61,556 bases of DNA from Candidatus Gastranaerophilales bacterium (GCA_944324135.1 CALUVE010000011.1:1-61556), one strand, 5' to 3'; numbered from the stretch's first letter, positions 1-61,556 are shown. A program made the numbers and translations. The notes: generated by a model not told the origin, from the letters alone.

Positions 1-267
1 GGAAATCAAGAGAGTCCATTGAAGGAAGTTTTAAATCAAGATAAGAAATTTTTTAATTTATTTGTAGATTTTAAAGGGTATGTTGACTTCTTTTATTTAA
101 AAGATTTAGTATTTGAGGATTATAAATCTGTAAAAATATTCTTTGGACATTCAGATTTCAAAAATGTAGCTTACCCAAGAACTTCACAGGAATGGAATCT
201 TTGGGCACAAAAAGCACAAGAATTTATTCAGAAAAGGAATGCTAGAATAGATAATGAAACATTTTAG
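1..267 (+). CDS. C-terminal part of an unknown protein (cut by window edge)
   Basis: The frame is open from the first base of the window to a TAG at 265-267, so this is most likely the 3' end of a gene that starts outside. A TTG at 19 could start an 82-residue protein, but no convincing ribosome binding site is visible in the 18 available upstream bases. The visible part is rich in Phe, Lys and Asp and ends in a short basic helix (around residues 60-80). I recognise no domain and assign no function. Confidence 0.5.
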   Translation, partial: GNQESPLKEVLNQDKKFFNLFVDFKGYVDFFYLKDLVFEDYKSVKIFFGHSDFKNVAYPRTSQEWNLWAQKAQEFIQKRNARIDNETF

Positions 268-518
268 AACATTAGTTTGTAATATCCTTTTTCTCGGGAA
301 AACGAAAATCTAACAAATATCCAATTAGGCTGAAATATACACTACAAAAGCGTTTACAAAAGGACTCTTTTTATTTGCCAAAAGAGAATTTGCGATTCCT
401 TAACTCAAAATTCTCTAAATTCTCTCTTTCTAAATTCTCTTAATTTCACTAAATTACGTACTGCGCGCGTATTTGCACTATATAAAATAGCGCTAACCCT
501 TGCTATGATTGGTAAAAT
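268..518. other. Spacer downstream of tmRNA with short AT-rich repeats
   Basis: No gene is seen. Positions about 407-450 hold three imperfect copies of a unit like AAATTCTCT. On the minus strand, just after the tmRNA, about 475-493 can form a 7-bp hairpin with one wobble pair, but it lacks a T-tract, so it is a weak terminator candidate. Confidence 0.4.
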
Positions 519-914
519 TGGAGACGGCGGGAGTCGAACCCGCGTCCAAAATGGATCTAAACAAACCTCTACGTGTGTAGATACTATTTCGCTCAACTGA
601 TTCAGGTAAGTATCACCACCCTTAAATCAGCCCTAGGTTTTATTTTAGGGAAACTCTAAACCCCCGACGGTTATCTTGATGCCGCTACCGTCATCGCGGC
701 ACTGCGGCTTGCATAATGGACCCATAGCACCGGCAAGCTGGGCGCTATAAGTAGCTAGTCAGAGACTAAGCAGCCAAAGCATATGCTCTTGGGCTGAAGT
801 CTGCTTTAATTACATTGTTAGCATTTAATTTAGTTTGCTCGTTGATATCCGAGAACAGCGCTCGGACACGCAGCTTGTTTCAATCGTGCATCCTGTCAAA
901 TCCAAAACGTCCCC
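519..914 (-). ncRNA. ssrA: tmRNA (transfer-messenger RNA)
   Basis: tmRNA rescues ribosomes stalled on broken mRNAs by adding a degradation tag. The minus strand starts with GGGGACG (908-914) and ends with CGTCTCC plus discriminator A (519-525); these form a 7-bp acceptor stem with one G-U pair. The T-arm (GCGGGTTCGACTCCCGC) is directly upstream of the 3' end, and the D-loop-like GGATTTGACAGG follows the 5' stem. The next bases after the discriminator are ATT, so CCA is not encoded and must be added by a nucleotidyltransferase. Internally a tag reading frame runs from GCT at 820-822 to TAG at 766-768, encoding ANNVIKADFSPRAYALAA. It is one-piece, not permuted. A sigma-70-type promoter lies upstream. 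Confidence 0.96.
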
Positions 915-944
915 GTATTTTCTTTTCAATGTCCTGTATTTTCT

Positions 945-973
945 ATTATAACCTGTTTTATACTTATTTTCAA
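945..973 (-). promoter_or_regulatory. sigma-70-type promoter of ssrA
   Basis: On the minus strand there is TTGAAA (968-973), a 17-bp spacer and TATAAT (945-950). Transcription would start about 25-30 nt before the mature tmRNA 5' end, consistent with RNase P trimming a short leader. Confidence 0.75.
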
Positions 974-1012
974 CTGATAGCAAAAAATATTTTTACTTGT
1001 TTTACTACTTAT

Positions 1013-1726
1013 ATGAAAATTCAAAGAACCGAAAATCAACAATATTTTACTTCTTGCTTAAATCCTATCAAACCTTTTCAGGTAGAGACTAATTTGGGGA
1101 AACTTAATTTCTCGGAAGTGAAACGCTCTCAACTTAAAGATGCAAATCTTCTGGACGAAATTGCCGATTTTTTCTGTACAAACTTCGCATCTTTTACTAA
1201 CGACCCTTATTGGCTCGCTTATAGAAATCCTAGGAATAAAAATTATTTGCGTAAAGGTTACGTCGATTATATGCGGCCAAAAATTAAATATGATGACGGC
1301 AACTTAACAATGCTCACAGGTCGCGATGAAAATGGAGTGCTGCGCGCAGGATGTCTTTCTTATAGTTTTGATCAGGTGCCGCACGCTTGCTATACAACGT
1401 GTTATATAGATTCTATTGCCGTGGATAAAAAGTTCCGCGGGTTCGGGCTCGGAAAAACTATGCTGGAGAAAACTATTGATATTAATAAAAATACGTTTAC
1501 TGATGTTTTTCTTAAAGGTGAAAAGAAAGCTGCAGGGTTTTATGAAAAAATGGGGTTTGAGAAAATGACTCCGGAAAACCCAAAACAGCGATTTACGGTT
1601 AATGTTATTGCGGAACACGGCGATGGTGACGGCTATCCGGATTATGTGCATTTCTTTACAAAGCATATCCAGCCGGACAAACCTCTATGGTATGAAGTGA
1701 TTAATAAACTTTTGTTCCGGCATTAG
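1013..1726 (+). CDS. GNAT-family N-acetyltransferase
   Basis: Likely transfers an acyl group from acyl-CoA to an amine; the substrate is unknown. The start is set at ATG 1013 (237 residues), because the longer open frame runs back into the divergent tmRNA. The GNAT core is visible: beta-4 with IDSIAV at about 132-137, followed by the acetyl-CoA pyrophosphate loop RGFGLGK at 142-148, and the C-terminal GFYEKMGF at about 175-182 that closes the fold. The N-terminal 100 residues are not assigned. No clear Shine-Dalgarno sequence is seen before the start. Its 3' end overlaps the convergent HTH/zinc gene by a few bases. Confidence 0.8.
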   Translation: MKIQRTENQQYFTSCLNPIKPFQVETNLGKLNFSEVKRSQLKDANLLDEIADFFCTNFASFTNDPYWLAYRNPRNKNYLRKGYVDYMRPKIKYDDGNLTMLTGRDENGVLRAGCLSYSFDQVPHACYTTCYIDSIAVDKKFRGFGLGKTMLEKTIDINKNTFTDVFLKGEKKAAGFYEKMGFEKMTPENPKQRFTVNVIAEHGDGDGYPDYVHFFTKHIQPDKPLWYEVINKLLFRH

Positions 1727-2127
1727 GAATGTATTTGGAATGTGCATTTGGTACAGTGAGCTTTAGGATGCAATACAAGGTTATCCTCTAAATCATACAT
1801 TTTTGCTATCCTTGTGACTAAAGGTGCTCCGCATCTGGGGCATTTTAATCCGCCGGCGCCGTTTAAAATTAATTCTTTCAGACTTTCTATTATCTCAAGC
1901 GACACTGAGTTATTTGAAAAATCTTTTTCCAGTTTTTTAATCTCTTCCGGTGCGCACCTCAAACCTTTTGCCAGACTCTGCCGGATTGTTACAGGCAAAA
2001 ATAGTTCCTTGCCTGATTCTATATCTTCAATCAGGCTTAACTCAATATTGCATTTTTCTGCAAGACCCCGCGGAGAAAGCCCGAGACGGTCTCTTTTTTG
2101 TTGTACAAATTGTGCTAATGTTTTCAT
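1723..2127 (-). CDS. XRE-type HTH protein with C-terminal zinc ribbon
   Basis: A 134-residue probable DNA-binding protein. Residues 1-65 look like an XRE/Cro-type helix-turn-helix (KTLAQFVQQKRDRLGLSPRG followed by an ENI-like recognition part). The C-terminus has two Cys pairs, CPRC at 96-99 and CTKC at 125-128, which should bind one zinc. It lies downstream of the lipobox protein gene on the same strand but is separated from it by a strong terminator, so it is probably transcribed on its own. The target is unknown. The stop codon overlaps the end of the convergent acetyltransferase gene. Confidence 0.75.
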   Translation of the reverse strand: MKTLAQFVQQKRDRLGLSPRGLAEKCNIELSLIEDIESGKELFLPVTIRQSLAKGLRCAPEEIKKLEKDFSNNSVSLEIIESLKELILNGAGGLKCPRCGAPLVTRIAKMYDLEDNLVLHPKAHCTKCTFQIHS

Positions 2128-2144
2128 AGTTATTATTATATACC

Positions 2145-2174
2145 AAAAGCTCTCTTTTTATAAAGAGAGCTTTT
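2145..2174 (-). terminator. Rho-independent terminator
   Basis: AAAAGCTCTCTTT pairs with AAAGAGAGCTTTT around a short AT loop, giving T-tracts on both strands. It lies just past the end of the minus-strand lipobox protein gene. The stem core AAGCTCTCT is the same as in the terminator at 7387-7415 that ends the paralogous gene. Confidence 0.8.
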
Positions 2175-2209
2175 AGTGTGTTTGAAGAATATATTTTTAG
2201 TGTGTGTGA

Positions 2210-3364
2210 TTAATCTTGTTCATCTTCAGGTTTTTCGCCTAATTTAACAGCGATATCAGACCATCTCCACATCAATTCTTCACCAGGCATGTGACCGTAA
2301 GGTTCAAAGAAGAATACTGATTTAGGTTCGTCACCAGGTCTGATAGAACCTTTATCAATGTCTTGTCCGCCTGTGATGTCTCTGCGGAGAAGCATTCCTG
2401 TTCCTTTTGTCAATGTGGTTTCTTTGTCAAGTCTGTAGCCGTCAGCTGTTTCCGGTTTTTGAGAAGCACTTCCGCGCGGTACTTTGTGTTCTAAGTACAA
2501 GCCGCCGTTTTGTGATTTAGATATGCTTAACTCACCGTATGTCATATTTTTGCCAGGAACGATAGCTTCTTCTTCGTCATCCCAGCCGTAAGTTGTTCTG
2601 TCGTATACCGGTGTTCTTTCAGAAGATTTTTTACCTTTCAGGTCGTAAACATTCAAAGCGTTGTTCCATTCATCTTTGCCTATTATACGGGTGATAATAT
2701 CACCGTTGCCTTCCGGAGTGATGCCTACTTCTTCCATCATATCTTTCATGATGTCAAATACTTCTGAATCGTATTTTCGTCTGATATAAACAGTGTCGCC
2801 CGGAATAATTACAGGATACGGAATAGTATCGTGTTTTACGATAGTATCTGTTTTTGGAATATAAACAGTATCAACTTTCGGTACGAATACAGTATCTACT
2901 TTTGGAATGTAGATAGTATCGTTTTGACCCGGCAGATAGAGAGTATCTGTTTTGTTTATATAGAGTGTATCAGTTTTCGGGATATAGAGAGTATCTGTTT
3001 TTCCCGGAACTTCTACGAATGTGGTGTCGTGAATAATTTTGTCCATCCAAACTGTATCAGGTTTTTGCCAGATTGGGATGAATAATGTGTCTTTCGGGTT
3101 GTAAATAGTTAATTCATCTCTGATATCAATATCAATATTATCATCGCAGCTTGTCATCATAGACCCTGCAATAGGTGTCATCAATACAGCAAGAGCCATA
3201 GCTTTTGTAGCTTTTGAAAATGCATTGTTTGATACTTTGTTTTGCGGGGTATTATTTCTTACTTCGATAGGGTTTGTTTGATTTTCAACAGGTTTCTTTT
3301 TGTTGTTATTTTTATTAGAACGGAAACCTTGAAAACTTACATTGCTTATAGCATTAATTGGCAT
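2210..3364 (-). CDS. Lipobox protein with DTLYIP-type octapeptide repeats (paralog 1)
   Basis: Unknown function. The start is ATG 3364 (384 residues), chosen because AGGAGG sits 8 nt upstream; the longer frame has no such site. The order of parts is: an N-terminal motif NVSFQGF (8-14), a polar Asn/Lys-rich stretch (15-50), a hydrophobic segment (about 52-70), and MTSC ending at Cys73, which resembles a lipoprotein signal cleavage site followed by Asp-Asp. Next come tandem repeats of about eight residues around TDTLYIPK (122-180), then a globular C-terminal region with WDDE and PGKN motifs. The C-terminal half matches the gene at 6020-7363. A lipobox this far from the N-terminus is unusual, so surface anchoring is only an inference. 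Confidence 0.85.
   Translation of the reverse strand: MPINAISNVSFQGFRSNKNNNKKKPVENQTNPIEVRNNTPQNKVSNNAFSKATKAMALAVLMTPIAGSMMTSCDDNIDIDIRDELTIYNPKDTLFIPIWQKPDTVWMDKIIHDTTFVEVPGKTDTLYIPKTDTLYINKTDTLYLPGQNDTIYIPKVDTVFVPKVDTVYIPKTDTIVKHDTIPYPVIIPGDTVYIRRKYDSEVFDIMKDMMEEVGITPEGNGDIITRIIGKDEWNNALNVYDLKGKKSSERTPVYDRTTYGWDDEEEAIVPGKNMTYGELSISKSQNGGLYLEHKVPRGSASQKPETADGYRLDKETTLTKGTGMLLRRDITGGQDIDKGSIRPGDEPKSVFFFEPYGHMPGEELMWRWSDIAVKLGEKPEDEQD
2830..3010 (-). repeat. 24-bp coding minisatellite (octapeptide repeat)
   Basis: Within the lipobox protein the DNA repeats with a period of about 24 bp, giving about six units of (K/x)-(T/V/N)-D-T-(L/I/V)-(Y/F)-(I/V/L)-(P/N). Unit lengths vary slightly: one unit carries a two-residue insertion. 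The pattern suggests growth by slippage or unequal exchange. Confidence 0.8.
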
Positions 3365-3581
3365 GTTACGTAACCTCCTTAACTGGTTAATAGTGTGTTT
3401 TATGATTATACTAAAAAGAAACATAATTTTCTTTGCTAGTAATATTAAAAAAAAATAGTTGTTTCTTTGAAAAGTATTGATATTAGCGGGTTTCGAGAAA
3501 AAATTTTACATTTACAAAACGTTACAATAGACTTTTAGGAAGATTCTGTTGATGAAATTATATTTTTGATGCTTTGTAAAT

Positions 3582-3659
3582 GAGATTCTTCACCCTTAAA
3601 AAGCTGTCGGGTTCAGAATGACAGCTTGGTCCGTCATTCTGAGCAAAGCGAAGAATCTC
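3582..3659. repeat. Nested inverted repeat
   Basis: GAGATTCTTC (3582-3591) is matched by GAAGAATCTC (3650-3659), and inside it AGAATGAC (3615-3622) is matched by GTCATTCT (3633-3640). The sequence can fold into one long hairpin. It resembles the short dispersed non-coding repeats found in many bacterial genomes. Confidence 0.75.
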
Positions 3660-3686
3660 CTAGTTTGAATAAATAGGCAGAGGAAT

Positions 3687-3747
3687 GATATTTTGTCACC
3701 CTGAATTTATTTCAGGGTCTGAGCTTGTTAAATTCTATGCAAAAGTT
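3687..3747. repeat. Dispersed repeat, left copy (relative at 61341-61451)
   Basis: Contains TTTTGTCACCCTGAA, an inner CCCTGAA/TTCAGGG hairpin and AAATTCTATGCAAAAGTT. The reverse complement recurs at 61341-61375 and 61435-61451, where about 60 nt separate the two halves. Confidence 0.75.
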
Positions 3748-3790
3748 CTTTACCATGTTCATTTCTTTCTCTTTTATTGCGAGTAAAAGA

Positions 3791-3807
3791 GCAAACGAAA
3801 CGTTTGC
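3791..3807. repeat. Palindromic repeat, variant copy
   Basis: GCAAACG-AAA-CGTTTGC is followed by ATCAACA. It is a variant of the palindrome GCAAACAT-N-ATGTTTGC found at four other places in this window. Confidence 0.65.
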
Positions 3808-3942
3808 ATCAACAGGTATAAAGAAAATAGCATAACTTATAGTAAACTGCACAATTAAGAAACGAAACCAAAGAAAGAGAAAAACGCGACCAAATGAAAC
3901 GAGTAATCAGAAACTACGTTTCTGAAATTTCCTTGTTCTGAT

Positions 3943-3959
3943 GCAAACATCATGTTTGC
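3943..3959. repeat. Palindromic repeat GCAAACAT-C-ATGTTTGC
   Basis: A perfect 8-bp inverted repeat with one central base, in the inverted orientation relative to the right-end copies (preceded by CTGAT). Confidence 0.75.
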
Positions 3960-4113
3960 CCAAACCCCTCACCTGAATTTCTAGAACTCGCATCCGCTCG
4001 TTAAGAAATTCTCCCTCTCCCGCAAGGGGCGAGGGTTGTTTTTTTCTCCCCTCTACCTTTGGGAGAGGGGTAGGGGGTGAGGGTTGAGAACCTCTTACAG
4101 GCGACGTAAAAGC

Positions 4114-4166
4114 CGCCTTTTGAAAGACATTTAAAGTTCATTGAACATCTTCAAAAGGCGGTTTTT
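4114..4166. terminator. Bidirectional terminator downstream of recA
   Basis: CCGCCTTTTGAA (4114-4125) pairs perfectly with TTCAAAAGGCGG (4150-4161), with T-runs on both outer sides (GTTTTT on the plus strand, GCTTTT on the minus strand). It lies about 45 nt past the recA stop codon. Confidence 0.8.
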
Positions 4167-4189
4167 CAGTTTGTGGAAATAGTGTTGAT

Positions 4190-4206
4190 GCAAACATTAT
4201 GTTTGC
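4190..4206. repeat. Palindromic repeat abutting the recA stop
   Basis: GCAAACAT-A-ATGTTTGC on the minus strand, followed on that strand by ATCAACACTATTTCC. The whole stretch of about 34 nt is nearly identical to copies at 60443-60476 and 61522-61556. Its edge touches the recA stop codon. Confidence 0.8.
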
Positions 4207-5231
4207 TAGGCAGCGAGTTTTTCGCGAACCAATCGTTCAACTTCGTTCAGTATATCAGGGTTTTCTGATAAAAATTCTTTTGCCTTGTCTCTTCCCTGAC
4301 CTAGTTTTTCATCGTTAAAGCTGAACCATGCGCCGGCTTTCTTCACAATGTCAAGGTTAACCGCAACATCTAAAATATTGCCGATTTTGCAGATACCTTT
4401 GCCAAAAATAATATCAAATTCAGCAGTTCTGAACGGAGGTGCAACTTTGTTTTTAACAACTCTTACTCTGACATGGTTGCCGACATCGCCGTCATCCCCT
4501 TTAACGCTTTCTGTACGTTTAATTTCCATTCTGACAGATGCGTAGTATTTCAGAGCGTTACCACCGGTTGTTGTTTCAGGATTTCCGTACATAACACCGA
4601 TTTTCATTCTTAACTGGTTGATGAAAATTACGGTTGTGTTAGTTTTTCCTATGACACCTGTGAGTTTTCTTAGAGCTTTGGACATCAAACGAGCCTGCAG
4701 ACCCATTTGCTGATCTTCCATAGACCCCTCAATTTCAGCTTTCGGAACGAGTGCCGCAACAGAGTCAACTACAACGACATCAACAGCGCCGGAACGTACA
4801 AGTTCTTCTGTAATATCAAGTGCCTGTTCACCGGTATCCGGTTGTGAAATTAAAAGGTCATCAACTTTAACACCGAGGTTTCTTGCATATTCAGGGTCAA
4901 GCGCGTGTTCGGCATCAACGTAGGCAGCAATGCCGCCGCGTTTTTGACATTCAGCTACAATGTGCTGTGCAAGAGTTGTTTTACCGGAACTTTCAGGCCC
5001 GTAAATCTCTATAATACGACCGCGCGGAACTCCGCCAATACCAAGTGCTACGTCAAGCGCCAGTGCACCTGTCGGTATAGCATCAACATTTACGGTTGCT
5101 TTATCGCCCAGTTTCATAATTGAGCCTTTGCCGTAATCTTTTTCTATTTTTTCTATTGCTAATTTAAGCGCCTTGCTTCTTTCATCGGTTGTTTCTGCTG
5201 CTAGCGGTGCTTCTTTGTCTTTTACTGCCAT
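4206..5231 (-). CDS. recA: Recombinase RecA
   Basis: RecA forms ATP-dependent filaments on single-stranded DNA, drives strand exchange and stimulates LexA-type self-cleavage. At 341 residues it is of normal length. The Walker A motif GPESSGKTT is at 78-86, and [12 protein letters not shown] (about 150-161) is the Walker B strand. The L1/L2 and NQLR regions are intact, including [20 protein letters not shown]. The acidic tail usual in proteobacteria is absent; the protein ends in a basic helix. A 163-residue MerR-like gene lies 39 nt upstream on the same strand, so the two are probably co-transcribed. No convincing SOS box was recognised. Confidence 0.98.
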
Positions 5232-5270
5232 TACTAAAATCCCTTTTCAACTAATAATTTGTATAATATA

Positions 5271-5762
5271 TTAATCCCAGCTGTGGCGTTCTTTTTTTCT
5301 GTATAAGCCTAACCCTACCGGTTTGTATGCGCTGAGGTCGTTTTTCAACTGGTAAATTTCTTTGTTCAATGTAATGATTTTTTGTCTGAGGGTTTCATTG
5401 TCTGTCTTGCAGCGGATTAATTCAACCACTACTTCATCCATACCCTCTAATTTTTCATCTATCACACGGGAAATTGTTTCATTCAGGTTCTTTTCCATAT
5501 CCTGAAGAGAATTAAGAATACTTCTGACGGCAGAAACCTGTTTTGCTTCTGCTATGGGGTTTGTTACAACATTTTTTTGAGCTTGCACTTTGCGTAAGTT
5601 TTTAACTTCTTCATAAGAAAAATAAGTTTGTCCTTTAGTGTTCTTTCTCGGCAATATGGATGCGCGTTTGCAAAGTTCAACAATCTCTTTGTTATCAGCA
5701 TTCAGAATGTTTCTGACTTCCTGCGGTGATAACGTTTTCTCCCTTAACTCTTGTTTTAACAT
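5271..5762 (-). CDS. MerR-like HTH / coiled-coil protein upstream of recA
   Basis: A 163-residue protein. Residues 10-58 (LSPQEVRNIL through YFSYEEVKNLRKV) look like the winged helix of a MerR/excisionase-type DNA-binding domain. Residues about 75-150 have heptad-like Leu/Ile spacing and should form a coiled coil that could dimerise the protein. It has no visible ligand or metal motif. The 39-nt gap to recA suggests one operon. A role in chromosome or recA regulation is possible, but nothing in the sequence proves it. Confidence 0.75.
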   Translation of the reverse strand: MLKQELREKTLSPQEVRNILNADNKEIVELCKRASILPRKNTKGQTYFSYEEVKNLRKVQAQKNVVTNPIAEAKQVSAVRSILNSLQDMEKNLNETISRVIDEKLEGMDEVVVELIRCKTDNETLRQKIITLNKEIYQLKNDLSAYKPVGLGLYRKKERHSWD

Positions 5763-6019
5763 GTTTTATCCCTCAAACTTTTCCCATTAATATTCTAGTA
5801 TTTCTATGCAAAAAAAACAAATAATTTTACAATCTTGTAACAACACTTAATATATTACTCCTGCGTCTAAATCGGGGGAATTGTTCGTAACATTTCTTAA
5901 CATGAATTTTAAAAAAGGCAATTCTCAAATTCAAAAATTTTTTATTAAAGTATCACGGGGAAAATTTAAAATTTTTCTAAATTTATTGGGGAAACAATTG
6001 AGGATAAAAGGAGATTATT

Positions 6020-7363
6020 ATGGCACTTGAAGGAGTTAAATCATCAACAGCAGCAACAACAACACAAACAGGGGAACCGGTTAGATTTTCGTTCCAGAAA
6101 GAAACACCTGCACAACAATTACAGAAATTGCTTGCAGAACAGAAAAAGAAATACGATGCAATGACACCGGAAGAAAAAGCAAAATATGACAAAGCAGGTG
6201 AAGAAGCACTTGCTCAATCAATCAAAGAATCACGTGAAGCTACAGAAAAGAAAGGATTTATCGGACGTATTGTAGACGGATTCAAAAAAGATTATAAAGA
6301 TGTAGACAGCGTGGGCGATTTCCTAAAAGCAACAGTAGCCAGAGCAAATCGTACAGGCGCAACAGCAATTCTCGGCGCAGGTTTAGCTCTTATTGGCGGC
6401 GGTGCGGCACTTAAAGCAATGAAAGGTGCAAAAGCTCTCAGCGGTCTTGCAACCGGTGCAAAAACTATCGGTAAAGTATCATCAGCTACAAAAGCACTCG
6501 GTACTGCAGCAATTCTTCCTGCAGCAGCAGCTTTGACAAGTTGTGAAAAAGACAGTTTTCTTGATGACAACTATGATATATACACAGAAGATAAACTTCC
6601 TGTACAACCGCGCGAAATCATAAACACAGTCGAAGTTCCTGTTATAAAACGCGATACTTTATGGCAAGAGCGTGTTGATACACTTGAAGTTCCTGTATAT
6701 ATAACAGAGACTGATACACTTTGGCAAACTAAAATAGATACAGTTTATGTTCCTGAGGTAGTACATGATACAATTTATCAGGAAATCCAGTTACCGCCTG
6801 AAATTATTACAGAAATACCTGATTATCACTCTGAAGTAAACCCTTACATTGACGATATGATGGATGAACTGGGTGTTAAACAGGAAGGCGATGGCGAATT
6901 CACAGAATCATTCGTAACTTATGATGAACATAACTCAAGAGTTATTCAGCTTGTACTTGACCCGCAAGCATCAGCTAGAGACGGAAGTTCATTAAGATAC
7001 AATAAAATCGTAACTAACTGGGATGACGAAGCAGGTACAATCACTCCGGGTAAAAATGAAGAACGTGGAACAGTTGATGTATCAATCTCACACACAGGTG
7101 ACGGTCTGAATTTACTGGAAAAAGGTCAAGGCGTACAAACTATGGATCTCAACAGAGAAGGTAACCTCTATATGGTTCAAAACAAAAGTGGTGAATCAAC
7201 CAGCTCTTATGAGCCGACCCCATTACTCCAAGCCGGCGGCTGGTTATCAAGAGGCGACTTTGACAACTCAATCAAATGGAACTGGCAAACAGGCGCATTC
7301 GGTCACTTCACCAACGCAACCAGAAAGAAATCTAATGCTCCGGTTAAAGGTGATCAACAATAA
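6020..7363 (+). CDS. N-extended lipobox protein with DTLW/DTVY repeats (paralog 2)
   Basis: Unknown function, 447 residues, start set by AAAGGAG 8 nt before ATG 6020. Parts in order: VRFSFQKE near the N-terminus (21-28), a Lys/Glu-rich helix (32-95), Ala/Gly-rich hydrophobic segments (about 112-130 and 161-173), and LTSC ending at Cys175, which fits a lipobox consensus and is followed by EKDS. Next come degenerate repeats (RDTLWQ, VDTLEVP, TDTLWQ, IDTVYVP) and a C-terminal region with MMDELG, WDDE and PGKN motifs shared with the gene at 2210-3364. The two paralogs flank the recA pair on opposite strands. Membrane insertion and lipidation are inferred. Confidence 0.88.
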   Translation: MALEGVKSSTAATTTQTGEPVRFSFQKETPAQQLQKLLAEQKKKYDAMTPEEKAKYDKAGEEALAQSIKESREATEKKGFIGRIVDGFKKDYKDVDSVGDFLKATVARANRTGATAILGAGLALIGGGAALKAMKGAKALSGLATGAKTIGKVSSATKALGTAAILPAAAALTSCEKDSFLDDNYDIYTEDKLPVQPREIINTVEVPVIKRDTLWQERVDTLEVPVYITETDTLWQTKIDTVYVPEVVHDTIYQEIQLPPEIITEIPDYHSEVNPYIDDMMDELGVKQEGDGEFTESFVTYDEHNSRVIQLVLDPQASARDGSSLRYNKIVTNWDDEAGTITPGKNEERGTVDVSISHTGDGLNLLEKGQGVQTMDLNREGNLYMVQNKSGESTSSYEPTPLLQAGGWLSRGDFDNSIKWNWQTGAFGHFTNATRKKSNAPVKGDQQ

Positions 7364-7386
7364 TCTCCCGATTATATACAATAAAA

Positions 7387-7415
7387 AAGCTCTCTGAAAT
7401 CAGAGAGCTTTTTTA
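7387..7415. terminator. Bidirectional Rho-independent terminator
   Basis: AAGCTCTCTG-AAAT-CAGAGAGCTT with a T-run on the plus strand and a run of A on the left side, which serves as a T-run for the minus strand. It lies between the convergent lipobox gene and rpmB. Confidence 0.9.
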
Positions 7416-7438
7416 TTGTAATGTTTTGTTTTTACTAT

Positions 7439-7630
7439 TTAAACAGCTTTAACAACTTTGTTAGCTTTCAGACAAGAAGTACAAACTCTGATTCTTTTTG
7501 TTTGACCGTTAACAACTGCTTTAACAGTTTGGAGGTTAGGTTCTTGAGTGTGTACGATTTGTTTATGAGAGAAAGTTAATTTAGCTGCTTTAATCGGTGC
7601 TTTACCGCAGATTTCACAATGTTTTGCCAT
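7439..7630 (-). CDS. rpmB: Ribosomal protein bL28
   Basis: A 63-residue component of the large ribosomal subunit near the E site. CEIC at 5-8 and CTSC at 51-54 form a zinc-binding site, so this is the C+ form of bL28. The NGQTKRIRVCTSCLKA segment is typical. AAAAGGAAAATC lies just before the start codon. The gene stands alone and shares a terminator with the convergent lipobox gene. Confidence 0.97.
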   Translation of the reverse strand: MAKHCEICGKAPIKAAKLTFSHKQIVHTQEPNLQTVKAVVNGQTKRIRVCTSCLKANKVVKAV

Positions 7631-7806
7631 AATTGATTTTCCTTTTCTAGCTAGTCGTATAATTCTATGATATATTAAAAAACTATTTTTGCAAGTGTCA
7701 TGTTAAAATTTGTGAATAAGTGTCATTAAGTGAGTGCTGGAGAGAGAAACGTGATGAGTCGTTTACAAAATACTGTAAGTCTGATTTAGTAATCCTGCGG
7801 AAAAAT

Positions 7807-8376
7807 TTATCTTATCTTTCGTGCAACAGATAGCCCTGCAGGTAGCGGCAAAACGACGTTTTCATAATTTGAATCAGCGTTAATCGCGTCTATAAACGGT
7901 TTGCATTTCGCTTCGTGTGAGAGTACATTGTCACAGGTGATTAGACCGCCGGGTTTCAGGTGTTTGTCTATCAATTCATAGTATTTGACATACTCGGACT
8001 TGTTTGCGTCAATGAATGCAAAATCTACAATATAATCCTCCGGCAGATTCTCCAGCAATTCGCAGGCTGAACCTTTGAGAGTCGTGATAACATCGGCAAC
8101 TCCGCATTTTTGAAAGTTTTCTTTTGCAACGTCAAGCCTTTTATCCCAAAATTCTATGGTGGTAAGGTGCCCGCCTGTTTCTTTGAGTGCTTTTGCAATC
8201 CAGATTCCGGAATAGCCGTTTGATGTCCCCACTTCAAGGGCGTTTTGTGCATTTATGGATTTGATTAGTATTGTCAAAAATTCTGCTGTAACACGTGAAA
8301 TATTCCAGAATTGTTTTTGTGTCTTTTCCAATTCTGTCAGGACTTGTTGGGTTGTTTCATCAAATTTTTCTATCAT
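7807..8376 (-). CDS. SAM-dependent O-methyltransferase
   Basis: A 189-residue class I methyltransferase of the caffeoyl-CoA/catechol O-methyltransferase type. The SAM-binding motif EVGTSNGYSGIWIA is near residues 47-60, the ribose-binding acid is in TTIEFWDKR, and DFAFIDANKSEY supplies the metal-ligand Asp and the IDANK signature; CDNV follows. It is somewhat shorter than family members of about 220 residues. Its ATG overlaps the TGA of the upstream propeller gene (ATGA), so translation is probably coupled. The substrate is unknown. Confidence 0.88.
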   Translation of the reverse strand: MIEKFDETTQQVLTELEKTQKQFWNISRVTAEFLTILIKSINAQNALEVGTSNGYSGIWIAKALKETGGHLTTIEFWDKRLDVAKENFQKCGVADVITTLKGSACELLENLPEDYIVDFAFIDANKSEYVKYYELIDKHLKPGGLITCDNVLSHEAKCKPFIDAINADSNYENVVLPLPAGLSVARKIR

Positions 8377-9821
8377 TTGTTTATTTTTTGAACCTTATCG
8401 ACTACGACAATGGAACTTACCGGGGTTTCCAGCGGGTTTGTCTTTATAATTTGTTTGGTTTTCATATTCAGTACAGAATACATTCCTGCTGTAGTATCTG
8501 TTACTATTGCTAAATCTGTTCCGTCTATCGGTGAAATTTTTGTTGAAAATCCTTTTGTATTGAGATAAATGCTGTCAGTAATCATATCTGTTTCGATATC
8601 CAGAACCTGAATTAGATTCTGTGTGGCGCCGAGGATAAACAGATTGTTACCGTGGACTGCCATATCTATAGGTTTTTCTGCTATATCTATTTCCGCAATC
8701 AGACCGATTGTATCGTAATCTACTATTGCAAGACGGTTTTTTGTGCGGCTTGCTATGTAGACTTTGTTGTTTGCAAGGATTATTTTAGAGACGTTCGGGA
8801 ATTTGCCGACATCTTTCAGCAAATATCTGTTGTCAAGTTCTATTCCCCAGATTTCGTGTGTGTTTTTATCAAAGTAAAAGAGTCGTTTGCCGTCATCAGA
8901 GAGGGTCAGTTTTTCACACATTCCGTTTACTTTGATTTGTTTGCTGAGAGTCATTGTTTGAAGATTTACTATAAAAATACTGTGTGCCAGCGGGCTTGAA
9001 ACATAAGCAATGTTGCTGTTTTTGTCTATGAGTATTTCTTCCGGCTGAGATGAAAATGTTATGCGTTTGATAACTTTATCATCAGTGAGTGATATTACGT
9101 CAATAGTTTTTTTGTCATAGGAGCTTACCAGAAGAAATTTGCCATCAGGTGTTCCTTTTATTGTAATAGGTATGTGTTTTTGCAGCAGAGCATAATCAGG
9201 AGTTTTGTTTTCCTGATTTACTACCTGAATATTTTTGTTGTAGCAGGTTGAGATGTAAAGAGTTTTGTTTTTAAGTTCCGGCAAAGTTGAAAGCGGTTTG
9301 AAAGCTGTATTATTAGAAGTTGTTTTTTTGATTGCAGTTTTCAAATCATCCTGCTGGGCAACTGTGACATCAAGGTTGCCGATAATTATTTTAAGATTTT
9401 CCGGAATTACAAGCCCCTGCGGGATAAGCATATCCTGCGGAAGAAGTCCTGTTCTTACTTCGTTAGGGAGTGTTTCCATTCTGGCGAGTGTTTTGCCGCC
9501 GTTTTTTTCGTCAATCACGCGCATCAGAACAAAATCATTGTTGAAGATTACAACATCCGGTTTGTCTTTCAGCGTTTTATTTGCAGGAATTGTTGATTTT
9601 ATCTCCAGAGTATCTGTTTCATCCAGTATGGCCGGAAACAGCGGCAGGTAAATAGTATTGTCAGGAAGTATTACAACCCCGTCAAAACGAAAGTTTGTTT
9701 TTGGGAATATTTTTTCTACGTAGTTTTCTATTTTATCCGGAACTTTTTGTGCCTGTGCATTCTGAGGTGCAATAATTATCATTGAAGATAACAGACATAT
9801 TGTAAGCAGGATTTTACGCAT
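8373..9821 (-). CDS. Secreted YncE-like beta-propeller protein
   Basis: A 482-residue exported protein. The N-terminus is a signal peptide (basic MRK, a hydrophobic core, then AQA before QKV). Residues about 190-480 hold repeats of the 40-residue type seen in YVTN/YncE beta-propellers, with phrases such as [37 protein letters not shown] and [17 protein letters not shown]. The first 170 residues are of another kind. Such proteins usually bind partners or cofactors in the periplasm. The ATG overlaps the dnaJ stop by 8 bases, an odd partner for a chaperone operon. Confidence 0.8.
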
Positions 9822-10950
9822 TATTAAAAACTCCTTTTACTTTATCCAGAATGGATGTTTGTTCGTATTTTTTGTTTGTATTTAATTCATACAAGCGTTT
9901 GTAGAGTTGTTTTTCTTCCTCAGTGAGAGACGTCGGGATTTTTACGTTGACAATAACAATCTGGTCTCCACGCTGGGTAGGTCTTGAAATTACAGGAATA
10001 CCTGCACCTTTAATTTTTACGGTGCTGCCGTTTTGGATACCGGCATTGATTTGTATAGTTTTTTCGCCGTCAAGAGTTTTGACTGTAATTTCATCACCGA
10101 GAACTGCCTGCGCAGGTGAAATTTCAAGCTGTGAAAATACTGTTAAGCCGTCGCGTTTGAAATATTCTGACGGTTTTACGTGTAATACTACGTATAAATC
10201 TCCTGCTCTGCCTCCGTTTGTGCCGGCATCACCCTCCTGCGCAACACGAATTTTTGACATGTTATCAACACCTGCAGGAATTTTAATCTCAATTTTCTTT
10301 TCTTTTTCAACTTTGCCTGAACCTTTGCAGGCTTTGCAGAGGTTTGTAATTTTCTTGCCTGTTCCGTGGCAGTCAGGGCAGACGGTGATTTGTGAAAATG
10401 CACCAAGCGGAGTTCTGGTTACGGTCTGAACCTGACCTGAACCATGGCATGTCGGACAGGTTACTGGCTGAGAACCTTTTTCTGCGCCTGTACCGTTGCA
10501 TTCAGGACAGTTTTCAAAGTGGGTAAATTCTATTTCCTGTGTTAAGCCGAAAGCAGCTTCTTCAAATGTGATTTCAACATCTATTCTTAAATCATCACCG
10601 GGAACAGGTGCATTCGGGTCTCTTCTGCCTCCGCCAAAACCAAATCCGCCAAATCCGCCGAAGAATGATTCAAAAATGTCGTTTAAGTCTCCAAAACCGC
10701 CCGCAAACGGCCCGCCGGTATCAAATCCTGCGTTTCTTAGTCCGTCCTCTCCGTAGCGGTCGTATGTCGCACGTTTATTATCGTCTGAGAGTGTATCGTA
10801 GGCTTTACCGAGTTCTTTGAATTTTTCTTCTGCATCCGGTGCTTTGTTTACATCGGGGTGTAATTCACGGGCTTTCTTTCTGAAAGCTGATTTTATTTCG
10901 TCTTTTGAGGCATCTTTTGATACTCCCAGTATTTCGTAATAATCTGCCAT
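9814..10950 (-). CDS. dnaJ: Chaperone DnaJ
   Basis: Co-chaperone that delivers substrates to DnaK and stimulates its ATPase. All type I Hsp40 parts are present in 378 residues: a J-domain (1-70) with the HPD motif in LHPDVNK, a Gly/Phe-rich linker (about 75-115), a zinc-finger region with four CxxCxGxG-type repeats ([32 protein letters not shown]), and the C-terminal substrate-binding domains. It lies 38 nt after grpE. No dnaK or hrcA is in the window, and no CIRCE-type operator was recognised before grpE. Confidence 0.98.
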
Positions 10951-10988
10951 TTTCCCTATTCTCTGATTGTCTTTTCTATATTAGTATT

Positions 10989-11564
10989 TTATTCTGCGGT
11001 TGCCACATTGACAAGTGATGCTCTCAATACTTTGTCACCCATTTTGTAGCCTTTTTGAAGTTCGTTTATGATTGTATTTTCAGGGTGTTCGCTTGTTGGA
11101 GTCTGCATTACAGCTTCGTGGAAATTCGGGTCAAATTCTTTGCCCTCTGTTTCTATAGTTTCAAGTCCGAGTTTTGTTAATGTATCCATTACCTGTTTGT
11201 GTAAAAGATTAAAACTGTCTTTTACCTGCTGGCAGTCGTCTACTTTTTCAAGCGCTTTTTCTCCGCGTTCAAAGTTGTCTAAAACTTCTATCATTTTTTT
11301 CAGGGCGTTTTCCGCTCCGTATTTTAAGAGAGCTTCTCTTTCCTGTTCCTGTCTTTTTCTGTAATTGTCAAAGTCTGCAGCAAGTCTTATGTACTGCTGA
11401 TTGAGTTTGTCATATTTTTCTTGAAGTTCATTGTCAGAAGTTTTTTCTTCTTGCTCTTCTTTAACTTCTTCTTGTTCTGTTTGAGCTGTTTCCGGTTGTT
11501 CTTCGGATTTTATATTAAGCTCTTCCGAATTTTTATTAAAAGGATTTTTATGTTTATGTGACAT
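10989..11564 (-). CDS. grpE: Nucleotide exchange factor GrpE
   Basis: GrpE releases ADP from DnaK. The protein is 191 residues: a charged, disordered N-terminus (1-45), a long dimerising coiled coil (about 45-110) containing YIRLAADFDNYRKRQEQERE, and the C-terminal beta domain ending in the diagnostic stretch NELQKGYKMGDKVLRASLVNVA. A GAGGTGG ribosome binding site precedes the start. It is the first gene of a minus-strand operon with dnaJ, the propeller protein and the O-methyltransferase. Confidence 0.97.
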   Translation of the reverse strand: MSHKHKNPFNKNSEELNIKSEEQPETAQTEQEEVKEEQEEKTSDNELQEKYDKLNQQYIRLAADFDNYRKRQEQEREALLKYGAENALKKMIEVLDNFERGEKALEKVDDCQQVKDSFNLLHKQVMDTLTKLGLETIETEGKEFDPNFHEAVMQTPTSEHPENTIINELQKGYKMGDKVLRASLVNVATAE

Positions 11565-11596
11565 TTTTCCACCTCACAATATTTTCATATATTTTT

Positions 11597-11624
11597 ATTA
11601 TAAAGTATCAAGGAATTTAAACAA
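11597..11624 (-). promoter_or_regulatory. Promoter of the grpE-dnaJ operon
   Basis: On the minus strand: TTGTTT (11619-11624), a 16-bp spacer and TATAAT (11597-11602), about 35 nt before the grpE start. A heat-shock operator was looked for and not found. Confidence 0.6.
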
Positions 11625-11667
11625 GGAAAATTTATTATTTTTTAATAATTAATAAACTTTTTAAAGG

Positions 11668-11696
11668 TTGTTATATCCGGTTTGTCATGGTATAAA
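11668..11696 (+). promoter_or_regulatory. Promoter of the small methyltransferase locus
   Basis: TTGTTA (11668-11673), a 17-bp spacer and TATAAA (11691-11696), about 35 nt before the ATG at 11732. Confidence 0.55.
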
Positions 11697-11731
11697 TTTA
11701 TAGTTTAGACCGTGTTGAGAGCAGGAAAAGT

Positions 11732-11893
11732 ATGTCTGATTATGAAAAGTTAAAGGAATGTATTAACGAGCTATCGAATTTGAAAAAACTTGAATCCGCC
11801 TCCGGTATTCCGGAAAAAGACGTGTTGTTTAATGAAATTGTTCTGAACTATCTTATTTACGATAATGACTGGTTTAGTCTTCAAAAGGCTTAA
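11732..11893 (+). pseudogene. 5' part of a frameshifted methyltransferase gene (53-codon frame)
   Basis: ATG 11732 opens a 53-residue frame that follows a good promoter and stops at TAA 11891-11893. It overlaps the start of the methyltransferase frame by 29 bases. The C-terminal NDWFS continues naturally into FKRLNIK of the other frame if one base near 11877 is dropped. It is therefore more likely the 5' half of a broken gene than a separate peptide, although a sequencing error is equally possible. Confidence 0.5.
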
Positions 11894-12329
11894 TATAAAA
11901 GTTGAAAATACGGATGTTTATGACGGTGCAAATTATAAATGGGATTTACAAAATATCCCCTGTACGGAAGAGCAATATGATGTAATTATTTCTAACCATG
12001 TTCTTGAACATATAAAAGATTACAAAAAGGCTATTAATGAACTTTTTAGGATTTTGAAAAAAGGCGGAGTTCTTCTTATAACAGTTCCTCTGCTGTATAG
12101 ATATCAGGAAACTTTTGAAGATTTTTGTGCGGAAAGTGCTGTGAAAAGAAAATTGTATTACGGTCAGAGTGATCATTTGCGGATATTCGGGAAGAATTTC
12201 CCTGAGTATTTAAAGTCAGCTGGATTTGAGGTAGAAGTTCTTGACGGCAGAAAAATGCCGCGTAATATTCGTCCTGTTACAGGGCCTGCTGCTTATGATG
12301 ACAAGATTATTTATCTTGCAAAAAAATAA
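11865..12329 (+). CDS. Class I SAM-methyltransferase fragment
   Basis: A 154-residue protein with the second half of a Methyltransf_11-like fold: YDVIISNHVLEHIKDYKKA (motif II/III, about 39-57) and ELFRILKKGGVLLITVP (post-III). The glycine-rich SAM-binding motif I normally found in the first 40 residues is missing, both here and in the 53-codon frame upstream. As written the protein may not bind SAM normally. It is divergent from grpE. The status (functional, decaying, or frameshifted by error) is unclear. Confidence 0.65.
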   Translation: MTGLVFKRLNIKVENTDVYDGANYKWDLQNIPCTEEQYDVIISNHVLEHIKDYKKAINELFRILKKGGVLLITVPLLYRYQETFEDFCAESAVKRKLYYGQSDHLRIFGKNFPEYLKSAGFEVEVLDGRKMPRNIRPVTGPAAYDDKIIYLAKK

Positions 12330-12334
12330 TCCGC

Positions 12335-15289
12335 TTAAATCTTTATTCCGTTAAGCTGGCAGAAAGATTTCAAAACATTTTTTGATTTTTCGTTTTTAAT
12401 ATGTACGTAATTATTTCTTGTTGTTTTAACAAGGGTAGAGACTTTTTCAAACATAAGCATTGCATTTCTCAATTGATCAGGCTGTTGTGCTGATTTTACA
12501 AATCCGAGTTCCTGATAGTATTTGCCGTACAAAAGGTACAGGCGGGAGAGCAAATCTTTCAGGTTGAATTTTTTGGCCAGTGCTATTGCACTTTCCAGAT
12601 GCATTTCTGCCTGCTCGTAATCTGATACTGTTATGCAGGCTTTTACGATTACCATTCTGAGTAAAATATTAAAGAAGTAATTGTCTATTTTAGGGTTTTT
12701 AGCTACTTCAAGAGCCTGAGTAGCAATATCTATGGCATTATGCGGTCCTTCGGTTATAAGCGCTGCATCTGCAATTAAATACCATGTCAAAAGTGCTCCG
12801 AGTGCCATTTTTTCTTTTGCAAAATAAGTTATCTGGTCACTGTAGATTTCCATGGCATGTTTGGATTGTTCATTATCTTTAAAGATTTTTCCAAGCAGGG
12901 TTTTCAGAATATTTTTAGTGAAATTATCTCCGTTGTTGTTGGCAAATGTTACTATCTGGAACAAGTCCTCCTGCAAGCCGTCATATCGTTTGCGGATAAA
13001 GTTATTTATTATGTTGACGAAATTCCAGCGGATTATTGTTTCGTTATCCATTACGTTGTTTCTGTATAGTTTCAAAATCTCTTCCAGAATTTCTTCAGAA
13101 GTTGTGGTGTCTCCTTTTATTGTGTTTGCAAAAGCCAGAGTAAGTTTTGTTTTGCAGATAAACAGTTCATCCTGTATGTTGTTACGCTGAATTATGTCAA
13201 ACAGGATTGTGAGGATTTCAAACGAACGGTCATTCCCCTGCATTATTAATGCGTTTGCAAGCAGCAGGTACGTTTTTATCCATGTTTCCTGAACGATATT
13301 TTCCGGTATAAGTTTATTGGTATAATTTTTGGTTAAAACTTCATCAAGCACAGGCATGATTTCATTATCAACCATATTGATAATTTGTCCGCAGTTTCCG
13401 ATATTGAGCAGCGAAGACAGTTTTGCGGCTTTTAAAAGTGCTATCTCCAGAGTTTTTTCAGGTTTAACTTTTTCAAGAACGGTATCAATACATTCAACGT
13501 CACCGAAATAGTTTCCTGTTCTGCGGCAGCAGGAGGACATATACCCTAAAAGTTCAATTTCTCTCGGGGTGTCACCCACAGCCTGTGCATTTGCAATCGC
13601 ATCAGGCAGGTATTCCATCGCCTCTTTTGGATTTGTGTCGGCAAGAAGTTTGCCGAGCCGCTCTGAGATGTTGTAGCGGGTTTTCAGGGTCTCACTCTCA
13701 TCCATTTCATTTATCAGCGCAAGGCATTGTTTCTGTGATATTGCATACAGGTTTGTGTCTCCTATGCCGGCAGAAAGTCTTGTATTTTTTGTCCAGATTT
13801 TCAGCGCAAGTTCATTGTGTTTCAGGTTCTGGGCAATTATTCCGAATATCGCATTGGAGTTTAATGTCAGCGGGCTCAAAGCTTCGTACAGTTGTTTATT
13901 TATTTCTATAAATTTTTCGGAAACTTTTGCGCTCGATAATATATTTTCCCATAGAGTTATGTTTTTAAATTCCGCAAAAATTTCATTGTACGGCTCGATA
14001 AAATTCATTTTTTCAAGATAAGTTACAGCTCCGTTAAATTCTGAATCATTGAATCCAAAAATTTGTTTTATCAGCTGCAGATTTATTTTGTCTCCAAGGA
14101 CGGCTGAGCCTGTCAAAATTTTATATGCATTCGGGTTGGAAACCTCCAGCAGTGCAACTCTTTTGCTTATGGTTTCGGCGTAAGAAATAGGTAAGTCAAA
14201 TGTGTAATCATTGATGTGGCAGTCAAGTTTAAGGCTCAGGATTTGTTCTAGGTAAGACGGGTTGCCGCCGCTTATTTTGAAGATTCTTTCCCTCTCTTCC
14301 GGTTCTATGTACGGATAATCCTTTATGTGTTCTTCAAAATGTTCTACAAACATCTGCATACCTTTTTTTTCAAAAGGTGCTATCCCTAAATCAGTATAGA
14401 CATCTTCTTTTCTATCGGGGAATGAAAAATACCCTTTTGCAGGGCGTGCTTCGTTGTAAACAAGGATTAATTTCAACTTTTTCCAAACAGGCTCCTGTTT
14501 GATGAAATTTGATATAAATTCATAAGAAAATCCGTCAATAAAATCAAAATTATCTATAACAAAAAGTATATCTTGCTGGACATTTATTATTGAAAATACT
14601 TTTGTTAAAAGATTAAAAGTTTTTGTTTTGTTGAGAATGAGGTTCTCAAAATTGTCGCAATTCGACGGGTAGATAAAGTTTATCAAATCCAGTACTTCTG
14701 TATTTGATAATGTAGGAAATTCATTCTGGAAAAATCTGGAGGCATCTTTTTTAAATTTTGTGTTGTTTACGCAGAAAATAGGCAGATTGAAAACGTTAAG
14801 CAGAATGTCCTGTACAAGCCCTCCGGAGGTAAGCTGTGTTATCGGTGTGCATTTGCCTATACAGTAAAGAAACTGATGAGCTCTTAAATTTTCAAGAACT
14901 TTTTTTATTACGACAGATTTTCCTATCCCTTTTGCTCCGCTTATTGAAAAAATCTTTTTGTCTTTTGATAATATGCCTTTTGTCAAAAGACTGATGGCAT
15001 TGCTCTGGGAATATAATTGTGCCTGATATTCCAGCGGGTTGTAGTTTGCGCGTCGGTGTGAGTCTCCAAACTCGTGGTTACATTTTCTGCATTTTGTGGC
15101 GGTTGGGAAATTTACGCATTTACATTCGGGACAAATTTTTAGGATTTCTTCACCGCATTTTTTGCATTTTAAATCAAAAATGGAATTTACCGTATTGCAG
15201 TTTGGACAGACTAACCCTGTTCTTGTTTTGCAATAAGGGCATTTGAGCGAATCATCAGGAATTGTTTTTTTGCATATAGGACATTTCAT
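12335..15289 (-). CDS. Zinc-ribbon STAND-type NTPase with helical-repeat C-terminus
   Basis: A 984-residue probable signalling ATPase. The N-terminal 70 residues carry three double-cysteine zinc ribbons (C3/C6 with C17/C20, C28/C31 with C42/C45, C53/C56 with C67/C70). A P-loop GAKGIGKS follows at 118-125, and ILFVIDNFDFID fits Walker B. Residues about 480-960 are all-helical with TPR-like periodicity, as in adenylate-cyclase-associated and MalT-like STAND proteins. I see no catalytic output domain. It starts 18 nt after the sigma factor gene on the same strand and should be co-expressed with it. A sensing or scaffold role in sigma factor control is inferred. Confidence 0.75.
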   Translation of the reverse strand: MKCPICKKTIPDDSLKCPYCKTRTGLVCPNCNTVNSIFDLKCKKCGEEILKICPECKCVNFPTATKCRKCNHEFGDSHRRANYNPLEYQAQLYSQSNAISLLTKGILSKDKKIFSISGAKGIGKSVVIKKVLENLRAHQFLYCIGKCTPITQLTSGGLVQDILLNVFNLPIFCVNNTKFKKDASRFFQNEFPTLSNTEVLDLINFIYPSNCDNFENLILNKTKTFNLLTKVFSIINVQQDILFVIDNFDFIDGFSYEFISNFIKQEPVWKKLKLILVYNEARPAKGYFSFPDRKEDVYTDLGIAPFEKKGMQMFVEHFEEHIKDYPYIEPEERERIFKISGGNPSYLEQILSLKLDCHINDYTFDLPISYAETISKRVALLEVSNPNAYKILTGSAVLGDKINLQLIKQIFGFNDSEFNGAVTYLEKMNFIEPYNEIFAEFKNITLWENILSSAKVSEKFIEINKQLYEALSPLTLNSNAIFGIIAQNLKHNELALKIWTKNTRLSAGIGDTNLYAISQKQCLALINEMDESETLKTRYNISERLGKLLADTNPKEAMEYLPDAIANAQAVGDTPREIELLGYMSSCCRRTGNYFGDVECIDTVLEKVKPEKTLEIALLKAAKLSSLLNIGNCGQIINMVDNEIMPVLDEVLTKNYTNKLIPENIVQETWIKTYLLLANALIMQGNDRSFEILTILFDIIQRNNIQDELFICKTKLTLAFANTIKGDTTTSEEILEEILKLYRNNVMDNETIIRWNFVNIINNFIRKRYDGLQEDLFQIVTFANNNGDNFTKNILKTLLGKIFKDNEQSKHAMEIYSDQITYFAKEKMALGALLTWYLIADAALITEGPHNAIDIATQALEVAKNPKIDNYFFNILLRMVIVKACITVSDYEQAEMHLESAIALAKKFNLKDLLSRLYLLYGKYYQELGFVKSAQQPDQLRNAMLMFEKVSTLVKTTRNNYVHIKNEKSKNVLKSFCQLNGIKI

Positions 15290-15306
15290 ATTTTAAAATC
15301 CCGATT

Positions 15307-15876
15307 TTAGTTAAAAAACTGCTTTACTTTTTCCATTAATTTGAAAAGTCTTTTGGATACTTCGGATTGTGATAAATTAAGCTCTGATGCAATTTCTTTT
15401 TGTGTCATTCCGTTTTCGTAACGCAATTTGTAAATGTTTAAAAACTGTTTTTCAGGATCATCATTGTTAATTTGTTCTAATGCAGAGATTACCCTCTGGA
15501 CAATTTCTTTTTTCAGAACAATATCCTCCGGAGTTTCTGTTAAAGTTATTCCGTCATAGTTTATTTGTGCATCGGAATAATCCAGAGCCGGAGTGCCGGT
15601 TACTGTTTCTAGAGGAAGTTCTCTTGTCGGTGTAAAACCGCTTCTTCCGCGTCTTAATCTCCCTGAATCTTTTAAGACATTTAAAATAGATGTGGTTGCT
15701 ATTTTTCTTAAATAGGCTTCCAGCGTTGCATCAGAAGTTATTGTTTTAACAATGACAAGAGAGCGTTTGCAAGTTTCATTAAAGAAGTCGTCGTACAAAT
15801 CTTCGTTGTTTGCAAATTTTCTGTCGTTTTTTATAATCTTCTCTATTAAGTCTATTTTGTCTTGAGCTAATTCCAC
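15307..15876 (-). CDS. Sigma-70-family (ECF-like) sigma factor
   Basis: A 189-residue protein with a region-2-like N-terminus (DDFFNETCKRSLVIVKTI, then YLRKIATTSILNVLKD) and a clear region 4 helix-turn-helix at about 156-177 (GMTQKEIASELNLSQSEVSK). Between them is a linker of about 45 residues with a basic GRLRRGRSG segment. The two-domain layout and size fit ECF-type sigma factors, which redirect RNA polymerase to a small regulon. It sits between a transmembrane protein gene upstream and a zinc-ribbon NTPase gene downstream, in the place an anti-sigma factor would often occupy. The exact ECF group is not determined. Confidence 0.85.
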   Translation of the reverse strand: MELAQDKIDLIEKIIKNDRKFANNEDLYDDFFNETCKRSLVIVKTITSDATLEAYLRKIATTSILNVLKDSGRLRRGRSGFTPTRELPLETVTGTPALDYSDAQINYDGITLTETPEDIVLKKEIVQRVISALEQINNDDPEKQFLNIYKLRYENGMTQKEIASELNLSQSEVSKRLFKLMEKVKQFFN

Positions 15877-15916
15877 TTCTTACGAATTTCCTTGTTCCAG
15901 CAATATTATATCATAA

Positions 15917-18900
15917 TTAAAAGCTCATGATAATAGCCAAATTGAATTCATCCCCTTTGACCTCATCAGCAGGCGGTTTTACGATATTAAGAGTGTTTTT
16001 AACAGATTGTAACACTATTTGGTCAATTTGAGCAGAACCGCTGCTTATTGCCATGTCTGCTTTTTTTACATCGCCTGACGGGGAGAGGGTTAGAGCTACC
16101 TTTACTCTGTCTGTAGACGAGTAATCGGTAGTTAGAAGCAGGTCGCTTGATGCTGAAAGTTTGACACTTCTTCCTACAGTCTGGAGATATTTTCTTATTC
16201 CCTCGCTGTATGACAGGTAGTCCGGAATTTCAAATGTTATTTTTTTGATTTCAGGATAGAAATGTCCTTTTACAACAGTATTTGATGCTGTTGCTGCAGG
16301 TTCTGCTTTTTTAATTCCCGGTGCTGCCGGAGGCGGTGTTTGTGCAATTTTTTCATCAGCAGGAGCCGGCAATGTTTCAGGAATTTTAACTGCCGGCGTT
16401 GTGGTTTCCGGTGCAGGCGGCTGCATATCGCCGTTGCCGAGAGTGTCTATAATTTCGCCCTCAGGTACAGGCTGCAGGTCAGATGTTTCTGTGGATTTTC
16501 CGTTTTTAATAAATGTTGTCAGAGTCAATACCCCGAGTAATGCCGCAACTACTACCAGCAAAAGAATCATGCCTTTTTTGCCTTTTTCTTTTGCCATTGT
16601 CTGCATGTAGATTGTTTCTTCAGGCGTTAGTTCCTGGTCTGTGATATCTGAATCGGATTCTTGATTAACTTCCGGCATTGCTTCCATATCAAGATTTTCT
16701 ATAGTATCTTTTGTATCATCATCATTATCGCTGTCATTGTCGTCGTCATCGTCATCCGGAAGTCCGTTGCCCAGAAGTGTATCTATTTCTGCGAGAATAT
16801 TTTTGGAATCAAGTTCTGCCGGAATATCATCAGGAGCTTGTTTTGGTTCATTTTTTGCGGCTGAACCTATTCCTGTTACCGGAGTGTCAAATGAAAGTGT
16901 TGCATCTTCCATATCCATCGGTTTTGGTGCATCTGCATTATCTTCAATTAATGTAAACGGAAGGTCCTCTGAGTCATTTGTTTTTGACGGCTCCTCATCC
17001 ATATCAGAAAAAGATAGCAGTTCGGAATCATCATTTTTTTGAGTGTTTTCTGTGACTGAATCAATGTTCATAGATATATCATCAGCGAAAGATAAGGTTT
17101 CAGACGGTTGTTCGGAAGCTGTTGATGTTTCCGTGATATTCTCCGGCTCTTCCGGCGCAAAGCTGAGAAGTTCGTCCGGTTTAAACTCTTCAGGAACCTC
17201 TTGATTGTCCGGCTGTGTGTCTATAGTTTCTTCCGGCGCAAAGCTGAACAAATTATCGATTGTGTCTGCAGGAGTTTCTTCGTTTTCTGTTTGCAGGGGT
17301 GAAGATTCCTCCGGCGCAAAGTTTAACAAGTCCTCGTGAGTTTCAACAATAGATTCTGTATTTTCAGGCTGTGCGTTCAGAGGTTCTTCCGTAAAGTGTA
17401 ATAAATCCTCCTGAACTTCATCTGCCGGCTCCAGCCCCTGTGTATCCTGAGCAGCGGAAGTTTCCGGTTCATCAAGAGTAATATTTTCATTTAATTCCGG
17501 TAAAACATCATCAAAACTCAAGTTTTCAGGTTCTGTAGATAGAGGTTCTTCCGGAATCAAATCATCACCGGCCGGCAATGATAAATCCTGTTCTAAATCT
17601 AAATTGTCGATATTATCCAGCGGTTGAAGATTATCAAGATTAATATTTTCTAAATCTTCCTGCTCTTGAGTGTCTCCAAGTTCTGTAAGATTTTCCGGAG
17701 TCAGGCTTAAATCATCAATTTCCGGTACTGGTTCAGTTTCTGTCTGAGGTATAAAATCTTCTGTATTGATGCTTCCGGTCTCAATCGGCTCAAGAACGGC
17801 AGTCTCAGGATTTTCATCAACAGTATTTTCTGTTGAGGAGAGTTCTTCAAGGTTATCAATAGAAGTTTCCAGATTGTCTATTGACATTTCCTCAAGATTA
17901 TTGATGGAGTTCTCTTCAGAATTGCCGGCAGGCAGGAGTGCATCACTTTCTTCCATTGGCTGGAGATTTTCTTCAAGGTTAAAGCTGTCGAATGTTTCCA
18001 TATTATCCGTTGTCGGCAGTGATTCTATATCTAAGTTAAGCTGATTTTCTTCTGTCTGTGCTGTTTCTGTCGGAGTATCATCCAATAAGGTCATGTTGAT
18101 GTCACTGTCGGTTGTATCTTCTTGCGGTTCGGAAGTTTCAAGACCAATGGTGTCAAGCGCTCCGATTGCTGTAAGTTGTTCATCGACAATATCAGTTTTA
18201 AGTTCCGGCATGGTCATTTTTTCCATAGAGGTTTCGTCCTCGGATGACAGAGCGGTAATGAAATTCCCTTCATTACTGTTATCCTGATTGTCAAAATCTA
18301 CTTCTAATGACACCGGTTCCAATACATCAAATGCAACGGCATCATTAGCACTGTAATCATCGTGTCTGAAGTTTTCAATATTTTCCGGAACACTTACATC
18401 AATATCATCAAAGTTTATCAATTCTTGTGAGGAGTCATCATATTCCGGAGGAGTTGTGTATCCCAGCATTGCATTTTCTGCCTCGTCAGGTTCATTCTGC
18501 GAGTTGTCAATAAATTCTATGTCATTTTCGGAGGTTGTATTTTCTTCTGCCGGTTCTTCTGTAAAAATTAAATCTTCGGTTACTTCCGTTTCGCTCTCCG
18601 GCTGCAGAGTATCTTCTGCTGCAGGCATTAAGATTTCATCTAATGAAACCTCTTCTCCGTCAGGAAAATCATGAGACTCAAGATTGTCAGTTGTATTTGT
18701 GCTTTCTTCCGCTATTTCAGGGAAAATTTCTTCTTCTGTAGCGGCTGTTGAGTCTGTTGTGTCGGATACTTCCGGAGTCAGATTTTCTTCGTCAATAACC
18801 GGCGGCAATTCTTCCGGAGCTGCTGTGCTCTCCATTGAATCAAATTCATCATTGCTGTTGTCAAACATTTCAAATTCATCAACAGGCTGTGATAAATTTT

Positions 18901-19696
18901 CCGGACTGTTCTGCAGGTCTGCCGGTTCTTCCGGTAAGTCATCTCCGGCTGTCAGAATCATTGGAGTACGTGCTGAGGTTTCGGTTATTGTTTTTTGCAA
19001 ATCGTCATCATTTGCCGCTTTATAGGAAAGAATTTCAAAATTGCTGAATTCAATAAGTCTGTCTCTCAGGGAATCTGATTTGAGGAGTGTGCCTATCAGA
19101 TTCTTTTTATCTTCATCATGCAAGTCATTATCTACCATTGAGATAAAATATGACTCGGACATGTAAACAGTCTCTTCATCTAAAATTTGAGTTGTATTAT
19201 TTGAGGCACTTTCTATAAATGCTTTAAGGTTAATTACAGGAGTTAATTTTTCTTTCTGGATAAAATAATAGTCATTGTTTGCATCTTTTTTATTAATCAG
19301 TTCAGGTTTAAAAAAACCGAGCGCTTTTACGTAACTCTGATCTTCAGACAGCTGGAATACAAGATAAATATCAGGAGTAAGTCCGTATTCAAAATGACTT
19401 TTCGGGACAAAAATGTATTTGTCGCTAAATACCACTCTGACATCAATGTGGACATTAGGCAGGATTATATCTGCAATATCAAATTCTTCCAAAAATTTGT
19501 GTACAGAATGCAGATTATGAAGATTAGAAACGTTTATCCCCTCGGAGGCAAGATATTTAAGTCCTAATTCCACCCCGAGAGTATTGATATAGGCTCTGTT
19601 TCTCACACTGTTTTTTGCAAAACCTTTTGCCTGTGCGCTCGCTTCTGCTTTATCATTTTCTTCTACATAAATTAAAGTTTCCTGTCCTGATGTCAT
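15917..19696 (-). CDS. Large acidic transmembrane protein with TonB-like C-terminus
   Basis: A 1259-residue protein; start ATG 19696 is set by AGGAGG 7 nt upstream. Parts: a globular N-terminal domain (about 1-190) that may resemble the cyanobacterial DUF1822 family; about 800 residues of Asp/Glu/Ser/Thr/Pro-rich low complexity with repeated short motifs such as LLSFAPEE; an Asp-rich run before about 1000; one transmembrane helix (about 1043-1063); a Pro-rich spacer; and a C-terminal TonB-like domain (about 1145-1259). The predicted topology is N-in with the TonB domain in the periplasm. It heads a unit with the sigma factor 40 nt downstream. It might tether or sense for that sigma factor, but this is inference; no ExbB/ExbD is present here. 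Confidence 0.75.
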   Translation of the reverse strand: MTSGQETLIYVEENDKAEASAQAKGFAKNSVRNRAYINTLGVELGLKYLASEGINVSNLHNLHSVHKFLEEFDIADIILPNVHIDVRVVFSDKYIFVPKSHFEYGLTPDIYLVFQLSEDQSYVKALGFFKPELINKKDANNDYYFIQKEKLTPVINLKAFIESASNNTTQILDEETVYMSESYFISMVDNDLHDEDKKNLIGTLLKSDSLRDRLIEFSNFEILSYKAANDDDLQKTITETSARTPMILTAGDDLPEEPADLQNSPENLSQPVDEFEMFDNSNDEFDSMESTAAPEELPPVIDEENLTPEVSDTTDSTAATEEEIFPEIAEESTNTTDNLESHDFPDGEEVSLDEILMPAAEDTLQPESETEVTEDLIFTEEPAEENTTSENDIEFIDNSQNEPDEAENAMLGYTTPPEYDDSSQELINFDDIDVSVPENIENFRHDDYSANDAVAFDVLEPVSLEVDFDNQDNSNEGNFITALSSEDETSMEKMTMPELKTDIVDEQLTAIGALDTIGLETSEPQEDTTDSDINMTLLDDTPTETAQTEENQLNLDIESLPTTDNMETFDSFNLEENLQPMEESDALLPAGNSEENSINNLEEMSIDNLETSIDNLEELSSTENTVDENPETAVLEPIETGSINTEDFIPQTETEPVPEIDDLSLTPENLTELGDTQEQEDLENINLDNLQPLDNIDNLDLEQDLSLPAGDDLIPEEPLSTEPENLSFDDVLPELNENITLDEPETSAAQDTQGLEPADEVQEDLLHFTEEPLNAQPENTESIVETHEDLLNFAPEESSPLQTENEETPADTIDNLFSFAPEETIDTQPDNQEVPEEFKPDELLSFAPEEPENITETSTASEQPSETLSFADDISMNIDSVTENTQKNDDSELLSFSDMDEEPSKTNDSEDLPFTLIEDNADAPKPMDMEDATLSFDTPVTGIGSAAKNEPKQAPDDIPAELDSKNILAEIDTLLGNGLPDDDDDDNDSDNDDDTKDTIENLDMEAMPEVNQESDSDITDQELTPEETIYMQTMAKEKGKKGMILLLVVVAALLGVLTLTTFIKNGKSTETSDLQPVPEGEIIDTLGNGDMQPPAPETTTPAVKIPETLPAPADEKIAQTPPPAAPGIKKAEPAATASNTVVKGHFYPEIKKITFEIPDYLSYSEGIRKYLQTVGRSVKLSASSDLLLTTDYSSTDRVKVALTLSPSGDVKKADMAISSGSAQIDQIVLQSVKNTLNIVKPPADEVKGDEFNLAIIMSF
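16980..17420 (-). repeat. Tandem short linear motifs LL(S/N/H)F(A/T)xEE
   Basis: Within the acidic linker there are at least six spaced copies of a 9-10 residue motif: EDLLHFTEE, EDLLNFAPEE, DNLFSFAPEE, DELLSFAPEE, ETLSFADD and SELLSFSDMDEE. They are separated by 15-35 acidic residues, a layout expected of a multivalent binding platform. Confidence 0.7.
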
Positions 19697-19808
19697 GTTT
19701 TTTCCTCCTGTAATTATATTGATTACACACGGTGAAAAAATATTCCAAAAATATCGTAAACTTTTGTAACAATTATTGAAAAAAGAAATAATTTGAGTCA
19801 AAATAATT

Positions 19809-19836
19809 TTGTCAGTGGTTTTATTTAGTGTATAGA
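19809..19836 (+). promoter_or_regulatory. Promoter of the V-S-F-R-G protein gene
   Basis: TTGTCA (19809-19814), a 16-bp spacer and TATAGA (19831-19836), about 40 nt before ATG 19879, which also has AGGAGG upstream. Confidence 0.55.
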
Positions 19837-19878
19837 AATTAATGTGGTAAGTGTAATATTAATAAGGAGGCAATCCAA

Positions 19879-20301
19879 ATGATTAGTTCTGTGTCAAGTG
19901 TAAGTTTTCGTGGTGAAGCGCCTAAGGCTCAAGCTTCCGGTGCTCAAAGAGATATTCAAGATTTGATTAACCAGCCGGGTAAATTTACAAAAACCGAAGA
20001 TGCTCCTGTTGCCGAAAAGAAAAAAGGCGGAGCAATGAAGAAAATCGGTAAAGTTTTGTTAGGTGCTGCTATCGCTCTCGGTGTTGTTGTCGGTGCTAAC
20101 AAATTAGGTTTCAAACCTCAAGTACTTGATGAAACAGCAGGCTTTGCTAAAAAAGCTCTTAATAAAGTTGCAGGATGGTGTGATACTATCACAAAACATA
20201 CCTGGGATGCTTTAGTAAATGTTTTCAAAAGAAATAAAGGTTCTGATATCGCAGAAGAAATTGCAGACGCAGCTGCTGATGCTGCCGGTGCTGCATCATA
20301 G
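19879..20301 (+). CDS. Small protein with N-terminal VSFRG motif and one hydrophobic helix
   Basis: A 140-residue protein of unknown function. AAGGAGG lies 9 nt before the ATG. The first 13 residues read MISSVSSVSFRGE, much like MPINAISNVSFQGF in the lipobox protein at 2210-3364. After a polar stretch and a basic EKKKGGAMKKIGK segment comes a hydrophobic helix (about 59-75), then amphipathic helices and an Ala/Asp-rich tail. It has no classical N-terminal signal peptide. The gene is monocistronic, with its own promoter and terminator. Confidence 0.8.
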   Translation: MISSVSSVSFRGEAPKAQASGAQRDIQDLINQPGKFTKTEDAPVAEKKKGGAMKKIGKVLLGAAIALGVVVGANKLGFKPQVLDETAGFAKKALNKVAGWCDTITKHTWDALVNVFKRNKGSDIAEEIADAAADAAGAAS

Positions 20302-20320
20302 TCAATTTTAAATTCAATAA

Positions 20321-20363
20321 AAAATCTTCGCCGGCAATTTAGTGTTGGCGAAGATTTTTTTTC
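20321..20363 (+). terminator. Rho-independent terminator
   Basis: AAAATCTTCGCC (20321-20332) pairs with GGCGAAGATTTT (20347-20358), followed by a T-run. It lies between the small VSFRG gene and the convergent hemW. Confidence 0.9.
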
Positions 20364-20368
20364 GAAAT

Positions 20369-21457
20369 CTATTCTAAAAATTCTGATAAAATTACATTGC
20401 TCACAAGAAATCCGTCATCAGAAAATTTGTAGCCGTTTTGTGTTTTTATAAGGTGTCCGGTTGTGAGATATTTTTTTAGAATTCTGTTGTATTTTTTGTC
20501 AAAATCAATAGAAAATTTTTCGTTTATTTGTTTGGTTTCAATCCCGTCTCCTCGTCTGAACCCGAGGAAAATTTCTTCCTCAAGTTCTTCCTGTTTTGAA
20601 ATTTTATGAAAGGAAGCATGTTCGGTGGGCGTGTTAATATAATCGTCAAGGTTTTCTTTGTTGGAATATCTTACCCCGTCCGCATAACCGTGTGCAGCCG
20701 CTCCAAAACCATAGTAGCTGTTATTGTTCCAGTAGTTTAAATTGTGGCGGGAATTACAGCCTGAAATTGAAAAGTTGCTTATTTCGTAATGCTCAAATCC
20801 GTTTGAGGTAAGAGTTTTTATTGCAAGTTCGTACATGTCTGCCTGAACGTCTCCGTCAGGCAGATGTTCAGGTTGGTGTGTGTAAAAATAACATCCCTCA
20901 TCTATTTTGAGCCCGTATAGTGAAATATGCTGTACTCCGAGAGAAATGGCTCTCTTTAAATCCTGTTCAAAGATTTCTTCTGTTTGTTCGGGCAGCCCGT
21001 AGATAAAATCCAGATTTATATTTTCAAATCCTGCAAGTTTTGCGTTCTGTACCGCGTTAATCACATCTTCTGCTTTGTGTCTGCGTGATATTATTTCTAA
21101 AATTTTGTTGTCAAAAGTCTGGCACCCGAGGCTTATTCTGTTTATTCCAAGCCCTTTGAGTGATTTTAAATATTCTAACGTGAGTCCGTCCGGATTTAAT
21201 TCGGCTGTTATTTCCGTTTCCTCTGTAATGTTAAAGTGAGCAATAATCCGCTTAAATTCGTCGATTGTGAGCAGGGACGGAGTTCCTCCTCCAAAGTATA
21301 GAGTATCTAATTTTTCATATCTGTAATAATGCAGAATTTCTTTTTCAAGTGCATCAAGATATTTTTCTTTCAAACTAATACAAGGGTATGAGATGAAAGA
21401 ACAATAATTACACTTAGATTTGCAAAAAGGTATGTGGATATAGACATTTTTTACCAT
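20369..21457 (-). CDS. hemW: HemW-like radical SAM protein
   Basis: A 362-residue member of the HemN/HemW family. The radical SAM cluster motif is CKSKCNYC (Cys13, 17, 20), preceded by YIHIPFC, and YFGGGTPSLL supplies the SAM-binding glycines. RISLGCQTF, FIYGLPEQT and the HNLNYW segment are typical of HemW, which acts as a heme chaperone; true anaerobic coproporphyrinogen dehydrogenase HemN has a longer N-terminus with an extra Cys. The length favours HemW. It is convergent with the small gene before it and divergent from the export operon. Confidence 0.88.
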   Translation of the reverse strand: MVKNVYIHIPFCKSKCNYCSFISYPCISLKEKYLDALEKEILHYYRYEKLDTLYFGGGTPSLLTIDEFKRIIAHFNITEETEITAELNPDGLTLEYLKSLKGLGINRISLGCQTFDNKILEIISRRHKAEDVINAVQNAKLAGFENINLDFIYGLPEQTEEIFEQDLKRAISLGVQHISLYGLKIDEGCYFYTHQPEHLPDGDVQADMYELAIKTLTSNGFEHYEISNFSISGCNSRHNLNYWNNNSYYGFGAAAHGYADGVRYSNKENLDDYINTPTEHASFHKISKQEELEEEIFLGFRRGDGIETKQINEKFSIDFDKKYNRILKKYLTTGHLIKTQNGYKFSDDGFLVSNVILSEFLE

Positions 21458-21618
21458 AAATGTATTTTATTATAAAAATCAATCCTGCGGTTTATGACTT
21501 TTAGAGAAAATACATTAAACAGTTGATGTGAAGTTGTGCATAATCTCCTATTGTTATTGTAGTGGGATGTACCCAAATTGTTCGAACATATAATTTAACG
21601 GGGATAGTTAGCTGACAA

Positions 21619-22812
21619 ATGACAAACGAAACCTTAGACTCAATTGAATCTCGTGAATTATACTATCAATACCAGTGGTATAAAGATGTTTTTCCGCCGG
21701 TATTGCAGGAAACTTGTGATGAATTTTTTACTCCGGGGTTTACATTCCAATTGCTCGGAATCAGTAAAAACGTTAATACGTTGATGGACAAAAGTTTTTA
21801 TTTTGTTACCAAAGTGCGTATTGATGATGAGCATGACATGTTTTTCAGAGCATCGGAACAGGCAATCAGCGCTATATTAAACAGGGTGCTCGGGCGTTCC
21901 AACAGAGGGTTTAATTTGAATAACCTCACAGAATTGGAAACAAAAATTATTACGGCATTTAATGACTTTCTTTTCGGGTCTGTTTCCCAGCTTTTGATAC
22001 CGCCTGCGCCAAACCTTTTAAAGAGAGTAAATTTTGATATGATACACCTGACTTTTCTTCTGAAAGAAGAAACAGAGGGCGCGGTCGCAAAATTTGTGGT
22101 ATCTGTTCCGGCTGTTTTGATAAACCCTGTGAGTGTGCCGGAGGGTGTTGATAAATTTGATTATGATGATTTTCTCTCCAGTACAATTACTGCAAGAGTT
22201 ATACTGGGGACAACACGCTTTTCAATGCTGGATGTAAAAGAGCTTGATGAGGGCGATATTGTAGTTTTTGATGAAAGTAATATTAAAAAAGTTAAGTTGA
22301 TTTTTAATGATAACGAGTTCGACGTGAAACTTAATCCGAACTTAGGGCTTGTTATGGTCGCGGATGAAGATGGAGGTGAAGATATGACTGCAGGTAATCC
22401 AAACTTGTGGGATAGTATAGAAGTTGATATGGTCGGTGAATTTGATGCCGTTAAAATTTCTCTCGGCGATTTGAAAAAAATCGAACAGGGAATGGTTGTT
22501 GACCTGACTTCAATTTATGAAAATATGGTAACTCTTTATGTAGAAGATAAATATATCGCAAGGGGCGAACTTGTTATTATTAATGACCGCTATGGCGTAA
22601 AAATTCAGGAAGTTGCAGCAAAAGGCGCGCCAAAAGCTGCAGCAGCAGCCAAAGCTGAGCCTGCTCAGGATGATGATATTCCGGAAGAAGAATTTGCAAA
22701 TGATGCCGCAGAACCTGATATGTCATCTGAACCGGAAGCCGGCGGCGGTGGCGGAGGCTCTGAAGAAGATGAATTTGATTACAGTGATTTTGAACTGGAA
22801 GATGATATTTAG
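21619..22812 (+). CDS. C-ring protein with two SpoA domains (FliM/FliN- or SctQ-like)
   Basis: A 397-residue cytoplasmic protein. The first 170 residues resemble the FliM middle (CheC-like) region, with LTELETKIITAFNDFLF. Two SpoA modules follow at about 190-240 (RVILGTTRFSMLDVKELDEGD) and 270-335 (FDAVKISLGDLKKIEQGMVV ending in RYGVKIQEV). A FliM normally has one SpoA and FliN another; two in one chain is the plan of SctQ in injectisomes, or of a FliM-FliN fusion. The tail is Ala-, then Gly-rich and ends acidic. It heads the operon of export-gate genes, which supports a role at the base of a type III apparatus. Confidence 0.8.
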   Translation: MTNETLDSIESRELYYQYQWYKDVFPPVLQETCDEFFTPGFTFQLLGISKNVNTLMDKSFYFVTKVRIDDEHDMFFRASEQAISAILNRVLGRSNRGFNLNNLTELETKIITAFNDFLFGSVSQLLIPPAPNLLKRVNFDMIHLTFLLKEETEGAVAKFVVSVPAVLINPVSVPEGVDKFDYDDFLSSTITARVILGTTRFSMLDVKELDEGDIVVFDESNIKKVKLIFNDNEFDVKLNPNLGLVMVADEDGGEDMTAGNPNLWDSIEVDMVGEFDAVKISLGDLKKIEQGMVVDLTSIYENMVTLYVEDKYIARGELVIINDRYGVKIQEVAAKGAPKAAAAAKAEPAQDDDIPEEEFANDAAEPDMSSEPEAGGGGGGSEEDEFDYSDFELEDDI

Positions 22813-22861
22813 TTTTAAATAACTGATTTTTCAAAATGAGACTTACGGGGAGATAAAAAAT

Positions 22862-23233
22862 ATGAGCGGATATTTAATCAATTTTATGATTTATACACTT
22901 GCAATGGTGGGGGTTATTTTTCTTGCCCTTTTTATATACAAAAAAACTTCTGTTATGCCTGGCGGGAAAAGCCGCTCAAAATTTCTTGGGGTAGAAGATG
23001 TTATGAGCCTTACACCTCGTAAGAGTCTTTATGTTGTGCGCGCAGGGAATGAAAAATTTCTCATCGCCTCTGATATGGAAAGAACTACATTAATTTCCAA
23101 ACTTGAGAATAATCCGGCGGAATTTGTGCCTCAGGAAAATTTACCGTCAGTTGATGATTTGCCTGATATTACAAATTACGCAGGCCGCAGAAAAGCTGTT
23201 ATGAAAGAAATGGCAAAGAAAATTAATTTTTAG
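22862..23233 (+). CDS. fliO: FliO-like membrane protein
   Basis: A 123-residue protein with one N-terminal transmembrane helix (about 6-26) and a small cytoplasmic domain containing LTPRKSLYVVRAGNEKFLIA, the usual FliO pattern. FliO is the assembly scaffold for FliP and is found in flagellar rather than injectisome systems, so this gene argues for a flagellar origin of the cluster. It is 9 nt before the fliP-like gene. Confidence 0.75.
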   Translation: MSGYLINFMIYTLAMVGVIFLALFIYKKTSVMPGGKSRSKFLGVEDVMSLTPRKSLYVVRAGNEKFLIASDMERTTLISKLENNPAEFVPQENLPSVDDLPDITNYAGRRKAVMKEMAKKINF

Positions 23234-23242
23234 GGGATAGAC

Positions 23243-23887
23243 ATGGATGCAGGACTTTTAAATAATTTAAATCCGGTTTTACAAATGCTGATAGTAATGA
23301 GTGTTTTCTCATTATTGCCGTTTGTATTTTGTTGTATGACGAGTTTTTTGAGATTTGTCATAGTGTTTTCAATGCTGAAAACCGCAATGGGTACTCAACA
23401 GGTGCCTCCGTCAATTGTAATTATCGGTCTTTCCATGATTTTGACATTTTTCACTATGGGGAATACTTTCCAGAAAATGTATGAGCTCGGGTCTGTTCCT
23501 TATCAGAAAAATCAGAATATCATAATGGCAATTCAAGAGGGGTCAAAACCTTTGAAAGAATTTATGATGAAACAGACAAGGGAAACGGATTTGGCATTTT
23601 TCGTGGAACTTTCTCAGAAAGTTCCTCCCAAAACTCCGGAAGAAATAACAATCTGGCAGGTTGCTCCGGCTTATATTATGAGTGAACTCAAAACAGCTTT
23701 TGAAATAGGTTTTATCATATTTGTACCGTTTATCGTTTTGGACCTTGTTGTTGCAAACATATTGCTGGCGTTAGGTATGTTTATGTTATCACCGACAATT
23801 ATTTCGTTGCCGTTCAAGCTTTTGATATTTATTGCTGTAGACGGATGGGCGCTGATAGTTCAGGGACTTGTGACAAGTTACAACTAG
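23243..23887 (+). CDS. fliP: Export gate protein FliP/SctR
   Basis: A 214-residue inner-membrane core subunit of the type III export gate. Signature stretches are FLRFVIVFSMLKTAMGTQQVPP, the VAPAYIMSELKTAFEIGF segment and VDLVVANILLALGM-like DLVVANILLALGMFMLSP. It lacks a long cleavable signal peptide. Four hydrophobic helices are visible. It is followed 13 nt later by the fliQ-like gene. Confidence 0.93.
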   Translation: MDAGLLNNLNPVLQMLIVMSVFSLLPFVFCCMTSFLRFVIVFSMLKTAMGTQQVPPSIVIIGLSMILTFFTMGNTFQKMYELGSVPYQKNQNIIMAIQEGSKPLKEFMMKQTRETDLAFFVELSQKVPPKTPEEITIWQVAPAYIMSELKTAFEIGFIIFVPFIVLDLVVANILLALGMFMLSPTIISLPFKLLIFIAVDGWALIVQGLVTSYN

Positions 23888-23900
23888 AGAGGATTGATTT

Positions 23901-24389
23901 ATGGAACTTTTAATGGAATATATGGCAAGAGGCTTTCTCGTAATGCTTACGATATCAATGCCCTGTGTACTTGTTGCAGCCGGTATAGGTCTGGTTGTCG
24001 GTATTTTGCAGGCGGTTACGCAGGTTCAGGAACAAACTATTGCAGCTGCTCCGAAAATTCTCGGTGTTTTTCTTGTAATTATTATTGGCGGGGTGGGGTT
24101 TGTAAGACTGCTTACAAATTTCTATACTGACGGAATGGCAATTGCTTTTAATGTTTTGCCTAAGAACGATAATTTTGTACTTGCGGCTGACTATTACAAA
24201 TACACAACACCTTTTGAGGGTGAAATGAATGACAGATTTAAGAACCAGCCGACTATTAATGAAATTATGAAAAATCCGGGCAAAGTTCCGTTTATTGACA
24301 GAAACTCCAAACTCAAATATACTCCGGCGCCGAGAATTCCGATGCCGAGACCTGATTTTGTGGAAACAAATACTATCTTAGGACGTTAA
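23901..24389 (+). CDS. fliQ: Export gate protein FliQ/SctS with C-terminal extension
   Basis: Residues 1-85 are a normal FliQ: two transmembrane hairpin helices with ISMPCVLVAAGIGLVVGILQAVTQVQEQT and the following LLTNFYTDG. A further 77 residues (about 86-162), hydrophilic and Pro/Arg-rich near the end (TPAPRIPMPRPDF), have no counterpart in usual FliQ proteins of about 88 residues. The reading frame has no break, so the extension appears real. The next gene starts one base after its stop codon. Confidence 0.88.
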   Translation: MELLMEYMARGFLVMLTISMPCVLVAAGIGLVVGILQAVTQVQEQTIAAAPKILGVFLVIIIGGVGFVRLLTNFYTDGMAIAFNVLPKNDNFVLAADYYKYTTPFEGEMNDRFKNQPTINEIMKNPGKVPFIDRNSKLKYTPAPRIPMPRPDFVETNTILGR

Positions 24390-24390
24390 T

Positions 24391-24768
24391 ATGAAAAAAA
24401 ACAGTTTAATTTTAGCTTTAATAATTTTATTGACACAGGCAGCTTATGCGGCCGATTATATTGTCTCATCAGACCGGCCTGTTAAAGCTGTTTACGTGCG
24501 TAATGAAGAGATTCTGACAGCAAAGCCGTTATATACGTTGAATAACGACAAGGAAAATATTATTATTTCCGTTAAAAAAGACGGCAAAACAGCAATTCTG
24601 GTTAACCGTTTTGACGAAGAGATTATTCTTGACGTAAGAATTAAAGACGGCGAAATGAAGATAAAAAATGACAAAGGATTTGACTATTTCCCTATAGACA
24701 ATCCGCCGGAGGGGCTGGAAATTCTTCCGCCGCCCTCTCCCGATACAGCCGCTAAAACAGAGGGGTAA
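24391..24768 (+). CDS. Small secreted protein inside the export-gate operon
   Basis: A 125-residue protein with a clear signal peptide (MKKNSLILALIILLTQAAYA, cut before ADY). The mature part is beta-rich and short (about 105 residues) and ends in a Pro-rich tail. It resembles no flagellar gene I know; its place between fliQ and fliR, with 1-nt and 6-nt gaps, suggests a role in the same apparatus, perhaps as a periplasmic partner of the extended FliQ. Function unknown. Confidence 0.8.
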   Translation: MKKNSLILALIILLTQAAYAADYIVSSDRPVKAVYVRNEEILTAKPLYTLNNDKENIIISVKKDGKTAILVNRFDEEIILDVRIKDGEMKIKNDKGFDYFPIDNPPEGLEILPPPSPDTAAKTEG

Positions 24769-24774
24769 TTACTT

Positions 24775-25554
24775 TTGGAACAAATGATTGCAGAGATAAT
24801 AAAATTTTTCCCGCAGATAAACGGATATCTTGCGGCATTCTTTTTTGTCTTTGCACGTCTTCTCGGGTTTATGAGGTTTGCTCCGGTATTTAACAGAAAA
24901 GAAATTCCGGGGCTTGTGAAACTCGGTCTGGCTTTTGTTGTAACGATTATATTCACGTCAATTATAAAGCCGGAGACTCCTGGAACGTACGAATCATTTT
25001 TACTGTCAATATTTTTAAATTTTGTAGTCGGTGCGATAATCGGGTATATGGCACAGCTTATTCTGCTTGCCGTTGACGCAGGCGGTGATATGATAAATAT
25101 GCAGATGGGGTTATCTTCTGCAATGGTTTTAGACCCGACAAGCGGCACACAGGTTTCTATCCTTACTAAATTACTTTCTCTCTTCGGGGTTTTGATTTTT
25201 ATAAATATCGGAGGAATATACTGGTTGTTAAGAGCGCTGATGCGGAGTTTTGAAATTTTCCCTATGTATTCTTCGACAATACCTTTATCTCAGCTTGTAA
25301 ATATGGATTATCTGATAGAGATGTCGTCGAATGTTTTGTTTATGGGGTTGCAGATAGCGTCTCCGGTGTTGCTTGCTACTCTGGGGCAGGATATTATCCT
25401 TGGTATTATATCCAAAACAGCACCTCAGGTTAACGTATTCCAGTTGAGCTTTCTTTTCAAACCGGTTCTCGGGGCGGCGATTATGATTTGGATTCTGCCG
25501 ATGCTTGTGAACGTTATAAGTGATTATTTTCTGTCTTATTCTAATATTTTCTAA
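24775..25554 (+). CDS. fliR: Export gate protein FliR/SctT
   Basis: A 259-residue inner-membrane protein with six or so hydrophobic helices, including ARLLGFMRFAPVFNRKEIPG, the LAVDAGGDMINMQMGLSSA stretch and LLATLGQDIILGIISKTAPQ, all typical of FliR. The TTG at 24775 has GAGGGG about 9 nt upstream and is the preferred start; ATG 24784 is an alternative. No flhB, flhA or export ATPase gene follows here. Confidence 0.92.
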   Translation: MEQMIAEIIKFFPQINGYLAAFFFVFARLLGFMRFAPVFNRKEIPGLVKLGLAFVVTIIFTSIIKPETPGTYESFLLSIFLNFVVGAIIGYMAQLILLAVDAGGDMINMQMGLSSAMVLDPTSGTQVSILTKLLSLFGVLIFINIGGIYWLLRALMRSFEIFPMYSSTIPLSQLVNMDYLIEMSSNVLFMGLQIASPVLLATLGQDIILGIISKTAPQVNVFQLSFLFKPVLGAAIMIWILPMLVNVISDYFLSYSNIF

Positions 25555-25574
25555 TTCAAAATCAGCAGGGGCTG

Positions 25575-26075
25575 ATGGCTGCGAGGTATATTTACGTTAT
25601 GAAAAAAGAGTGGATAAAAGCTATTATTATATTACCGTTTAATGTCACAGTTGTGATACCTGTATTGATTTTATATTTTTCCGAGTTTAAATATTCAGCT
25701 CCGCCTGCATGGGTTATAATTTCAGGTACGGTATTACTGGTAATCGGATTAGCTATGGCAGTTTCTACAATGTTGTTATTTAACAATATCGGCAAAGGCA
25801 CGGCTGCTCCGTGGGCGCCTCCGAGGAATCTTGTTATAACAGGGCCTTATAAATATGTAAGAAATCCCATGATTACTGCGGTTTTATCTATACTTCTGGC
25901 GGAAAGTTTTTTGCTGAATTCAACGGCACTCGGTTTGTGGTTTGTTTTATTTTTCCTGATAAATTCAATTTATATTCCGCAGGTGGAAGAAAAACAGTTA
26001 ATAAAACGTTTTGGGGAAGAATATTTAGAATATATGCGGAAAGTTCCGAGGTGGATACCGAACAGATTTTTATAA
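25575..26075 (+). CDS. ICMT-like membrane methyltransferase
   Basis: A 166-residue membrane protein with four or so helices and the isoprenylcysteine/phospholipid methyltransferase signature GPYKYVRNPM (about 94-103), followed by the EEKQLIKRFGEEYLEYMRKVPRWIP segment that carries the Glu and Arg of the SAM site. In bacteria such enzymes methylate small molecules or lipids; the substrate here is unknown. ATG 25599 is a possible alternative start, with a GAGG some 12 nt upstream. The 3' end overlaps the convergent corrinoid protein gene by 6 bases. Confidence 0.82.
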   Translation: MAARYIYVMKKEWIKAIIILPFNVTVVIPVLILYFSEFKYSAPPAWVIISGTVLLVIGLAMAVSTMLLFNNIGKGTAAPWAPPRNLVITGPYKYVRNPMITAVLSILLAESFLLNSTALGLWFVLFFLINSIYIPQVEEKQLIKRFGEEYLEYMRKVPRWIPNRFL

Positions 26076-27233
26076 TTTTTGAGAATCCTCTATATTTTTT
26101 ACAAAATCTGCAATTTTATAAGCCTCAATTGTACCTACGGTTATTTCAAAATCAAGACCGGCTTTTTGGATTTCGTCTTCCAGTTCCTTTTTCATATGAG
26201 AAAGCAGTCCGGGGATGATTATTTTTCTGGTCTTGACTTTATTTTGCAGGTCAAATTTTTTCAGGGTATTGGCGACCATTTTGGCGGTGAATTTTTCTGC
26301 AGACCAGGCTGTCAGAACGCTCATTCCCTCAGCCGGTGTTACAACCAGATATGACGGGACATTTAAACTTTCAAGTTCGTTTGCAACAGCATAAAATGTC
26401 AGTGCAAAATTTGTTGTCATAAAGATTATTGAGTTTTCATCCGGATTGTTAAACTCATATACTTTCGCTTCGACCTGAAGAGGCTTTTGAGGGTCCGTAA
26501 AGATATTTTGTCTGAGTGTCATCAAGGTTGCCATCAGAGTTTCATCAAAGTCCTCAAACAGTAACATGTTTGCGTATTTGCAAATATAAAAACTTGCTCT
26601 TGCGCATAAATCTTTTAAGTCCTCCTGATGTTCAAAATATACGTACACGGGATTTTCAAATTTTTCGTCACGTTCTTTTATTGCGCAGTGTCTTGCAAAA
26701 ATTAAATGCAGTATTGTTTCTTGAAACGTAGGTGCGTTTGCTTTGAGCAGAGGCAGCTGTTTCAATTCTTCCATTGTGATTATGTTTTTATATCCGGAGA
26801 TTTTGTGCATAATTTCGTTGTCTGCATTTTTCAAAACTACAAAATCAACTTTTAATTTTTCGTCTATTCTTGTTATCTCAAAATCTTCAACCCGTTTCAG
26901 TTTTTCTTCCCAATCTTTGCCGGAAGTGTCAATTACTATTCCTATTGCAGTACGGTTGATGAAAGTTTTTTCGTGTCTGTAGAGGACATTTTCTCCGCCG
27001 ATTTTAACACCGCAGATTTCAATTGTTTTCTGCGGGGCTTTCAGGTGGAGTGCAAATTTTTCTTTCAGTTCTTCAGGGATATAAGGGCAGTTGGAAATAT
27101 CTATCTGTTTTTTTGCAAGTTTAAGCGCAAACGCCATACAGGTGGCGCAGCCGCAAGATTTGCAGTTGGTGTGTTCTGCTTTTTTGGAGCCGGGAAGATA
27201 TTTGAAAATTTGAAGCCCTGTCAGTTCTGTCAT
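26070..27233 (-). CDS. acsC: Corrinoid iron-sulfur protein, large subunit (AcsC/CdhE-like)
   Basis: A 387-residue subunit of a methyl-carrying corrinoid protein. The N-terminus has the 4Fe-4S ligands Cys24, 27, 32 and 49 in NCKSCGCATC...NCPYI. A TIM-barrel-like middle follows, and the C-terminal corrinoid-binding part includes SVLTAWSAEKFTAKMVANTL and KIIIPGLLSHMKKELEDEI. In the Wood-Ljungdahl pathway this subunit takes a methyl group from methyl-tetrahydrofolate for acetyl-CoA synthase. It is about 60 residues shorter than classical AcsC, mostly in the middle. No acetyl-CoA synthase gene is in this window. The gene overlaps the small subunit gene by 4 bases. Confidence 0.85.
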   Translation of the reverse strand: MTELTGLQIFKYLPGSKKAEHTNCKSCGCATCMAFALKLAKKQIDISNCPYIPEELKEKFALHLKAPQKTIEICGVKIGGENVLYRHEKTFINRTAIGIVIDTSGKDWEEKLKRVEDFEITRIDEKLKVDFVVLKNADNEIMHKISGYKNIITMEELKQLPLLKANAPTFQETILHLIFARHCAIKERDEKFENPVYVYFEHQEDLKDLCARASFYICKYANMLLFEDFDETLMATLMTLRQNIFTDPQKPLQVEAKVYEFNNPDENSIIFMTTNFALTFYAVANELESLNVPSYLVVTPAEGMSVLTAWSAEKFTAKMVANTLKKFDLQNKVKTRKIIIPGLLSHMKKELEDEIQKAGLDFEITVGTIEAYKIADFVKNIEDSQKL

Positions 27234-27982
27234 ACAAGTTCCCTCATTGTCTGCAAAGTTTCAGGATGGTTTATGACTACAATATTTGCTCCGCTTGCAA
27301 AGACTGCACTCGCCGAGGCTATTTCTATCATGATTGCTGCCTCGTTACTTTCTTTTGCCTCTTTTGTCTTGAGGGATTCTTCACAGACAAAACTTATCAC
27401 AGGCATGTTTAAATAATTGTCTCCGTTCATTCCCTCAAGTTTTATTTTCTCCATAATGCTGTATCCGTATTCAAGTCCGTAACCCAGTCCGCCGATATCA
27501 GTATCAATAAAAATTTTATCCAAAGAAAGCCCCAAATCTATAGAAAGTATATTCAGTTCTTTGCACAGATTAATGTCTATAGGGGAGCGCAAAACAACTG
27601 TATGTCCGCCTTTTATAACTTCGGGAACAATTGTTTTATAGGTGTTTTCATTGGCGGAGGCTACTATGGATTCTTTTTTTAATTCTTTCATAAGTTCCGG
27701 CAAAAGAAGCTTGTCCAGTTCATCATTGTTTGCCCCGCGAATCATAAGCGGTTTTTCGACAAGCGGGAGAAGTTCTCTCAGCATTTCTGCTGCTGTTTTG
27801 ATTTCTTCTTTTTCTTCAATATTAAATCTCAAGCCCAAAATATCACAATCAGTATTCTGGGCAAGGTTTATCAATTCTTTTCTGTCACAGGTTTTGTAGT
27901 AGTCCTGCACTGCCTGAAAACTTTTTTCCGGCTTAAAAATATCAAGCTCCAGTGCAAGAAGTTTTTCGTTATGCTCTTTCAC
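27230..27982 (-). CDS. acsD: Corrinoid iron-sulfur protein, small subunit (AcsD/CdhD-like)
   Basis: A 250-residue TIM-barrel subunit that should pair with the AcsC-like protein. Its best signature is GGLGYGLEYGYSIMEKIKL (about 164-182), together with MRGANNDELD and LRSPIDINLCKELN. Classical members have about 310-320 residues; this one lacks roughly 50 N-terminal residues. The start ATG lies inside the end of ftsH (14-base overlap), so the two corrinoid genes follow ftsH in one transcript. The partner methyltransferase is not present nearby, but a MetE/UroD-like gene and a CooC-like gene occur at 44-46 kb. Confidence 0.85.
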   Translation of the reverse strand: MKEHNEKLLALELDIFKPEKSFQAVQDYYKTCDRKELINLAQNTDCDILGLRFNIEEKEEIKTAAEMLRELLPLVEKPLMIRGANNDELDKLLLPELMKELKKESIVASANENTYKTIVPEVIKGGHTVVLRSPIDINLCKELNILSIDLGLSLDKIFIDTDIGGLGYGLEYGYSIMEKIKLEGMNGDNYLNMPVISFVCEESLKTKEAKESNEAAIMIEIASASAVFASGANIVVINHPETLQTMRELV

Positions 27983-29849
27983 TCTTTACTTTGTCCATTA
28001 TTGTTTCAAATTCTTTTTCATCAAGAGTTTCTTTTTCAAGAAGTTCTTTAGCTAATGCCTCGAGCATATCGCGGTTGTCTTGAAGAAGTTCTTTCGTCAT
28101 TTCATATCTGCCGTCAATGATTTTTTTAATTTCAGTATCAATTTCATAGGCAACCTGTTCGGAGTAATCTCTCTGATGTCCGAAATCTCTGCCCATAAAA
28201 ATATGTTCCTGATTTTTTCCGTATGTCATATTGCCGAGTTTTTCGGACATACCCCAGGCAGTAACCATTTTTCTTGCAATATTTGTTACGTTAGTAAGGT
28301 CTTGTGATGCTCCGGTACTTACTTTATCAGCGCCGTAAACAATTTCTTCAGCAGCACGTCCGCCGAGTGATACTGCGATTTCTGCAAGGAGTTTTGCTTT
28401 GCTTGTGTGGACTTTTTCATCTTTTGGTTTTGTCCAGGTGATACCGAGTGCGTATCCTCTCGGGATGATTGAAACTTTATGGAGTTCGTTTGAATCTTTC
28501 AAAAGTTTTGCAACGAGTGCGTGACCTACTTCGTGATAGGAGGTAATTTCTTTATCCTCGTCTGTCATTACTTTGCTTTTCTTTTCGATACCTGCAATTA
28601 CACGGTCGATAGAATTGTCGATATCTTCCATTTCGATTTGCGGTTTGTTGTTTCTTGCAGCGAGAAGTGCAGCCTCATTCAAAAGATTCTGCAGGTCAGC
28701 ACCGGTAAATCCGGGGGTGCGTTTTGCAAGTACTTTCAAATCTACTTCGTCAGATATTTTTTTATTTTTGGCGTGAACCTTAAGTATTTCTTCTCTTCCT
28801 TTAACGTCCGGCGCGTTGATATAAATTTGTCTGTCAAAACGACCCGGACGCAAAAGTGCATTATCAAGAATGTCAGGTCTGTTTGTTGCAGCGATTACAA
28901 TGATGTTTGTATTTTCGTCAAACCCGTCCATTTCTACAAGCAGCTGGTTAAGTGTTTGTTCACGTTCATCGTGTCCGCCGCCCATACCTGCACCGCGCTG
29001 ACGGCCTACTGCATCAATTTCATCAATGAAGATTATGCAAGGCTGATGTTTTTTAGCCTGATCAAACAGGTCTCTTACACGGCTTGCACCGACACCAACG
29101 AACATTTCCACAAAGTCAGAGCCGCTTATTGAAAAGAACGGAACACCGGCTTCCCCTGCAACGGCTTTTGCCATCAAAGTTTTACCTGTCCCAGGAGGCC
29201 CTACAAGGAGAACACCTTTTGGAATTCTTGCTCCGAGTTTAATATATTTATCTCCGTTTTTGAGAAAGTCTACGATTTCTTCTAATTCTTGTTTTTCTTC
29301 ATCAATACCTGCAACATCTTTGAAAGTTGTTTTTACCTTGCTGTCCAACAGCATTTTGGCTTTGCTTTTACCAAATGACATTGCCTGAGAACCGCCTGCC
29401 TGTAAACTTTTTGCCATAAATACCAACACCAGTATAAAGAATATAGGCAGGAGTAAAGACCCTAATATTCCGATGAATTGTGAAGATTCAGACGGTTTTT
29501 TGACGCTAATATCAACATTTGCAGCCTCAAGTTTTCTGACCAGTTCAGGGTCATTTGGTGTCAAAACTCTGTATTGTATTTGAGGTGTTTGTTTTTCAAT
29601 TGCGAAAGGGTTTACGTCAGCGGGATTTTTAGCCGACTTTGCTTCCGGTTGGTTTTTAGGAATTGCGATTAGAAAATCAGGTCCCTGTTCTACTTTTTTG
29701 AATTCTCCGTCAGAAAGTCTTTCCAGAAAATTTGAGTAAGAAATTTCCGAAGTGCTTGTGGTAGGACCAGCCATGAATACTGACGAAACAAAGACCAGTA
29801 TTACGATTGCAAGAACTATGTACATACCTGCTGATTGATTTTTATTCAT
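27969..29849 (-). CDS. ftsH: Membrane ATP-dependent zinc protease FtsH
   Basis: A 626-residue AAA+ metalloprotease that degrades misfolded and regulatory membrane proteins. Two transmembrane helices (about 7-26 and 126-146) flank a periplasmic segment. The AAA module has GPPGTGKT (Walker A), [11 protein letters not shown] (Walker B) and the second-region-of-homology arginines. The zinc protease motif HEVGH follows, with the third ligand Asp in the C-terminal helical part. It is of normal length. It is the first gene in a transcript that continues into the two corrinoid protein subunits. Confidence 0.98.
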
Positions 29850-29961
29850 TTATTTTTACCCTCTCAATTTGTCTGTTTTTTTATATTTAATATTATAACT
29901 TAAAAAATATAATAAGTGAACAGGTTAATAGGATTGCTTTAAACCTAATGTTTGCACACGC

Positions 29962-30159
29962 CTATTCGTATAAATTATAAAAACTTTTCAATTCCTTTTT
30001 TATTTTGTTCATTTTCTCCAGCAGAATTTTACCTGCTGGCCGAAATTCGTACGGCACTTCATCCGCTATTACACACCGCTCCAAATATTTGTATAAAACC
30101 TGTGTCAAATCATTTATCTCTGATATATTTACATATAAATTCTCAAGTCTTTGTTTCAA
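29962..30159 (-). CDS. Small helical protein, TTG start
   Basis: A 65-residue hypothetical protein. The start is TTG at 30159, with GAGG about 8 nt upstream; no in-frame ATG is near. It is predicted all-helical with heptad-like leucines (KQRLENLYVNISEINDLTQVL) and a basic second helix. It is divergent from a small XRE regulator 90 nt away. It might be a real regulator or toxin-like partner, but no family is recognised. Confidence 0.55.
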   Translation of the reverse strand: MKQRLENLYVNISEINDLTQVLYKYLERCVIADEVPYEFRPAGKILLEKMNKIKKELKSFYNLYE

Positions 30160-30250
30160 AGTAATACCTCATAATGATAATTAAACTTTATAATAAATAA
30201 ATCTTACTTGGTGGCTCTAATTTTGTCAATAGACTAGTATAATTGGTAAT

Positions 30251-30475
30251 ATGAAAAGTAAACCAACCAATTTTACGGCAGAATTCGGATTAAAACTAAA
30301 AATAGAAAGAATAAAGCGGAAATATTCACAGGAAGAACTTGCGGATATTGCAGGGATTAGCCGTGTGGCATACGGTTCAATAGAGCGCGGGGAAAGTTCG
30401 CCGACCATTGATACTGTAGCATTGCTTGCACGGGCCTTGCAGATGGAAGTCTGGCAGCTTTTCAAGTTTGAATAA
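30251..30475 (+). CDS. Small XRE-type HTH regulator
   Basis: A 74-residue Cro/C1-type repressor. The helix-turn-helix is residues 26-49 (YSQEELADIAGISRVAYGSIERGE), followed by the usual PTIDTVALLARAL helix. It has no extra domain. It is divergent from the small TTG-start gene, an arrangement common for self-regulating pairs. Confidence 0.85.
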   Translation: MKSKPTNFTAEFGLKLKIERIKRKYSQEELADIAGISRVAYGSIERGESSPTIDTVALLARALQMEVWQLFKFE

Positions 30476-30542
30476 GTTATCTGTTTGCGTCCGCGATATT
30501 TCTTATTTACTAAAAACAATATTTAATATATAATTAAAGTAT

Positions 30543-31508
30543 ATGAAAAAGTATTCAATAGGAATAGATTTAGGCGGAACAAAAATTCTGATAGCGCTGG
30601 TAAACCGCGAAACAGGAGAGGTTTCCGCATACGTCAAGAAAAAGACCAAAAAGGACAAAGGCCCTAAAAATATTATTAAAAAAATGCTCGATGGGATTGA
30701 AGAATTGCTGGAAGAGAGCGGAGTTTCGAAAGATGAAATCAGTTCCATAGGGGTCGGTGCAGCCGGACAGGTCGATAGGGTGAACGGAATTTTGATTGGT
30801 GCTCCAAACCTTGACTGTTATGATTTGAATATAAAACAGTATATTGAAGAGCATTTTAACATCCCTGTTTTTCTCGGAAACGATGTTGAGATAGCAGCTA
30901 TAGGCGAGATGAAGTTTGGCGCGGCAAAAGATTATGATGATTTTGTCTGCGTGTTTGTAGGAACAGGGGTGGGGTCTTCTATAGTTAAAAAAGGCAGTAT
31001 AATTTACGGTGCGACAGGCACTGCGGGTGAGATAGGGCATGTTATAGTAGATTTGAACGGCAGACCGTGTGCTTGCGGAGCTCACGGATGTCTTGAAGCT
31101 TACGCCTCACGTTCTGCGATTGAACGCAGAATTGAGGGCGCTTTAAGAAAAGGCAGAAAATCCTGCATTCTCGATTACCTTGAGGGCGGCAAATCTATCA
31201 CCTCCGGTATGATTCAAAAAGCCATTGAGCGGGATGATGAACTGGTTATCCAGTGTGTGACAGAGGCTGCTGAATATCTGTCAGGCGGTTTGGCAAGCGT
31301 TATCAATTTTGTGAACCCTAAACTGATTGTGCTTGGCGGCGGGTTGATTGAGGCTGTCGACTTTTTCTATCAAAAGACTATCAAAAAAGCACGTGCAAAA
31401 TCATTACCGGTTCCGGCAGAAAAAATAGAATTTAAAAAAGCAACCCTCGGCGATTTTTCCGGAGTTATCGGCGCTGCATTTCTTCAAGACAGAAAAGAAA
31501 TCTTATAA
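30543..31508 (+). CDS. ROK-family sugar kinase (glucokinase-like)
   Basis: A 321-residue kinase. ATP-binding DLGGTKI is at 9-15, the catalytic Asp lies in FLGNDVE, and the ROK zinc/sugar signature GEIGHVIVD...CACGAHGCLEAYAS is complete (His plus three Cys). VLGGGL near residue 261 is the second phosphate-binding stretch. Most ROK proteins of this length without an HTH phosphorylate glucose or a related hexose, so glucokinase is likely, but the exact sugar cannot be read. Confidence 0.9.
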   Translation: MKKYSIGIDLGGTKILIALVNRETGEVSAYVKKKTKKDKGPKNIIKKMLDGIEELLEESGVSKDEISSIGVGAAGQVDRVNGILIGAPNLDCYDLNIKQYIEEHFNIPVFLGNDVEIAAIGEMKFGAAKDYDDFVCVFVGTGVGSSIVKKGSIIYGATGTAGEIGHVIVDLNGRPCACGAHGCLEAYASRSAIERRIEGALRKGRKSCILDYLEGGKSITSGMIQKAIERDDELVIQCVTEAAEYLSGGLASVINFVNPKLIVLGGGLIEAVDFFYQKTIKKARAKSLPVPAEKIEFKKATLGDFSGVIGAAFLQDRKEIL

Positions 31509-31583
31509 AATATACTGAAAAGTCTTGACATATATGGTATAATAGTAAAGTAATTACATCTAACCGGAGACTCAAAGGGTTTT

Positions 31584-33488
31584 ATGGGGTTTTTCGACAA
31601 AATACGCGAAATACGGTCTAAAATTTCCGAGGTAGAAAGCACAATCTACGGCGGGAAACAAGAGTTTCTGGAAATTTATGAGCGCAATCTCCAGCTGGAA
31701 AGAGAAATTGAACAGCGCACCCTTGAACTCAATATGGCTAATAAACGCATCCTTACACTCCAGCATATCTGGGAGATGATGAATTCCTCCAAACCTTTAT
31801 TGAGCGTTCTTGATAAAATCGTAAACAGTATTAAAGGTGAACTCGGGTATTTGCACAGTGTGATTATAAGAAAAGGGTGTGACGAAGAGGGTGATTATAT
31901 GACAATTGTCACCCAGTCGCAGAATAGAATTATAGATTTTTTGAATGAAAAATTGACCCCGCCGATTCACATGCAGCGTATAGAATACGACCCGGACGGC
32001 AAATTTGCTGACTCTTTGATAAATAAAAAAATCGTTCAGTCCAATGACCTGAGAGGGGCGATGAAGTATGTTATCCCGGGGATTACGGATGAAAATCTTG
32101 ATATTGCTCTGGGCAAAATGTCGAGCAAGTCAATTATAATAATACCTATATACACCCGCCAGAAACCTTTCGGCTGGCTTGTTGTTCTCTCTTCAAGGGA
32201 AACTTTGACGGATTCTGAGACTGATTTTCTTTCAATATTCGCCCAGCAGATTGAAATGTCTATCACAATCGCCGACCTTTTTGAGGCGGTAAAAGAACAG
32301 GCGGTAACTGACGGTTTGACAGGGCTTTACAACCGCAGATATTTTGAAGAATATGTAGAAAAAGAAGTTAAGCGTGCTCAGCGCCAGAACCAGCCTTTTA
32401 GCTTAATCGGCATTGATTTGGATTTTCTGAAAAAAATCAACGACACCTACGGCCACGCATACGGAGATATTGCAATCCGCACGGTCGCAGATGTACTCAA
32501 GCATAACGCACGTACTATTGATACGGCGGCGCGTCTCGGCGGTGAAGAATTCAGTGTAATTCTCCCCGGAGTCGACTCAAAAGGTGCGATGGTCGCCGCA
32601 GAAAGAATTCGCAAAGCTATTGAGGATGCCAAACTTGATACAATCGGGCATATCACCGCAAGCATCGGGGTTGCAACTTTTCTGGAACATTCAGACAATC
32701 TTGACGAAATTATAGAGCTTACCGATCAGGCAATGTATCAATCAAAACGCGATGGCAGAAACCGTGTTACTCTTGCCAAACCTGCTTCTGAAACTTCCTG
32801 GCAGGAGGTTGCCGTACACGCGTTTATTGATGTCCTTTCAAAACACAATATTCCTGTTGACACAAAATTGTCTGATGAAATCTGTGAAAAACTGAAAAAT
32901 TCCAATAACCAAACAGAGCCGCAAAGAGAAATTCTGTATTCAATAGCGGACATGATGACCAGAATTTACAACCCGCTGCATACAAAAGGTGCTATAAAAT
33001 CAAAAGTTCAGGTTGCCGTAAGCCTTGCCAAACGGTTCGACCTTTCAAAGGATGAAATAGATAAACTTCGTGTTGCAATACTCCTTTACGATATTGGAAA
33101 CCTTGTGCTTCCGCAGGAAATTCTCCAGAAAGCCGGCCCGTTAACCGAGGATGAAAAACAACATATCAAAGAGCACCCTGTAATTGCCGCAAGAGAGATT
33201 CTAAAACCGATTTCTTATATTCAGGATATTCTCCCGATAATCGAACACCACCACGAAAACTGGGATGGTACAGGTTATCCGAATAAAATTGCAAAAGAAG
33301 AAATTCCTATTGCCTCTCAGATAATATTAATAGTTGATTCTTATTTTGCATTGCTGGAGCAGCGTGCATATCGCTCAAAACTTAGCCCGCAGGAGGCTCT
33401 TGTTGAAATTAAAAAAGATTCAGGCAAAAAATGGAATTCAACTCTTGTAAACGAATTTGTTACGCTTATTGAAAATGATTTGAACTAA
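31584..33488 (+). CDS. GAF-GGDEF-HD-GYP signalling protein with altered HD motif
   Basis: A 634-residue cytoplasmic protein. Parts: an N-terminal coiled coil (about 10-55), a GAF-like sensor (about 60-225), a diguanylate cyclase domain with an intact active loop GGEEF at 319-323 and DGLTGLYNRR before it, and a C-terminal HD-GYP-like domain (about 440-620). In the last, the usual HDIGK is replaced by YDIGN (Tyr502, Asp503, Asn506), so a metal ligand and a Lys are lost, while HHENWDGTGYP is kept. It may make c-di-GMP but the phosphodiesterase side looks impaired. An extended -10 (TGGTATAAT) lies near 31536-31544. Confidence 0.88.
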   Translation: MGFFDKIREIRSKISEVESTIYGGKQEFLEIYERNLQLEREIEQRTLELNMANKRILTLQHIWEMMNSSKPLLSVLDKIVNSIKGELGYLHSVIIRKGCDEEGDYMTIVTQSQNRIIDFLNEKLTPPIHMQRIEYDPDGKFADSLINKKIVQSNDLRGAMKYVIPGITDENLDIALGKMSSKSIIIIPIYTRQKPFGWLVVLSSRETLTDSETDFLSIFAQQIEMSITIADLFEAVKEQAVTDGLTGLYNRRYFEEYVEKEVKRAQRQNQPFSLIGIDLDFLKKINDTYGHAYGDIAIRTVADVLKHNARTIDTAARLGGEEFSVILPGVDSKGAMVAAERIRKAIEDAKLDTIGHITASIGVATFLEHSDNLDEIIELTDQAMYQSKRDGRNRVTLAKPASETSWQEVAVHAFIDVLSKHNIPVDTKLSDEICEKLKNSNNQTEPQREILYSIADMMTRIYNPLHTKGAIKSKVQVAVSLAKRFDLSKDEIDKLRVAILLYDIGNLVLPQEILQKAGPLTEDEKQHIKEHPVIAAREILKPISYIQDILPIIEHHHENWDGTGYPNKIAKEEIPIASQIILIVDSYFALLEQRAYRSKLSPQEALVEIKKDSGKKWNSTLVNEFVTLIENDLN

Positions 33489-33527
33489 AGTTGTCCGGAA
33501 CAACAGCAGTATAGTATAATAAATCCT

Positions 33528-33968
33528 ATGGAAAAAATACAATTATCACAAAGTCAGGAAGATTATCTGGAAGAAATATATCTGGAAGTGTTGCAGCACG
33601 GTTATGCAAACGTGACGGCGATATCTAATGCTTTGAACGTAAAAAAAGCATCAGTGACCGGCGCACTCAACCAGTTGTCAGAAAAAAAACTCATAAATTA
33701 TTCTCCATACTCAAAAATAACAATCACTGCTGACGGCGAAAAAATAGCAAAAGAAATTCTCAAAAAACACGATACAATTACAAAATTTTTCACGGAAATA
33801 TTATGCCTTTCAGAAAAAGAATCAGCAGCAAATGCCTGCAGAATGGAACATATAGTCTCAGACGAACTTTTTCTCAGGCTTACTAAATTCGCAAAATTTA
33901 TATCAGATTACTCCGCCTCAAATCCTGACTTCAAATCAAGTATTGAAAAGAGTATCAATTCTAAGTAA
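33528..33968 (+). CDS. DtxR/MntR-family metal-dependent repressor
   Basis: A 146-residue winged-helix regulator. The N-terminus reads SQSQEDYLEEIYLEV as in MntR/TroR, then the DNA-binding helix NALNVKKASVTGALNQLSEKKLI (about 32-56). The dimer and metal domain contains HDTITKFFTEIL and CRMEHIVSDE, the usual ligand-bearing helices. There is no C-terminal SH3-like domain, as in MntR. The metal (Fe or Mn) and targets cannot be read from the sequence. Confidence 0.87.
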   Translation: MEKIQLSQSQEDYLEEIYLEVLQHGYANVTAISNALNVKKASVTGALNQLSEKKLINYSPYSKITITADGEKIAKEILKKHDTITKFFTEILCLSEKESAANACRMEHIVSDELFLRLTKFAKFISDYSASNPDFKSSIEKSINSK

Positions 33969-34035
33969 TTTTTTTATGGAATTTATGATATCCCCCCAAT
34001 ATTAATGCCGGAATTTTCGTGCTAAAATTAATTTT

Positions 34036-34896
34036 ATGGGATTTAATGAACAATACAACAGAATTTTCGACCTTGTAAAATCAGATATATCAAAAGTTTC
34101 CGGTGATTTGCTCGGGGGAATCACCCTCAATGAACCGTTAAAGTCTTCATTAAAAAAAATTCTTTCTGCTCCCTCCAAGCATATCAGGGCGCTCACTGCT
34201 TTTTTGTACCTGAAAGCTCATAATGTTGAAGTCTCAGACTCTCAGATATTGCTTCAAACAGCCGTAGAGTTAATACATAATGCCTCCCTGATTCACGATG
34301 ATATCATTGATGAAAGCTCTATCCGCCGCGGTGAAAAAACAATTAATCAGGAATTTGATAACAGGCTGGCTGTGATTTCCGGCGACTATCTGCTAGCTCT
34401 GGCTTTGAAAAAAATAAGCACAATAGGGAGTTTCGCCATTACAGAGCTCTTTTCCGGAGTAATGAAAACAATGTGCCTCGGCGAGATTAATCAGTATTTT
34501 TCAAAATATAAAAATATCAGTATTGAAGATTATATACTTAAATCTCAGTACAAAACAGCAGTATTATTTCAGGCCTCAATTGAGGGTGCTGCAATACTTT
34601 CCGGTACTCTGTCAAGAAAAACCGCCGCTGATTTTTCAATAAATTTCGGAACGGCTTTTCAGATAAGAGATGATTTAATTAACTTTCAAACAACTCAATC
34701 TGATTTGAAATCGGGAATCTTCACGGCTCCGGTTATCTTTAGCACAAATCTTTCCGCATCGGATGCCGGTATTGAAAAAACGCGGCTCTTGTTGAATAAT
34801 TATATTGATAAATCTTATGATTTAATTAAAAATTTGAACGAAAATTCTTATAAACAAGCTCTTGTTGAGCTTTTGGAGCTTTTGAAAAATGAATAA
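34036..34896 (+). CDS. Polyprenyl diphosphate synthase
   Basis: A 286-residue trans-isoprenyl diphosphate synthase that would condense IPP with allylic diphosphates. The first Asp-rich motif is DDIID within HNASLIHDDIIDESSIRRG. The second, normally DDxxD, reads RDDLINF, so the third Asp is Asn. The chain is shorter than usual (about 320-330). It may still work but could be a divergent or non-catalytic subunit. Its end overlaps the signal peptidase gene by 8 bases. Confidence 0.82.
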   Translation: MGFNEQYNRIFDLVKSDISKVSGDLLGGITLNEPLKSSLKKILSAPSKHIRALTAFLYLKAHNVEVSDSQILLQTAVELIHNASLIHDDIIDESSIRRGEKTINQEFDNRLAVISGDYLLALALKKISTIGSFAITELFSGVMKTMCLGEINQYFSKYKNISIEDYILKSQYKTAVLFQASIEGAAILSGTLSRKTAADFSINFGTAFQIRDDLINFQTTQSDLKSGIFTAPVIFSTNLSASDAGIEKTRLLLNNYIDKSYDLIKNLNENSYKQALVELLELLKNE

Positions 34897-35521
34897 AGAA
34901 GAACTTAAAGAATTATACGAAAAATACCGTCCGGCAATTAAAGAAACCGTTGAAACAGTGGTTTTTGTTATTGTCATGGTTATTATAATCCGATTTTTCC
35001 TCGGAGAAATCCGCTGGATACCGTCAGGCTCAATGAAACCTACACTTATTGAGGGTGATAGAATTTTTGTAGAAAGATTTTCAAGATTTTACAAAACTCC
35101 GGAACGCGGTGATATTATGGTATTCTATCCGCCGGCTGAGCCGCTTAAAAATACCCCGTGGAAATTGTTTTCACGCCTCACCGGTTTTTTCTGCAAAGAT
35201 ATTGCCTATATCAAGCGCGTTATAGGTATGCCGGGTGACAAGTTTGAAATAAAAGTCGACAGCACAGGTAAAAATACTGTCTATATAAACGACAAACCGC
35301 TTGAGGAGCCTTATGTCAGAAGCCCCTATGAATACCCTGTATGCTCGGAAGCTATGTACTGCGGACCTTTTGTTATTCCGGAACATAAATATTTTATGAT
35401 GGGCGACAATCGCGGCAATTCACAGGATAGCCGCTACTGGGGTTTTCTTGATGAAAAAAGATTCGTAGGTAAAGCCGTTTTCCGCTTCTGGCCAATCACA
35501 AGAATTCATACTTTGAAATAA
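34889..35521 (+). CDS. lepB: Signal peptidase I
   Basis: A 210-residue type I leader peptidase. One N-terminal transmembrane helix (about 20-40) precedes the catalytic Ser in WIPSGSMKPTL and the general-base Lys in YIKRVIGMPGD. GDNRGNSQDSRYWGF is the conserved box E. It releases exported proteins such as the signal-peptide proteins in this window. A Rho-independent terminator follows. Confidence 0.96.
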   Translation: MNKEELKELYEKYRPAIKETVETVVFVIVMVIIIRFFLGEIRWIPSGSMKPTLIEGDRIFVERFSRFYKTPERGDIMVFYPPAEPLKNTPWKLFSRLTGFFCKDIAYIKRVIGMPGDKFEIKVDSTGKNTVYINDKPLEEPYVRSPYEYPVCSEAMYCGPFVIPEHKYFMMGDNRGNSQDSRYWGFLDEKRFVGKAVFRFWPITRIHTLK

Positions 35522-35526
35522 ATAAA

Positions 35527-35553
35527 AAAGCCCGATTTGAAAATCGGGCTTTT
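35527..35553. terminator. Bidirectional Rho-independent terminator
   Basis: AAAGCCCGATTT pairs with AATCGGGCTTT around a short loop. It is placed between the convergent lepB and a small minus-strand gene. Confidence 0.88.
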
Positions 35554-35569
35554 AAATGATAAATAAACA

Positions 35570-35938
35570 TTAACTCAACATGTGATAATATTTCATATAA
35601 TCTGCTAAAATCATTGAGCTTGTACCGTTTGCTACCGTTGCTTTGATAGTCTGGTCTTTATCGCTCTGTGCCGTATCCTTAACCATATCGGTTTCTTTGG
35701 TTTTCTGGTTTGCGACCTCCTGGGTCTTAACTTCATTTATAAAATCATTAATAGTTTTTTCAACTTCCTGCAGCTTGGCTTTGTCACCCTCAAAAGAACC
35801 GGTAGATTTTACGCCGGCCTCTTCAAGGCTCTCAAGTATGGAGCTCCACTCCTGATAATTGGGAACTTGCATACCCTGTGCGGCTGCCGCGGCTTTGATT
35901 TCTTCCAAATCTTCAATACCGTTAACCTTATTGGCCAT
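35570..35938 (-). CDS. Small soluble protein of unknown function
   Basis: A 122-residue protein with no signal peptide or hydrophobic segment. GAGG lies 8 nt before the ATG. It is rich in Ala, Glu, Lys and Thr, with predicted helices at 8-22, 26-42 and 50-75 and a polar middle, ending in SSMILADYMKYYHMLS. The Ser/Thr-rich, signal-peptide-free composition is compatible with an export substrate or chaperone of a type III apparatus, but no family is recognised. Confidence 0.7.
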   Translation of the reverse strand: MANKVNGIEDLEEIKAAAAAQGMQVPNYQEWSSILESLEEAGVKSTGSFEGDKAKLQEVEKTINDFINEVKTQEVANQKTKETDMVKDTAQSDKDQTIKATVANGTSSMILADYMKYYHMLS

Positions 35939-36222
35939 ATTTACCTCGCTCTTTTTTAACTATATATATAAAAAATTTTCTCTTATTACGATTTCAATAA
36001 AGATTAAAAACTTAACAAAATTTAACATTCTTTGCAGCTGTACTGGTTTGTTTAATAAAAAATACGACTCAATAAATATGTTAAGAAAAATTTACAAAAA
36101 GGCGGAAAGTTGCATGTAAAAGATATTTTGAACAATCAAGTAAATATTGAATGTGTGCCGTCTTTACAAAAACAAAATAAATAAATTCACAGAAAAACCA
36201 TGATTTTACAAGGCTAAACCGC
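35939..36222. other. AT-rich spacer before infA
   Basis: About 280 nt without a supported gene. It holds short AT-rich runs and no strong hairpin that I can see. The promoter for the ribosomal cluster is at its right edge. Confidence 0.5.
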
Positions 36223-36250
36223 TTGCAATTAAATATTTTGCAAGTATGAT
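36223..36250 (+). promoter_or_regulatory. Promoter of the infA/ribosomal cluster
   Basis: TTGCAA (36223-36228), a 16-bp spacer and TATGAT (36245-36250), some 50 nt before the infA start. Confidence 0.6.
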
Positions 36251-36303
36251 TAAAATAGCGCCGGAATAGGGCGTGTTTAAAACAGCCGAAAATGAGGACA
36301 CTT

Positions 36304-36519
36304 ATGGCAAAAGACGTAATAGAATTAGAAGGTACGATTATTGAATCAATGCCTAACGCAATGTTCAGAGTTAAATTGGAAAATGACCATGAAATTTTAG
36401 CTCATATATCCGGTAAAATCAGAAAAAACTTTATCAGAATCTTGCCGGGCGACAAAGTTAAAGTAGAAATGACACCATACGATTTAACAAGAGGAAGAAT
36501 CACTTTCCGTCTGAAATAA
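36304..36519 (+). CDS. infA: Translation initiation factor IF-1
   Basis: A 71-residue OB-fold protein that binds the ribosomal A site at initiation. The start ATG 36304 has GAGG 8 nt upstream and gives the usual N-terminus [10 protein letters not shown]; an ATG four codons earlier overlaps that Shine-Dalgarno and is not used. [19 protein letters not shown] and the PYDLTRGRI(T)FR end are characteristic. It is the first gene of the ribosomal cluster. Confidence 0.97.
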
Positions 36520-36560
36520 CAAGAAATCTCACGTACAAACTTATATAAAGGAAAACGAAA

Positions 36561-36674
36561 ATGAAAGTAAGATCATCAGTAAAACCAATGTGTGACAAAT
36601 GCAAATGCATAAAAAGAAAAGGCAGAGTTGCAGTAATTTGCGAAAACCCTAAACACAAACAAAGACAGGGCTAA
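36561..36674 (+). CDS. rpmJ: Ribosomal protein bL36
   Basis: A 37-residue protein found by reading the sequence: [20 protein letters not shown], then RGR-like [18 protein letters not shown]. Zinc ligands are Cys11, Cys14, Cys27 and His32. It lies 41 nt after infA, with AAAGGAAAA upstream of its start. It is a normal neighbour between infA and rpsM. Confidence 0.97.
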
Positions 36675-36877
36675 TTTCACGCAGCGCGGATTGAGGCAGG
36701 TTCCTGTGTGAATTTGCCGGAAGATATTTAACGGAGAAGTAACCGCTGTATAATTCCTGTAAATCCGCTAATCCCAAAACAAATCCCGAATCTGCGGGGG
36801 TAAACGGCAGATGGTGAGGAAGTATTTAAGCCTCATACCCAAAAAAATCTAACAACAAGTAAAGGAGAAAATATAAA
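36675..36877 (+). other. Structured 203-nt spacer before rpsM
   Basis: No gene. TTCACGCAG (36676-36684) can pair with CTGTGTGAA about 20 nt later, and GGTGAGG pairs with CCTCATACC near 36815-36840. The region may be a regulatory leader for the genes that follow. It ends in AAAGGAG before rpsM. Confidence 0.45.
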
Positions 36878-37243
36878 ATGGCAAGACTAGCAGGGGTAGA
36901 CTTACCTCGTAACAAAAGAATGATAGTAGCATTAACCTACATCTACGGAATCGGACCTAAAAGAAGTGAAAATATTCTTAAAGCAACAGGTATTTCACCT
37001 GACTTAAGAACAGACGATTTGACAGATGACGATATTAAATTGCTGAGAAACGAACTCGCAAATTATCACATCGAAGGTGACTTGAGACGTGAAGTAACAA
37101 TGCACATCAAACGTCTTCAAGAAATCGGTTCATACAGAGGTCTGAGACATAAACGTAAACTTCCTTGCCGCGGACAGAGAACAAAAACAAATGCAAGAAC
37201 AAGACGCGGTAAGAAAACTGGACCTATCGCTAAGAAAAAATAA
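36878..37243 (+). CDS. rpsM: Ribosomal protein uS13
   Basis: A 121-residue small-subunit head protein. [20 protein letters not shown] at the N-terminus and [20 protein letters not shown] near the C-terminus are diagnostic. AAAGGAG lies 12 nt upstream. It is in the usual order before rpsK. Confidence 0.98.
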
Positions 37244-37316
37244 GCAAATATAAATTAGCAAAATAAGTACACAGATTTTTATAATTTTATAAGTAATAAA
37301 TATAAAGGAAATAAAA

Positions 37317-37703
37317 ATGGCAAGACCACAAAAAGCAAAGAAAAAAGAAAAGAAAAACGTATTGCAGGGGGTTGTACACATCCAGTCAACTTTCAACAAT
37401 ACAATCGTAACATCAACCGATACACAGGGTAACGCTATTGCATGGGCAACAGCTGGTGCTACCGGTTTTAAAGGTGCAAGAAAAGGCACTCCGTTTGCAG
37501 CACAATCAGCTGCAGAACTGGTTGCAAAAAAATCAATTGACCAGGGTATGAAAAAAGTAGAAGTACACATCAAAGGACCTGGTTCAGGCAGAGAAACAGC
37601 AATCAGAGCAATCCAAGCAGCAGGTTTGGAAATTACATTAATCAAAGACGTAACTCCAATCCCGCACAATGGCTGCCGTCCGCCTAAAAAGAGACGTGTG
37701 TAG
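37317..37703 (+). CDS. rpsK: Ribosomal protein uS11
   Basis: A 128-residue platform protein of the small subunit. Signature stretches are [19 protein letters not shown] and the C-terminal [18 protein letters not shown]. It is a normal length. The 308-nt structured spacer before rpsD starts right after its stop codon. Confidence 0.98.
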
Positions 37704-38011
37704 CGGGAGCGAGCTGAGGGCGATGGCTTTGCAGAGTTGGCTTGCGTGAGCAAGACAAGCAGGCAAAGACAAGACCCGTTAAAAGCGAGCGACCAAGAGG
37801 CAAAACTTCCGAGGCTCCGGTTGAGCAAACAAATCCGACAGGATTTGAAAGACGAAAGCAGGAGCAGGAAAGTCGGACAAAGGCGGCGACCGGAAAGTAA
37901 AAACCGGAAAGCCCAATTTAAACAAAAAGACGTACCAAACCGCGGGGGCTTGCGTGAATAGTCCAAACGCAAACCATAGATGCCCCGCAACAATAAAAGG
38001 AGAAAAACAAA
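37704..38011 (+). ncRNA. Putative structured RNA between rpsK and rpsD
   Basis: A 308-nt spacer that is richer in G and C than its surroundings and carries several strong hairpins on the coding strand. At 37704-37785 CGGG...CCCG encloses CTTTGC/GCAAAG, which encloses CTTGC-GTGA-GCAAG with a GNRA-type loop. AAATCC-GACA-GGATTT follows at about 37832-37847, then CCGG/CCGG. Near the end, GCGGGG pairs with CCCCGC and encloses TTGCGT/ACGCAA, just before AAAAGGAG of rpsD. A 74-codon frame inside has no ribosomal-protein-like or other known content and is not accepted. A leader sensing S4 or another ribosomal protein is the best guess. Confidence 0.5.
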
Positions 38012-38614
38012 ATGGCTAGATATTCAGGACCATCAAATAAATTATTCAGAAATAAAAGAGTAAAAGATCTCTCAAACAGAAAATTAACATCATCAATGAG
38101 ACAAAATGCATCAGGACAACACGGTGCAGTCAGAAAGAAACTTTCTGAGTACGCACTCCACCTGGCAGAAAAACAAAAAATCAGATTTACCTACCTTGTA
38201 AGCGAAAAACAATTCGCAAAATACTATGCAGAAGCTGCAAGAAGAAAAGGGGTTACAGGTACAATTTTGTTACAATTGCTGGAATCAAGACTTGACAACG
38301 TATTGTACAAAGCAGGTTTTGGTATCACCCGCAAACAAACACGTCAGATTGTTAACCACGGTCACGTGCTTGTAAACGGCAAAAAAGTAGATATTCCTTC
38401 TTACTTATTAAAAGCAGGCGATGTTGTTACAGTAAAAACAAGAAGCACAGGATTTATGAAATCCGTATCAGAAATGATAGATATGGCTTGTGCACCTGCA
38501 TGGATGACTATTGATAAGGAAGCACAAAAAATCACATTCGATAGAATTCCGGAAAGAGAAGAATTAGATCCAGAAATTAAAGAACAACTCGTAATCGAAT
38601 ACTATTCTAAGTAG
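38012..38614 (+). CDS. rpsD: Ribosomal protein uS4
   Basis: A 200-residue primary 16S rRNA-binding protein. It shows an N-terminal MARYSGP start, the S4 RNA-binding domain LESRLDNVLYKAGFGITRKQTRQIVNHGHVLVNGKKV (about 89-125) and the usual acidic end EIKEQLVIEYYSK. The N-terminal Cys zinc site is absent (C-minus form). Placement between rpsK and rpoA follows the proteobacterial alpha-operon order. S4 often represses its own synthesis, which fits the structured spacer before it. Confidence 0.98.
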   Translation: MARYSGPSNKLFRNKRVKDLSNRKLTSSMRQNASGQHGAVRKKLSEYALHLAEKQKIRFTYLVSEKQFAKYYAEAARRKGVTGTILLQLLESRLDNVLYKAGFGITRKQTRQIVNHGHVLVNGKKVDIPSYLLKAGDVVTVKTRSTGFMKSVSEMIDMACAPAWMTIDKEAQKITFDRIPEREELDPEIKEQLVIEYYSK

Positions 38615-38711
38615 TAGAGGAGTTCAGGGGGCTTGAAAAAGCGATCCCGTTAACCACAGGTGAAAATTTCACTAAAAAAACAGTTAACAAAAAAACTAGG
38701 AGATTAAAAGA

Positions 38712-39683
38712 ATGGAATTAAAAATTAAATGTGTTAATACAACAACAAGTTCTGACGGTTCACAATACGGAAAATTTGTAATCGAGCCATTGGCAAAAGG
38801 TTTCGGTACAACAATCGGGAACTCACTGAGACGTGTATTGCTTTCAAGCCTTGAAGGTACAGCAGTAACTTCAGCAAGAATCGAAGGTATCACACACGAA
38901 TACACAGCAATTCCTGGTGTGTTGGAAGATGTAATTGATGTAATGTTGAACCTCAAAGGTCTGGTTGTAAAAACAGATTCTAAAGAACCACAACACTTAA
39001 GAATAGATGTTGACAAACCGGGCGCTGTATTAGCAAGTGATATCCAGCTTCCTGCAGGCGTAAAAGTTGTAAACCCTGACTGGTTAATCTGTACAGTAGC
39101 AGACGGCGGCAGCTTCCACGCTGACGTTGTTGTTGAAACAGGCAAAGGCTATGTTCCGCACGATGTACCTAGAGATTCAAAAGCAGCATCAATTGATGTA
39201 TTGCCTATTGATGCAACATTTATGCCAATCAAAAGAGTAAGTTACAATGTTGAACCTACCCGTGTAGGCGATTCTATTGACTTTGACAAATTGACTCTTG
39301 AAATTTGGTCAAACGGTTCAGTAGAAGTAACAACTGCATTGAGTCAGGCTTCCAACCTGTTGATTGACCACTTTATGCAAATCGCAGCAGTTACAGGTCA
39401 AGCAACAATCTCAACTTCAATTAACCTTGAAGATGAACCGGAAGAAGAAACAAGTGTTCCTAGCATGACAATCGAAGAATTGGAATTGTCAGTCAGAGCA
39501 TACAACTGCTTGAAACGTGCAAGCATCAATTCTATGAGCGAATTGCTTAAAAAATCAGAACACGACTTGCTCAACATCAAAAATTTCGGTAAAAAATCAT
39601 CAGATGAAGTAATCGAAAGACTTCACCACTTCGGTTTAGACCTTGCTCCAAACCCTGAAGAAGATGAAGAAGAAGTAGGTTAA
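38712..39683 (+). CDS. rpoA: RNA polymerase alpha subunit
   Basis: A 323-residue subunit. The N-terminal assembly domain has EPLAKGFGTTIGNSLRRVLLSS and DVLPIDATFMPIKRVSYNVE. A flexible acidic linker follows (about 235-255), then the C-terminal DNA- and activator-binding domain with LSVRAYNCLKRASINSMSEL and KNFGKKSSDEVIERL. It is of normal length and position. Confidence 0.98.
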   Translation: MELKIKCVNTTTSSDGSQYGKFVIEPLAKGFGTTIGNSLRRVLLSSLEGTAVTSARIEGITHEYTAIPGVLEDVIDVMLNLKGLVVKTDSKEPQHLRIDVDKPGAVLASDIQLPAGVKVVNPDWLICTVADGGSFHADVVVETGKGYVPHDVPRDSKAASIDVLPIDATFMPIKRVSYNVEPTRVGDSIDFDKLTLEIWSNGSVEVTTALSQASNLLIDHFMQIAAVTGQATISTSINLEDEPEEETSVPSMTIEELELSVRAYNCLKRASINSMSELLKKSEHDLLNIKNFGKKSSDEVIERLHHFGLDLAPNPEEDEEEVG

Positions 39684-39722
39684 TAAAATAAATATACATA
39701 ATAACTATAAAGGATAAAAACA

Positions 39723-40151
39723 ATGAGACACATGACAAAAAAACATACGCTGGGAAAAGCACAAGACCAAAGAAAAGCTTTGTTGCGTGCATTAGCGACT
39801 GAACTTTTTGTCCACGGTGAAATCAAAACAACAATGGCAAGAGCAAAAGCTCTCAGACCATACGCAGAAGAGATTATCACACTGGCAAAAAGAGGCGATC
39901 TTCACGCAAGACGTCAGGCTGCTAAATTCATCTACGACAAAGAAATCGGTCAATTTATGGATTTGACTACCGGTGAAGTTTTCGAAGCACAAAACGCAGA
40001 GAAAAAATTAGCACCTCAAACAGTTTTGAGAAAATTGTTTGTAGTAATCGGTAAAAAATATTCAGACCGTCAGGGCGGATATACAAGAATATACCGCTTG
40101 CCGCCGAGACGCGGTGATGCTTCTGAAATGGCATTAATCCAGTTGGTGTAA
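39723..40151 (+). CDS. rplQ: Ribosomal protein bL17
   Basis: A 142-residue large-subunit protein. [20 protein letters not shown] at the N-terminus and the C-terminal [29 protein letters not shown] are diagnostic. It is slightly longer than the common 117-130 residues, due to a middle segment around residues 75-100. It follows rpoA as usual. Confidence 0.97.
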
Positions 40152-40155
40152 ACCA

Positions 40156-40926
40156 ATGCGTTATGCCTTTCAGGTTCAGTATATCGGAAAAAACTATGCA
40201 GGCAGCCAAATTCAACTGGAAAACGGCAAAGAAATAGATACTCCGACTATACAGGGTGAACTTGAAAAAGCTCTTTGCAAATTGACATGCGGAAAATCCG
40301 CAAATAATAATAAACGGCAGATTAAAACATACTTTTCCGGACGGACGGATAAGGGTGTAAATTCAATCGGGCAGGTAGTTCATTTTGAGCTTGAACAGAT
40401 GATTGTTGCTTCAAAGTTTGTTTATTCGCTGAATGAAATACTTCCCGATGACATCTCCGTCAGCGACCTCAGGGTCGTCGATACAAAATTTCATGCCCAG
40501 AAATCAGCAAAAAAACGGATTTACAGATACGAATTTATTAACCGTAAATATAAAAACGCTTTTGACGGTGATTTGATGCGGGTGAAATTTGATATCAATC
40601 TTGAAAGGATGCAAAAATCACTTGATTATCTTTTAGGTGAGCATGATTTTTCGTCATTCAAGAGTTCCGGAACGCTGAACCCGAGCAAAGTCTGTATAAT
40701 CTATAAAGCCGAGTGTTTAAAATCCGGCGACAAAGTGATTATTAATATAGAGGGAAACAGATTTCTCTATAATATGGTAAGAACAATAGTCGGAACCCTT
40801 TTGGAAATAGAGGGACACAACTTGCCCCCGGAACATATGAAAGAAGTTCTTGAGGCAAAAGACCGCCGCAAGGCGGGACAAACAGTCAGTCCTTACGGAT
40901 TGACCCTGATGAAAGTAGAATACTAA
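40156..40926 (+). CDS. truA: tRNA pseudouridine synthase A
   Basis: Modifies U38-U40 in the anticodon arm of tRNAs. In 256 residues the catalytic Asp lies in FSGRTDKGVNSIGQVVHF, and NRFLYNMVRTIVGTLLEIEG is the second signature. An insertion of about 15 residues follows the first strand (KLTCGKSANNNKRQI). It starts 4 nt after rplQ and is followed by rplM and rpsI, an order also seen in Cyanobacteria and Firmicutes. Confidence 0.96.
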   Translation: MRYAFQVQYIGKNYAGSQIQLENGKEIDTPTIQGELEKALCKLTCGKSANNNKRQIKTYFSGRTDKGVNSIGQVVHFELEQMIVASKFVYSLNEILPDDISVSDLRVVDTKFHAQKSAKKRIYRYEFINRKYKNAFDGDLMRVKFDINLERMQKSLDYLLGEHDFSSFKSSGTLNPSKVCIIYKAECLKSGDKVIINIEGNRFLYNMVRTIVGTLLEIEGHNLPPEHMKEVLEAKDRRKAGQTVSPYGLTLMKVEY

Positions 40927-40950
40927 ATAATAATAAATGGAGAAATTAGC

Positions 40951-41388
40951 ATGAAGACTTATTCAGCAAAACCTCTGGAAGTTGAAAGAAAATGGTATCT
41001 AATTGATGCTGAGGACGAAGTTCTCGGCAGATTGGCCGTTAGAATTGCTAACATCCTTAGAGGCAAAAACAAGCCTGAATACACTCCGAATGTTGATACA
41101 GGCGATTTCGTAATCGTAATCAACGCAGACAAAGTTCGTGTAACAGGCAACAAAGAAACAGATAAAATTTACTACCACCACACAGGTTATCCGGGTGGTT
41201 TGAAAGCTGCAAGCGTAAAAGAATTACGTGAAAAAGACGCTAAATTGCTTATCGAAAAAGCAGTTAAAGGTATGTTGCAGCACAATACACTCGGTGATAC
41301 TCAATTTACAAAATTAAAAGTATACAACGGCAGCGAACATCCGCACGCAGCACAAAAACCGATTGTACTCGAAAAGGAGGCTAAATAA
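40951..41388 (+). CDS. rplM: Ribosomal protein uL13
   Basis: A 145-residue large-subunit protein with [40 protein letters not shown] and [16 protein letters not shown]. Its stop codon overlaps the rpsI ATG by one base (TAATG), a coupled pair found almost everywhere in bacteria. Confidence 0.98.
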
Positions 41389-41783
41389 TGGCAGATAAAG
41401 AAATTATGGCAACTGGCCGCAGAAAGACCTCTATCGCAGTTGTAAAATTAGTTAAAGGTAAAGGCAGAATCTTTGTTAACGGCAAGACTCTGAAAAACTA
41501 TATCGGCAACAGACCTGCTGTAGAAATGTTAGTATATAGACCGCTTGTATTAACAGAAAACCTTGATAAGTTTGACGTTAAAGTTAAAGCTCTCGGCGGC
41601 GGTGTTGTAGCACAATGCGGTGCTATGAGACACGGTATTGCAAGAGCTCTCGTTAAATTGAACGAAGAAAACAGAAACGTATTGAGACTTGAAGGTCTGT
41701 TAACACGTGACCCGCGTGTTAAAGAACGTAAAAAATACGGTCGCAAACGTGCAAGAAAACGTTTCCAATTCTCAAAACGTTAA
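41388..41783 (+). CDS. rpsI: Ribosomal protein uS9
   Basis: A 131-residue small-subunit protein whose C-terminal tail touches P-site tRNA. GRRKTSIAVVKLVKGKGRIFVNGK near the start, GGGVVAQCGAMRHGIARAL in the middle and the basic RKRARKRFQFSKR end are all normal. GGAGG lies 6 nt upstream of its ATG, within rplM. It ends the cluster before a strong terminator. Confidence 0.98.
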   Translation: MADKEIMATGRRKTSIAVVKLVKGKGRIFVNGKTLKNYIGNRPAVEMLVYRPLVLTENLDKFDVKVKALGGGVVAQCGAMRHGIARALVKLNEENRNVLRLEGLLTRDPRVKERKKYGRKRARKRFQFSKR

Positions 41784-41803
41784 TACAAAAAACACAAATA
41801 TTC

Positions 41804-41833
41804 AAAAAGCCGGTTTCAACGAACCGGCTTTTT
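41804..41833 (+). terminator. Terminator of the ribosomal cluster
   Basis: AAAAAGCCGGTT-TCAACG-AACCGGCTTTTT, a perfect stem followed by T-rich sequence right after rpsI. Confidence 0.93.
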
Positions 41834-41853
41834 GCTAACTTATATCGAGTTTT

Positions 41854-41873
41854 GTCGGATTAGTAAATCCGAC
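41854..41873. repeat. Small palindrome GTCGGATT-AGTA-AATCCGAC
   Basis: A perfect 8-bp inverted repeat between the ribosomal terminator and the convergent glycosyltransferase. It lacks a T-tract. Such GTCGGATT elements occur as dispersed repeats in other bacteria; only one copy is seen here. Confidence 0.5.
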
Positions 41874-41892
41874 CTACTACATTACAAATATT

Positions 41893-42750
41893 TTATTCTG
41901 ATATTATACGTTCCATTAACTTTATACAGTTGAATAGATAGTATCTTTTTACATTTTCCCATTTCCTGATTTTAATTAGTTTTAAACCAAATAGTTTTAT
42001 CCATTCAGAATACTGTGGCGGGTAGTCTGATAAATCAATTTTAATTTTATATCTTAAAACAAAATCAACACAATCTCTAAAACCTTGTTTTGCATCATTA
42101 ATTCGTCTAGCATCTTTTCTGTGCATCGTTGAATAAGGGTTGTCAACCTGATGGTAATATGTATCAGGCACCGTTACAAGTTTGGGTAAGAAGTAAATTG
42201 CTTGGTGTGAAAATAATAAATCTTCATAAAACATTCCTTCTGGAAATTTTATTTCAGACATTCTTAAATCAGAGTTTTTATATATTTTATTCCAGACGTA
42301 GCATTCTTTGGGCAGATTCGTTGCCTTGTATTTTTCCTCTGCTTTTGTATACAATTTTTCCTCTTTGATTTTTACTATTTTATCATTAATTCTTTCATAT
42401 CCGGCACAGGCAATTTCTGCGTTATTTTTTACTGCGGCATAGTATAATTTTTCGTAAAAATCAACATCTATAAAATCATCAGAGTCTACAAAACCGATAT
42501 ATTCACCTGTTGCAATTTTGAGTCCATTATTTCTTGCAGAACCAGGCCCTTTGTTCTCCTGATTAATTACAATGATTCTGGAATCTTTTTTAGCATATTC
42601 TGTCAGTATTTCCTGAGATTTATCAGTAGAGCCGTCATTAATGCAAATTATTTCCAAATCTTTCAAAGTTTGATTTAGAATACTGTCCAAACATTCAGCC
42701 AGATATACTTCCACATTGTATACCGGTACTATAACTGAAACTTTCGCCAT
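41893..42750 (-). CDS. Family 2 glycosyltransferase
   Basis: A 285-residue GT-A fold glycosyltransferase. Nucleotide-sugar-binding motifs are VSVIVPVYNVEVYLAECLDS at the N-terminus, ICINDGSTDKS (about 34-44) and the metal-binding VDSDDFID (about 87-94). GPGSARNNGL is typical of the EpsJ/CpsIV type. The C-terminal part is basic and contains no transmembrane helix. ATG 42750 has AGGTGA 6 nt upstream; two earlier codons could also start. It probably acts in surface polysaccharide synthesis. Confidence 0.87.
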   Translation of the reverse strand: MAKVSVIVPVYNVEVYLAECLDSILNQTLKDLEIICINDGSTDKSQEILTEYAKKDSRIIVINQENKGPGSARNNGLKIATGEYIGFVDSDDFIDVDFYEKLYYAAVKNNAEIACAGYERINDKIVKIKEEKLYTKAEEKYKATNLPKECYVWNKIYKNSDLRMSEIKFPEGMFYEDLLFSHQAIYFLPKLVTVPDTYYHQVDNPYSTMHRKDARRINDAKQGFRDCVDFVLRYKIKIDLSDYPPQYSEWIKLFGLKLIKIRKWENVKRYYLFNCIKLMERIISE

Positions 42751-42968
42751 CACCAATCACCTTTTATCAAAATTATCACATCACATGTATATAATTAAAT
42801 TATATTATGGTTAATCAATGCTTGTCAACATAATACGTGAGTTTCCGGCTATCAAAATTTAATTGTTAACAAATGTAACAAAAATTACAAACTCTGAAAT
42901 CCGGTGTTTTAAAAATACTTTATATAGGAAAGAGAGTATAACCAAGAGATAATATAAGGAGAGACGAG

Positions 42969-43295
42969 ATGACATTTTTAGCGATTGATGCACAAAAGAA
43001 TTTATTCACGTTACAAAAGAGCCAACTCCAATTTGAACAAACGCTTGTTATGAGTCAGGCAAACTACATTACTCAGGAAATGAGCTACCGTTCACAGGAA
43101 ATTGAAGAAGCCGGCGGTGATTTGGACACAGATTACTACTACATCCAACTGCAGCAGCAGGAGGAATACTTAGAGACAAGACAGGATTCTCTGGATTCAC
43201 AGATAACATTGCTGGATAACGAAATTTCAAGTTTGAAAACACTGGTAAACAACAACATCAAGAACAGCTGCAGCTTGAACTTAATCGGCGGCTAG
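42969..43295 (+). CDS. Small Gln-rich coiled-coil protein
   Basis: A 108-residue protein of unknown function with AAGGAG 7-8 nt before the ATG. It is rich in Gln (LQLQQQEEYLETRQDS) and has heptad-like periodicity over about 15-95, so a coiled coil is likely. There is no signal peptide. The N-terminus (MTFLAIDAQKNLFTLQKSQL) and helical plan recall small rod or filament proteins exported by flagellar-type systems. It is convergent with folD. Confidence 0.75.
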   Translation: MTFLAIDAQKNLFTLQKSQLQFEQTLVMSQANYITQEMSYRSQEIEEAGGDLDTDYYYIQLQQQEEYLETRQDSLDSQITLLDNEISSLKTLVNNNIKNSCSLNLIGG

Positions 43296-43314
43296 TAAAG
43301 ATTGATGCGGCAGA

Positions 43315-44157
43315 CTATACATTGCCGGAGTTTTCAATCAAATCAACAATATTAAGCATCAAAGATGCTATTGTCATCGGACCAACACCTCCGGGGACAG
43401 GCGTGATGTGGGATGCGATTTTGGAAACAGTTTCAAAGTTAACATCCCCCCGCAGTTTCCCTTTTTCATCTCTAAAAATCCCTACATCAATAACAACACA
43501 ATTTGATTTTAACATATTATCTTCTATAATTTTCCCACCCGCTGCAGAGACAAGAATATCTGCAGTTTTTGTTATTTCAGCGAGGTTTTTAGTGTGGCTG
43601 TGACAAACCGTTACAGTTGCATTTCTATTGAGCATCATCTGTGCAAGCGGTTTACCTACGATATTTGAACGTCCGACAACAACGACATGTTTGCCGTCGA
43701 TTTCAATATTATATTCGTCAAGAAGTCTCAATATACCACGCGGGGTTGCCGGATATGCAAAAGGTTTTGCACCCGAAAACAGCAGTCCGGAATTGTACGG
43801 GGTAAAACCGTCAACATCTTTTTTAGGGTCAATTGCTGTTAGAATTTTTAACTTATCAATATGTTTTGGGAGCGGTAGCTGGACAAGGATTGCCGTTACT
43901 GTAGTATCATTGTTTAATTCATCAATCTTTTTTAACAGAACCGGCTGGGTCACATCTTCCGGATATCCGATAATTTCAGCGGCAATCCCGATTTTTTCAG
44001 CGTATTTTTTTTTGTTATTAACGTAAATTTGACTAGCCGGGTCATCTCCTACAGATATTACAACGAGTTTAGGCACGACAGTGAGGGATGCTACCTTAAG
44101 TTTCAGCTCCTCTAAAATTTTATCTCTTAACTTTTTACCGTCTAAGATTACAGTCAT
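43315..44157 (-). CDS. folD: Methylene-THF dehydrogenase / methenyl-THF cyclohydrolase FolD
   Basis: A 280-residue bifunctional enzyme that interconverts methylene-, methenyl- and formyl-tetrahydrofolate with NADP+. It has the catalytic Lys and Tyr of QIYVNNKKKYAEKIG, the AILVQLPLPKHID stretch, PKKDVDGF, the nucleotide-binding VVGRSNIVGKPLA and the C-terminal TPVPGGVGPMT. AAGGAAATT precedes the start. It is the last gene of an operon with a CooC-like ATPase and a MetE/UroD-like methyltransferase. Confidence 0.97.
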   Translation of the reverse strand: MTVILDGKKLRDKILEELKLKVASLTVVPKLVVISVGDDPASQIYVNNKKKYAEKIGIAAEIIGYPEDVTQPVLLKKIDELNNDTTVTAILVQLPLPKHIDKLKILTAIDPKKDVDGFTPYNSGLLFSGAKPFAYPATPRGILRLLDEYNIEIDGKHVVVVGRSNIVGKPLAQMMLNRNATVTVCHSHTKNLAEITKTADILVSAAGGKIIEDNMLKSNCVVIDVGIFRDEKGKLRGDVNFETVSKIASHITPVPGGVGPMTIASLMLNIVDLIENSGNV

Positions 44158-44165
44158 AATTTCCT

Positions 44166-44918
44166 TTACTTGTTTATCTGCGGAAGATTTAATCTGAAAT
44201 AAAACTGATTAATGGCGTCCTGAATCATTTTGGATTCTCTATCCAGCGAGCCGTTTTTTAACTTTTCATCTACAGGGATAACGCCGAGTACGTCTAAATC
44301 ATATTTTTTCAAAAGTTCATACACAGACGCCAGATTTGTATTTTCGACTTTGTTGATAACTACGCCCAGCTGATTACCTGCGGAATATTTTGCGCTGAAT
44401 TCTTCAATACGTTTAGCAAGATGTGCACCCTCTTCATTAGGTGTTGCAACAATTATTGCGGTATCAATATCAGTATCAACAAGCTGGTTGAGATATTTAA
44501 GGTCAAATTCGCAGTCGAAGATTACAATGTCGTATCTTTCAATGAGTTTCAATACAGCATCGTTGATTTGACCTGTAATCGGGCAGCGGCAATCTTTTGA
44601 GCCGACAAACCACGATACAATCAAATCCACATTATCTTCAATAGAAACTACAATATCCTCCATTGCCCATTCTACAAATTCCTGTTTTGACATACCCTCA
44701 GGAATTCCGGTTTTATATTCGTGTTTACCGCTTCTGATTCCGTAGATGGTGTTTCGAACATCGAGTCCAAAGGTATGACCGAGTTCGGAGGTCAGGTCGT
44801 TATCAAATAAAAGAATTGATTTTTCCGGAAAAAGTTCCTGAAAAATTCTCAAAAAAGCTTTTGTAATAGTTGTTTTGCCGCTGCCGCTTTTACCTGTGAT
44901 AGCAAGTTTAACAGTCAA
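44166..44918 (-). CDS. CooC/AcsF-like P-loop maturation ATPase
   Basis: A 250-residue P-loop ATPase of the MinD/CooC type. The deviant Walker A is GKSGSGKTT (9-17), and DIVIFDCEF is the following Walker B region. Cys110 and Cys112 in SKDCRCPI match the CxC metal-binding pair of CooC, which helps insert nickel into carbon monoxide dehydrogenase or acetyl-CoA synthase. Neither target is in this window, so it may serve a corrinoid or methyltransferase protein instead. The TTG start overlaps the methyltransferase gene's end by 11 bases; folD follows 9 nt later. Confidence 0.85.
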   Translation of the reverse strand: MTVKLAITGKSGSGKTTITKAFLRIFQELFPEKSILLFDNDLTSELGHTFGLDVRNTIYGIRSGKHEYKTGIPEGMSKQEFVEWAMEDIVVSIEDNVDLIVSWFVGSKDCRCPITGQINDAVLKLIERYDIVIFDCEFDLKYLNQLVDTDIDTAIIVATPNEEGAHLAKRIEEFSAKYSAGNQLGVVINKVENTNLASVYELLKKYDLDVLGVIPVDEKLKNGSLDRESKMIQDAINQFYFRLNLPQINK

Positions 44919-45999
44919 TTTTATACTTCTCCTTTAAGCTGTCTGAAACATTTTTAGTCAATATCATAGCTTTTTCCGCAAGCTCTTCGGGCAAAGAACC
45001 AGCCCCGCAAGATGGTGTGATTATTGAATTATCTATAATAAGTTTCTCATCAATGCCTTTTTTAGTCAAATAATTAACAGCGGCATCAAATTTTGATAAA
45101 AGAATTTCTTCATTGATACTTTCCAGCGCCTTTTTGTCAAGAGTCGGTACAACTCCCCAGGCGATTTTGCCGCCGTTTTTCAAAAATTCAAAGATAGATT
45201 TATTGAAAACACTCAAATTCTGTGCATAACTGTAGGCATCCAGATTTATAATATCAACTCCTGCCCTGACCGGTACTGCCCAGTCACATTTCCCGCAGCA
45301 ATGAATTGCGCTCATTGCGCCTGTGGTTTTGATTATATCGGAAACCTCTTTTAGAATATCAATAACCTCTTGCTGTGAAATTGTTACATAAGCAGAGGTC
45401 CCGAGTTGTGATATAGAAGGTTCATCAATAAAAATTATAGGAGTTGTATCAGGGCTCGCGTTTTTGATTTGTTTAATCTGCCACAGCGCCTTAAGCGTCA
45501 AAGTTTTTGTGATAATTTCTCTTAAAGCTTCATCATAATATACGCATCTGCCGTTTTTATCCACAAGTGTCGTTGCAAGTGTGAAAGGCCCTACTATTTG
45601 ACCTTTTGCAAAAAAAGGTTTTGTATTTTTTACTAAATCAATAAACTCCGGAAATGCCGCAGAATTTTCAGGACTTATTGCGTAATGTTCCAGCAAATCG
45701 GAATCGGTATCCGCAATAATCTCCTCATATTCCAGAAAAAATTGTTCCAAATCCGTGCAGAAATCGTCATACTCAGAATCCATATAAGACTTTGCATTTT
45801 CTTCATCTGAAAAAAATGCCGGCATATTTTCCAGAAACTGGAAAATCATATCTTCATTTTTGGAAACTTTTGCAAGCTGAGGCCAGAAAGGAATAGCAGA
45901 AAAATATTTTTTTACAATCTGCATTGCATCTTGAACACAAGAATGAGGCAGGGAGCCTATAGCCATACATTCAAGTTTTAACTTAGTTTCCTGCCTCAT
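44908..45999 (-). CDS. MetE/UroD-family methyltransferase, possible core methionine synthase
   Basis: A 363-residue single-barrel protein. The fold is that of the cobalamin-independent methionine synthase C-terminal domain and uroporphyrinogen decarboxylase. IDEP at 191-194 recalls the MetE DEPA motif. Zinc ligands would be His233 and Cys235 (IHCCGK) and Cys331 (ITPSCGAGS). It lacks the folate-binding N-terminal domain of MetE, as do the core methionine synthases known from anaerobes, which take methyl groups from corrinoid proteins. Its partners here are a CooC-like gene and folD; it follows rplI by 28 nt. A methyltransferase with another acceptor is the main alternative. Confidence 0.72.
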   Translation of the reverse strand: MRQETKLKLECMAIGSLPHSCVQDAMQIVKKYFSAIPFWPQLAKVSKNEDMIFQFLENMPAFFSDEENAKSYMDSEYDDFCTDLEQFFLEYEEIIADTDSDLLEHYAISPENSAAFPEFIDLVKNTKPFFAKGQIVGPFTLATTLVDKNGRCVYYDEALREIITKTLTLKALWQIKQIKNASPDTTPIIFIDEPSISQLGTSAYVTISQQEVIDILKEVSDIIKTTGAMSAIHCCGKCDWAVPVRAGVDIINLDAYSYAQNLSVFNKSIFEFLKNGGKIAWGVVPTLDKKALESINEEILLSKFDAAVNYLTKKGIDEKLIIDNSIITPSCGAGSLPEELAEKAMILTKNVSDSLKEKYKIDC

Positions 46000-46027
46000 T
46001 TATGTTTAAAATATCCTTTTTTACTGA

Positions 46028-46534
46028 TTAAGCTTCTTCTGTAGCTTCTGTTGTTTCAGTTTCTTCAATAGATTCTTTAACAACTTCGGAAGCTGTAACA
46101 ACTACACCCAATTCGCATTTAACTTTAGAAGTCAATTTGATAAGCATAGTGTATTCACCGATTTTGTTAATAGGAGCATTGAGGGTGATAGTTTTTCTGT
46201 CAACTTCAATACCTGCTTTTGCAAGAAGTTCTTCAGCCAGTTTTTTAGTAGTGATAGTACCGAACAATTTGCCTGATTCACCTGCTTTTGCAGACAATTC
46301 AAGTTTGCCGATTTTTTCAATTTTTTCAGCTTTAGCAAGAGCTTCTGCGTGTAATTTTTCTTGTTTAGCTTTGATTCTTGCAAGGTTTTGTTCTCTGTTT
46401 TGGAGAGCGCCTTCTGTTGCAATTTCAGCAAAAGATTGCGGAAGAAGGAAGTTTCTTGCATATCCATCTTTTACATTAACGATGTCACCTGCTTCACCGA
46501 GGTTTTGAACATCTTTTTTCAATATAACTTGCAT
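46028..46534 (-). CDS. rplI: Ribosomal protein bL9
   Basis: A 168-residue large-subunit protein. The N-terminal domain MQVILKKDVQNLGEAGDIVNVKDGYARNFLLP is diagnostic, followed by the long connecting helix (about 40-80) and a C-terminal domain with GKLFGTITTKKLAEEL. An extra acidic tail of about 15 residues (VKESIEETETTEATEEA) is present. It is upstream of the methyltransferase operon on the same strand. Confidence 0.96.
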   Translation of the reverse strand: MQVILKKDVQNLGEAGDIVNVKDGYARNFLLPQSFAEIATEGALQNREQNLARIKAKQEKLHAEALAKAEKIEKIGKLELSAKAGESGKLFGTITTKKLAEELLAKAGIEVDRKTITLNAPINKIGEYTMLIKLTSKVKCELGVVVTASEVVKESIEETETTEATEEA

Positions 46535-46672
46535 AAATAATTCTCCTTTTCTATTTATATTTCTGCATGTAGCTTTAATCTACAACAAACAGAATCAAAT
46601 GTCGAGAGTTTTTTAAAAAACATTACAAACCGCAAAGCGGAATAGAACTTTGATTTTAAAGTTTGTGGTTAT

Positions 46673-47317
46673 TTATTTGATGGCAGGAAAAAGATATTTA
46701 ACGCCGTTATCAGCACGCCATCTGACATAACCGGTTTTAGGCTGTTCATCAATATCGGATACACTGACCAGCACCCAGTTGCCTTTAACTGCGTGGAGTT
46801 TTATAAATTTAGGCAAATTCATGCGGGCTACAACCTGAGAGTTGTCCTCAGTTGAAGTTTTCATATCATTCACGCTTTCAGGGGCGCCTTTGAGTACATA
46901 CAATCCGTATTTGCGTCCGTACATATTATAGAAATTCAGCCAGGACAGAAATTTGTACGGGTCATCTTTCTTCATCCAGCCTTTAGAACCGTCAGTGTTG
47001 TTGTAGATTACTTCAACCCAATCTTCTGTTTCATCCGTCACTGCCATCAAAGCAAGCTCTTTTGACGGAATAAACACGACAAACAAATCTGAAAATTTTA
47101 TGCTTTCAGGAAAAACTTCCTTGTCATTCCATTTGATACTGTGAACAATCGGCGCATTTTCGCGCGGCTCTTTGTATAAAGTAATCTCATTTGATGCCTG
47201 ATACAAACCGAGTGTGGCTGTGTATTTCAAACTTACATTCTGCGGCATAATATCAGCAGCCCATACAGCTTGCATCAGCCCGAATAGTACAATAAGACAA
47301 GTTAAGATTTTCTTCAT
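46673..47317 (-). CDS. Secreted SH3-like protein
   Basis: A 214-residue exported protein. The start is ATG 47317 with GGGAG 8 nt upstream, which removes ten residues from the longer frame and leaves a proper signal peptide (MKKILTCLIVLFGLMQAVWA before AD). The mature part looks all-beta. SH3-like repeats are suggested at about 30-125 (LYKEPRENAPIVHSIKW and WVEVIYNNTDGSKGWMKK) and 135-210 (VVARMNLPKFIKLHAVKGNWVLVSV). These domains often bind cell-wall peptides. The gene sits right after pheT with a 4-nt gap. Confidence 0.75.
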   Translation of the reverse strand: MKKILTCLIVLFGLMQAVWAADIMPQNVSLKYTATLGLYQASNEITLYKEPRENAPIVHSIKWNDKEVFPESIKFSDLFVVFIPSKELALMAVTDETEDWVEVIYNNTDGSKGWMKKDDPYKFLSWLNFYNMYGRKYGLYVLKGAPESVNDMKTSTEDNSQVVARMNLPKFIKLHAVKGNWVLVSVSDIDEQPKTGYVRWRADNGVKYLFPAIK

Positions 47318-47321
47318 GAAT

Positions 47322-49802
47322 TTACTCCCTGAATGAAATATCCGCATAAGTTTTTTGAAGTTTATTTCTTATAGAATTCATTTGCCCCTCAATCACTTCA
47401 TCTGTCAAAGTTGCGTTAGGGTCTTGCATATGAATTCTGAATGCGAGTGACTTGAAGCCTTCTTTGATGTGTTCGCCCTGATATACATCAAAAACTTCAC
47501 TGCCCTTAAAGATATTTTGCTGTACAGCCCCTTTTATTACACGCTGGATATCGTCAAATGTAACATCGTCATTGATGATAAATGCCAAATCGCGTTTTAC
47601 TTCAGGGAATTGCGGAAGTTTTTTAAATCTCGGCACGCTTTCTTTGATGATTGCAATAATTTCGTCTAAATCAAGTTTAAAGATAAACGCATCCTGATTT
47701 AATTTTAATTTATCTTTCAATATAGGATGAATTTGACCGAAGTAGCCGACAGGCTGAGGATTTTTGCCTAAAACTGTGATTACTGCACTCTTGTACGGGT
47801 GAAGTGTTGTGTGAGTAGCGGCGAGAACAGATTTGTCAAGCGGAACGAGTTTGATACGTTTTTCAACGCCAAGTTCCGTGAATAATTTTTCCATAATGCC
47901 TTTTACTGTATAGAAATCAGTTTCAGCTGTTTTTTGCCATAGAGAGTGTTCAACTTTGCCGGTGAGCACACCGCCTAAAATTCTGTTTTCTTTTACGCCG
48001 GAGGATTTTTCATCAGCTTCGCCGGTTCTATAATAAGTTCTGCCGATTTCGTAAGCCCAGAAATCTTTTTGTCCGTTGTCGTAGTTATATTTCATACAGT
48101 TGAGAACACTTGCAGTCATTGTTTGGCGGAGCATTGCGTAATCTTCACTTGCCGGATTGCAAACATATACTGCTTTTTCTTCGTCAAACGGTATCATAAA
48201 TTTGTCCAAAAGCGGCTTTCCGATAAGTGAGCTTGTGATAATTTCGTCTAAACCTGAGGAAAGCATAATTTCATGGACTTTTTTAATAACTTTTTCTTCA
48301 AGAGAAATTTCCGGAGTTTGAGATTTGTTCGGAAGCGACGGAGCTATTTTGTCGTATCCGTTAATTCTGGCAATTTCTTCAATCAGGTCGATTTCGCGGG
48401 TAACATCGCCTGCTCTGAATGACGGAACAAGGAATTTTGCGGCTGCATCATTGCCGCCGAGTTTTTCAAATCCGAGTTTTTCAAGAATGGCAATGCACTT
48501 TTCAGGCTCTATTGTGCATCCGAGAAGTCTTTTTATCTGTGCAAATCTCAAGGTAATTTCAACAGGTTCAAGTTTGTTTTCGCCTGCTTCAACTACACCT
48601 ATGACTTCGGCGTTTGCATATTCTGTCAAAAGCTGCATTGCTCTCATTAAAGCAGGTTTTACGGCTTCTATATCAACTCCGCGTTCAAATCTTGAGCAGG
48701 CTTCACTTTTATATCCTACGCTGCGAGAGCTTTTTCTGTTGCTTTGAGGAGTGAAATATGCTGCTTCAAGAGCCATTGCTGTTGTATTGTCATCAATTTC
48801 TGAGTTCATCCCGCCGAATACGCCTGCAATACATACGCCTTTTTCTCTATCAGCAATCAAAACGCTGTCGCGGGTAAGTTTTCTTTCTACTCCGTCAAGT
48901 GTTACAATGCTTTCTCCTTCTTTTGCACGTCTTACGCAAAGATAATTATCAAGCTTGTCATAGTCAAATGCGTGCAGAGGAGTGCCGTATTCCAGCATTA
49001 CATAGTTTGTGATATCGACAACGTTGTTTATGGCGCGTACACCTGATGCGATTAGTCTTTTCTGCATCCAGTCCGGTGACGGTTTGATTTTGATATTTTT
49101 CAACACACCGATTGAATAGTATTTGCAGACATCTTTATCAATTATTTCGACCTCAAAATCGTTTGTGGATAAATCTTTTGTACATTCAATCCTGTTGAAT
49201 TTGAGCGGTTTGTTGAAAATAGCACTCAACTCTCTTGCAACGCCCACAACAGACATCTGGTCGCCGCGGTTTGCAGTTGGTGCAACATGGATTATTGTAT
49301 CTTTTTCAAAACCAAGAACATCTTCTACATTTTGTCCTATTTGTACCTGAGGGAAAATTCTGTTAAGGATTAAAATGCCGTCCTCTTCCTGATATTCACG
49401 CTCTGAAACGCCAAGTTCATCATCAGAACAAAGCATCCCCTGAGATTCGACGCCGCGGATTACTGCAGGCGTGAGGGTGAACATCTCTCCGGTTTTTCTG
49501 TCCAGGACCTGACTGCCAACTGATGCGTATGGAACAATTTGTCCCTCTTTTATATTCTGAGCACCGCAGACAACGGTTTTTAATCCTGAACCGGTGTTTA
49601 CTGTCACAAGGTGAAGTCTGTCTGAATTAGGGTGTGCATCAATTTTCTCTATTCTTACAGTCTTTATATTGGTAAATTTTGGTTTAACTTCTTCGAGCGC
49701 CTCAACCTCAAGCCCGCTCATAGTAAGTTCGTGCGCTATTTGCTCTTCTGTCACATCCGATAAATCAACCAATTCATTTAACCAATTTAATGATACTTGC
49801 AT
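47322..49802 (-). CDS. pheT: Phenylalanyl-tRNA synthetase beta subunit
   Basis: An 826-residue subunit of the (alpha-beta)2 synthetase. It has the N-terminal tRNA-binding EMAP-like domain (about 40-150), the B3/B4 editing domain with GTPLHAFDYDKL, B5 and the catalytic-like core ending in YFGQIHPILKDKL, and the C-terminal ferredoxin-fold anticodon-binding domain (about 735-826) with LPQFPEVKRDLAFI. pheS is not adjacent, so the two subunits are encoded separately here. Confidence 0.97.
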   Translation of the reverse strand: MQVSLNWLNELVDLSDVTEEQIAHELTMSGLEVEALEEVKPKFTNIKTVRIEKIDAHPNSDRLHLVTVNTGSGLKTVVCGAQNIKEGQIVPYASVGSQVLDRKTGEMFTLTPAVIRGVESQGMLCSDDELGVSEREYQEEDGILILNRIFPQVQIGQNVEDVLGFEKDTIIHVAPTANRGDQMSVVGVARELSAIFNKPLKFNRIECTKDLSTNDFEVEIIDKDVCKYYSIGVLKNIKIKPSPDWMQKRLIASGVRAINNVVDITNYVMLEYGTPLHAFDYDKLDNYLCVRRAKEGESIVTLDGVERKLTRDSVLIADREKGVCIAGVFGGMNSEIDDNTTAMALEAAYFTPQSNRKSSRSVGYKSEACSRFERGVDIEAVKPALMRAMQLLTEYANAEVIGVVEAGENKLEPVEITLRFAQIKRLLGCTIEPEKCIAILEKLGFEKLGGNDAAAKFLVPSFRAGDVTREIDLIEEIARINGYDKIAPSLPNKSQTPEISLEEKVIKKVHEIMLSSGLDEIITSSLIGKPLLDKFMIPFDEEKAVYVCNPASEDYAMLRQTMTASVLNCMKYNYDNGQKDFWAYEIGRTYYRTGEADEKSSGVKENRILGGVLTGKVEHSLWQKTAETDFYTVKGIMEKLFTELGVEKRIKLVPLDKSVLAATHTTLHPYKSAVITVLGKNPQPVGYFGQIHPILKDKLKLNQDAFIFKLDLDEIIAIIKESVPRFKKLPQFPEVKRDLAFIINDDVTFDDIQRVIKGAVQQNIFKGSEVFDVYQGEHIKEGFKSLAFRIHMQDPNATLTDEVIEGQMNSIRNKLQKTYADISFRE

Positions 49803-49897
49803 TTTCTATAATTCCCTCTTAATCACTATTACTTATACCAGAATTCTATAACAAATATAAACGATTGTAAAACTTAATTTATAATATCGCCTACTCC

Positions 49898-49925
49898 TTG
49901 CTTAATAACTTTTTTGTGAGATAAT
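49898..49925 (+). promoter_or_regulatory. Promoter of fusA
   Basis: TTGCTT (49898-49903), a 16-bp spacer and GATAAT (49920-49925), about 60 nt before the fusA start, in the space between divergent pheT and fusA. Confidence 0.55.
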
Positions 49926-49987
49926 TTTGGTAAAGCTAAATATTAAATAGCAAACGTACACAAGATATAAAAAAGGAAAAATGAGAA

Positions 49988-52078
49988 ATGGCTAGAAAAA
50001 CTCCATTGGAAAAAATCAGAAACATTGGTATTGCCGCTCACATTGATGCCGGTAAAACCACTACAACCGAACGTATCTTGTTCTATACAGGTAAAACACA
50101 CAAACTCGGCGAAGTTCACGACGGTGCTGCTGTAACCGACTTTATGGAACAAGAAAGAGAAAGAGGTATTACAATCCAATCCGCTGCTGTTACTGCAGAA
50201 TGGAAAGGTCACCAGATTAACATTATCGACACCCCGGGGCACGTTGACTTTACAATCGAAGTTGAACGTTCTCTCCGTGTATTGGACGGCGTTGTTGCAG
50301 TATTCTGTGCTGTAGGCGGTGTTCAATCACAATCAGAAACTGTTTGGAGACAGGCTAACAGATATGAAGTTCCTAGAATGGTATTTGTTAACAAAATGGA
50401 CAGAACAGGTGCTGATTTCTATAGAGTAGTTGACCAGATTAAAAACAGATTGGGTGCTAATGCATTTCCTATCAGACTCCCGATAGGTGCTGAAGATAAA
50501 TTCAGAGGTCTTATTGATTTGTTCACTATGAAAGCTGAAATTTATACTAACGACTTAGGTACTGATATTAAAGAAGAAGACGTTCCTGCAGATATGCTGG
50601 AAATGGCTCAAAAATACAGAGATGAACTCGTTGAAGCTATTGCAGCAGAAAATGATGACTTGATGGAAAAATATTTTGAAGATCCTGCATCAATTACTGT
50701 CGATGAATTGAAAAAAGGCTTGAGAAAAGCAGTTTGCGAAAACAAAATTGTTCCTGTAACCTGCGGTACAGCTTTCAAAAACAAAGGTGTTCAGCTTCTT
50801 CTTGACTCAATTGTAGAATTGATGCCGTCACCGGTTGATGTTAAAGCTATTGAGGGTGAACTTGAAGACGGTACTAAAACTGAAAGACACTCTTCAGATT
50901 CTGAACCGTTCTCAGCTCTTGCTTTCAAAGTTATGACTGACCCGTTTGTAGGACGTTTGACATTCTTAAGAGTTTATTCAGGCGTTATCACTTCAGGTTC
51001 TTATGTTCTTAATGCTACTAACGGCAAGAAAGAACGTATTTCAAGATTGGTTCGTATGTATGCTGACCAGAGACTTGAAGAAACTGAAGTTTACGCAGGT
51101 GATATCTGTGCGGCAGTTGGTTTGAAAGATACTACAACAGGTGATACTCTGTGTGATGAAAAAGCTCCTATTATCTTAGAAAGAATGAGCTTCCCTGAAC
51201 CGGTTATCTCTGTTGCTATCGAACCGAAAACAAAAGCTGACCAGGATAAAATGGGTATTGCTCTTCAAAAATTGGCTGAAGAAGATCCGTCATTCAGAGT
51301 TAAATCTGATACAGAAACAGGTCAGACAATTATCTCAGGTATGGGTGAACTTCACCTTGACATCATCGTTGACCGTATGCTTAGAGAATTCAAAGTAGAA
51401 GCTAATATTGGTAAACCTCAGGTTGCATACAGAGAAACTATCAGAGGTACTGCTGATCAGGATTCTAAATTCGCCCGTCAATCAGGTGGTAAAGGTCAAT
51501 ACGGTCACGTTAAGATTAAAATTTCTCCAGCTGAAGAAAATGCCGGATTTGTATTTGAAAACAAAATCGTCGGTGGTGCTATTCCTAAAGAATATATTGA
51601 ACCTGCAAGAAAAGGTATGGAAGAAGCCCTCGAGGGCGGTATTTTAGCCGGATATCCTATGATTGACGTTAAAGTTGAACTTTACGATGGTTCATACCAC
51701 GAAGTCGACTCTTCTGAAATGGCGTTCAAAATTGCCGGTTCTATGGCAATTAAAGAAGGCTGCCGCAAAGCTCAGCCTTGCATCTTGGAACCTATGATGA
51801 AAGTTGAAATTGAAATTCCTGAAGAATTTACCGGTACAATCATCGGTGATATTTCAAGAAGACGCGGACGTGTTGAAGGTCAGGAACCAATGGGTAACAC
51901 AGGTAATGTTATCGTAAGAGCCCTTGTTCCGCTTGCTAACATGTTCGGTTACGCTACTGACTTGAGAAGTAATACTCAAGGCCGCGGTACATTCTCTATG
52001 GAATTCAAATGCTACGAACAAGTTCCTGCTAATATCGAAAAAGAAATTATCGAAAAATCAGGCGCTGCTAAAGCATAG
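49988..52078 (+). CDS. fusA: Elongation factor G
   Basis: A 696-residue translocase GTPase. G1 is [16 protein letters not shown]2 is RGITIQSA, G3 is [10 protein letters not shown] and G4 is FVNKMDRTG. The later domains have the usual [17 protein letters not shown] and [11 protein letters not shown] stretches. It is of normal length. It is not next to rpsL, rpsG or tuf and has its own promoter and terminator. Confidence 0.98.
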
Positions 52079-52102
52079 TTCCAATAGATAATATAAAATC
52101 TT

Positions 52103-52138
52103 AAAAAAGTCCTTTTGAATTTTCAAAAGGACTTTTTT
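52103..52138 (+). terminator. Terminator of fusA
   Basis: AAAAAAGTCCTTTTGAA pairs with TTCAAAAGGACTTTTTT around a 4-nt loop. Confidence 0.92.
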
Positions 52139-52160
52139 ATTGCTGTCTCCTCAAAAAAAG

Positions 52161-52189
52161 AAAAAACCACTTTCAATAGAAAAAAGTGG
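52161..52189 (-). terminator. Terminator of the hook-like protein gene
   Basis: On the minus strand CCACTTT pairs with AAAGTGG around a short loop, followed by TTTTTTC. It serves the gene at 52268-53500. Confidence 0.7.
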
Positions 52190-52267
52190 CAGGAAAAGTT
52201 ACGAAATCTTATCTTATGGGAAAGGAAATCTGTATCTTAATCTATTCAAATTTATATAAATATCCGA

Positions 52268-53500
52268 CTATGAGAACATATTAAATGTTTTTTCAATGTT
52301 CTTGTCGATAACGTTTTTAACTGAGTCGTATTCTGTCTGTAATGCTGTATGCTCCGTATCTAATTTTTTCAATTGTAAATCTATTTTGTTGTCTTCATTT
52401 TCAATCCGCTGCATATCTTGTTCATATTGAGCTTCAACAAGCGCAATTGCACGCTCGTCCTCTACTTCTTGAATGCAAGAGTCATCGGAAATTGATGTAG
52501 AGACAAATTCTCCGTCTTTGCTTGAATATCTTTCAAGGAGTAATTTACCCTCTCTCAGATAACGTTCAAAAGTATTACTGTCTTTTATCGGAGAGGTATC
52601 CATTGTGCTGTTCGGATCTTTGTTTATATTGTTGTCACTTGCCAGTACATAGTGGTTCGGATCAGCCTGAACCTGTGCCGCATCTGTTGTGTATGTAAAG
52701 AAATCAGATGAACTCATTTTGTAGAATAAGTTTTTCAGGAAAGTCATTTCCGGTACATTTTCTGAGTAGGCTGCTGTTTTCAAACCTGAACCGTCATTTG
52801 CTTTATCTATCTGTAAATTTCCGTAATAAGCCTCTGTCAAAGCAACAGCGTAATCGTATAATTCGCGCTGCTCTTGAGTTGTACCATCATAGGTTAGAGG
52901 GATTTTTTCTTCATTACCGTCAGCATCTTCCACAACTGCTACAGGACATCCTGTGTTTGCCTGCCAGTCATAATCTACGCTGTGCTCCTCATCACCGTAA
53001 TGTATATCTACTGATGTCAGATATTTATCCCATGCTTCATGGATTTTTTTAACGGCTTTTTCTGTTTCAGGATTTGTGTCTTTTCCGTTTTCGATGACTT
53101 CGTCATCTTTTGTAACACTTATGTCTGCAATAGTAAATCCTAATGCCTGCATAAATTTGTTAATATCACCGTTGCCGTTAATGAATGCTTCTGCCTGCTC
53201 AGATGTAACAAGAACTTTTCCTTTTGTGTCTGTTACACAATACTGCAAGCCGCCTGCAATTTTGCCATACCCTGACATCAAAGTGTAGTTGATATCTTCA
53301 TAAACCTCTTGAGAACCGTTAAAACCTGTCAGTACCGTTAGTTTGGTCTGATTCAAAGCTTCATTATAGTCAGCATTCAACTGCTCTGTCTGGTTTGCAA
53401 GGCTTATTTTTGTAAATGATAAACTTTGCCCGGAATTCTCGTTATCCGTCAAACGAGCAGTTATACTAAGAAGTCTGGCTTGTGATGCTGCCATTCCCAT
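52268..53500 (-). CDS. Possible export substrate with hook-like N-terminus
   Basis: A 410-residue protein of unknown function. Its first residues MGMAASQARLLSITARLTDN lack a Sec signal and resemble the amphipathic N-termini of flagellar axial proteins, followed by NQTEQLNADYNEALNQTKLTVLTG. The C-terminal 70 residues form a long predicted coiled coil (EDERAIALVEAQYEQDMQRI to KNVIDKNIEKTFNMF). The middle is polar and acidic. Helical ends around a variable middle are the plan of flagellin- and hook-associated proteins, so it may be exported by the type III gate encoded at 21.6-25.6 kb. This is inference. Confidence 0.75.
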   Translation of the reverse strand: MGMAASQARLLSITARLTDNENSGQSLSFTKISLANQTEQLNADYNEALNQTKLTVLTGFNGSQEVYEDINYTLMSGYGKIAGGLQYCVTDTKGKVLVTSEQAEAFINGNGDINKFMQALGFTIADISVTKDDEVIENGKDTNPETEKAVKKIHEAWDKYLTSVDIHYGDEEHSVDYDWQANTGCPVAVVEDADGNEEKIPLTYDGTTQEQRELYDYAVALTEAYYGNLQIDKANDGSGLKTAAYSENVPEMTFLKNLFYKMSSSDFFTYTTDAAQVQADPNHYVLASDNNINKDPNSTMDTSPIKDSNTFERYLREGKLLLERYSSKDGEFVSTSISDDSCIQEVEDERAIALVEAQYEQDMQRIENEDNKIDLQLKKLDTEHTALQTEYDSVKNVIDKNIEKTFNMFS

Positions 53501-53620
53501 AGCTTGTTTCGGTCCTTTCGTTATGTCGTAACTTTTATACTATCTTATACGACATTTTTGCGAAAAAACTTTAATGCGTGGAATGGAATATTAACTTTTT
53601 GTTACAAAATCATCAACAAA

Positions 53621-53797
53621 TTAATTGTTGTGTTTTGCATCCTTGTCTGCACCCGGAAAGAGCCCCATTACAATCTGGTCAGCAAGTATTGTGTCTGTAC
53701 CTGCGAAAAATGAACCCAGACAGTTCAGAAATTTTGCTCCGAAAGCCTGAGTCTTTCCAGACTCATTCGTGTTTTGTACTTTCAAATTTGTCTTCAT
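53621..53797 (-). CDS. Small protein with TQAFGAKF motif
   Basis: A 58-residue hypothetical protein. The start ATG 53797 has AGGA about 10 nt upstream; the longer frame adds 12 doubtful residues. It has KTNLKVQNTNESGKTQAFGAKFL at its beginning, loosely like the VSFRG/VSFQG N-termini of other genes here, followed by a small hydrophobic stretch (about 28-48) and a polar tail. It is on the same strand as the export-substrate candidate downstream. Confidence 0.5.
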   Translation of the reverse strand: MKTNLKVQNTNESGKTQAFGAKFLNCLGSFFAGTDTILADQIVMGLFPGADKDAKHNN

Positions 53798-53880
53798 AAT
53801 TTCAATCCTAACTTTTACCATATATTTAAACAATTAAAACGTAGAGAAATTGCCTCTTTTTACGTTTTGGGGTGAGTTTA

Positions 53881-53908
53881 TTTTACAAAAATTAATATTT
53901 TTGTAAAA
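53881..53908. repeat. Perfect 28-bp AT-rich palindrome
   Basis: TTTTACAAAAAT-TAAT-ATTTTTGTAAAA is a perfect 12-bp inverted repeat between the small TQAFGAKF gene and the end of ileS. Possible operator. Confidence 0.55.
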
Positions 53909-53923
53909 TTTTTGGGGTCAAAA

Positions 53924-53957
53924 CAGACGGCAACATTAACTGTTTCCATCTGCTTTT
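53924..53957 (-). terminator. Terminator-like hairpin downstream of ileS
   Basis: On the minus strand CAGATGG pairs with CCGTCTG (one wobble pair) around a 15-nt loop, followed by TTTTG. On the plus strand the stem is followed by CTTTTTATTTTT, so it may work better in that direction. Confidence 0.5.
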
Positions 53958-53983
53958 TATTTTTAATTTTTTAATCTCCTATT

Positions 53984-56818
53984 TTATGTATTAATCGCTT
54001 CGTAACATTCATCACAAATCGTTTCGAAACCGGAGTGTGAACCGAGTTTGCGGTATTTCCAGCAGCGTTCGCATTTCTCGCCTTCTGCTTTAGTTACCCA
54101 TACGGTGAATCCGTCTTCGTCATGTTCATTCAGAACGTTATCAGGGGCTTCATCACACACATAAGCCTGTGATGTGATGAATATATTGCACAGTTCATTT
54201 TCATTAGCTTTCAACACTTCTGCATCTTCAGCTTTGATATGAACAGCAACTTCAAGAGAGCTGCCTACTTTTTTATCTGCTCTCAGGGGTTCAATTGCAC
54301 GTGTTACGACTTCACGCGCTTTTAAGATTTTTGTAAATTCTTCATCAAGTTTATCATTTTTCCATTGCGGATTAGGTTTTGCCCAATCGGAAAGAAGGAT
54401 ACTTTCCAGACCGCCGCGCTGGCATTCAGGAACATTCTGCCAGATATCTTCTGCCTGGTGCGGCATAACCGGAGTTAAAATTCTGACCAGTGCCTGCAGT
54501 GTTTCATAAAGAACTGTCTGGCATGCTCTTCTTGAAAGCGATTTTTTACCTGCAGTGTAGAGTCTGTCTTTTACAATATCAAGATAGAATGCACTCAGGT
54601 CAACTGCTGCAAAGTTTTGCAGGTGCTGGAAGTATTTATAAAATTCGTAATTTTCAAATGCTTCCGTTACATTTTCTATTAAGTTGTTGAGTTTGTGGAG
54701 TGCAAACTTGTCTATATTTTTCAAATCTTCATAACGGACATAATCAACAGCAGGGTCAAAATCAAACAGGTTGCCAAGTAAAAATCTTGCTGTATTTCTT
54801 GTCTTTTTAAATATTTCAACGAGCTGTTTAATGATGTTATCACCGATTTTGGTATCGTTTCTGTAGTCAACTGAAGCTGCCCAGAGTCTCAGGATATCAG
54901 CACCGTAATTCTTGATAATATCATCAGGTCTGATGTAGTTGCCGAGAGATTTGGACATTTTTCTTCCGTCCTCTCCGAATACAAATCCGTGGGTCAAAAC
55001 TGTTTTATAAGGCGCTTTACCTTGAGTTGCAATAGACGTCAGAAGTGAGGACTGGAACCAGCCTCTATGCTGGTCGGAACCCTCCAGATACATCTCAACA
55101 GGAGTATGTCCGAGTTGTTCTGAGCGTTTTTCTACAACAGCACGCCAGGTTATGCCGGAATCAAACCAGACATCCATGATGTCATTTTCTTTACGGAAGT
55201 GGGTTTTGCCGCATTTAGGACATACAAAACCTTTCGGAAGAAGTTCTTCTGCTGAATATTTTACCCAGGCATCGGAGCTTTCTTTTTCAAAGATTTTCGC
55301 TACATTTTCGATAGTTTCGTCAGTGACAATTGTTTCTCCGCAATCTTCACAATAGAATACAGGGATAGGAACGCCCCATGCTCTTTGACGGGAAATACAC
55401 CAGTCAGAACGGCTTTCTACCATGTTGGAAATTCTGTTTTGACCGCTTGCCGGAATCCATTTGACATTTTTAATTGCATCCAGTGTTTGTGCACGGAATT
55501 TGTCTACTTTGACAAACCATTGCGGGGTAGCACGGTAGATGACAGGATTTTTACATCTCCAGCAGTGCGGATAGCTGTGCTGAATATCCTGCTGCATAAG
55601 CAAGGCTCCGCTGTTTTGTAGTTTTTCTATAACTATTTTGTTTCCTTTGTAATAAGGAACGCCTTCTAAATCTTTGTCCTGAACAGCATCAGTCCATACT
55701 CCGCGGCTGTCAAGAGGTGAAAATACTTCTATACCGTAGCGGCAGCCTACTTCATAGTCCTCAAGACCATGACCAGGGGCGGTGTGTACAGAACCGGTAC
55801 CGGCATCAAGCGTAACGTGTTCACCTAAAATTATCGGTGATTTTCTGCCGGCAAGCGGGTGTATTGTGTTTAGAAGTTCAAGTTCTTTTCCTGTTACAGA
55901 ACCGAGGACTTTGATGTCTTTTTCTTCCCATTCAACATCTGAAAGGAAAGCACCTAAAAGTTCTTGTGCTGCTACATACACATCCCCTTTGTATTCAAAG
56001 AATGTATATTCAAAATTCGGGTGCATGGATATTGCCATGTTTGACGGAATTGTCCAAGGGGTTGTTGTCCAGATGACTGCGTATATATTCTTATCTTTAA
56101 GCTGAGAGGAGCGAAGAATTTCTGAAATTTTTAATGTTGATTCTTCGTCAAACTTAAATCTTACATATATAGAAGTAGAAGTATGGTCAGCGTATTCAAC
56201 TTCAGCTTCGGCAAGGGCAGTTTCGCATGATGCACACCAGTAAACCGGTTTCATACCTTTTTCGACGTAACCTTTTTTATACATTTCGCCGAAAACTCTG
56301 ACCTGTTCTGCTTCAAATGCCGGGTCTATTGTCAAATAAGGATGTTCCCAGTCACCCCAGACACCGAGGCGTTTAAATTCTGATTCTTGACCTTTGAGGT
56401 TTTTGTGTGCAAATTCTCTGCATTTTGCTCTAAGTTCTGCCGGTGTCAAAGCGCTTCTGCCGCCTTTAATATTTTTTACAACAGCATTTTCAATAGGCAG
56501 ACCGTGTCCGTCGTAGCCCGGAACGTAAGGAGCATAGCAGCCAGATTGCGATTTGTATTTAATCAAAATATCTTTAAGGATTTTATTTAAAGCAGTACCT
56601 ACGTGAATTTTTTCGGAACTCAAATATGGAGGTCCGTCATGGAGTACAAATTTATTTGCTTTATCTCTTTGAGCAATATTTTTTTCATAAATTTTATTTT
56701 CTTCCCAGAATTTTTGGGTAGAAATTTCTTTAACTGTTGCGTTGGCGCGCATTTCCAGTGTGGTTTGAGGTAAATTCAAGGTATCTTTGTATTCTACTTT
56801 TGTTTCTGTATTGCTCAT
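53984..56818 (-). CDS. ileS: Isoleucyl-tRNA synthetase
   Basis: A 944-residue class I synthetase. The HIGH-type motif is KIHVGTALNK with HDGPPYLSSE before it, and the KMSKS loop is DGRKMSKSLGN. The CP1 editing domain (about 180-400) keeps WTTTPWTIPSNMAI. The C-terminal zinc-binding domain has CERCWKYR and CDECYEAI (two Cys pairs). The bacterial type is clear from length and zinc site. A dicarboxylate symporter gene lies 5 nt upstream on the same strand. Confidence 0.98.
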   Translation of the reverse strand: MSNTETKVEYKDTLNLPQTTLEMRANATVKEISTQKFWEENKIYEKNIAQRDKANKFVLHDGPPYLSSEKIHVGTALNKILKDILIKYKSQSGCYAPYVPGYDGHGLPIENAVVKNIKGGRSALTPAELRAKCREFAHKNLKGQESEFKRLGVWGDWEHPYLTIDPAFEAEQVRVFGEMYKKGYVEKGMKPVYWCASCETALAEAEVEYADHTSTSIYVRFKFDEESTLKISEILRSSQLKDKNIYAVIWTTTPWTIPSNMAISMHPNFEYTFFEYKGDVYVAAQELLGAFLSDVEWEEKDIKVLGSVTGKELELLNTIHPLAGRKSPIILGEHVTLDAGTGSVHTAPGHGLEDYEVGCRYGIEVFSPLDSRGVWTDAVQDKDLEGVPYYKGNKIVIEKLQNSGALLMQQDIQHSYPHCWRCKNPVIYRATPQWFVKVDKFRAQTLDAIKNVKWIPASGQNRISNMVESRSDWCISRQRAWGVPIPVFYCEDCGETIVTDETIENVAKIFEKESSDAWVKYSAEELLPKGFVCPKCGKTHFRKENDIMDVWFDSGITWRAVVEKRSEQLGHTPVEMYLEGSDQHRGWFQSSLLTSIATQGKAPYKTVLTHGFVFGEDGRKMSKSLGNYIRPDDIIKNYGADILRLWAASVDYRNDTKIGDNIIKQLVEIFKKTRNTARFLLGNLFDFDPAVDYVRYEDLKNIDKFALHKLNNLIENVTEAFENYEFYKYFQHLQNFAAVDLSAFYLDIVKDRLYTAGKKSLSRRACQTVLYETLQALVRILTPVMPHQAEDIWQNVPECQRGGLESILLSDWAKPNPQWKNDKLDEEFTKILKAREVVTRAIEPLRADKKVGSSLEVAVHIKAEDAEVLKANENELCNIFITSQAYVCDEAPDNVLNEHDEDGFTVWVTKAEGEKCERCWKYRKLGSHSGFETICDECYEAINT

Positions 56819-56823
56819 TTCCC

Positions 56824-58197
56824 CTATCCTTCTTCAATATTTTCCTTAACTGTTTCTGTTGTATCATTAAAATGATGCTTTGTACATATTTCTTTAATAT
56901 TTTTTAAATGGGACAAGTTTAAATCCAACTTATCGTTATTAGATTCTACTATAAAATTTTTCATTTTGTCATAATTAAATTCATTTTCCCATCTTGCAAT
57001 AACAACGGTTGCAACGCAATTACCGATGAGGTTAACCGTTGTCCTGCCCATGTCGAGAATCTGGTCTATCCCGAGAAGTATAGCTACCCCGAGTATCGGG
57101 ATATTAAAACTTGCAAGAGTACCGGCAAGGACTATAAGTGAAACTCTCGGCACGCCGGCAACCCCTTTACTTGTCAGCATCAGTGCAAGCATAATTACTA
57201 TCTGCTGGTTCAAATCAAGATTAATTCCTACAATCTGGGAAGAGAATATAACAGCCATTGCAAGATAAAGGGTACTTCCGTCGAGGTTAAAAGTATAACC
57301 TGTCGGCATTACAAAACCTACAATATTTTTCGGTACCCCAAACCGCTCCATAATTTCCATTGCTTTCGGAAAAGCTGCCTCTGAGCTTGCTGTGGTAAAG
57401 GCTAAAAATGCAGGTTCCTGAAGAGCCTTTATTAAATTTCTAAAAGATATTTTGACAATTTTGCAAACTATGAGTAAAACCAGCAGTACAAAAACCGCAA
57501 GTGCAATGTATAAAGCGCCGATAATTTTTGCATAATTTTTCAAGACAGAAAGTCCGTTTGCGCCAACAGTTGATGCGATAGCCCCGAATATACCGAGCGG
57601 AGCAAAATACATAACATACTCCGTGAACTTAAACATAATTTGCGAAACTGAATTCAACACATCGAGAACAGGTCTTGCAGCTTTTCCGACAGCACATATT
57701 GCAAGTGCAAAGAAAATCGAAAACACAACAATCTGCAGCAAATTTCCCTGCGCCATTGCGTCAATTATGCTGGTTGGAAAAATATTTGTTACCATTTCTC
57801 CGACAGAGGTATGAGCCTGTGTCGCAGCCATAAGTCCTGCTTCTTGCATCTGTATTGCATCAGGCGTGGTGCCGGACACAAATCCGACTCCGGGCTTAAA
57901 TACATTAGCCATGAACAACCCGATAATCAGAGCGAGTGTTGTTACGACTTCAAAATAAATAATAGTTTTTATGCCGATTTTTCCGAGGCTTTTGGCATCA
58001 CCGTGCCCGGCTATTCCGATGACAAGTGTCGCAAACAACAGCGGGGCTATAATCATTTTGACCATTCTAAGAAATATAGCAGCAAGCGGGCGCATTCTGA
58101 CCGCAAATTCAGGGGCAAAATGACCTACCAGTATACCCAGTATCAGGGCTATAAATATCAACGCTGTAAGTCTTGAATGTTTCATTGGTATAAACAT
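56824..58197 (-). CDS. Dicarboxylate/amino acid:cation symporter (DAACS family)
   Basis: A 457-residue membrane carrier related to GltP/DctA. It has the usual eight helices and two hairpins, with FLRMVKMIIAPLLFATLVIG near the start, the serine-rich FTTASSEAAFPKAMEIMERFGVP, MPTGYTFNLDGSTLY and the conserved GIDQILDMGRTTVNLIGN. The last motif contains the substrate-binding DxxRTTxN. Such carriers import glutamate, aspartate, malate, fumarate or succinate with Na+ or H+. A hydrophilic C-terminal extension of about 50 residues is present. ATG 58185 is an alternative start. Confidence 0.92.
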   Translation of the reverse strand: MFIPMKHSRLTALIFIALILGILVGHFAPEFAVRMRPLAAIFLRMVKMIIAPLLFATLVIGIAGHGDAKSLGKIGIKTIIYFEVVTTLALIIGLFMANVFKPGVGFVSGTTPDAIQMQEAGLMAATQAHTSVGEMVTNIFPTSIIDAMAQGNLLQIVVFSIFFALAICAVGKAARPVLDVLNSVSQIMFKFTEYVMYFAPLGIFGAIASTVGANGLSVLKNYAKIIGALYIALAVFVLLVLLIVCKIVKISFRNLIKALQEPAFLAFTTASSEAAFPKAMEIMERFGVPKNIVGFVMPTGYTFNLDGSTLYLAMAVIFSSQIVGINLDLNQQIVIMLALMLTSKGVAGVPRVSLIVLAGTLASFNIPILGVAILLGIDQILDMGRTTVNLIGNCVATVVIARWENEFNYDKMKNFIVESNNDKLDLNLSHLKNIKEICTKHHFNDTTETVKENIEEG

Positions 58198-58316
58198 TAT
58201 ATATTAAACATGATGAATGCAAAATTTTAAAAAAAATTTTGGTTACATTTCGTAAATCTTTTATTTTTCCATTGCCATGACCATATAAATTGATGTAAGA
58301 TAATTGAAAAGACATG

Positions 58317-58345
58317 TTGTTAAAAGGCATGCACGTTACTATAAA
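58317..58345 (+). promoter_or_regulatory. Promoter of nrdJ
   Basis: TTGTTA (58317-58322), a 17-bp spacer and TATAAA (58340-58345), about 40 nt before the start. No NrdR box pair or cobalamin riboswitch was recognised between it and the gene. Confidence 0.65.
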
Positions 58346-58383
58346 AATAAGGGATAGAGAAATAATACACAATGGAGGTTAAT

Positions 58384-60357
58384 GTGAATACATTAGATGA
58401 AAGTTTGACCCTGTCGGAAAACGCAATTAAAGTTCTGGAAAAAAGATATTTGAAGAGAGACAAAGACGGCAATTGTGTTGAAAAACCTGCAGATATGTTC
58501 AGACGTGTAGCTGATGCGATAGCCGCCGGAGATTTAAAATACGGTGCATCGGCAGATGAGGTTAAAAAATTATCAGACAGATTTTATAACGCAATTACAC
58601 ACAGATATTTTATGCCGAACTCTCCGACATTAATGAATGCAGGCAGAGAACTCGGACAGCTGGCAGCATGTTTTGTTCTTCCGGTTGAAGACTCTCTTGA
58701 AAGTATCTTTGAAACTATTAAAAATACCGCCTTGATACACAAATCAGGCGGCGGCACAGGTTTTTCTTTCTCAAGGCTCAGACCGAAAAACAGTGTAGTA
58801 CGTTCTACAATGGGTGTTTCTTCAGGGCCTGTTTCATTTATGGAAGTATTCAATGCTGCTACAGAAGCTGTTAAACAGGGCGGAACAAGACGCGGTGCAA
58901 ATATGGGTATCCTCAGAGTTGACCACCCTGACATTCTTGACTTTATTGAATGTAAATCCGATAACAACAAACTCAACAATTTCAACATATCAATAGCAGT
59001 GACTGACAAGTTTATGGAAGCTTACAAAAACGGCACTGATTATGATCTGGTTAACCCGCAGAATAATCAGGTTGTAGGAAGATTAAGCGCTAAAAAAGTA
59101 TTTGATATGATTGTTGACGGCGCTTGGAGAAACGGTGAACCGGGTATTGTATTTATCGACAAAATGAATGCAGACAACCCTACTCCATTAATCGGTGAAA
59201 TTGAATCAACAAACCCTTGCGGTGAAGTTCCGCTCTTGCCGTATGAAGCTTGTAACCTTGGTTCTATCAACCTCGGCTTGATGGTAAAAGACGGTAAAGT
59301 TGACTGGGATTTGCTCGCTGATACAACAAGAACAGCTATTAGATTTTTGGACAACGTAATAGCCGTTAATAACTATCCGCTCCCGCAAATTTCTGAAATG
59401 GTTCAAAACAACAGAAAAATCGGTTTGGGCGTTATGGGCTGGGCTGATATGCTTATGAAAATGGGTATTTCCTACAACTCCACAGAGGGTACAAAACTTG
59501 CGGCTCAGGTTATGGAATTTATAGATTACGAATCTAAATGCGAATCTATAGAACTTTCAAAAGAAAGAGGCAGATTTAATAACTTCAAAGGCAGCGTATA
59601 TGACCGCAAAGATTACCTCTACAACAAATACAAAGGTAAATCAGCAGGTATAGTTTCCGATGAACAGTGGAAAGAACTTGATGAACAGATTGAAAAATAC
59701 GGTATCAGAAACGCAACTACAACATGTATTGCACCAACCGGTACAATTTCAATGATAGCATCAGCATCAGGCGGTGTTGAACCTCTGTTCGGGCTGGTAT
59801 TCTCAAGATTGATTATGGACGGCACTGAAATGCTTGAAGTTAACCCAATCTTCAAAGATTACATGATTCAGCACGGACTTTATTCCGAAGATTTGATGAA
59901 AAAGATTGCAAAAGACGGTTCTATCGCGCATGTTGACGGTATTGCCAATGAAATCAAACATATTTTTGCAACCGCACACGATGTATCACCTTACTGGCAT
60001 GTCAAAATGCAAGCTGCATTCCAGCTGCACACAGACAACGCGGTTTCCAAAACAGTTAACTTTGAGGAGCACGCCACCCGTGATGATATCAAAGAGGCAT
60101 ACATTCTTGCATATGAAAACAACCTTAAAGGGATTACTGTTTACAGAAACAACAGCCGTCAGTTCCAGCCGATGAACCTTGATGCTAAAAAGAAAGAAGA
60201 ACCGAAAGTTGAAGTTCAGCCGGTAGTTGAAGAAGTAAAAGACGAAGAGCCGACAGGCGAAATAAAAACAGTTAAATGCCCTGAATGCGGAAATGAAATC
60301 CAGATGGCAGAGGGATGCTTTATCTGTTTGAAATGCGGATATTCAGGTTGTTCATAA
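58384..60357 (+). CDS. nrdJ: Adenosylcobalamin-dependent (class II) ribonucleotide reductase
   Basis: A 657-residue reductase making deoxyribonucleotides. The GTG start at 58384 is favoured because GGAGG lies 5 nt upstream; the ATG at 58372 overlaps that site. Catalytic features are [25 protein letters not shown] with the first active-site Cys, [37 protein letters not shown] with the radical Cys and Glu, and [20 protein letters not shown]. The C-terminus is a zinc ribbon (CPECGNEI and CLKCGYSGC) that also carries a redox Cys pair. It is somewhat shorter than most NrdJ proteins. Cobalamin dependence links it to the corrinoid genes here. Confidence 0.95.
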
Positions 60358-60387
60358 GAAGAGTGAATAACTTGGAATAAATCTTTT

Positions 60388-60425
60388 ACATAGCTCTCAC
60401 CTTATCAGGCGGGGGCTATGTTTTT
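60388..60425 (+). terminator. Terminator of nrdJ
   Basis: ACATAGC (60388-60394) pairs with GCTATGT (60415-60421), followed by TTTTT. Confidence 0.75.
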
Positions 60426-60442
60426 CTCCCCACTCCATGGGG

Positions 60443-60476
60443 GCAAACATAATGTTTGCATCAACACTATTTCCGC
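60443..60476. repeat. Palindromic repeat with conserved tail, copy 4
   Basis: GCAAACAT-A-ATGTTTGC followed by ATCAACACTATTTCCGCA. It is identical over its length to the copy at 61522-61556 and nearly identical to the reverse complement at about 4173-4206. Confidence 0.85.
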
Positions 60477-60516
60477 ATATTGAAAGCCTTTCTATATTTC
60501 TGTTATAATAAAAATA

Positions 60517-61335
60517 ATGATTTCAATAATTACAGCAAGTTACAATTACGAAGAGTACATAAAACCTGCAATTGAATCCGTATTGGCGCAGGATTATTCT
60601 GACTGGGAGCTGATTATAGTAGACGATTGCTCGACTGATAACTCAATTAAAGTAATTGAGAGTTTTCAAGACTCGCGTATAAAACTCATCAAAAATGAGA
60701 AAAATCTCGGGCTGAAACAAACGCTTTTGAAAGGTATAGAAAACGCATCAGGCGAATATATCGCGTTTTTAGAAAGCGATGACATCTGGCGTTTGGATTA
60801 CCTTTCTAAAAAGAAAGCTGTGGCAGAAAAGTTTCCTGATGCAGCACTTATATTTAATGATGTAGAGTTATTTGGTGACGATAGAAAAGTCAGCAGAGTT
60901 CAAAAAATTTTCCGGCAAAATAACGAATTTTTATCAAGATTCACGTATCCAAAGAACCTTTTTAAATATCTGAACGTGCAGAACAGAATCCTTACGTTTT
61001 CTGCCGTAATGATTAAAAAGTCAATGCTTAATCCTGAATACTTTAACACTCCGGCAGACAAGCTGCTAGACTGGTGGCTTTATATCCATCTTGCAGAAAA
61101 TAACGATTTTTACTACATTCCGGAAAAGTTGACCGGATGGCGTCTGCATCCGAAAAGTTACATAACCGCCAAAAAATCCCGCCCCTGCCTGATAAATATT
61201 GAGGCATATTTTGATATTTATAAAACGCAGAAGAAAAATCTCGGGCTTTTGTTGTTTATAGGTTTTACTATTATCCTATCCGGTTTGTATTTTATCAGGA
61301 AGCAAATCAGAAAAGTACTGATGATAGGAACATGA
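60517..61335 (+). CDS. Family 2 glycosyltransferase with C-terminal membrane helix
   Basis: A 272-residue GT-A fold enzyme. MISIITASYNYEEYIKPAIE and LIIVDDCSTDNS are the nucleotide-binding strands, and FLESDDIW (about 88-95) holds the metal-binding Asp pair. A hydrophobic helix near the C-terminus (about 244-260, LLLFIGFTIILSGLYFI) should anchor it in the membrane. It lacks a clear ribosome binding site. It lies alone between two copies of the palindromic repeat, which suggests that it was acquired or moved with them. It probably acts in surface polysaccharide or O-antigen synthesis. Confidence 0.87.
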   Translation: MISIITASYNYEEYIKPAIESVLAQDYSDWELIIVDDCSTDNSIKVIESFQDSRIKLIKNEKNLGLKQTLLKGIENASGEYIAFLESDDIWRLDYLSKKKAVAEKFPDAALIFNDVELFGDDRKVSRVQKIFRQNNEFLSRFTYPKNLFKYLNVQNRILTFSAVMIKKSMLNPEYFNTPADKLLDWWLYIHLAENNDFYYIPEKLTGWRLHPKSYITAKKSRPCLINIEAYFDIYKTQKKNLGLLLFIGFTIILSGLYFIRKQIRKVLMIGT

Positions 61336-61340
61336 TAAAA

Positions 61341-61451
61341 AACTTTTGCATAGAATTTGACAAGCTAAGACCCTGCGGGAAACCGGACATTTTTCACAAA
61401 ATCAAAGATTTTGGAAAAAGTAGTCAAACAAGTTCAGGGTGACAAAATATC
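61341..61451 (+). repeat. Dispersed repeat, right copy, split by about 60 nt
   Basis: AACTTTTGCATAGAATTTGACAAGCT...GACCCTG (61341-61375) and CAGGGTGACAAAATATC (61435-61451) match the reverse complement of 3687-3747. The intervening part (61376-61434) is not in the left copy. Confidence 0.7.
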
Positions 61452-61521
61452 GCCCCTCTACCGCAAGGGGCGAGAGGAATTTTTAGTTCCTCCCCACTCC
61501 GTGGGGGCGGCTAGGTGGGGG
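61452..61521 (+). repeat. GC-rich hairpin repeat block
   Basis: GCCCCT/AGGGGC and CCCCAC/GTGGGG inverted pairs, related to the GC-rich block at about 3960-4090 and to the short block before 60443. Confidence 0.55.
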
Positions 61522-61556
61522 GCAAACATAATGTTTGCATCAACACTATTTCCGCA
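61522..61556. repeat. Palindromic repeat with conserved tail, copy 5 (at window end)
   Basis: GCAAACAT-A-ATGTTTGC followed by ATCAACACTATTTCCGCA, which runs to the last base. The element may continue beyond the window. Confidence 0.85.

Follow-up and report, generated by a model that had tools for sequence, protein, structure and literature searches.

A conserved three-gene unit of Gastranaerophilales that combines an ECF-type sigma factor with a predicted TonB-like transmembrane anti-sigma protein and a zinc-ribbon NTPase

Three neighboring genes of a Candidatus Gastranaerophilales genome form a conserved control unit of these uncultured gut relatives of cyanobacteria. We consider it probable, from comparison of sequences, that the unit is an autoregulated pair of an ECF sigma factor and a TonB-like transmembrane anti-sigma protein, with an ATPase as partner, in which the sigma factor would be held at the membrane. 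The window, that is, the whole stretch of DNA analyzed (61,556 nt), corresponds to contig 11 of this genome of 1.82 Mb, the Gastranaerophilales being an order of gut-dwelling relatives of cyanobacteria. A preliminary description had read the genes as an envelope-signaling unit, and this reading, the linkage of the genes and the domain plan stand. Its claim that a classical anti-sigma factor is absent does not: on the evidence of sequence profiles and a structure model, residues ~170–245 of protein 1 are a previously hidden class I anti-sigma domain, for which inhibition of the sigma factor is predicted.

Gene order and conservation of the unit

The three genes lie on one strand with gaps of 40 and 17 nt, as first described; the features are collected in Table 1.

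Table 1. Features of the three-gene unit and of its upstream region, in positions of the window.
Feature	Position	Strand	Basis
Gene 1, DUF1822 – anti-sigma – acidic tract – TM – TonB-like, 1259 aa	15917..19696	-	ORF, Pfam pieces, order-wide homologues
DUF1822 N-terminal half, residues 1–163, predicted PD-(D/E)XK-like fold	19208..19696	-	PF08852, AF2, VIA-align, profile match
Predicted class I anti-sigma domain (ASDI), residues 170–245, zinc ligands lost	18962..19189	-	AF2 helices, RsiW, zf-HC2, domain-only HMM
Acidic low-complexity cytoplasmic tract, residues 246–1028	16613..18961	-	composition count
Predicted TM helix, residues ~1043–1063, N-terminus inside	16508..16570	-	hydropathy, flanking charges
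TonB_2-like periplasmic domain, residues 1170–1251, after Pro-rich stretch	15944..16189	-	PF13103
Gene 2, ECF-type sigma factor, 189 aa, GTG start, σ2 and σ4 only	15307..15876	-	TIGR02937, AF2, Foldseek
Gene 3, triple zinc ribbon – STAND-type P-loop NTPase – TPR, 984 aa	12335..15289	-	Pfam, motifs
Putative ECF-type promoter, -35 GGAATA (19741–19746), -10 region TAATCAATA (19717–19725)	19717..19746	-	conserved site
Divergent small gene, 140 aa, N-terminus MISSVSSVSFRG	19879..20301	+	similar small genes, same place, many relatives

The synteny is conserved among relatives. All three families occur order-wide and are usually adjacent, so that the arrangement is not a product of chance. The sigma factor and the head of protein 1 were each found in 140 of 146 Gastranaerophilales genomes and the NTPase in 144. 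Among 40 loci compared, a non-random sample picked mostly around matches to the sigma factor or the head, genes 1 and 2 are adjacent in 33 and all three genes are present in 26 (loci, genera, families and genomes are designated below by L, g, f and G numbers, respectively). The flanking genes vary between these loci, and the order within the unit is kept; neighbors of the grpE-dnaJ type were recognized only in the window's own genus. In families f2, f3 and f4 the linkage is confined to genes 1 and 2. In one genome, G130 of genus g17, the three genes are scattered, and the gene for protein 1 has no promoter of the kind described below.

Several observations concern the surroundings of the unit. 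Many loci of family f1 have small divergent genes with similar N-termini (VSxVxFRG) beside gene 1, and the one in the window may be a fourth part of the unit or a target of a shared promoter. Downstream, a methyltransferase ORF (11865–12329) has 154 aa here versus ~341 aa in the same-genus loci L031 and L032; the window copy may be a truncated form or may have a wrongly assigned start. Farther away, two proteins that look alike (2210–3424 and 6020–7363) both have an N-terminus of the SFQ type, a stretch TSC[DE] and DT-rich repeats (such as DTVYIPKTDT); these are possibly surface proteins. Known RNA elements were not found in 11500–20500, and a defence system was rejected as a candidate on the ground that PADLOC gave no informative match.

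Protein 1 and its predicted anti-sigma domain

Class I anti-sigma domains consist of a three-helix bundle plus a fourth helix (PMC7406223). The AF2 model of the protein 1 head has four helices in the right order, at residues 174–188, 194–206, 208–228 and 231–243. When the N-terminal alignment was run as a profile against the PDB, RsiW (5wuq) was the best match (E = 3.7e-4), and the sigma factor alignment gave SigW of the same 5wuq complex over residues 23–178 (E = 2.1e-3). Pfam zf-HC2 was found in 11 of the 34 aligned members, with 4.4e-6 as the best value. An HMM of the anti-sigma domain only, run on 712 ORFs, retrieved its own family and an anti-sigma factor in L105 that adjoins an ordinary ECF gene (E = 1.3e-11), followed by a 216-aa ORF in L048 (9e-6), with the next value at 0.09. 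The L105 anti-sigma factor matches zf-HC2 with E = 2.8e-13 and its sigma partner matches Sigma70_r2 with 7.5e-14. In a fold search with the whole head of protein 1, all the matches listed are to the DUF1822 part, so this search is uninformative on residues 170–245. Identity of the anti-sigma domain within the genus is 66%. With a class I anti-sigma domain predicted in protein 1, the predicted inhibition of the sigma factor needs no new principle.

In relatives of the window protein a zinc signature, Hx3Cx2C, is found at the same place, e.g., LFLSYLDNEISNVDKEYLVRHIANCDECRNDF in L062, and it is present in g13, g17, g20, g23, g25, f2, f3 and f4. It is absent from the window, where the corresponding stretch, YFISMVDNDLHDEDKKNLIGTLLKSDSLRDRLIEF, has kept the helices without the ligands. 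The window protein is therefore not called a zinc-binding member. The zinc motif is missing in ~44% of class I domains (PMC7406223), so that loss of the ligands alone does not amount to loss of function. Loss of the anti-sigma activity is nevertheless possible for the window copy.

The anti-sigma domain is preceded by DUF1822. The preliminary description had suggested a DUF1822-like domain here, and this is borne out by Pfam: with residues 1–260 scanned alone, DUF1822 (PF08852) matches residues 11–157 with E = 1e-10 and 41.7 bits, against a cut-off of 25, the match spanning model positions 3–156 of 370 only. DUF1822 is not listed in a scan of full-length protein 1; interference of the acidic tract with the composition correction is the probable cause. 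The domain has 87% identity within the genus. A profile-profile comparison likewise matched only the N-terminal half of cyanobacterial DUF1822 (probability 97.3, E = 2.3e-11), and DUF1822 was found in 0 of 14 control genomes. In photosynthetic cyanobacteria DUF1822 is often multi-copy, and many of the cyanobacterial DUF1822 genes that we fetched lie directly after a sigma-70 gene, several with CHAT genes beside them. These neighborhoods agree with the report of Kaur et al. of ECF sigma and DUF1822 genes together with EACC2-caspase genes (PMC8195603). The Hx3Cx2C motif was not seen among the cyanobacterial DUF1822 proteins examined.

The AF2 model of the head has a pLDDT of 90.7. The VIA-align rows for it are restriction-endonuclease-like, the best being Hjc (2wj0) with Z = 8.4 over 109 residues, a value close to what the tool classes as common; Foldseek alone gave no E below 0.001 for the head. 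Residues D76, D85 and R87 are near-invariant across the order, with an arginine at the lysine position of the D...(D/E)xK pattern, and the pattern is not uniform in cyanobacterial DUF1822. The modeled fold would resemble that of PD-(D/E)XK nucleases, and we do not claim catalysis.

The long acidic part described earlier is plain from its composition, with 238 D/E versus 11 K/R in residues 246–1028. It is the fastest-changing part of protein 1, with 42% identity within the genus, and its length in relatives ranges from ~90 to 890 residues. The net charge of the tract is mostly between ~-40 and -255 in relatives, with ~-15 in L045 and -1 in L051, where the tract has ~90 residues. What the comparison indicates to be conserved is charge, not sequence. 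The place of the acidic residues is flexible too. In g11 the acidic part is mostly on a separate protein. In g14 the tract of protein 1 is short, and a long acidic insert is found in the sigma factor between σ2 and σ4; f7 has an acidic insert of ~110 residues at that point of the sigma factor. The tract looks like a charged tether with a flexible place, and a part as a nucleic-acid mimic is possible. Because the tract varies in length, is poorly kept in sequence and has, in one genus, a counterpart inside the sigma factor, a required grip of the protein 1 tail on the sigma factor is not indicated.

As to the inserts themselves, the g14 sigma factors have 582–607 aa in complete copies and carry an insert of several hundred residues (L045:6683–8482, L046:6897–8645, L110:5997–7820). 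This is notable because, according to a survey of sigma factors in cyanobacteria, accessory domains occur at the protein ends only and never between the sigma domains (PMC11119718).

A single hydrophobic segment, at residues ~1043–1063, follows the tract, and KEKGKKG stands just before it. With the positive side inside, the acidic tract would therefore lie in the cytoplasm and the TonB-like end in the periplasm. The single membrane span, with the acidic part inside and a TonB-like domain outside, is thus retained from the preliminary description, on the basis of hydropathy, flanking charge and a TonB_2 match. The latter (PF13103, residues 1170–1251) scored 24.5 bits against a cut-off of 22 when the C-terminal piece was scanned alone, and TonB_2 matches the relative in L051 with 1.3e-8. 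One relative gave weak AgmX/PglI and TolA matches, and a single-sequence search found no solved relative of the C-terminal domain. The C-terminal 110 residues have 78% identity within the genus. In genera g11 and g19, protein 1 is encoded by two genes with separate start codons, one for the head and one for the acidic-TM-TonB part (L042:4094–6975, L066:5955–8877, L053:9723–13975).

The sigma factor, its putative promoter and the NTPase

The assignment of gene 2 to the ECF-like sigma factors agrees with the earlier reading: NCBIfam TIGR02937 (sigma70-ECF) matches residues 19–186 with 70.4 bits against a cut-off of 42.9 (E = 1.4e-19). In the AF2 model (pLDDT 85.6), helices at residues 5–71 and 116–188 correspond to σ2 and σ4, joined by a short linker, and the best Foldseek matches are sigmaE/RseA (1or7), AlgU and SigH. 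Unlike its g14 relatives, the window protein has no long insert. The best sequence matches among named genomes are proteins of Candidatus Gastranaerophilales metagenome-assembled genomes, with up to 84% identity. Pfam Sigma70_r2 is not among the matches listed for the window protein or the 25 families listed for its relatives, so σ2 is probably divergent; the region is covered by TIGR02937 and by the SigW profile match.

Of 33 loci, 23 have a site of the form GGAATA-N15-NNNTCWW close to the gene 1 start, across families, versus 0.19 expected from shuffles. The strict pattern has its sole exact match in the window's own genome at 19717–19746. It occurs in 61 of the 117 genomes of the family, mostly once, and the full-consensus copies are immediately upstream of protein 1 wherever protein 1 was located. 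All 23 loci with the site encode a σ4 helix of the SQxxxxKR type. The linked σ4 helix is degenerated or changed in g14, g15, f3 and f7 (L045, L046, L047, L059, L060, L065 and L068), and the site is absent from each of these loci, the g14 loci L045 and L046 included. The g14 branch may be losing the sigma function, since its σ4 helix is degenerated and the promoter is gone. The joint occurrence of helix and site supports, but does not prove, the proposal that the sigma factor reads GGAATA-N15-NNNTCWW; the correlation reflects few independent events because the genomes are related.

Given the single exact copy in its own genome, the best reading is that the clearest target of the sigma factor is the operon itself, and the exact-match search in that genome found no target beyond the operon promoter. 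A wider regulon was considered and rejected. With one mismatch allowed, the genome has five further sites versus three with a reversed control pattern, and in the 117 genomes the sites short of full consensus look like chance. Between the divergent genes, at 19747–19850, the blocks TTGTTACAAAAGTTTACA, AAAACnACTGA and TTATTTTGAC are conserved in many relatives; they may be a second promoter or a regulator site.

Protein 3 was described earlier as a zinc-ribbon P-loop protein of the STAND type, and its six CxxC motifs, Walker A and Pfam NTPase matches agree with this. It has three zinc ribbons (six CxxC), a Walker A motif GAKGIGKS, a Walker B, a GNP motif and C-terminal TPRs, and the motifs are conserved; the Pfam matches are DZR (4e-6), ATPase_2 (1.8e-5), AAA_16 (1.7e-5) and TPR_12 (6.6e-9). 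All the features of a STAND NTPase, namely Walker A, Walker B, a GNP-type motif and C-terminal repeats, are thus found. Pfam recognized no effector domain. Many outgroup copies are longer between the ribbon and the P-loop. A degenerate nucleotide-cyclase domain was considered for outgroup copies (L063, L065, L050) on visual inspection and rejected, as the PDB profile search stayed at chance level and Pfam gave no such domain for L054 and L065. Elsewhere in the window's genome, an ORF of ~1186 aa (L102:1–1725, contig 26) encodes a second triple-zinc-ribbon protein, matched to protein 3 in the ribbons only.

Proposed mechanism, alternatives and known systems

We propose the following course of events. 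Protein 1 would span the inner membrane once, and its cytoplasmic head (residues 170–245), beside DUF1822, would bind the sigma factor and block σ4 and σ2 in the manner of class I anti-sigma domains. The acidic tract would be a flexible, negative tether from the head to the membrane, and the periplasmic Pro-rich stalk and TonB-like domain would take up an envelope signal. The head would let the sigma factor go through cleavage, involving a site-2 protease, or through a conformational change, perhaps with DUF1822 and the NTPase taking part. One M50 site-2 protease was found, which permits the cleavage route. Released sigma factor would transcribe from GGAATA-N15-NNNTCWW before gene 1 and so raise the output of its own operon. 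The comparison itself shows the domain content, the kept linkage, the conserved promoter site and the loss of this site where the σ4 helix is degenerated; the binding, the signal, the release step and the roles of DUF1822, the tether and the NTPase are steps that we infer.

The preliminary description had offered another mechanism, in which the acidic tail, as a multivalent mimic of nucleic acid, takes hold of the sigma factor and resetting falls to the NTPase. The markedly negative net charge that most genera retain and the acidic stretch between σ2 and σ4 of the sigma factor in g14 and f7 would fit such a mimic, but we regard it as very unlikely. A conventional anti-sigma domain is predicted and suffices, and the tract changes fastest (42% identity within the genus versus 87% for DUF1822 and 66% for the anti-sigma domain), shrinks to ~90 residues with a net charge near 0 in L051, and is mostly on a separate protein in g11. 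It is also unlikely that DUF1822 and the sigma factor are the core of a conflict or stress module, with the STAND NTPase as sensor or effector in the manner of CHAT or caspase proteins in cyanobacteria. STAND proteins are common in conflict and stress systems, and cyanobacterial DUF1822 genes often follow sigma-70 genes, several with CHAT genes; ECF sigma and DUF1822 genes also occur with EACC2-caspase genes (PMC8195603). Against this, the unit is near-universal in the order, unlike patchy defence systems, PADLOC matched the sigma factor only at the helix-turn-helix level, which is uninformative, and protein 3 has no recognized effector domain.

Protein 1 could instead be mainly part of an envelope machine, like TolA or GltJ/AgmX, with the anti-sigma domain a relic that tunes its own supply. 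The TonB-like tip, the weak AgmX/PglI and TolA matches in a relative, the loss of zinc ligands in the window's clade and the own operon as sole exact promoter match are all in line with this. We think it quite unlikely, as the recognition helix of the sigma factor and the promoter are conserved together, which argues for continued regulation. Lastly, it is tempting to propose a history of the parts, a doubtful one that we hold only tentatively: DUF1822 may have been a nuclease-fold adaptor and partner of sigma-70 since the ancestor of Cyanobacteriota. In the gut lineage it would have been fused to three further parts, namely an anti-sigma domain of class I, a polyanionic tract open to exchange and a sensor of the TonB-like kind. 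The polyanion would then be a second, movable inhibitor, whose place may be the anti-sigma factor, a protein of its own or the gap between σ2 and σ4.

If the sigma/anti-sigma reading holds, it would be a core ECF signaling unit in a gut lineage that is widespread and for the most part uncultured. It gives part of DUF1822 a testable job, and the acidic tract, which differs in length between relatives and is in some of them a separate protein or part of the sigma factor, amounts to a natural experiment on charged disordered tethers in transcription control. The open-access literature that we searched contained no paper joining Gastranaerophilales with a sigma factor or Melainabacteria with an anti-sigma factor, and DUF1822 is mentioned there in two papers.

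Among known systems, SigW/RsiW of Bacillus subtilis is one in which the profile searches led, for both partners, to a single solved complex, 5wuq; as proposed here, a membrane-anchored anti-sigma factor is paired with a two-domain sigma factor. RsiW is small, however, and is not known to have DUF1822, a 780-residue acidic tract or a TonB-like domain, whereas here DUF1822 precedes the anti-sigma head and the zinc ligands are lost. The FecR/PupR proteins share the order of an anti-sigma head, a TM helix and a C-terminal periplasmic domain of the secretin/TonB class (PMC7186176). They have ~325 residues, with an STN domain and no long acidic tract, whereas protein 1 ends in a TonB_2-type domain. 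FecR and PupR work with a TonB-dependent transducer; no TonB-dependent receptor (Plug domain) was found in the window's own genome, which argues against signaling of the FecR type.

The dual-membrane-spanning Dma1 and Dma2 of Bacteroides are alike in having an anti-sigma domain, a TM helix and a long disordered tether. Their disordered part follows the TM helix and ends in a C-terminal β-barrel, while here the tract is acidic and would be cytoplasmic, and the C-terminus is TonB_2-like. The cyanobacterial sigma-70/DUF1822 loci with CHAT or EACC2-caspase genes have in common with the present unit a DUF1822 gene beside a gene of the sigma-70 family (PMC8195603), the N-terminal half of DUF1822 being homologous. 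Cyanobacterial DUF1822 extends over the full 370 positions and showed no Hx3Cx2C in the proteins examined, the profile match ends before the anti-sigma region, and the third partner, where seen, is of the CHAT type rather than a zinc-ribbon STAND protein. Taken with these systems, the unit appears to be envelope-to-gene signaling of a known type in an unusual build.
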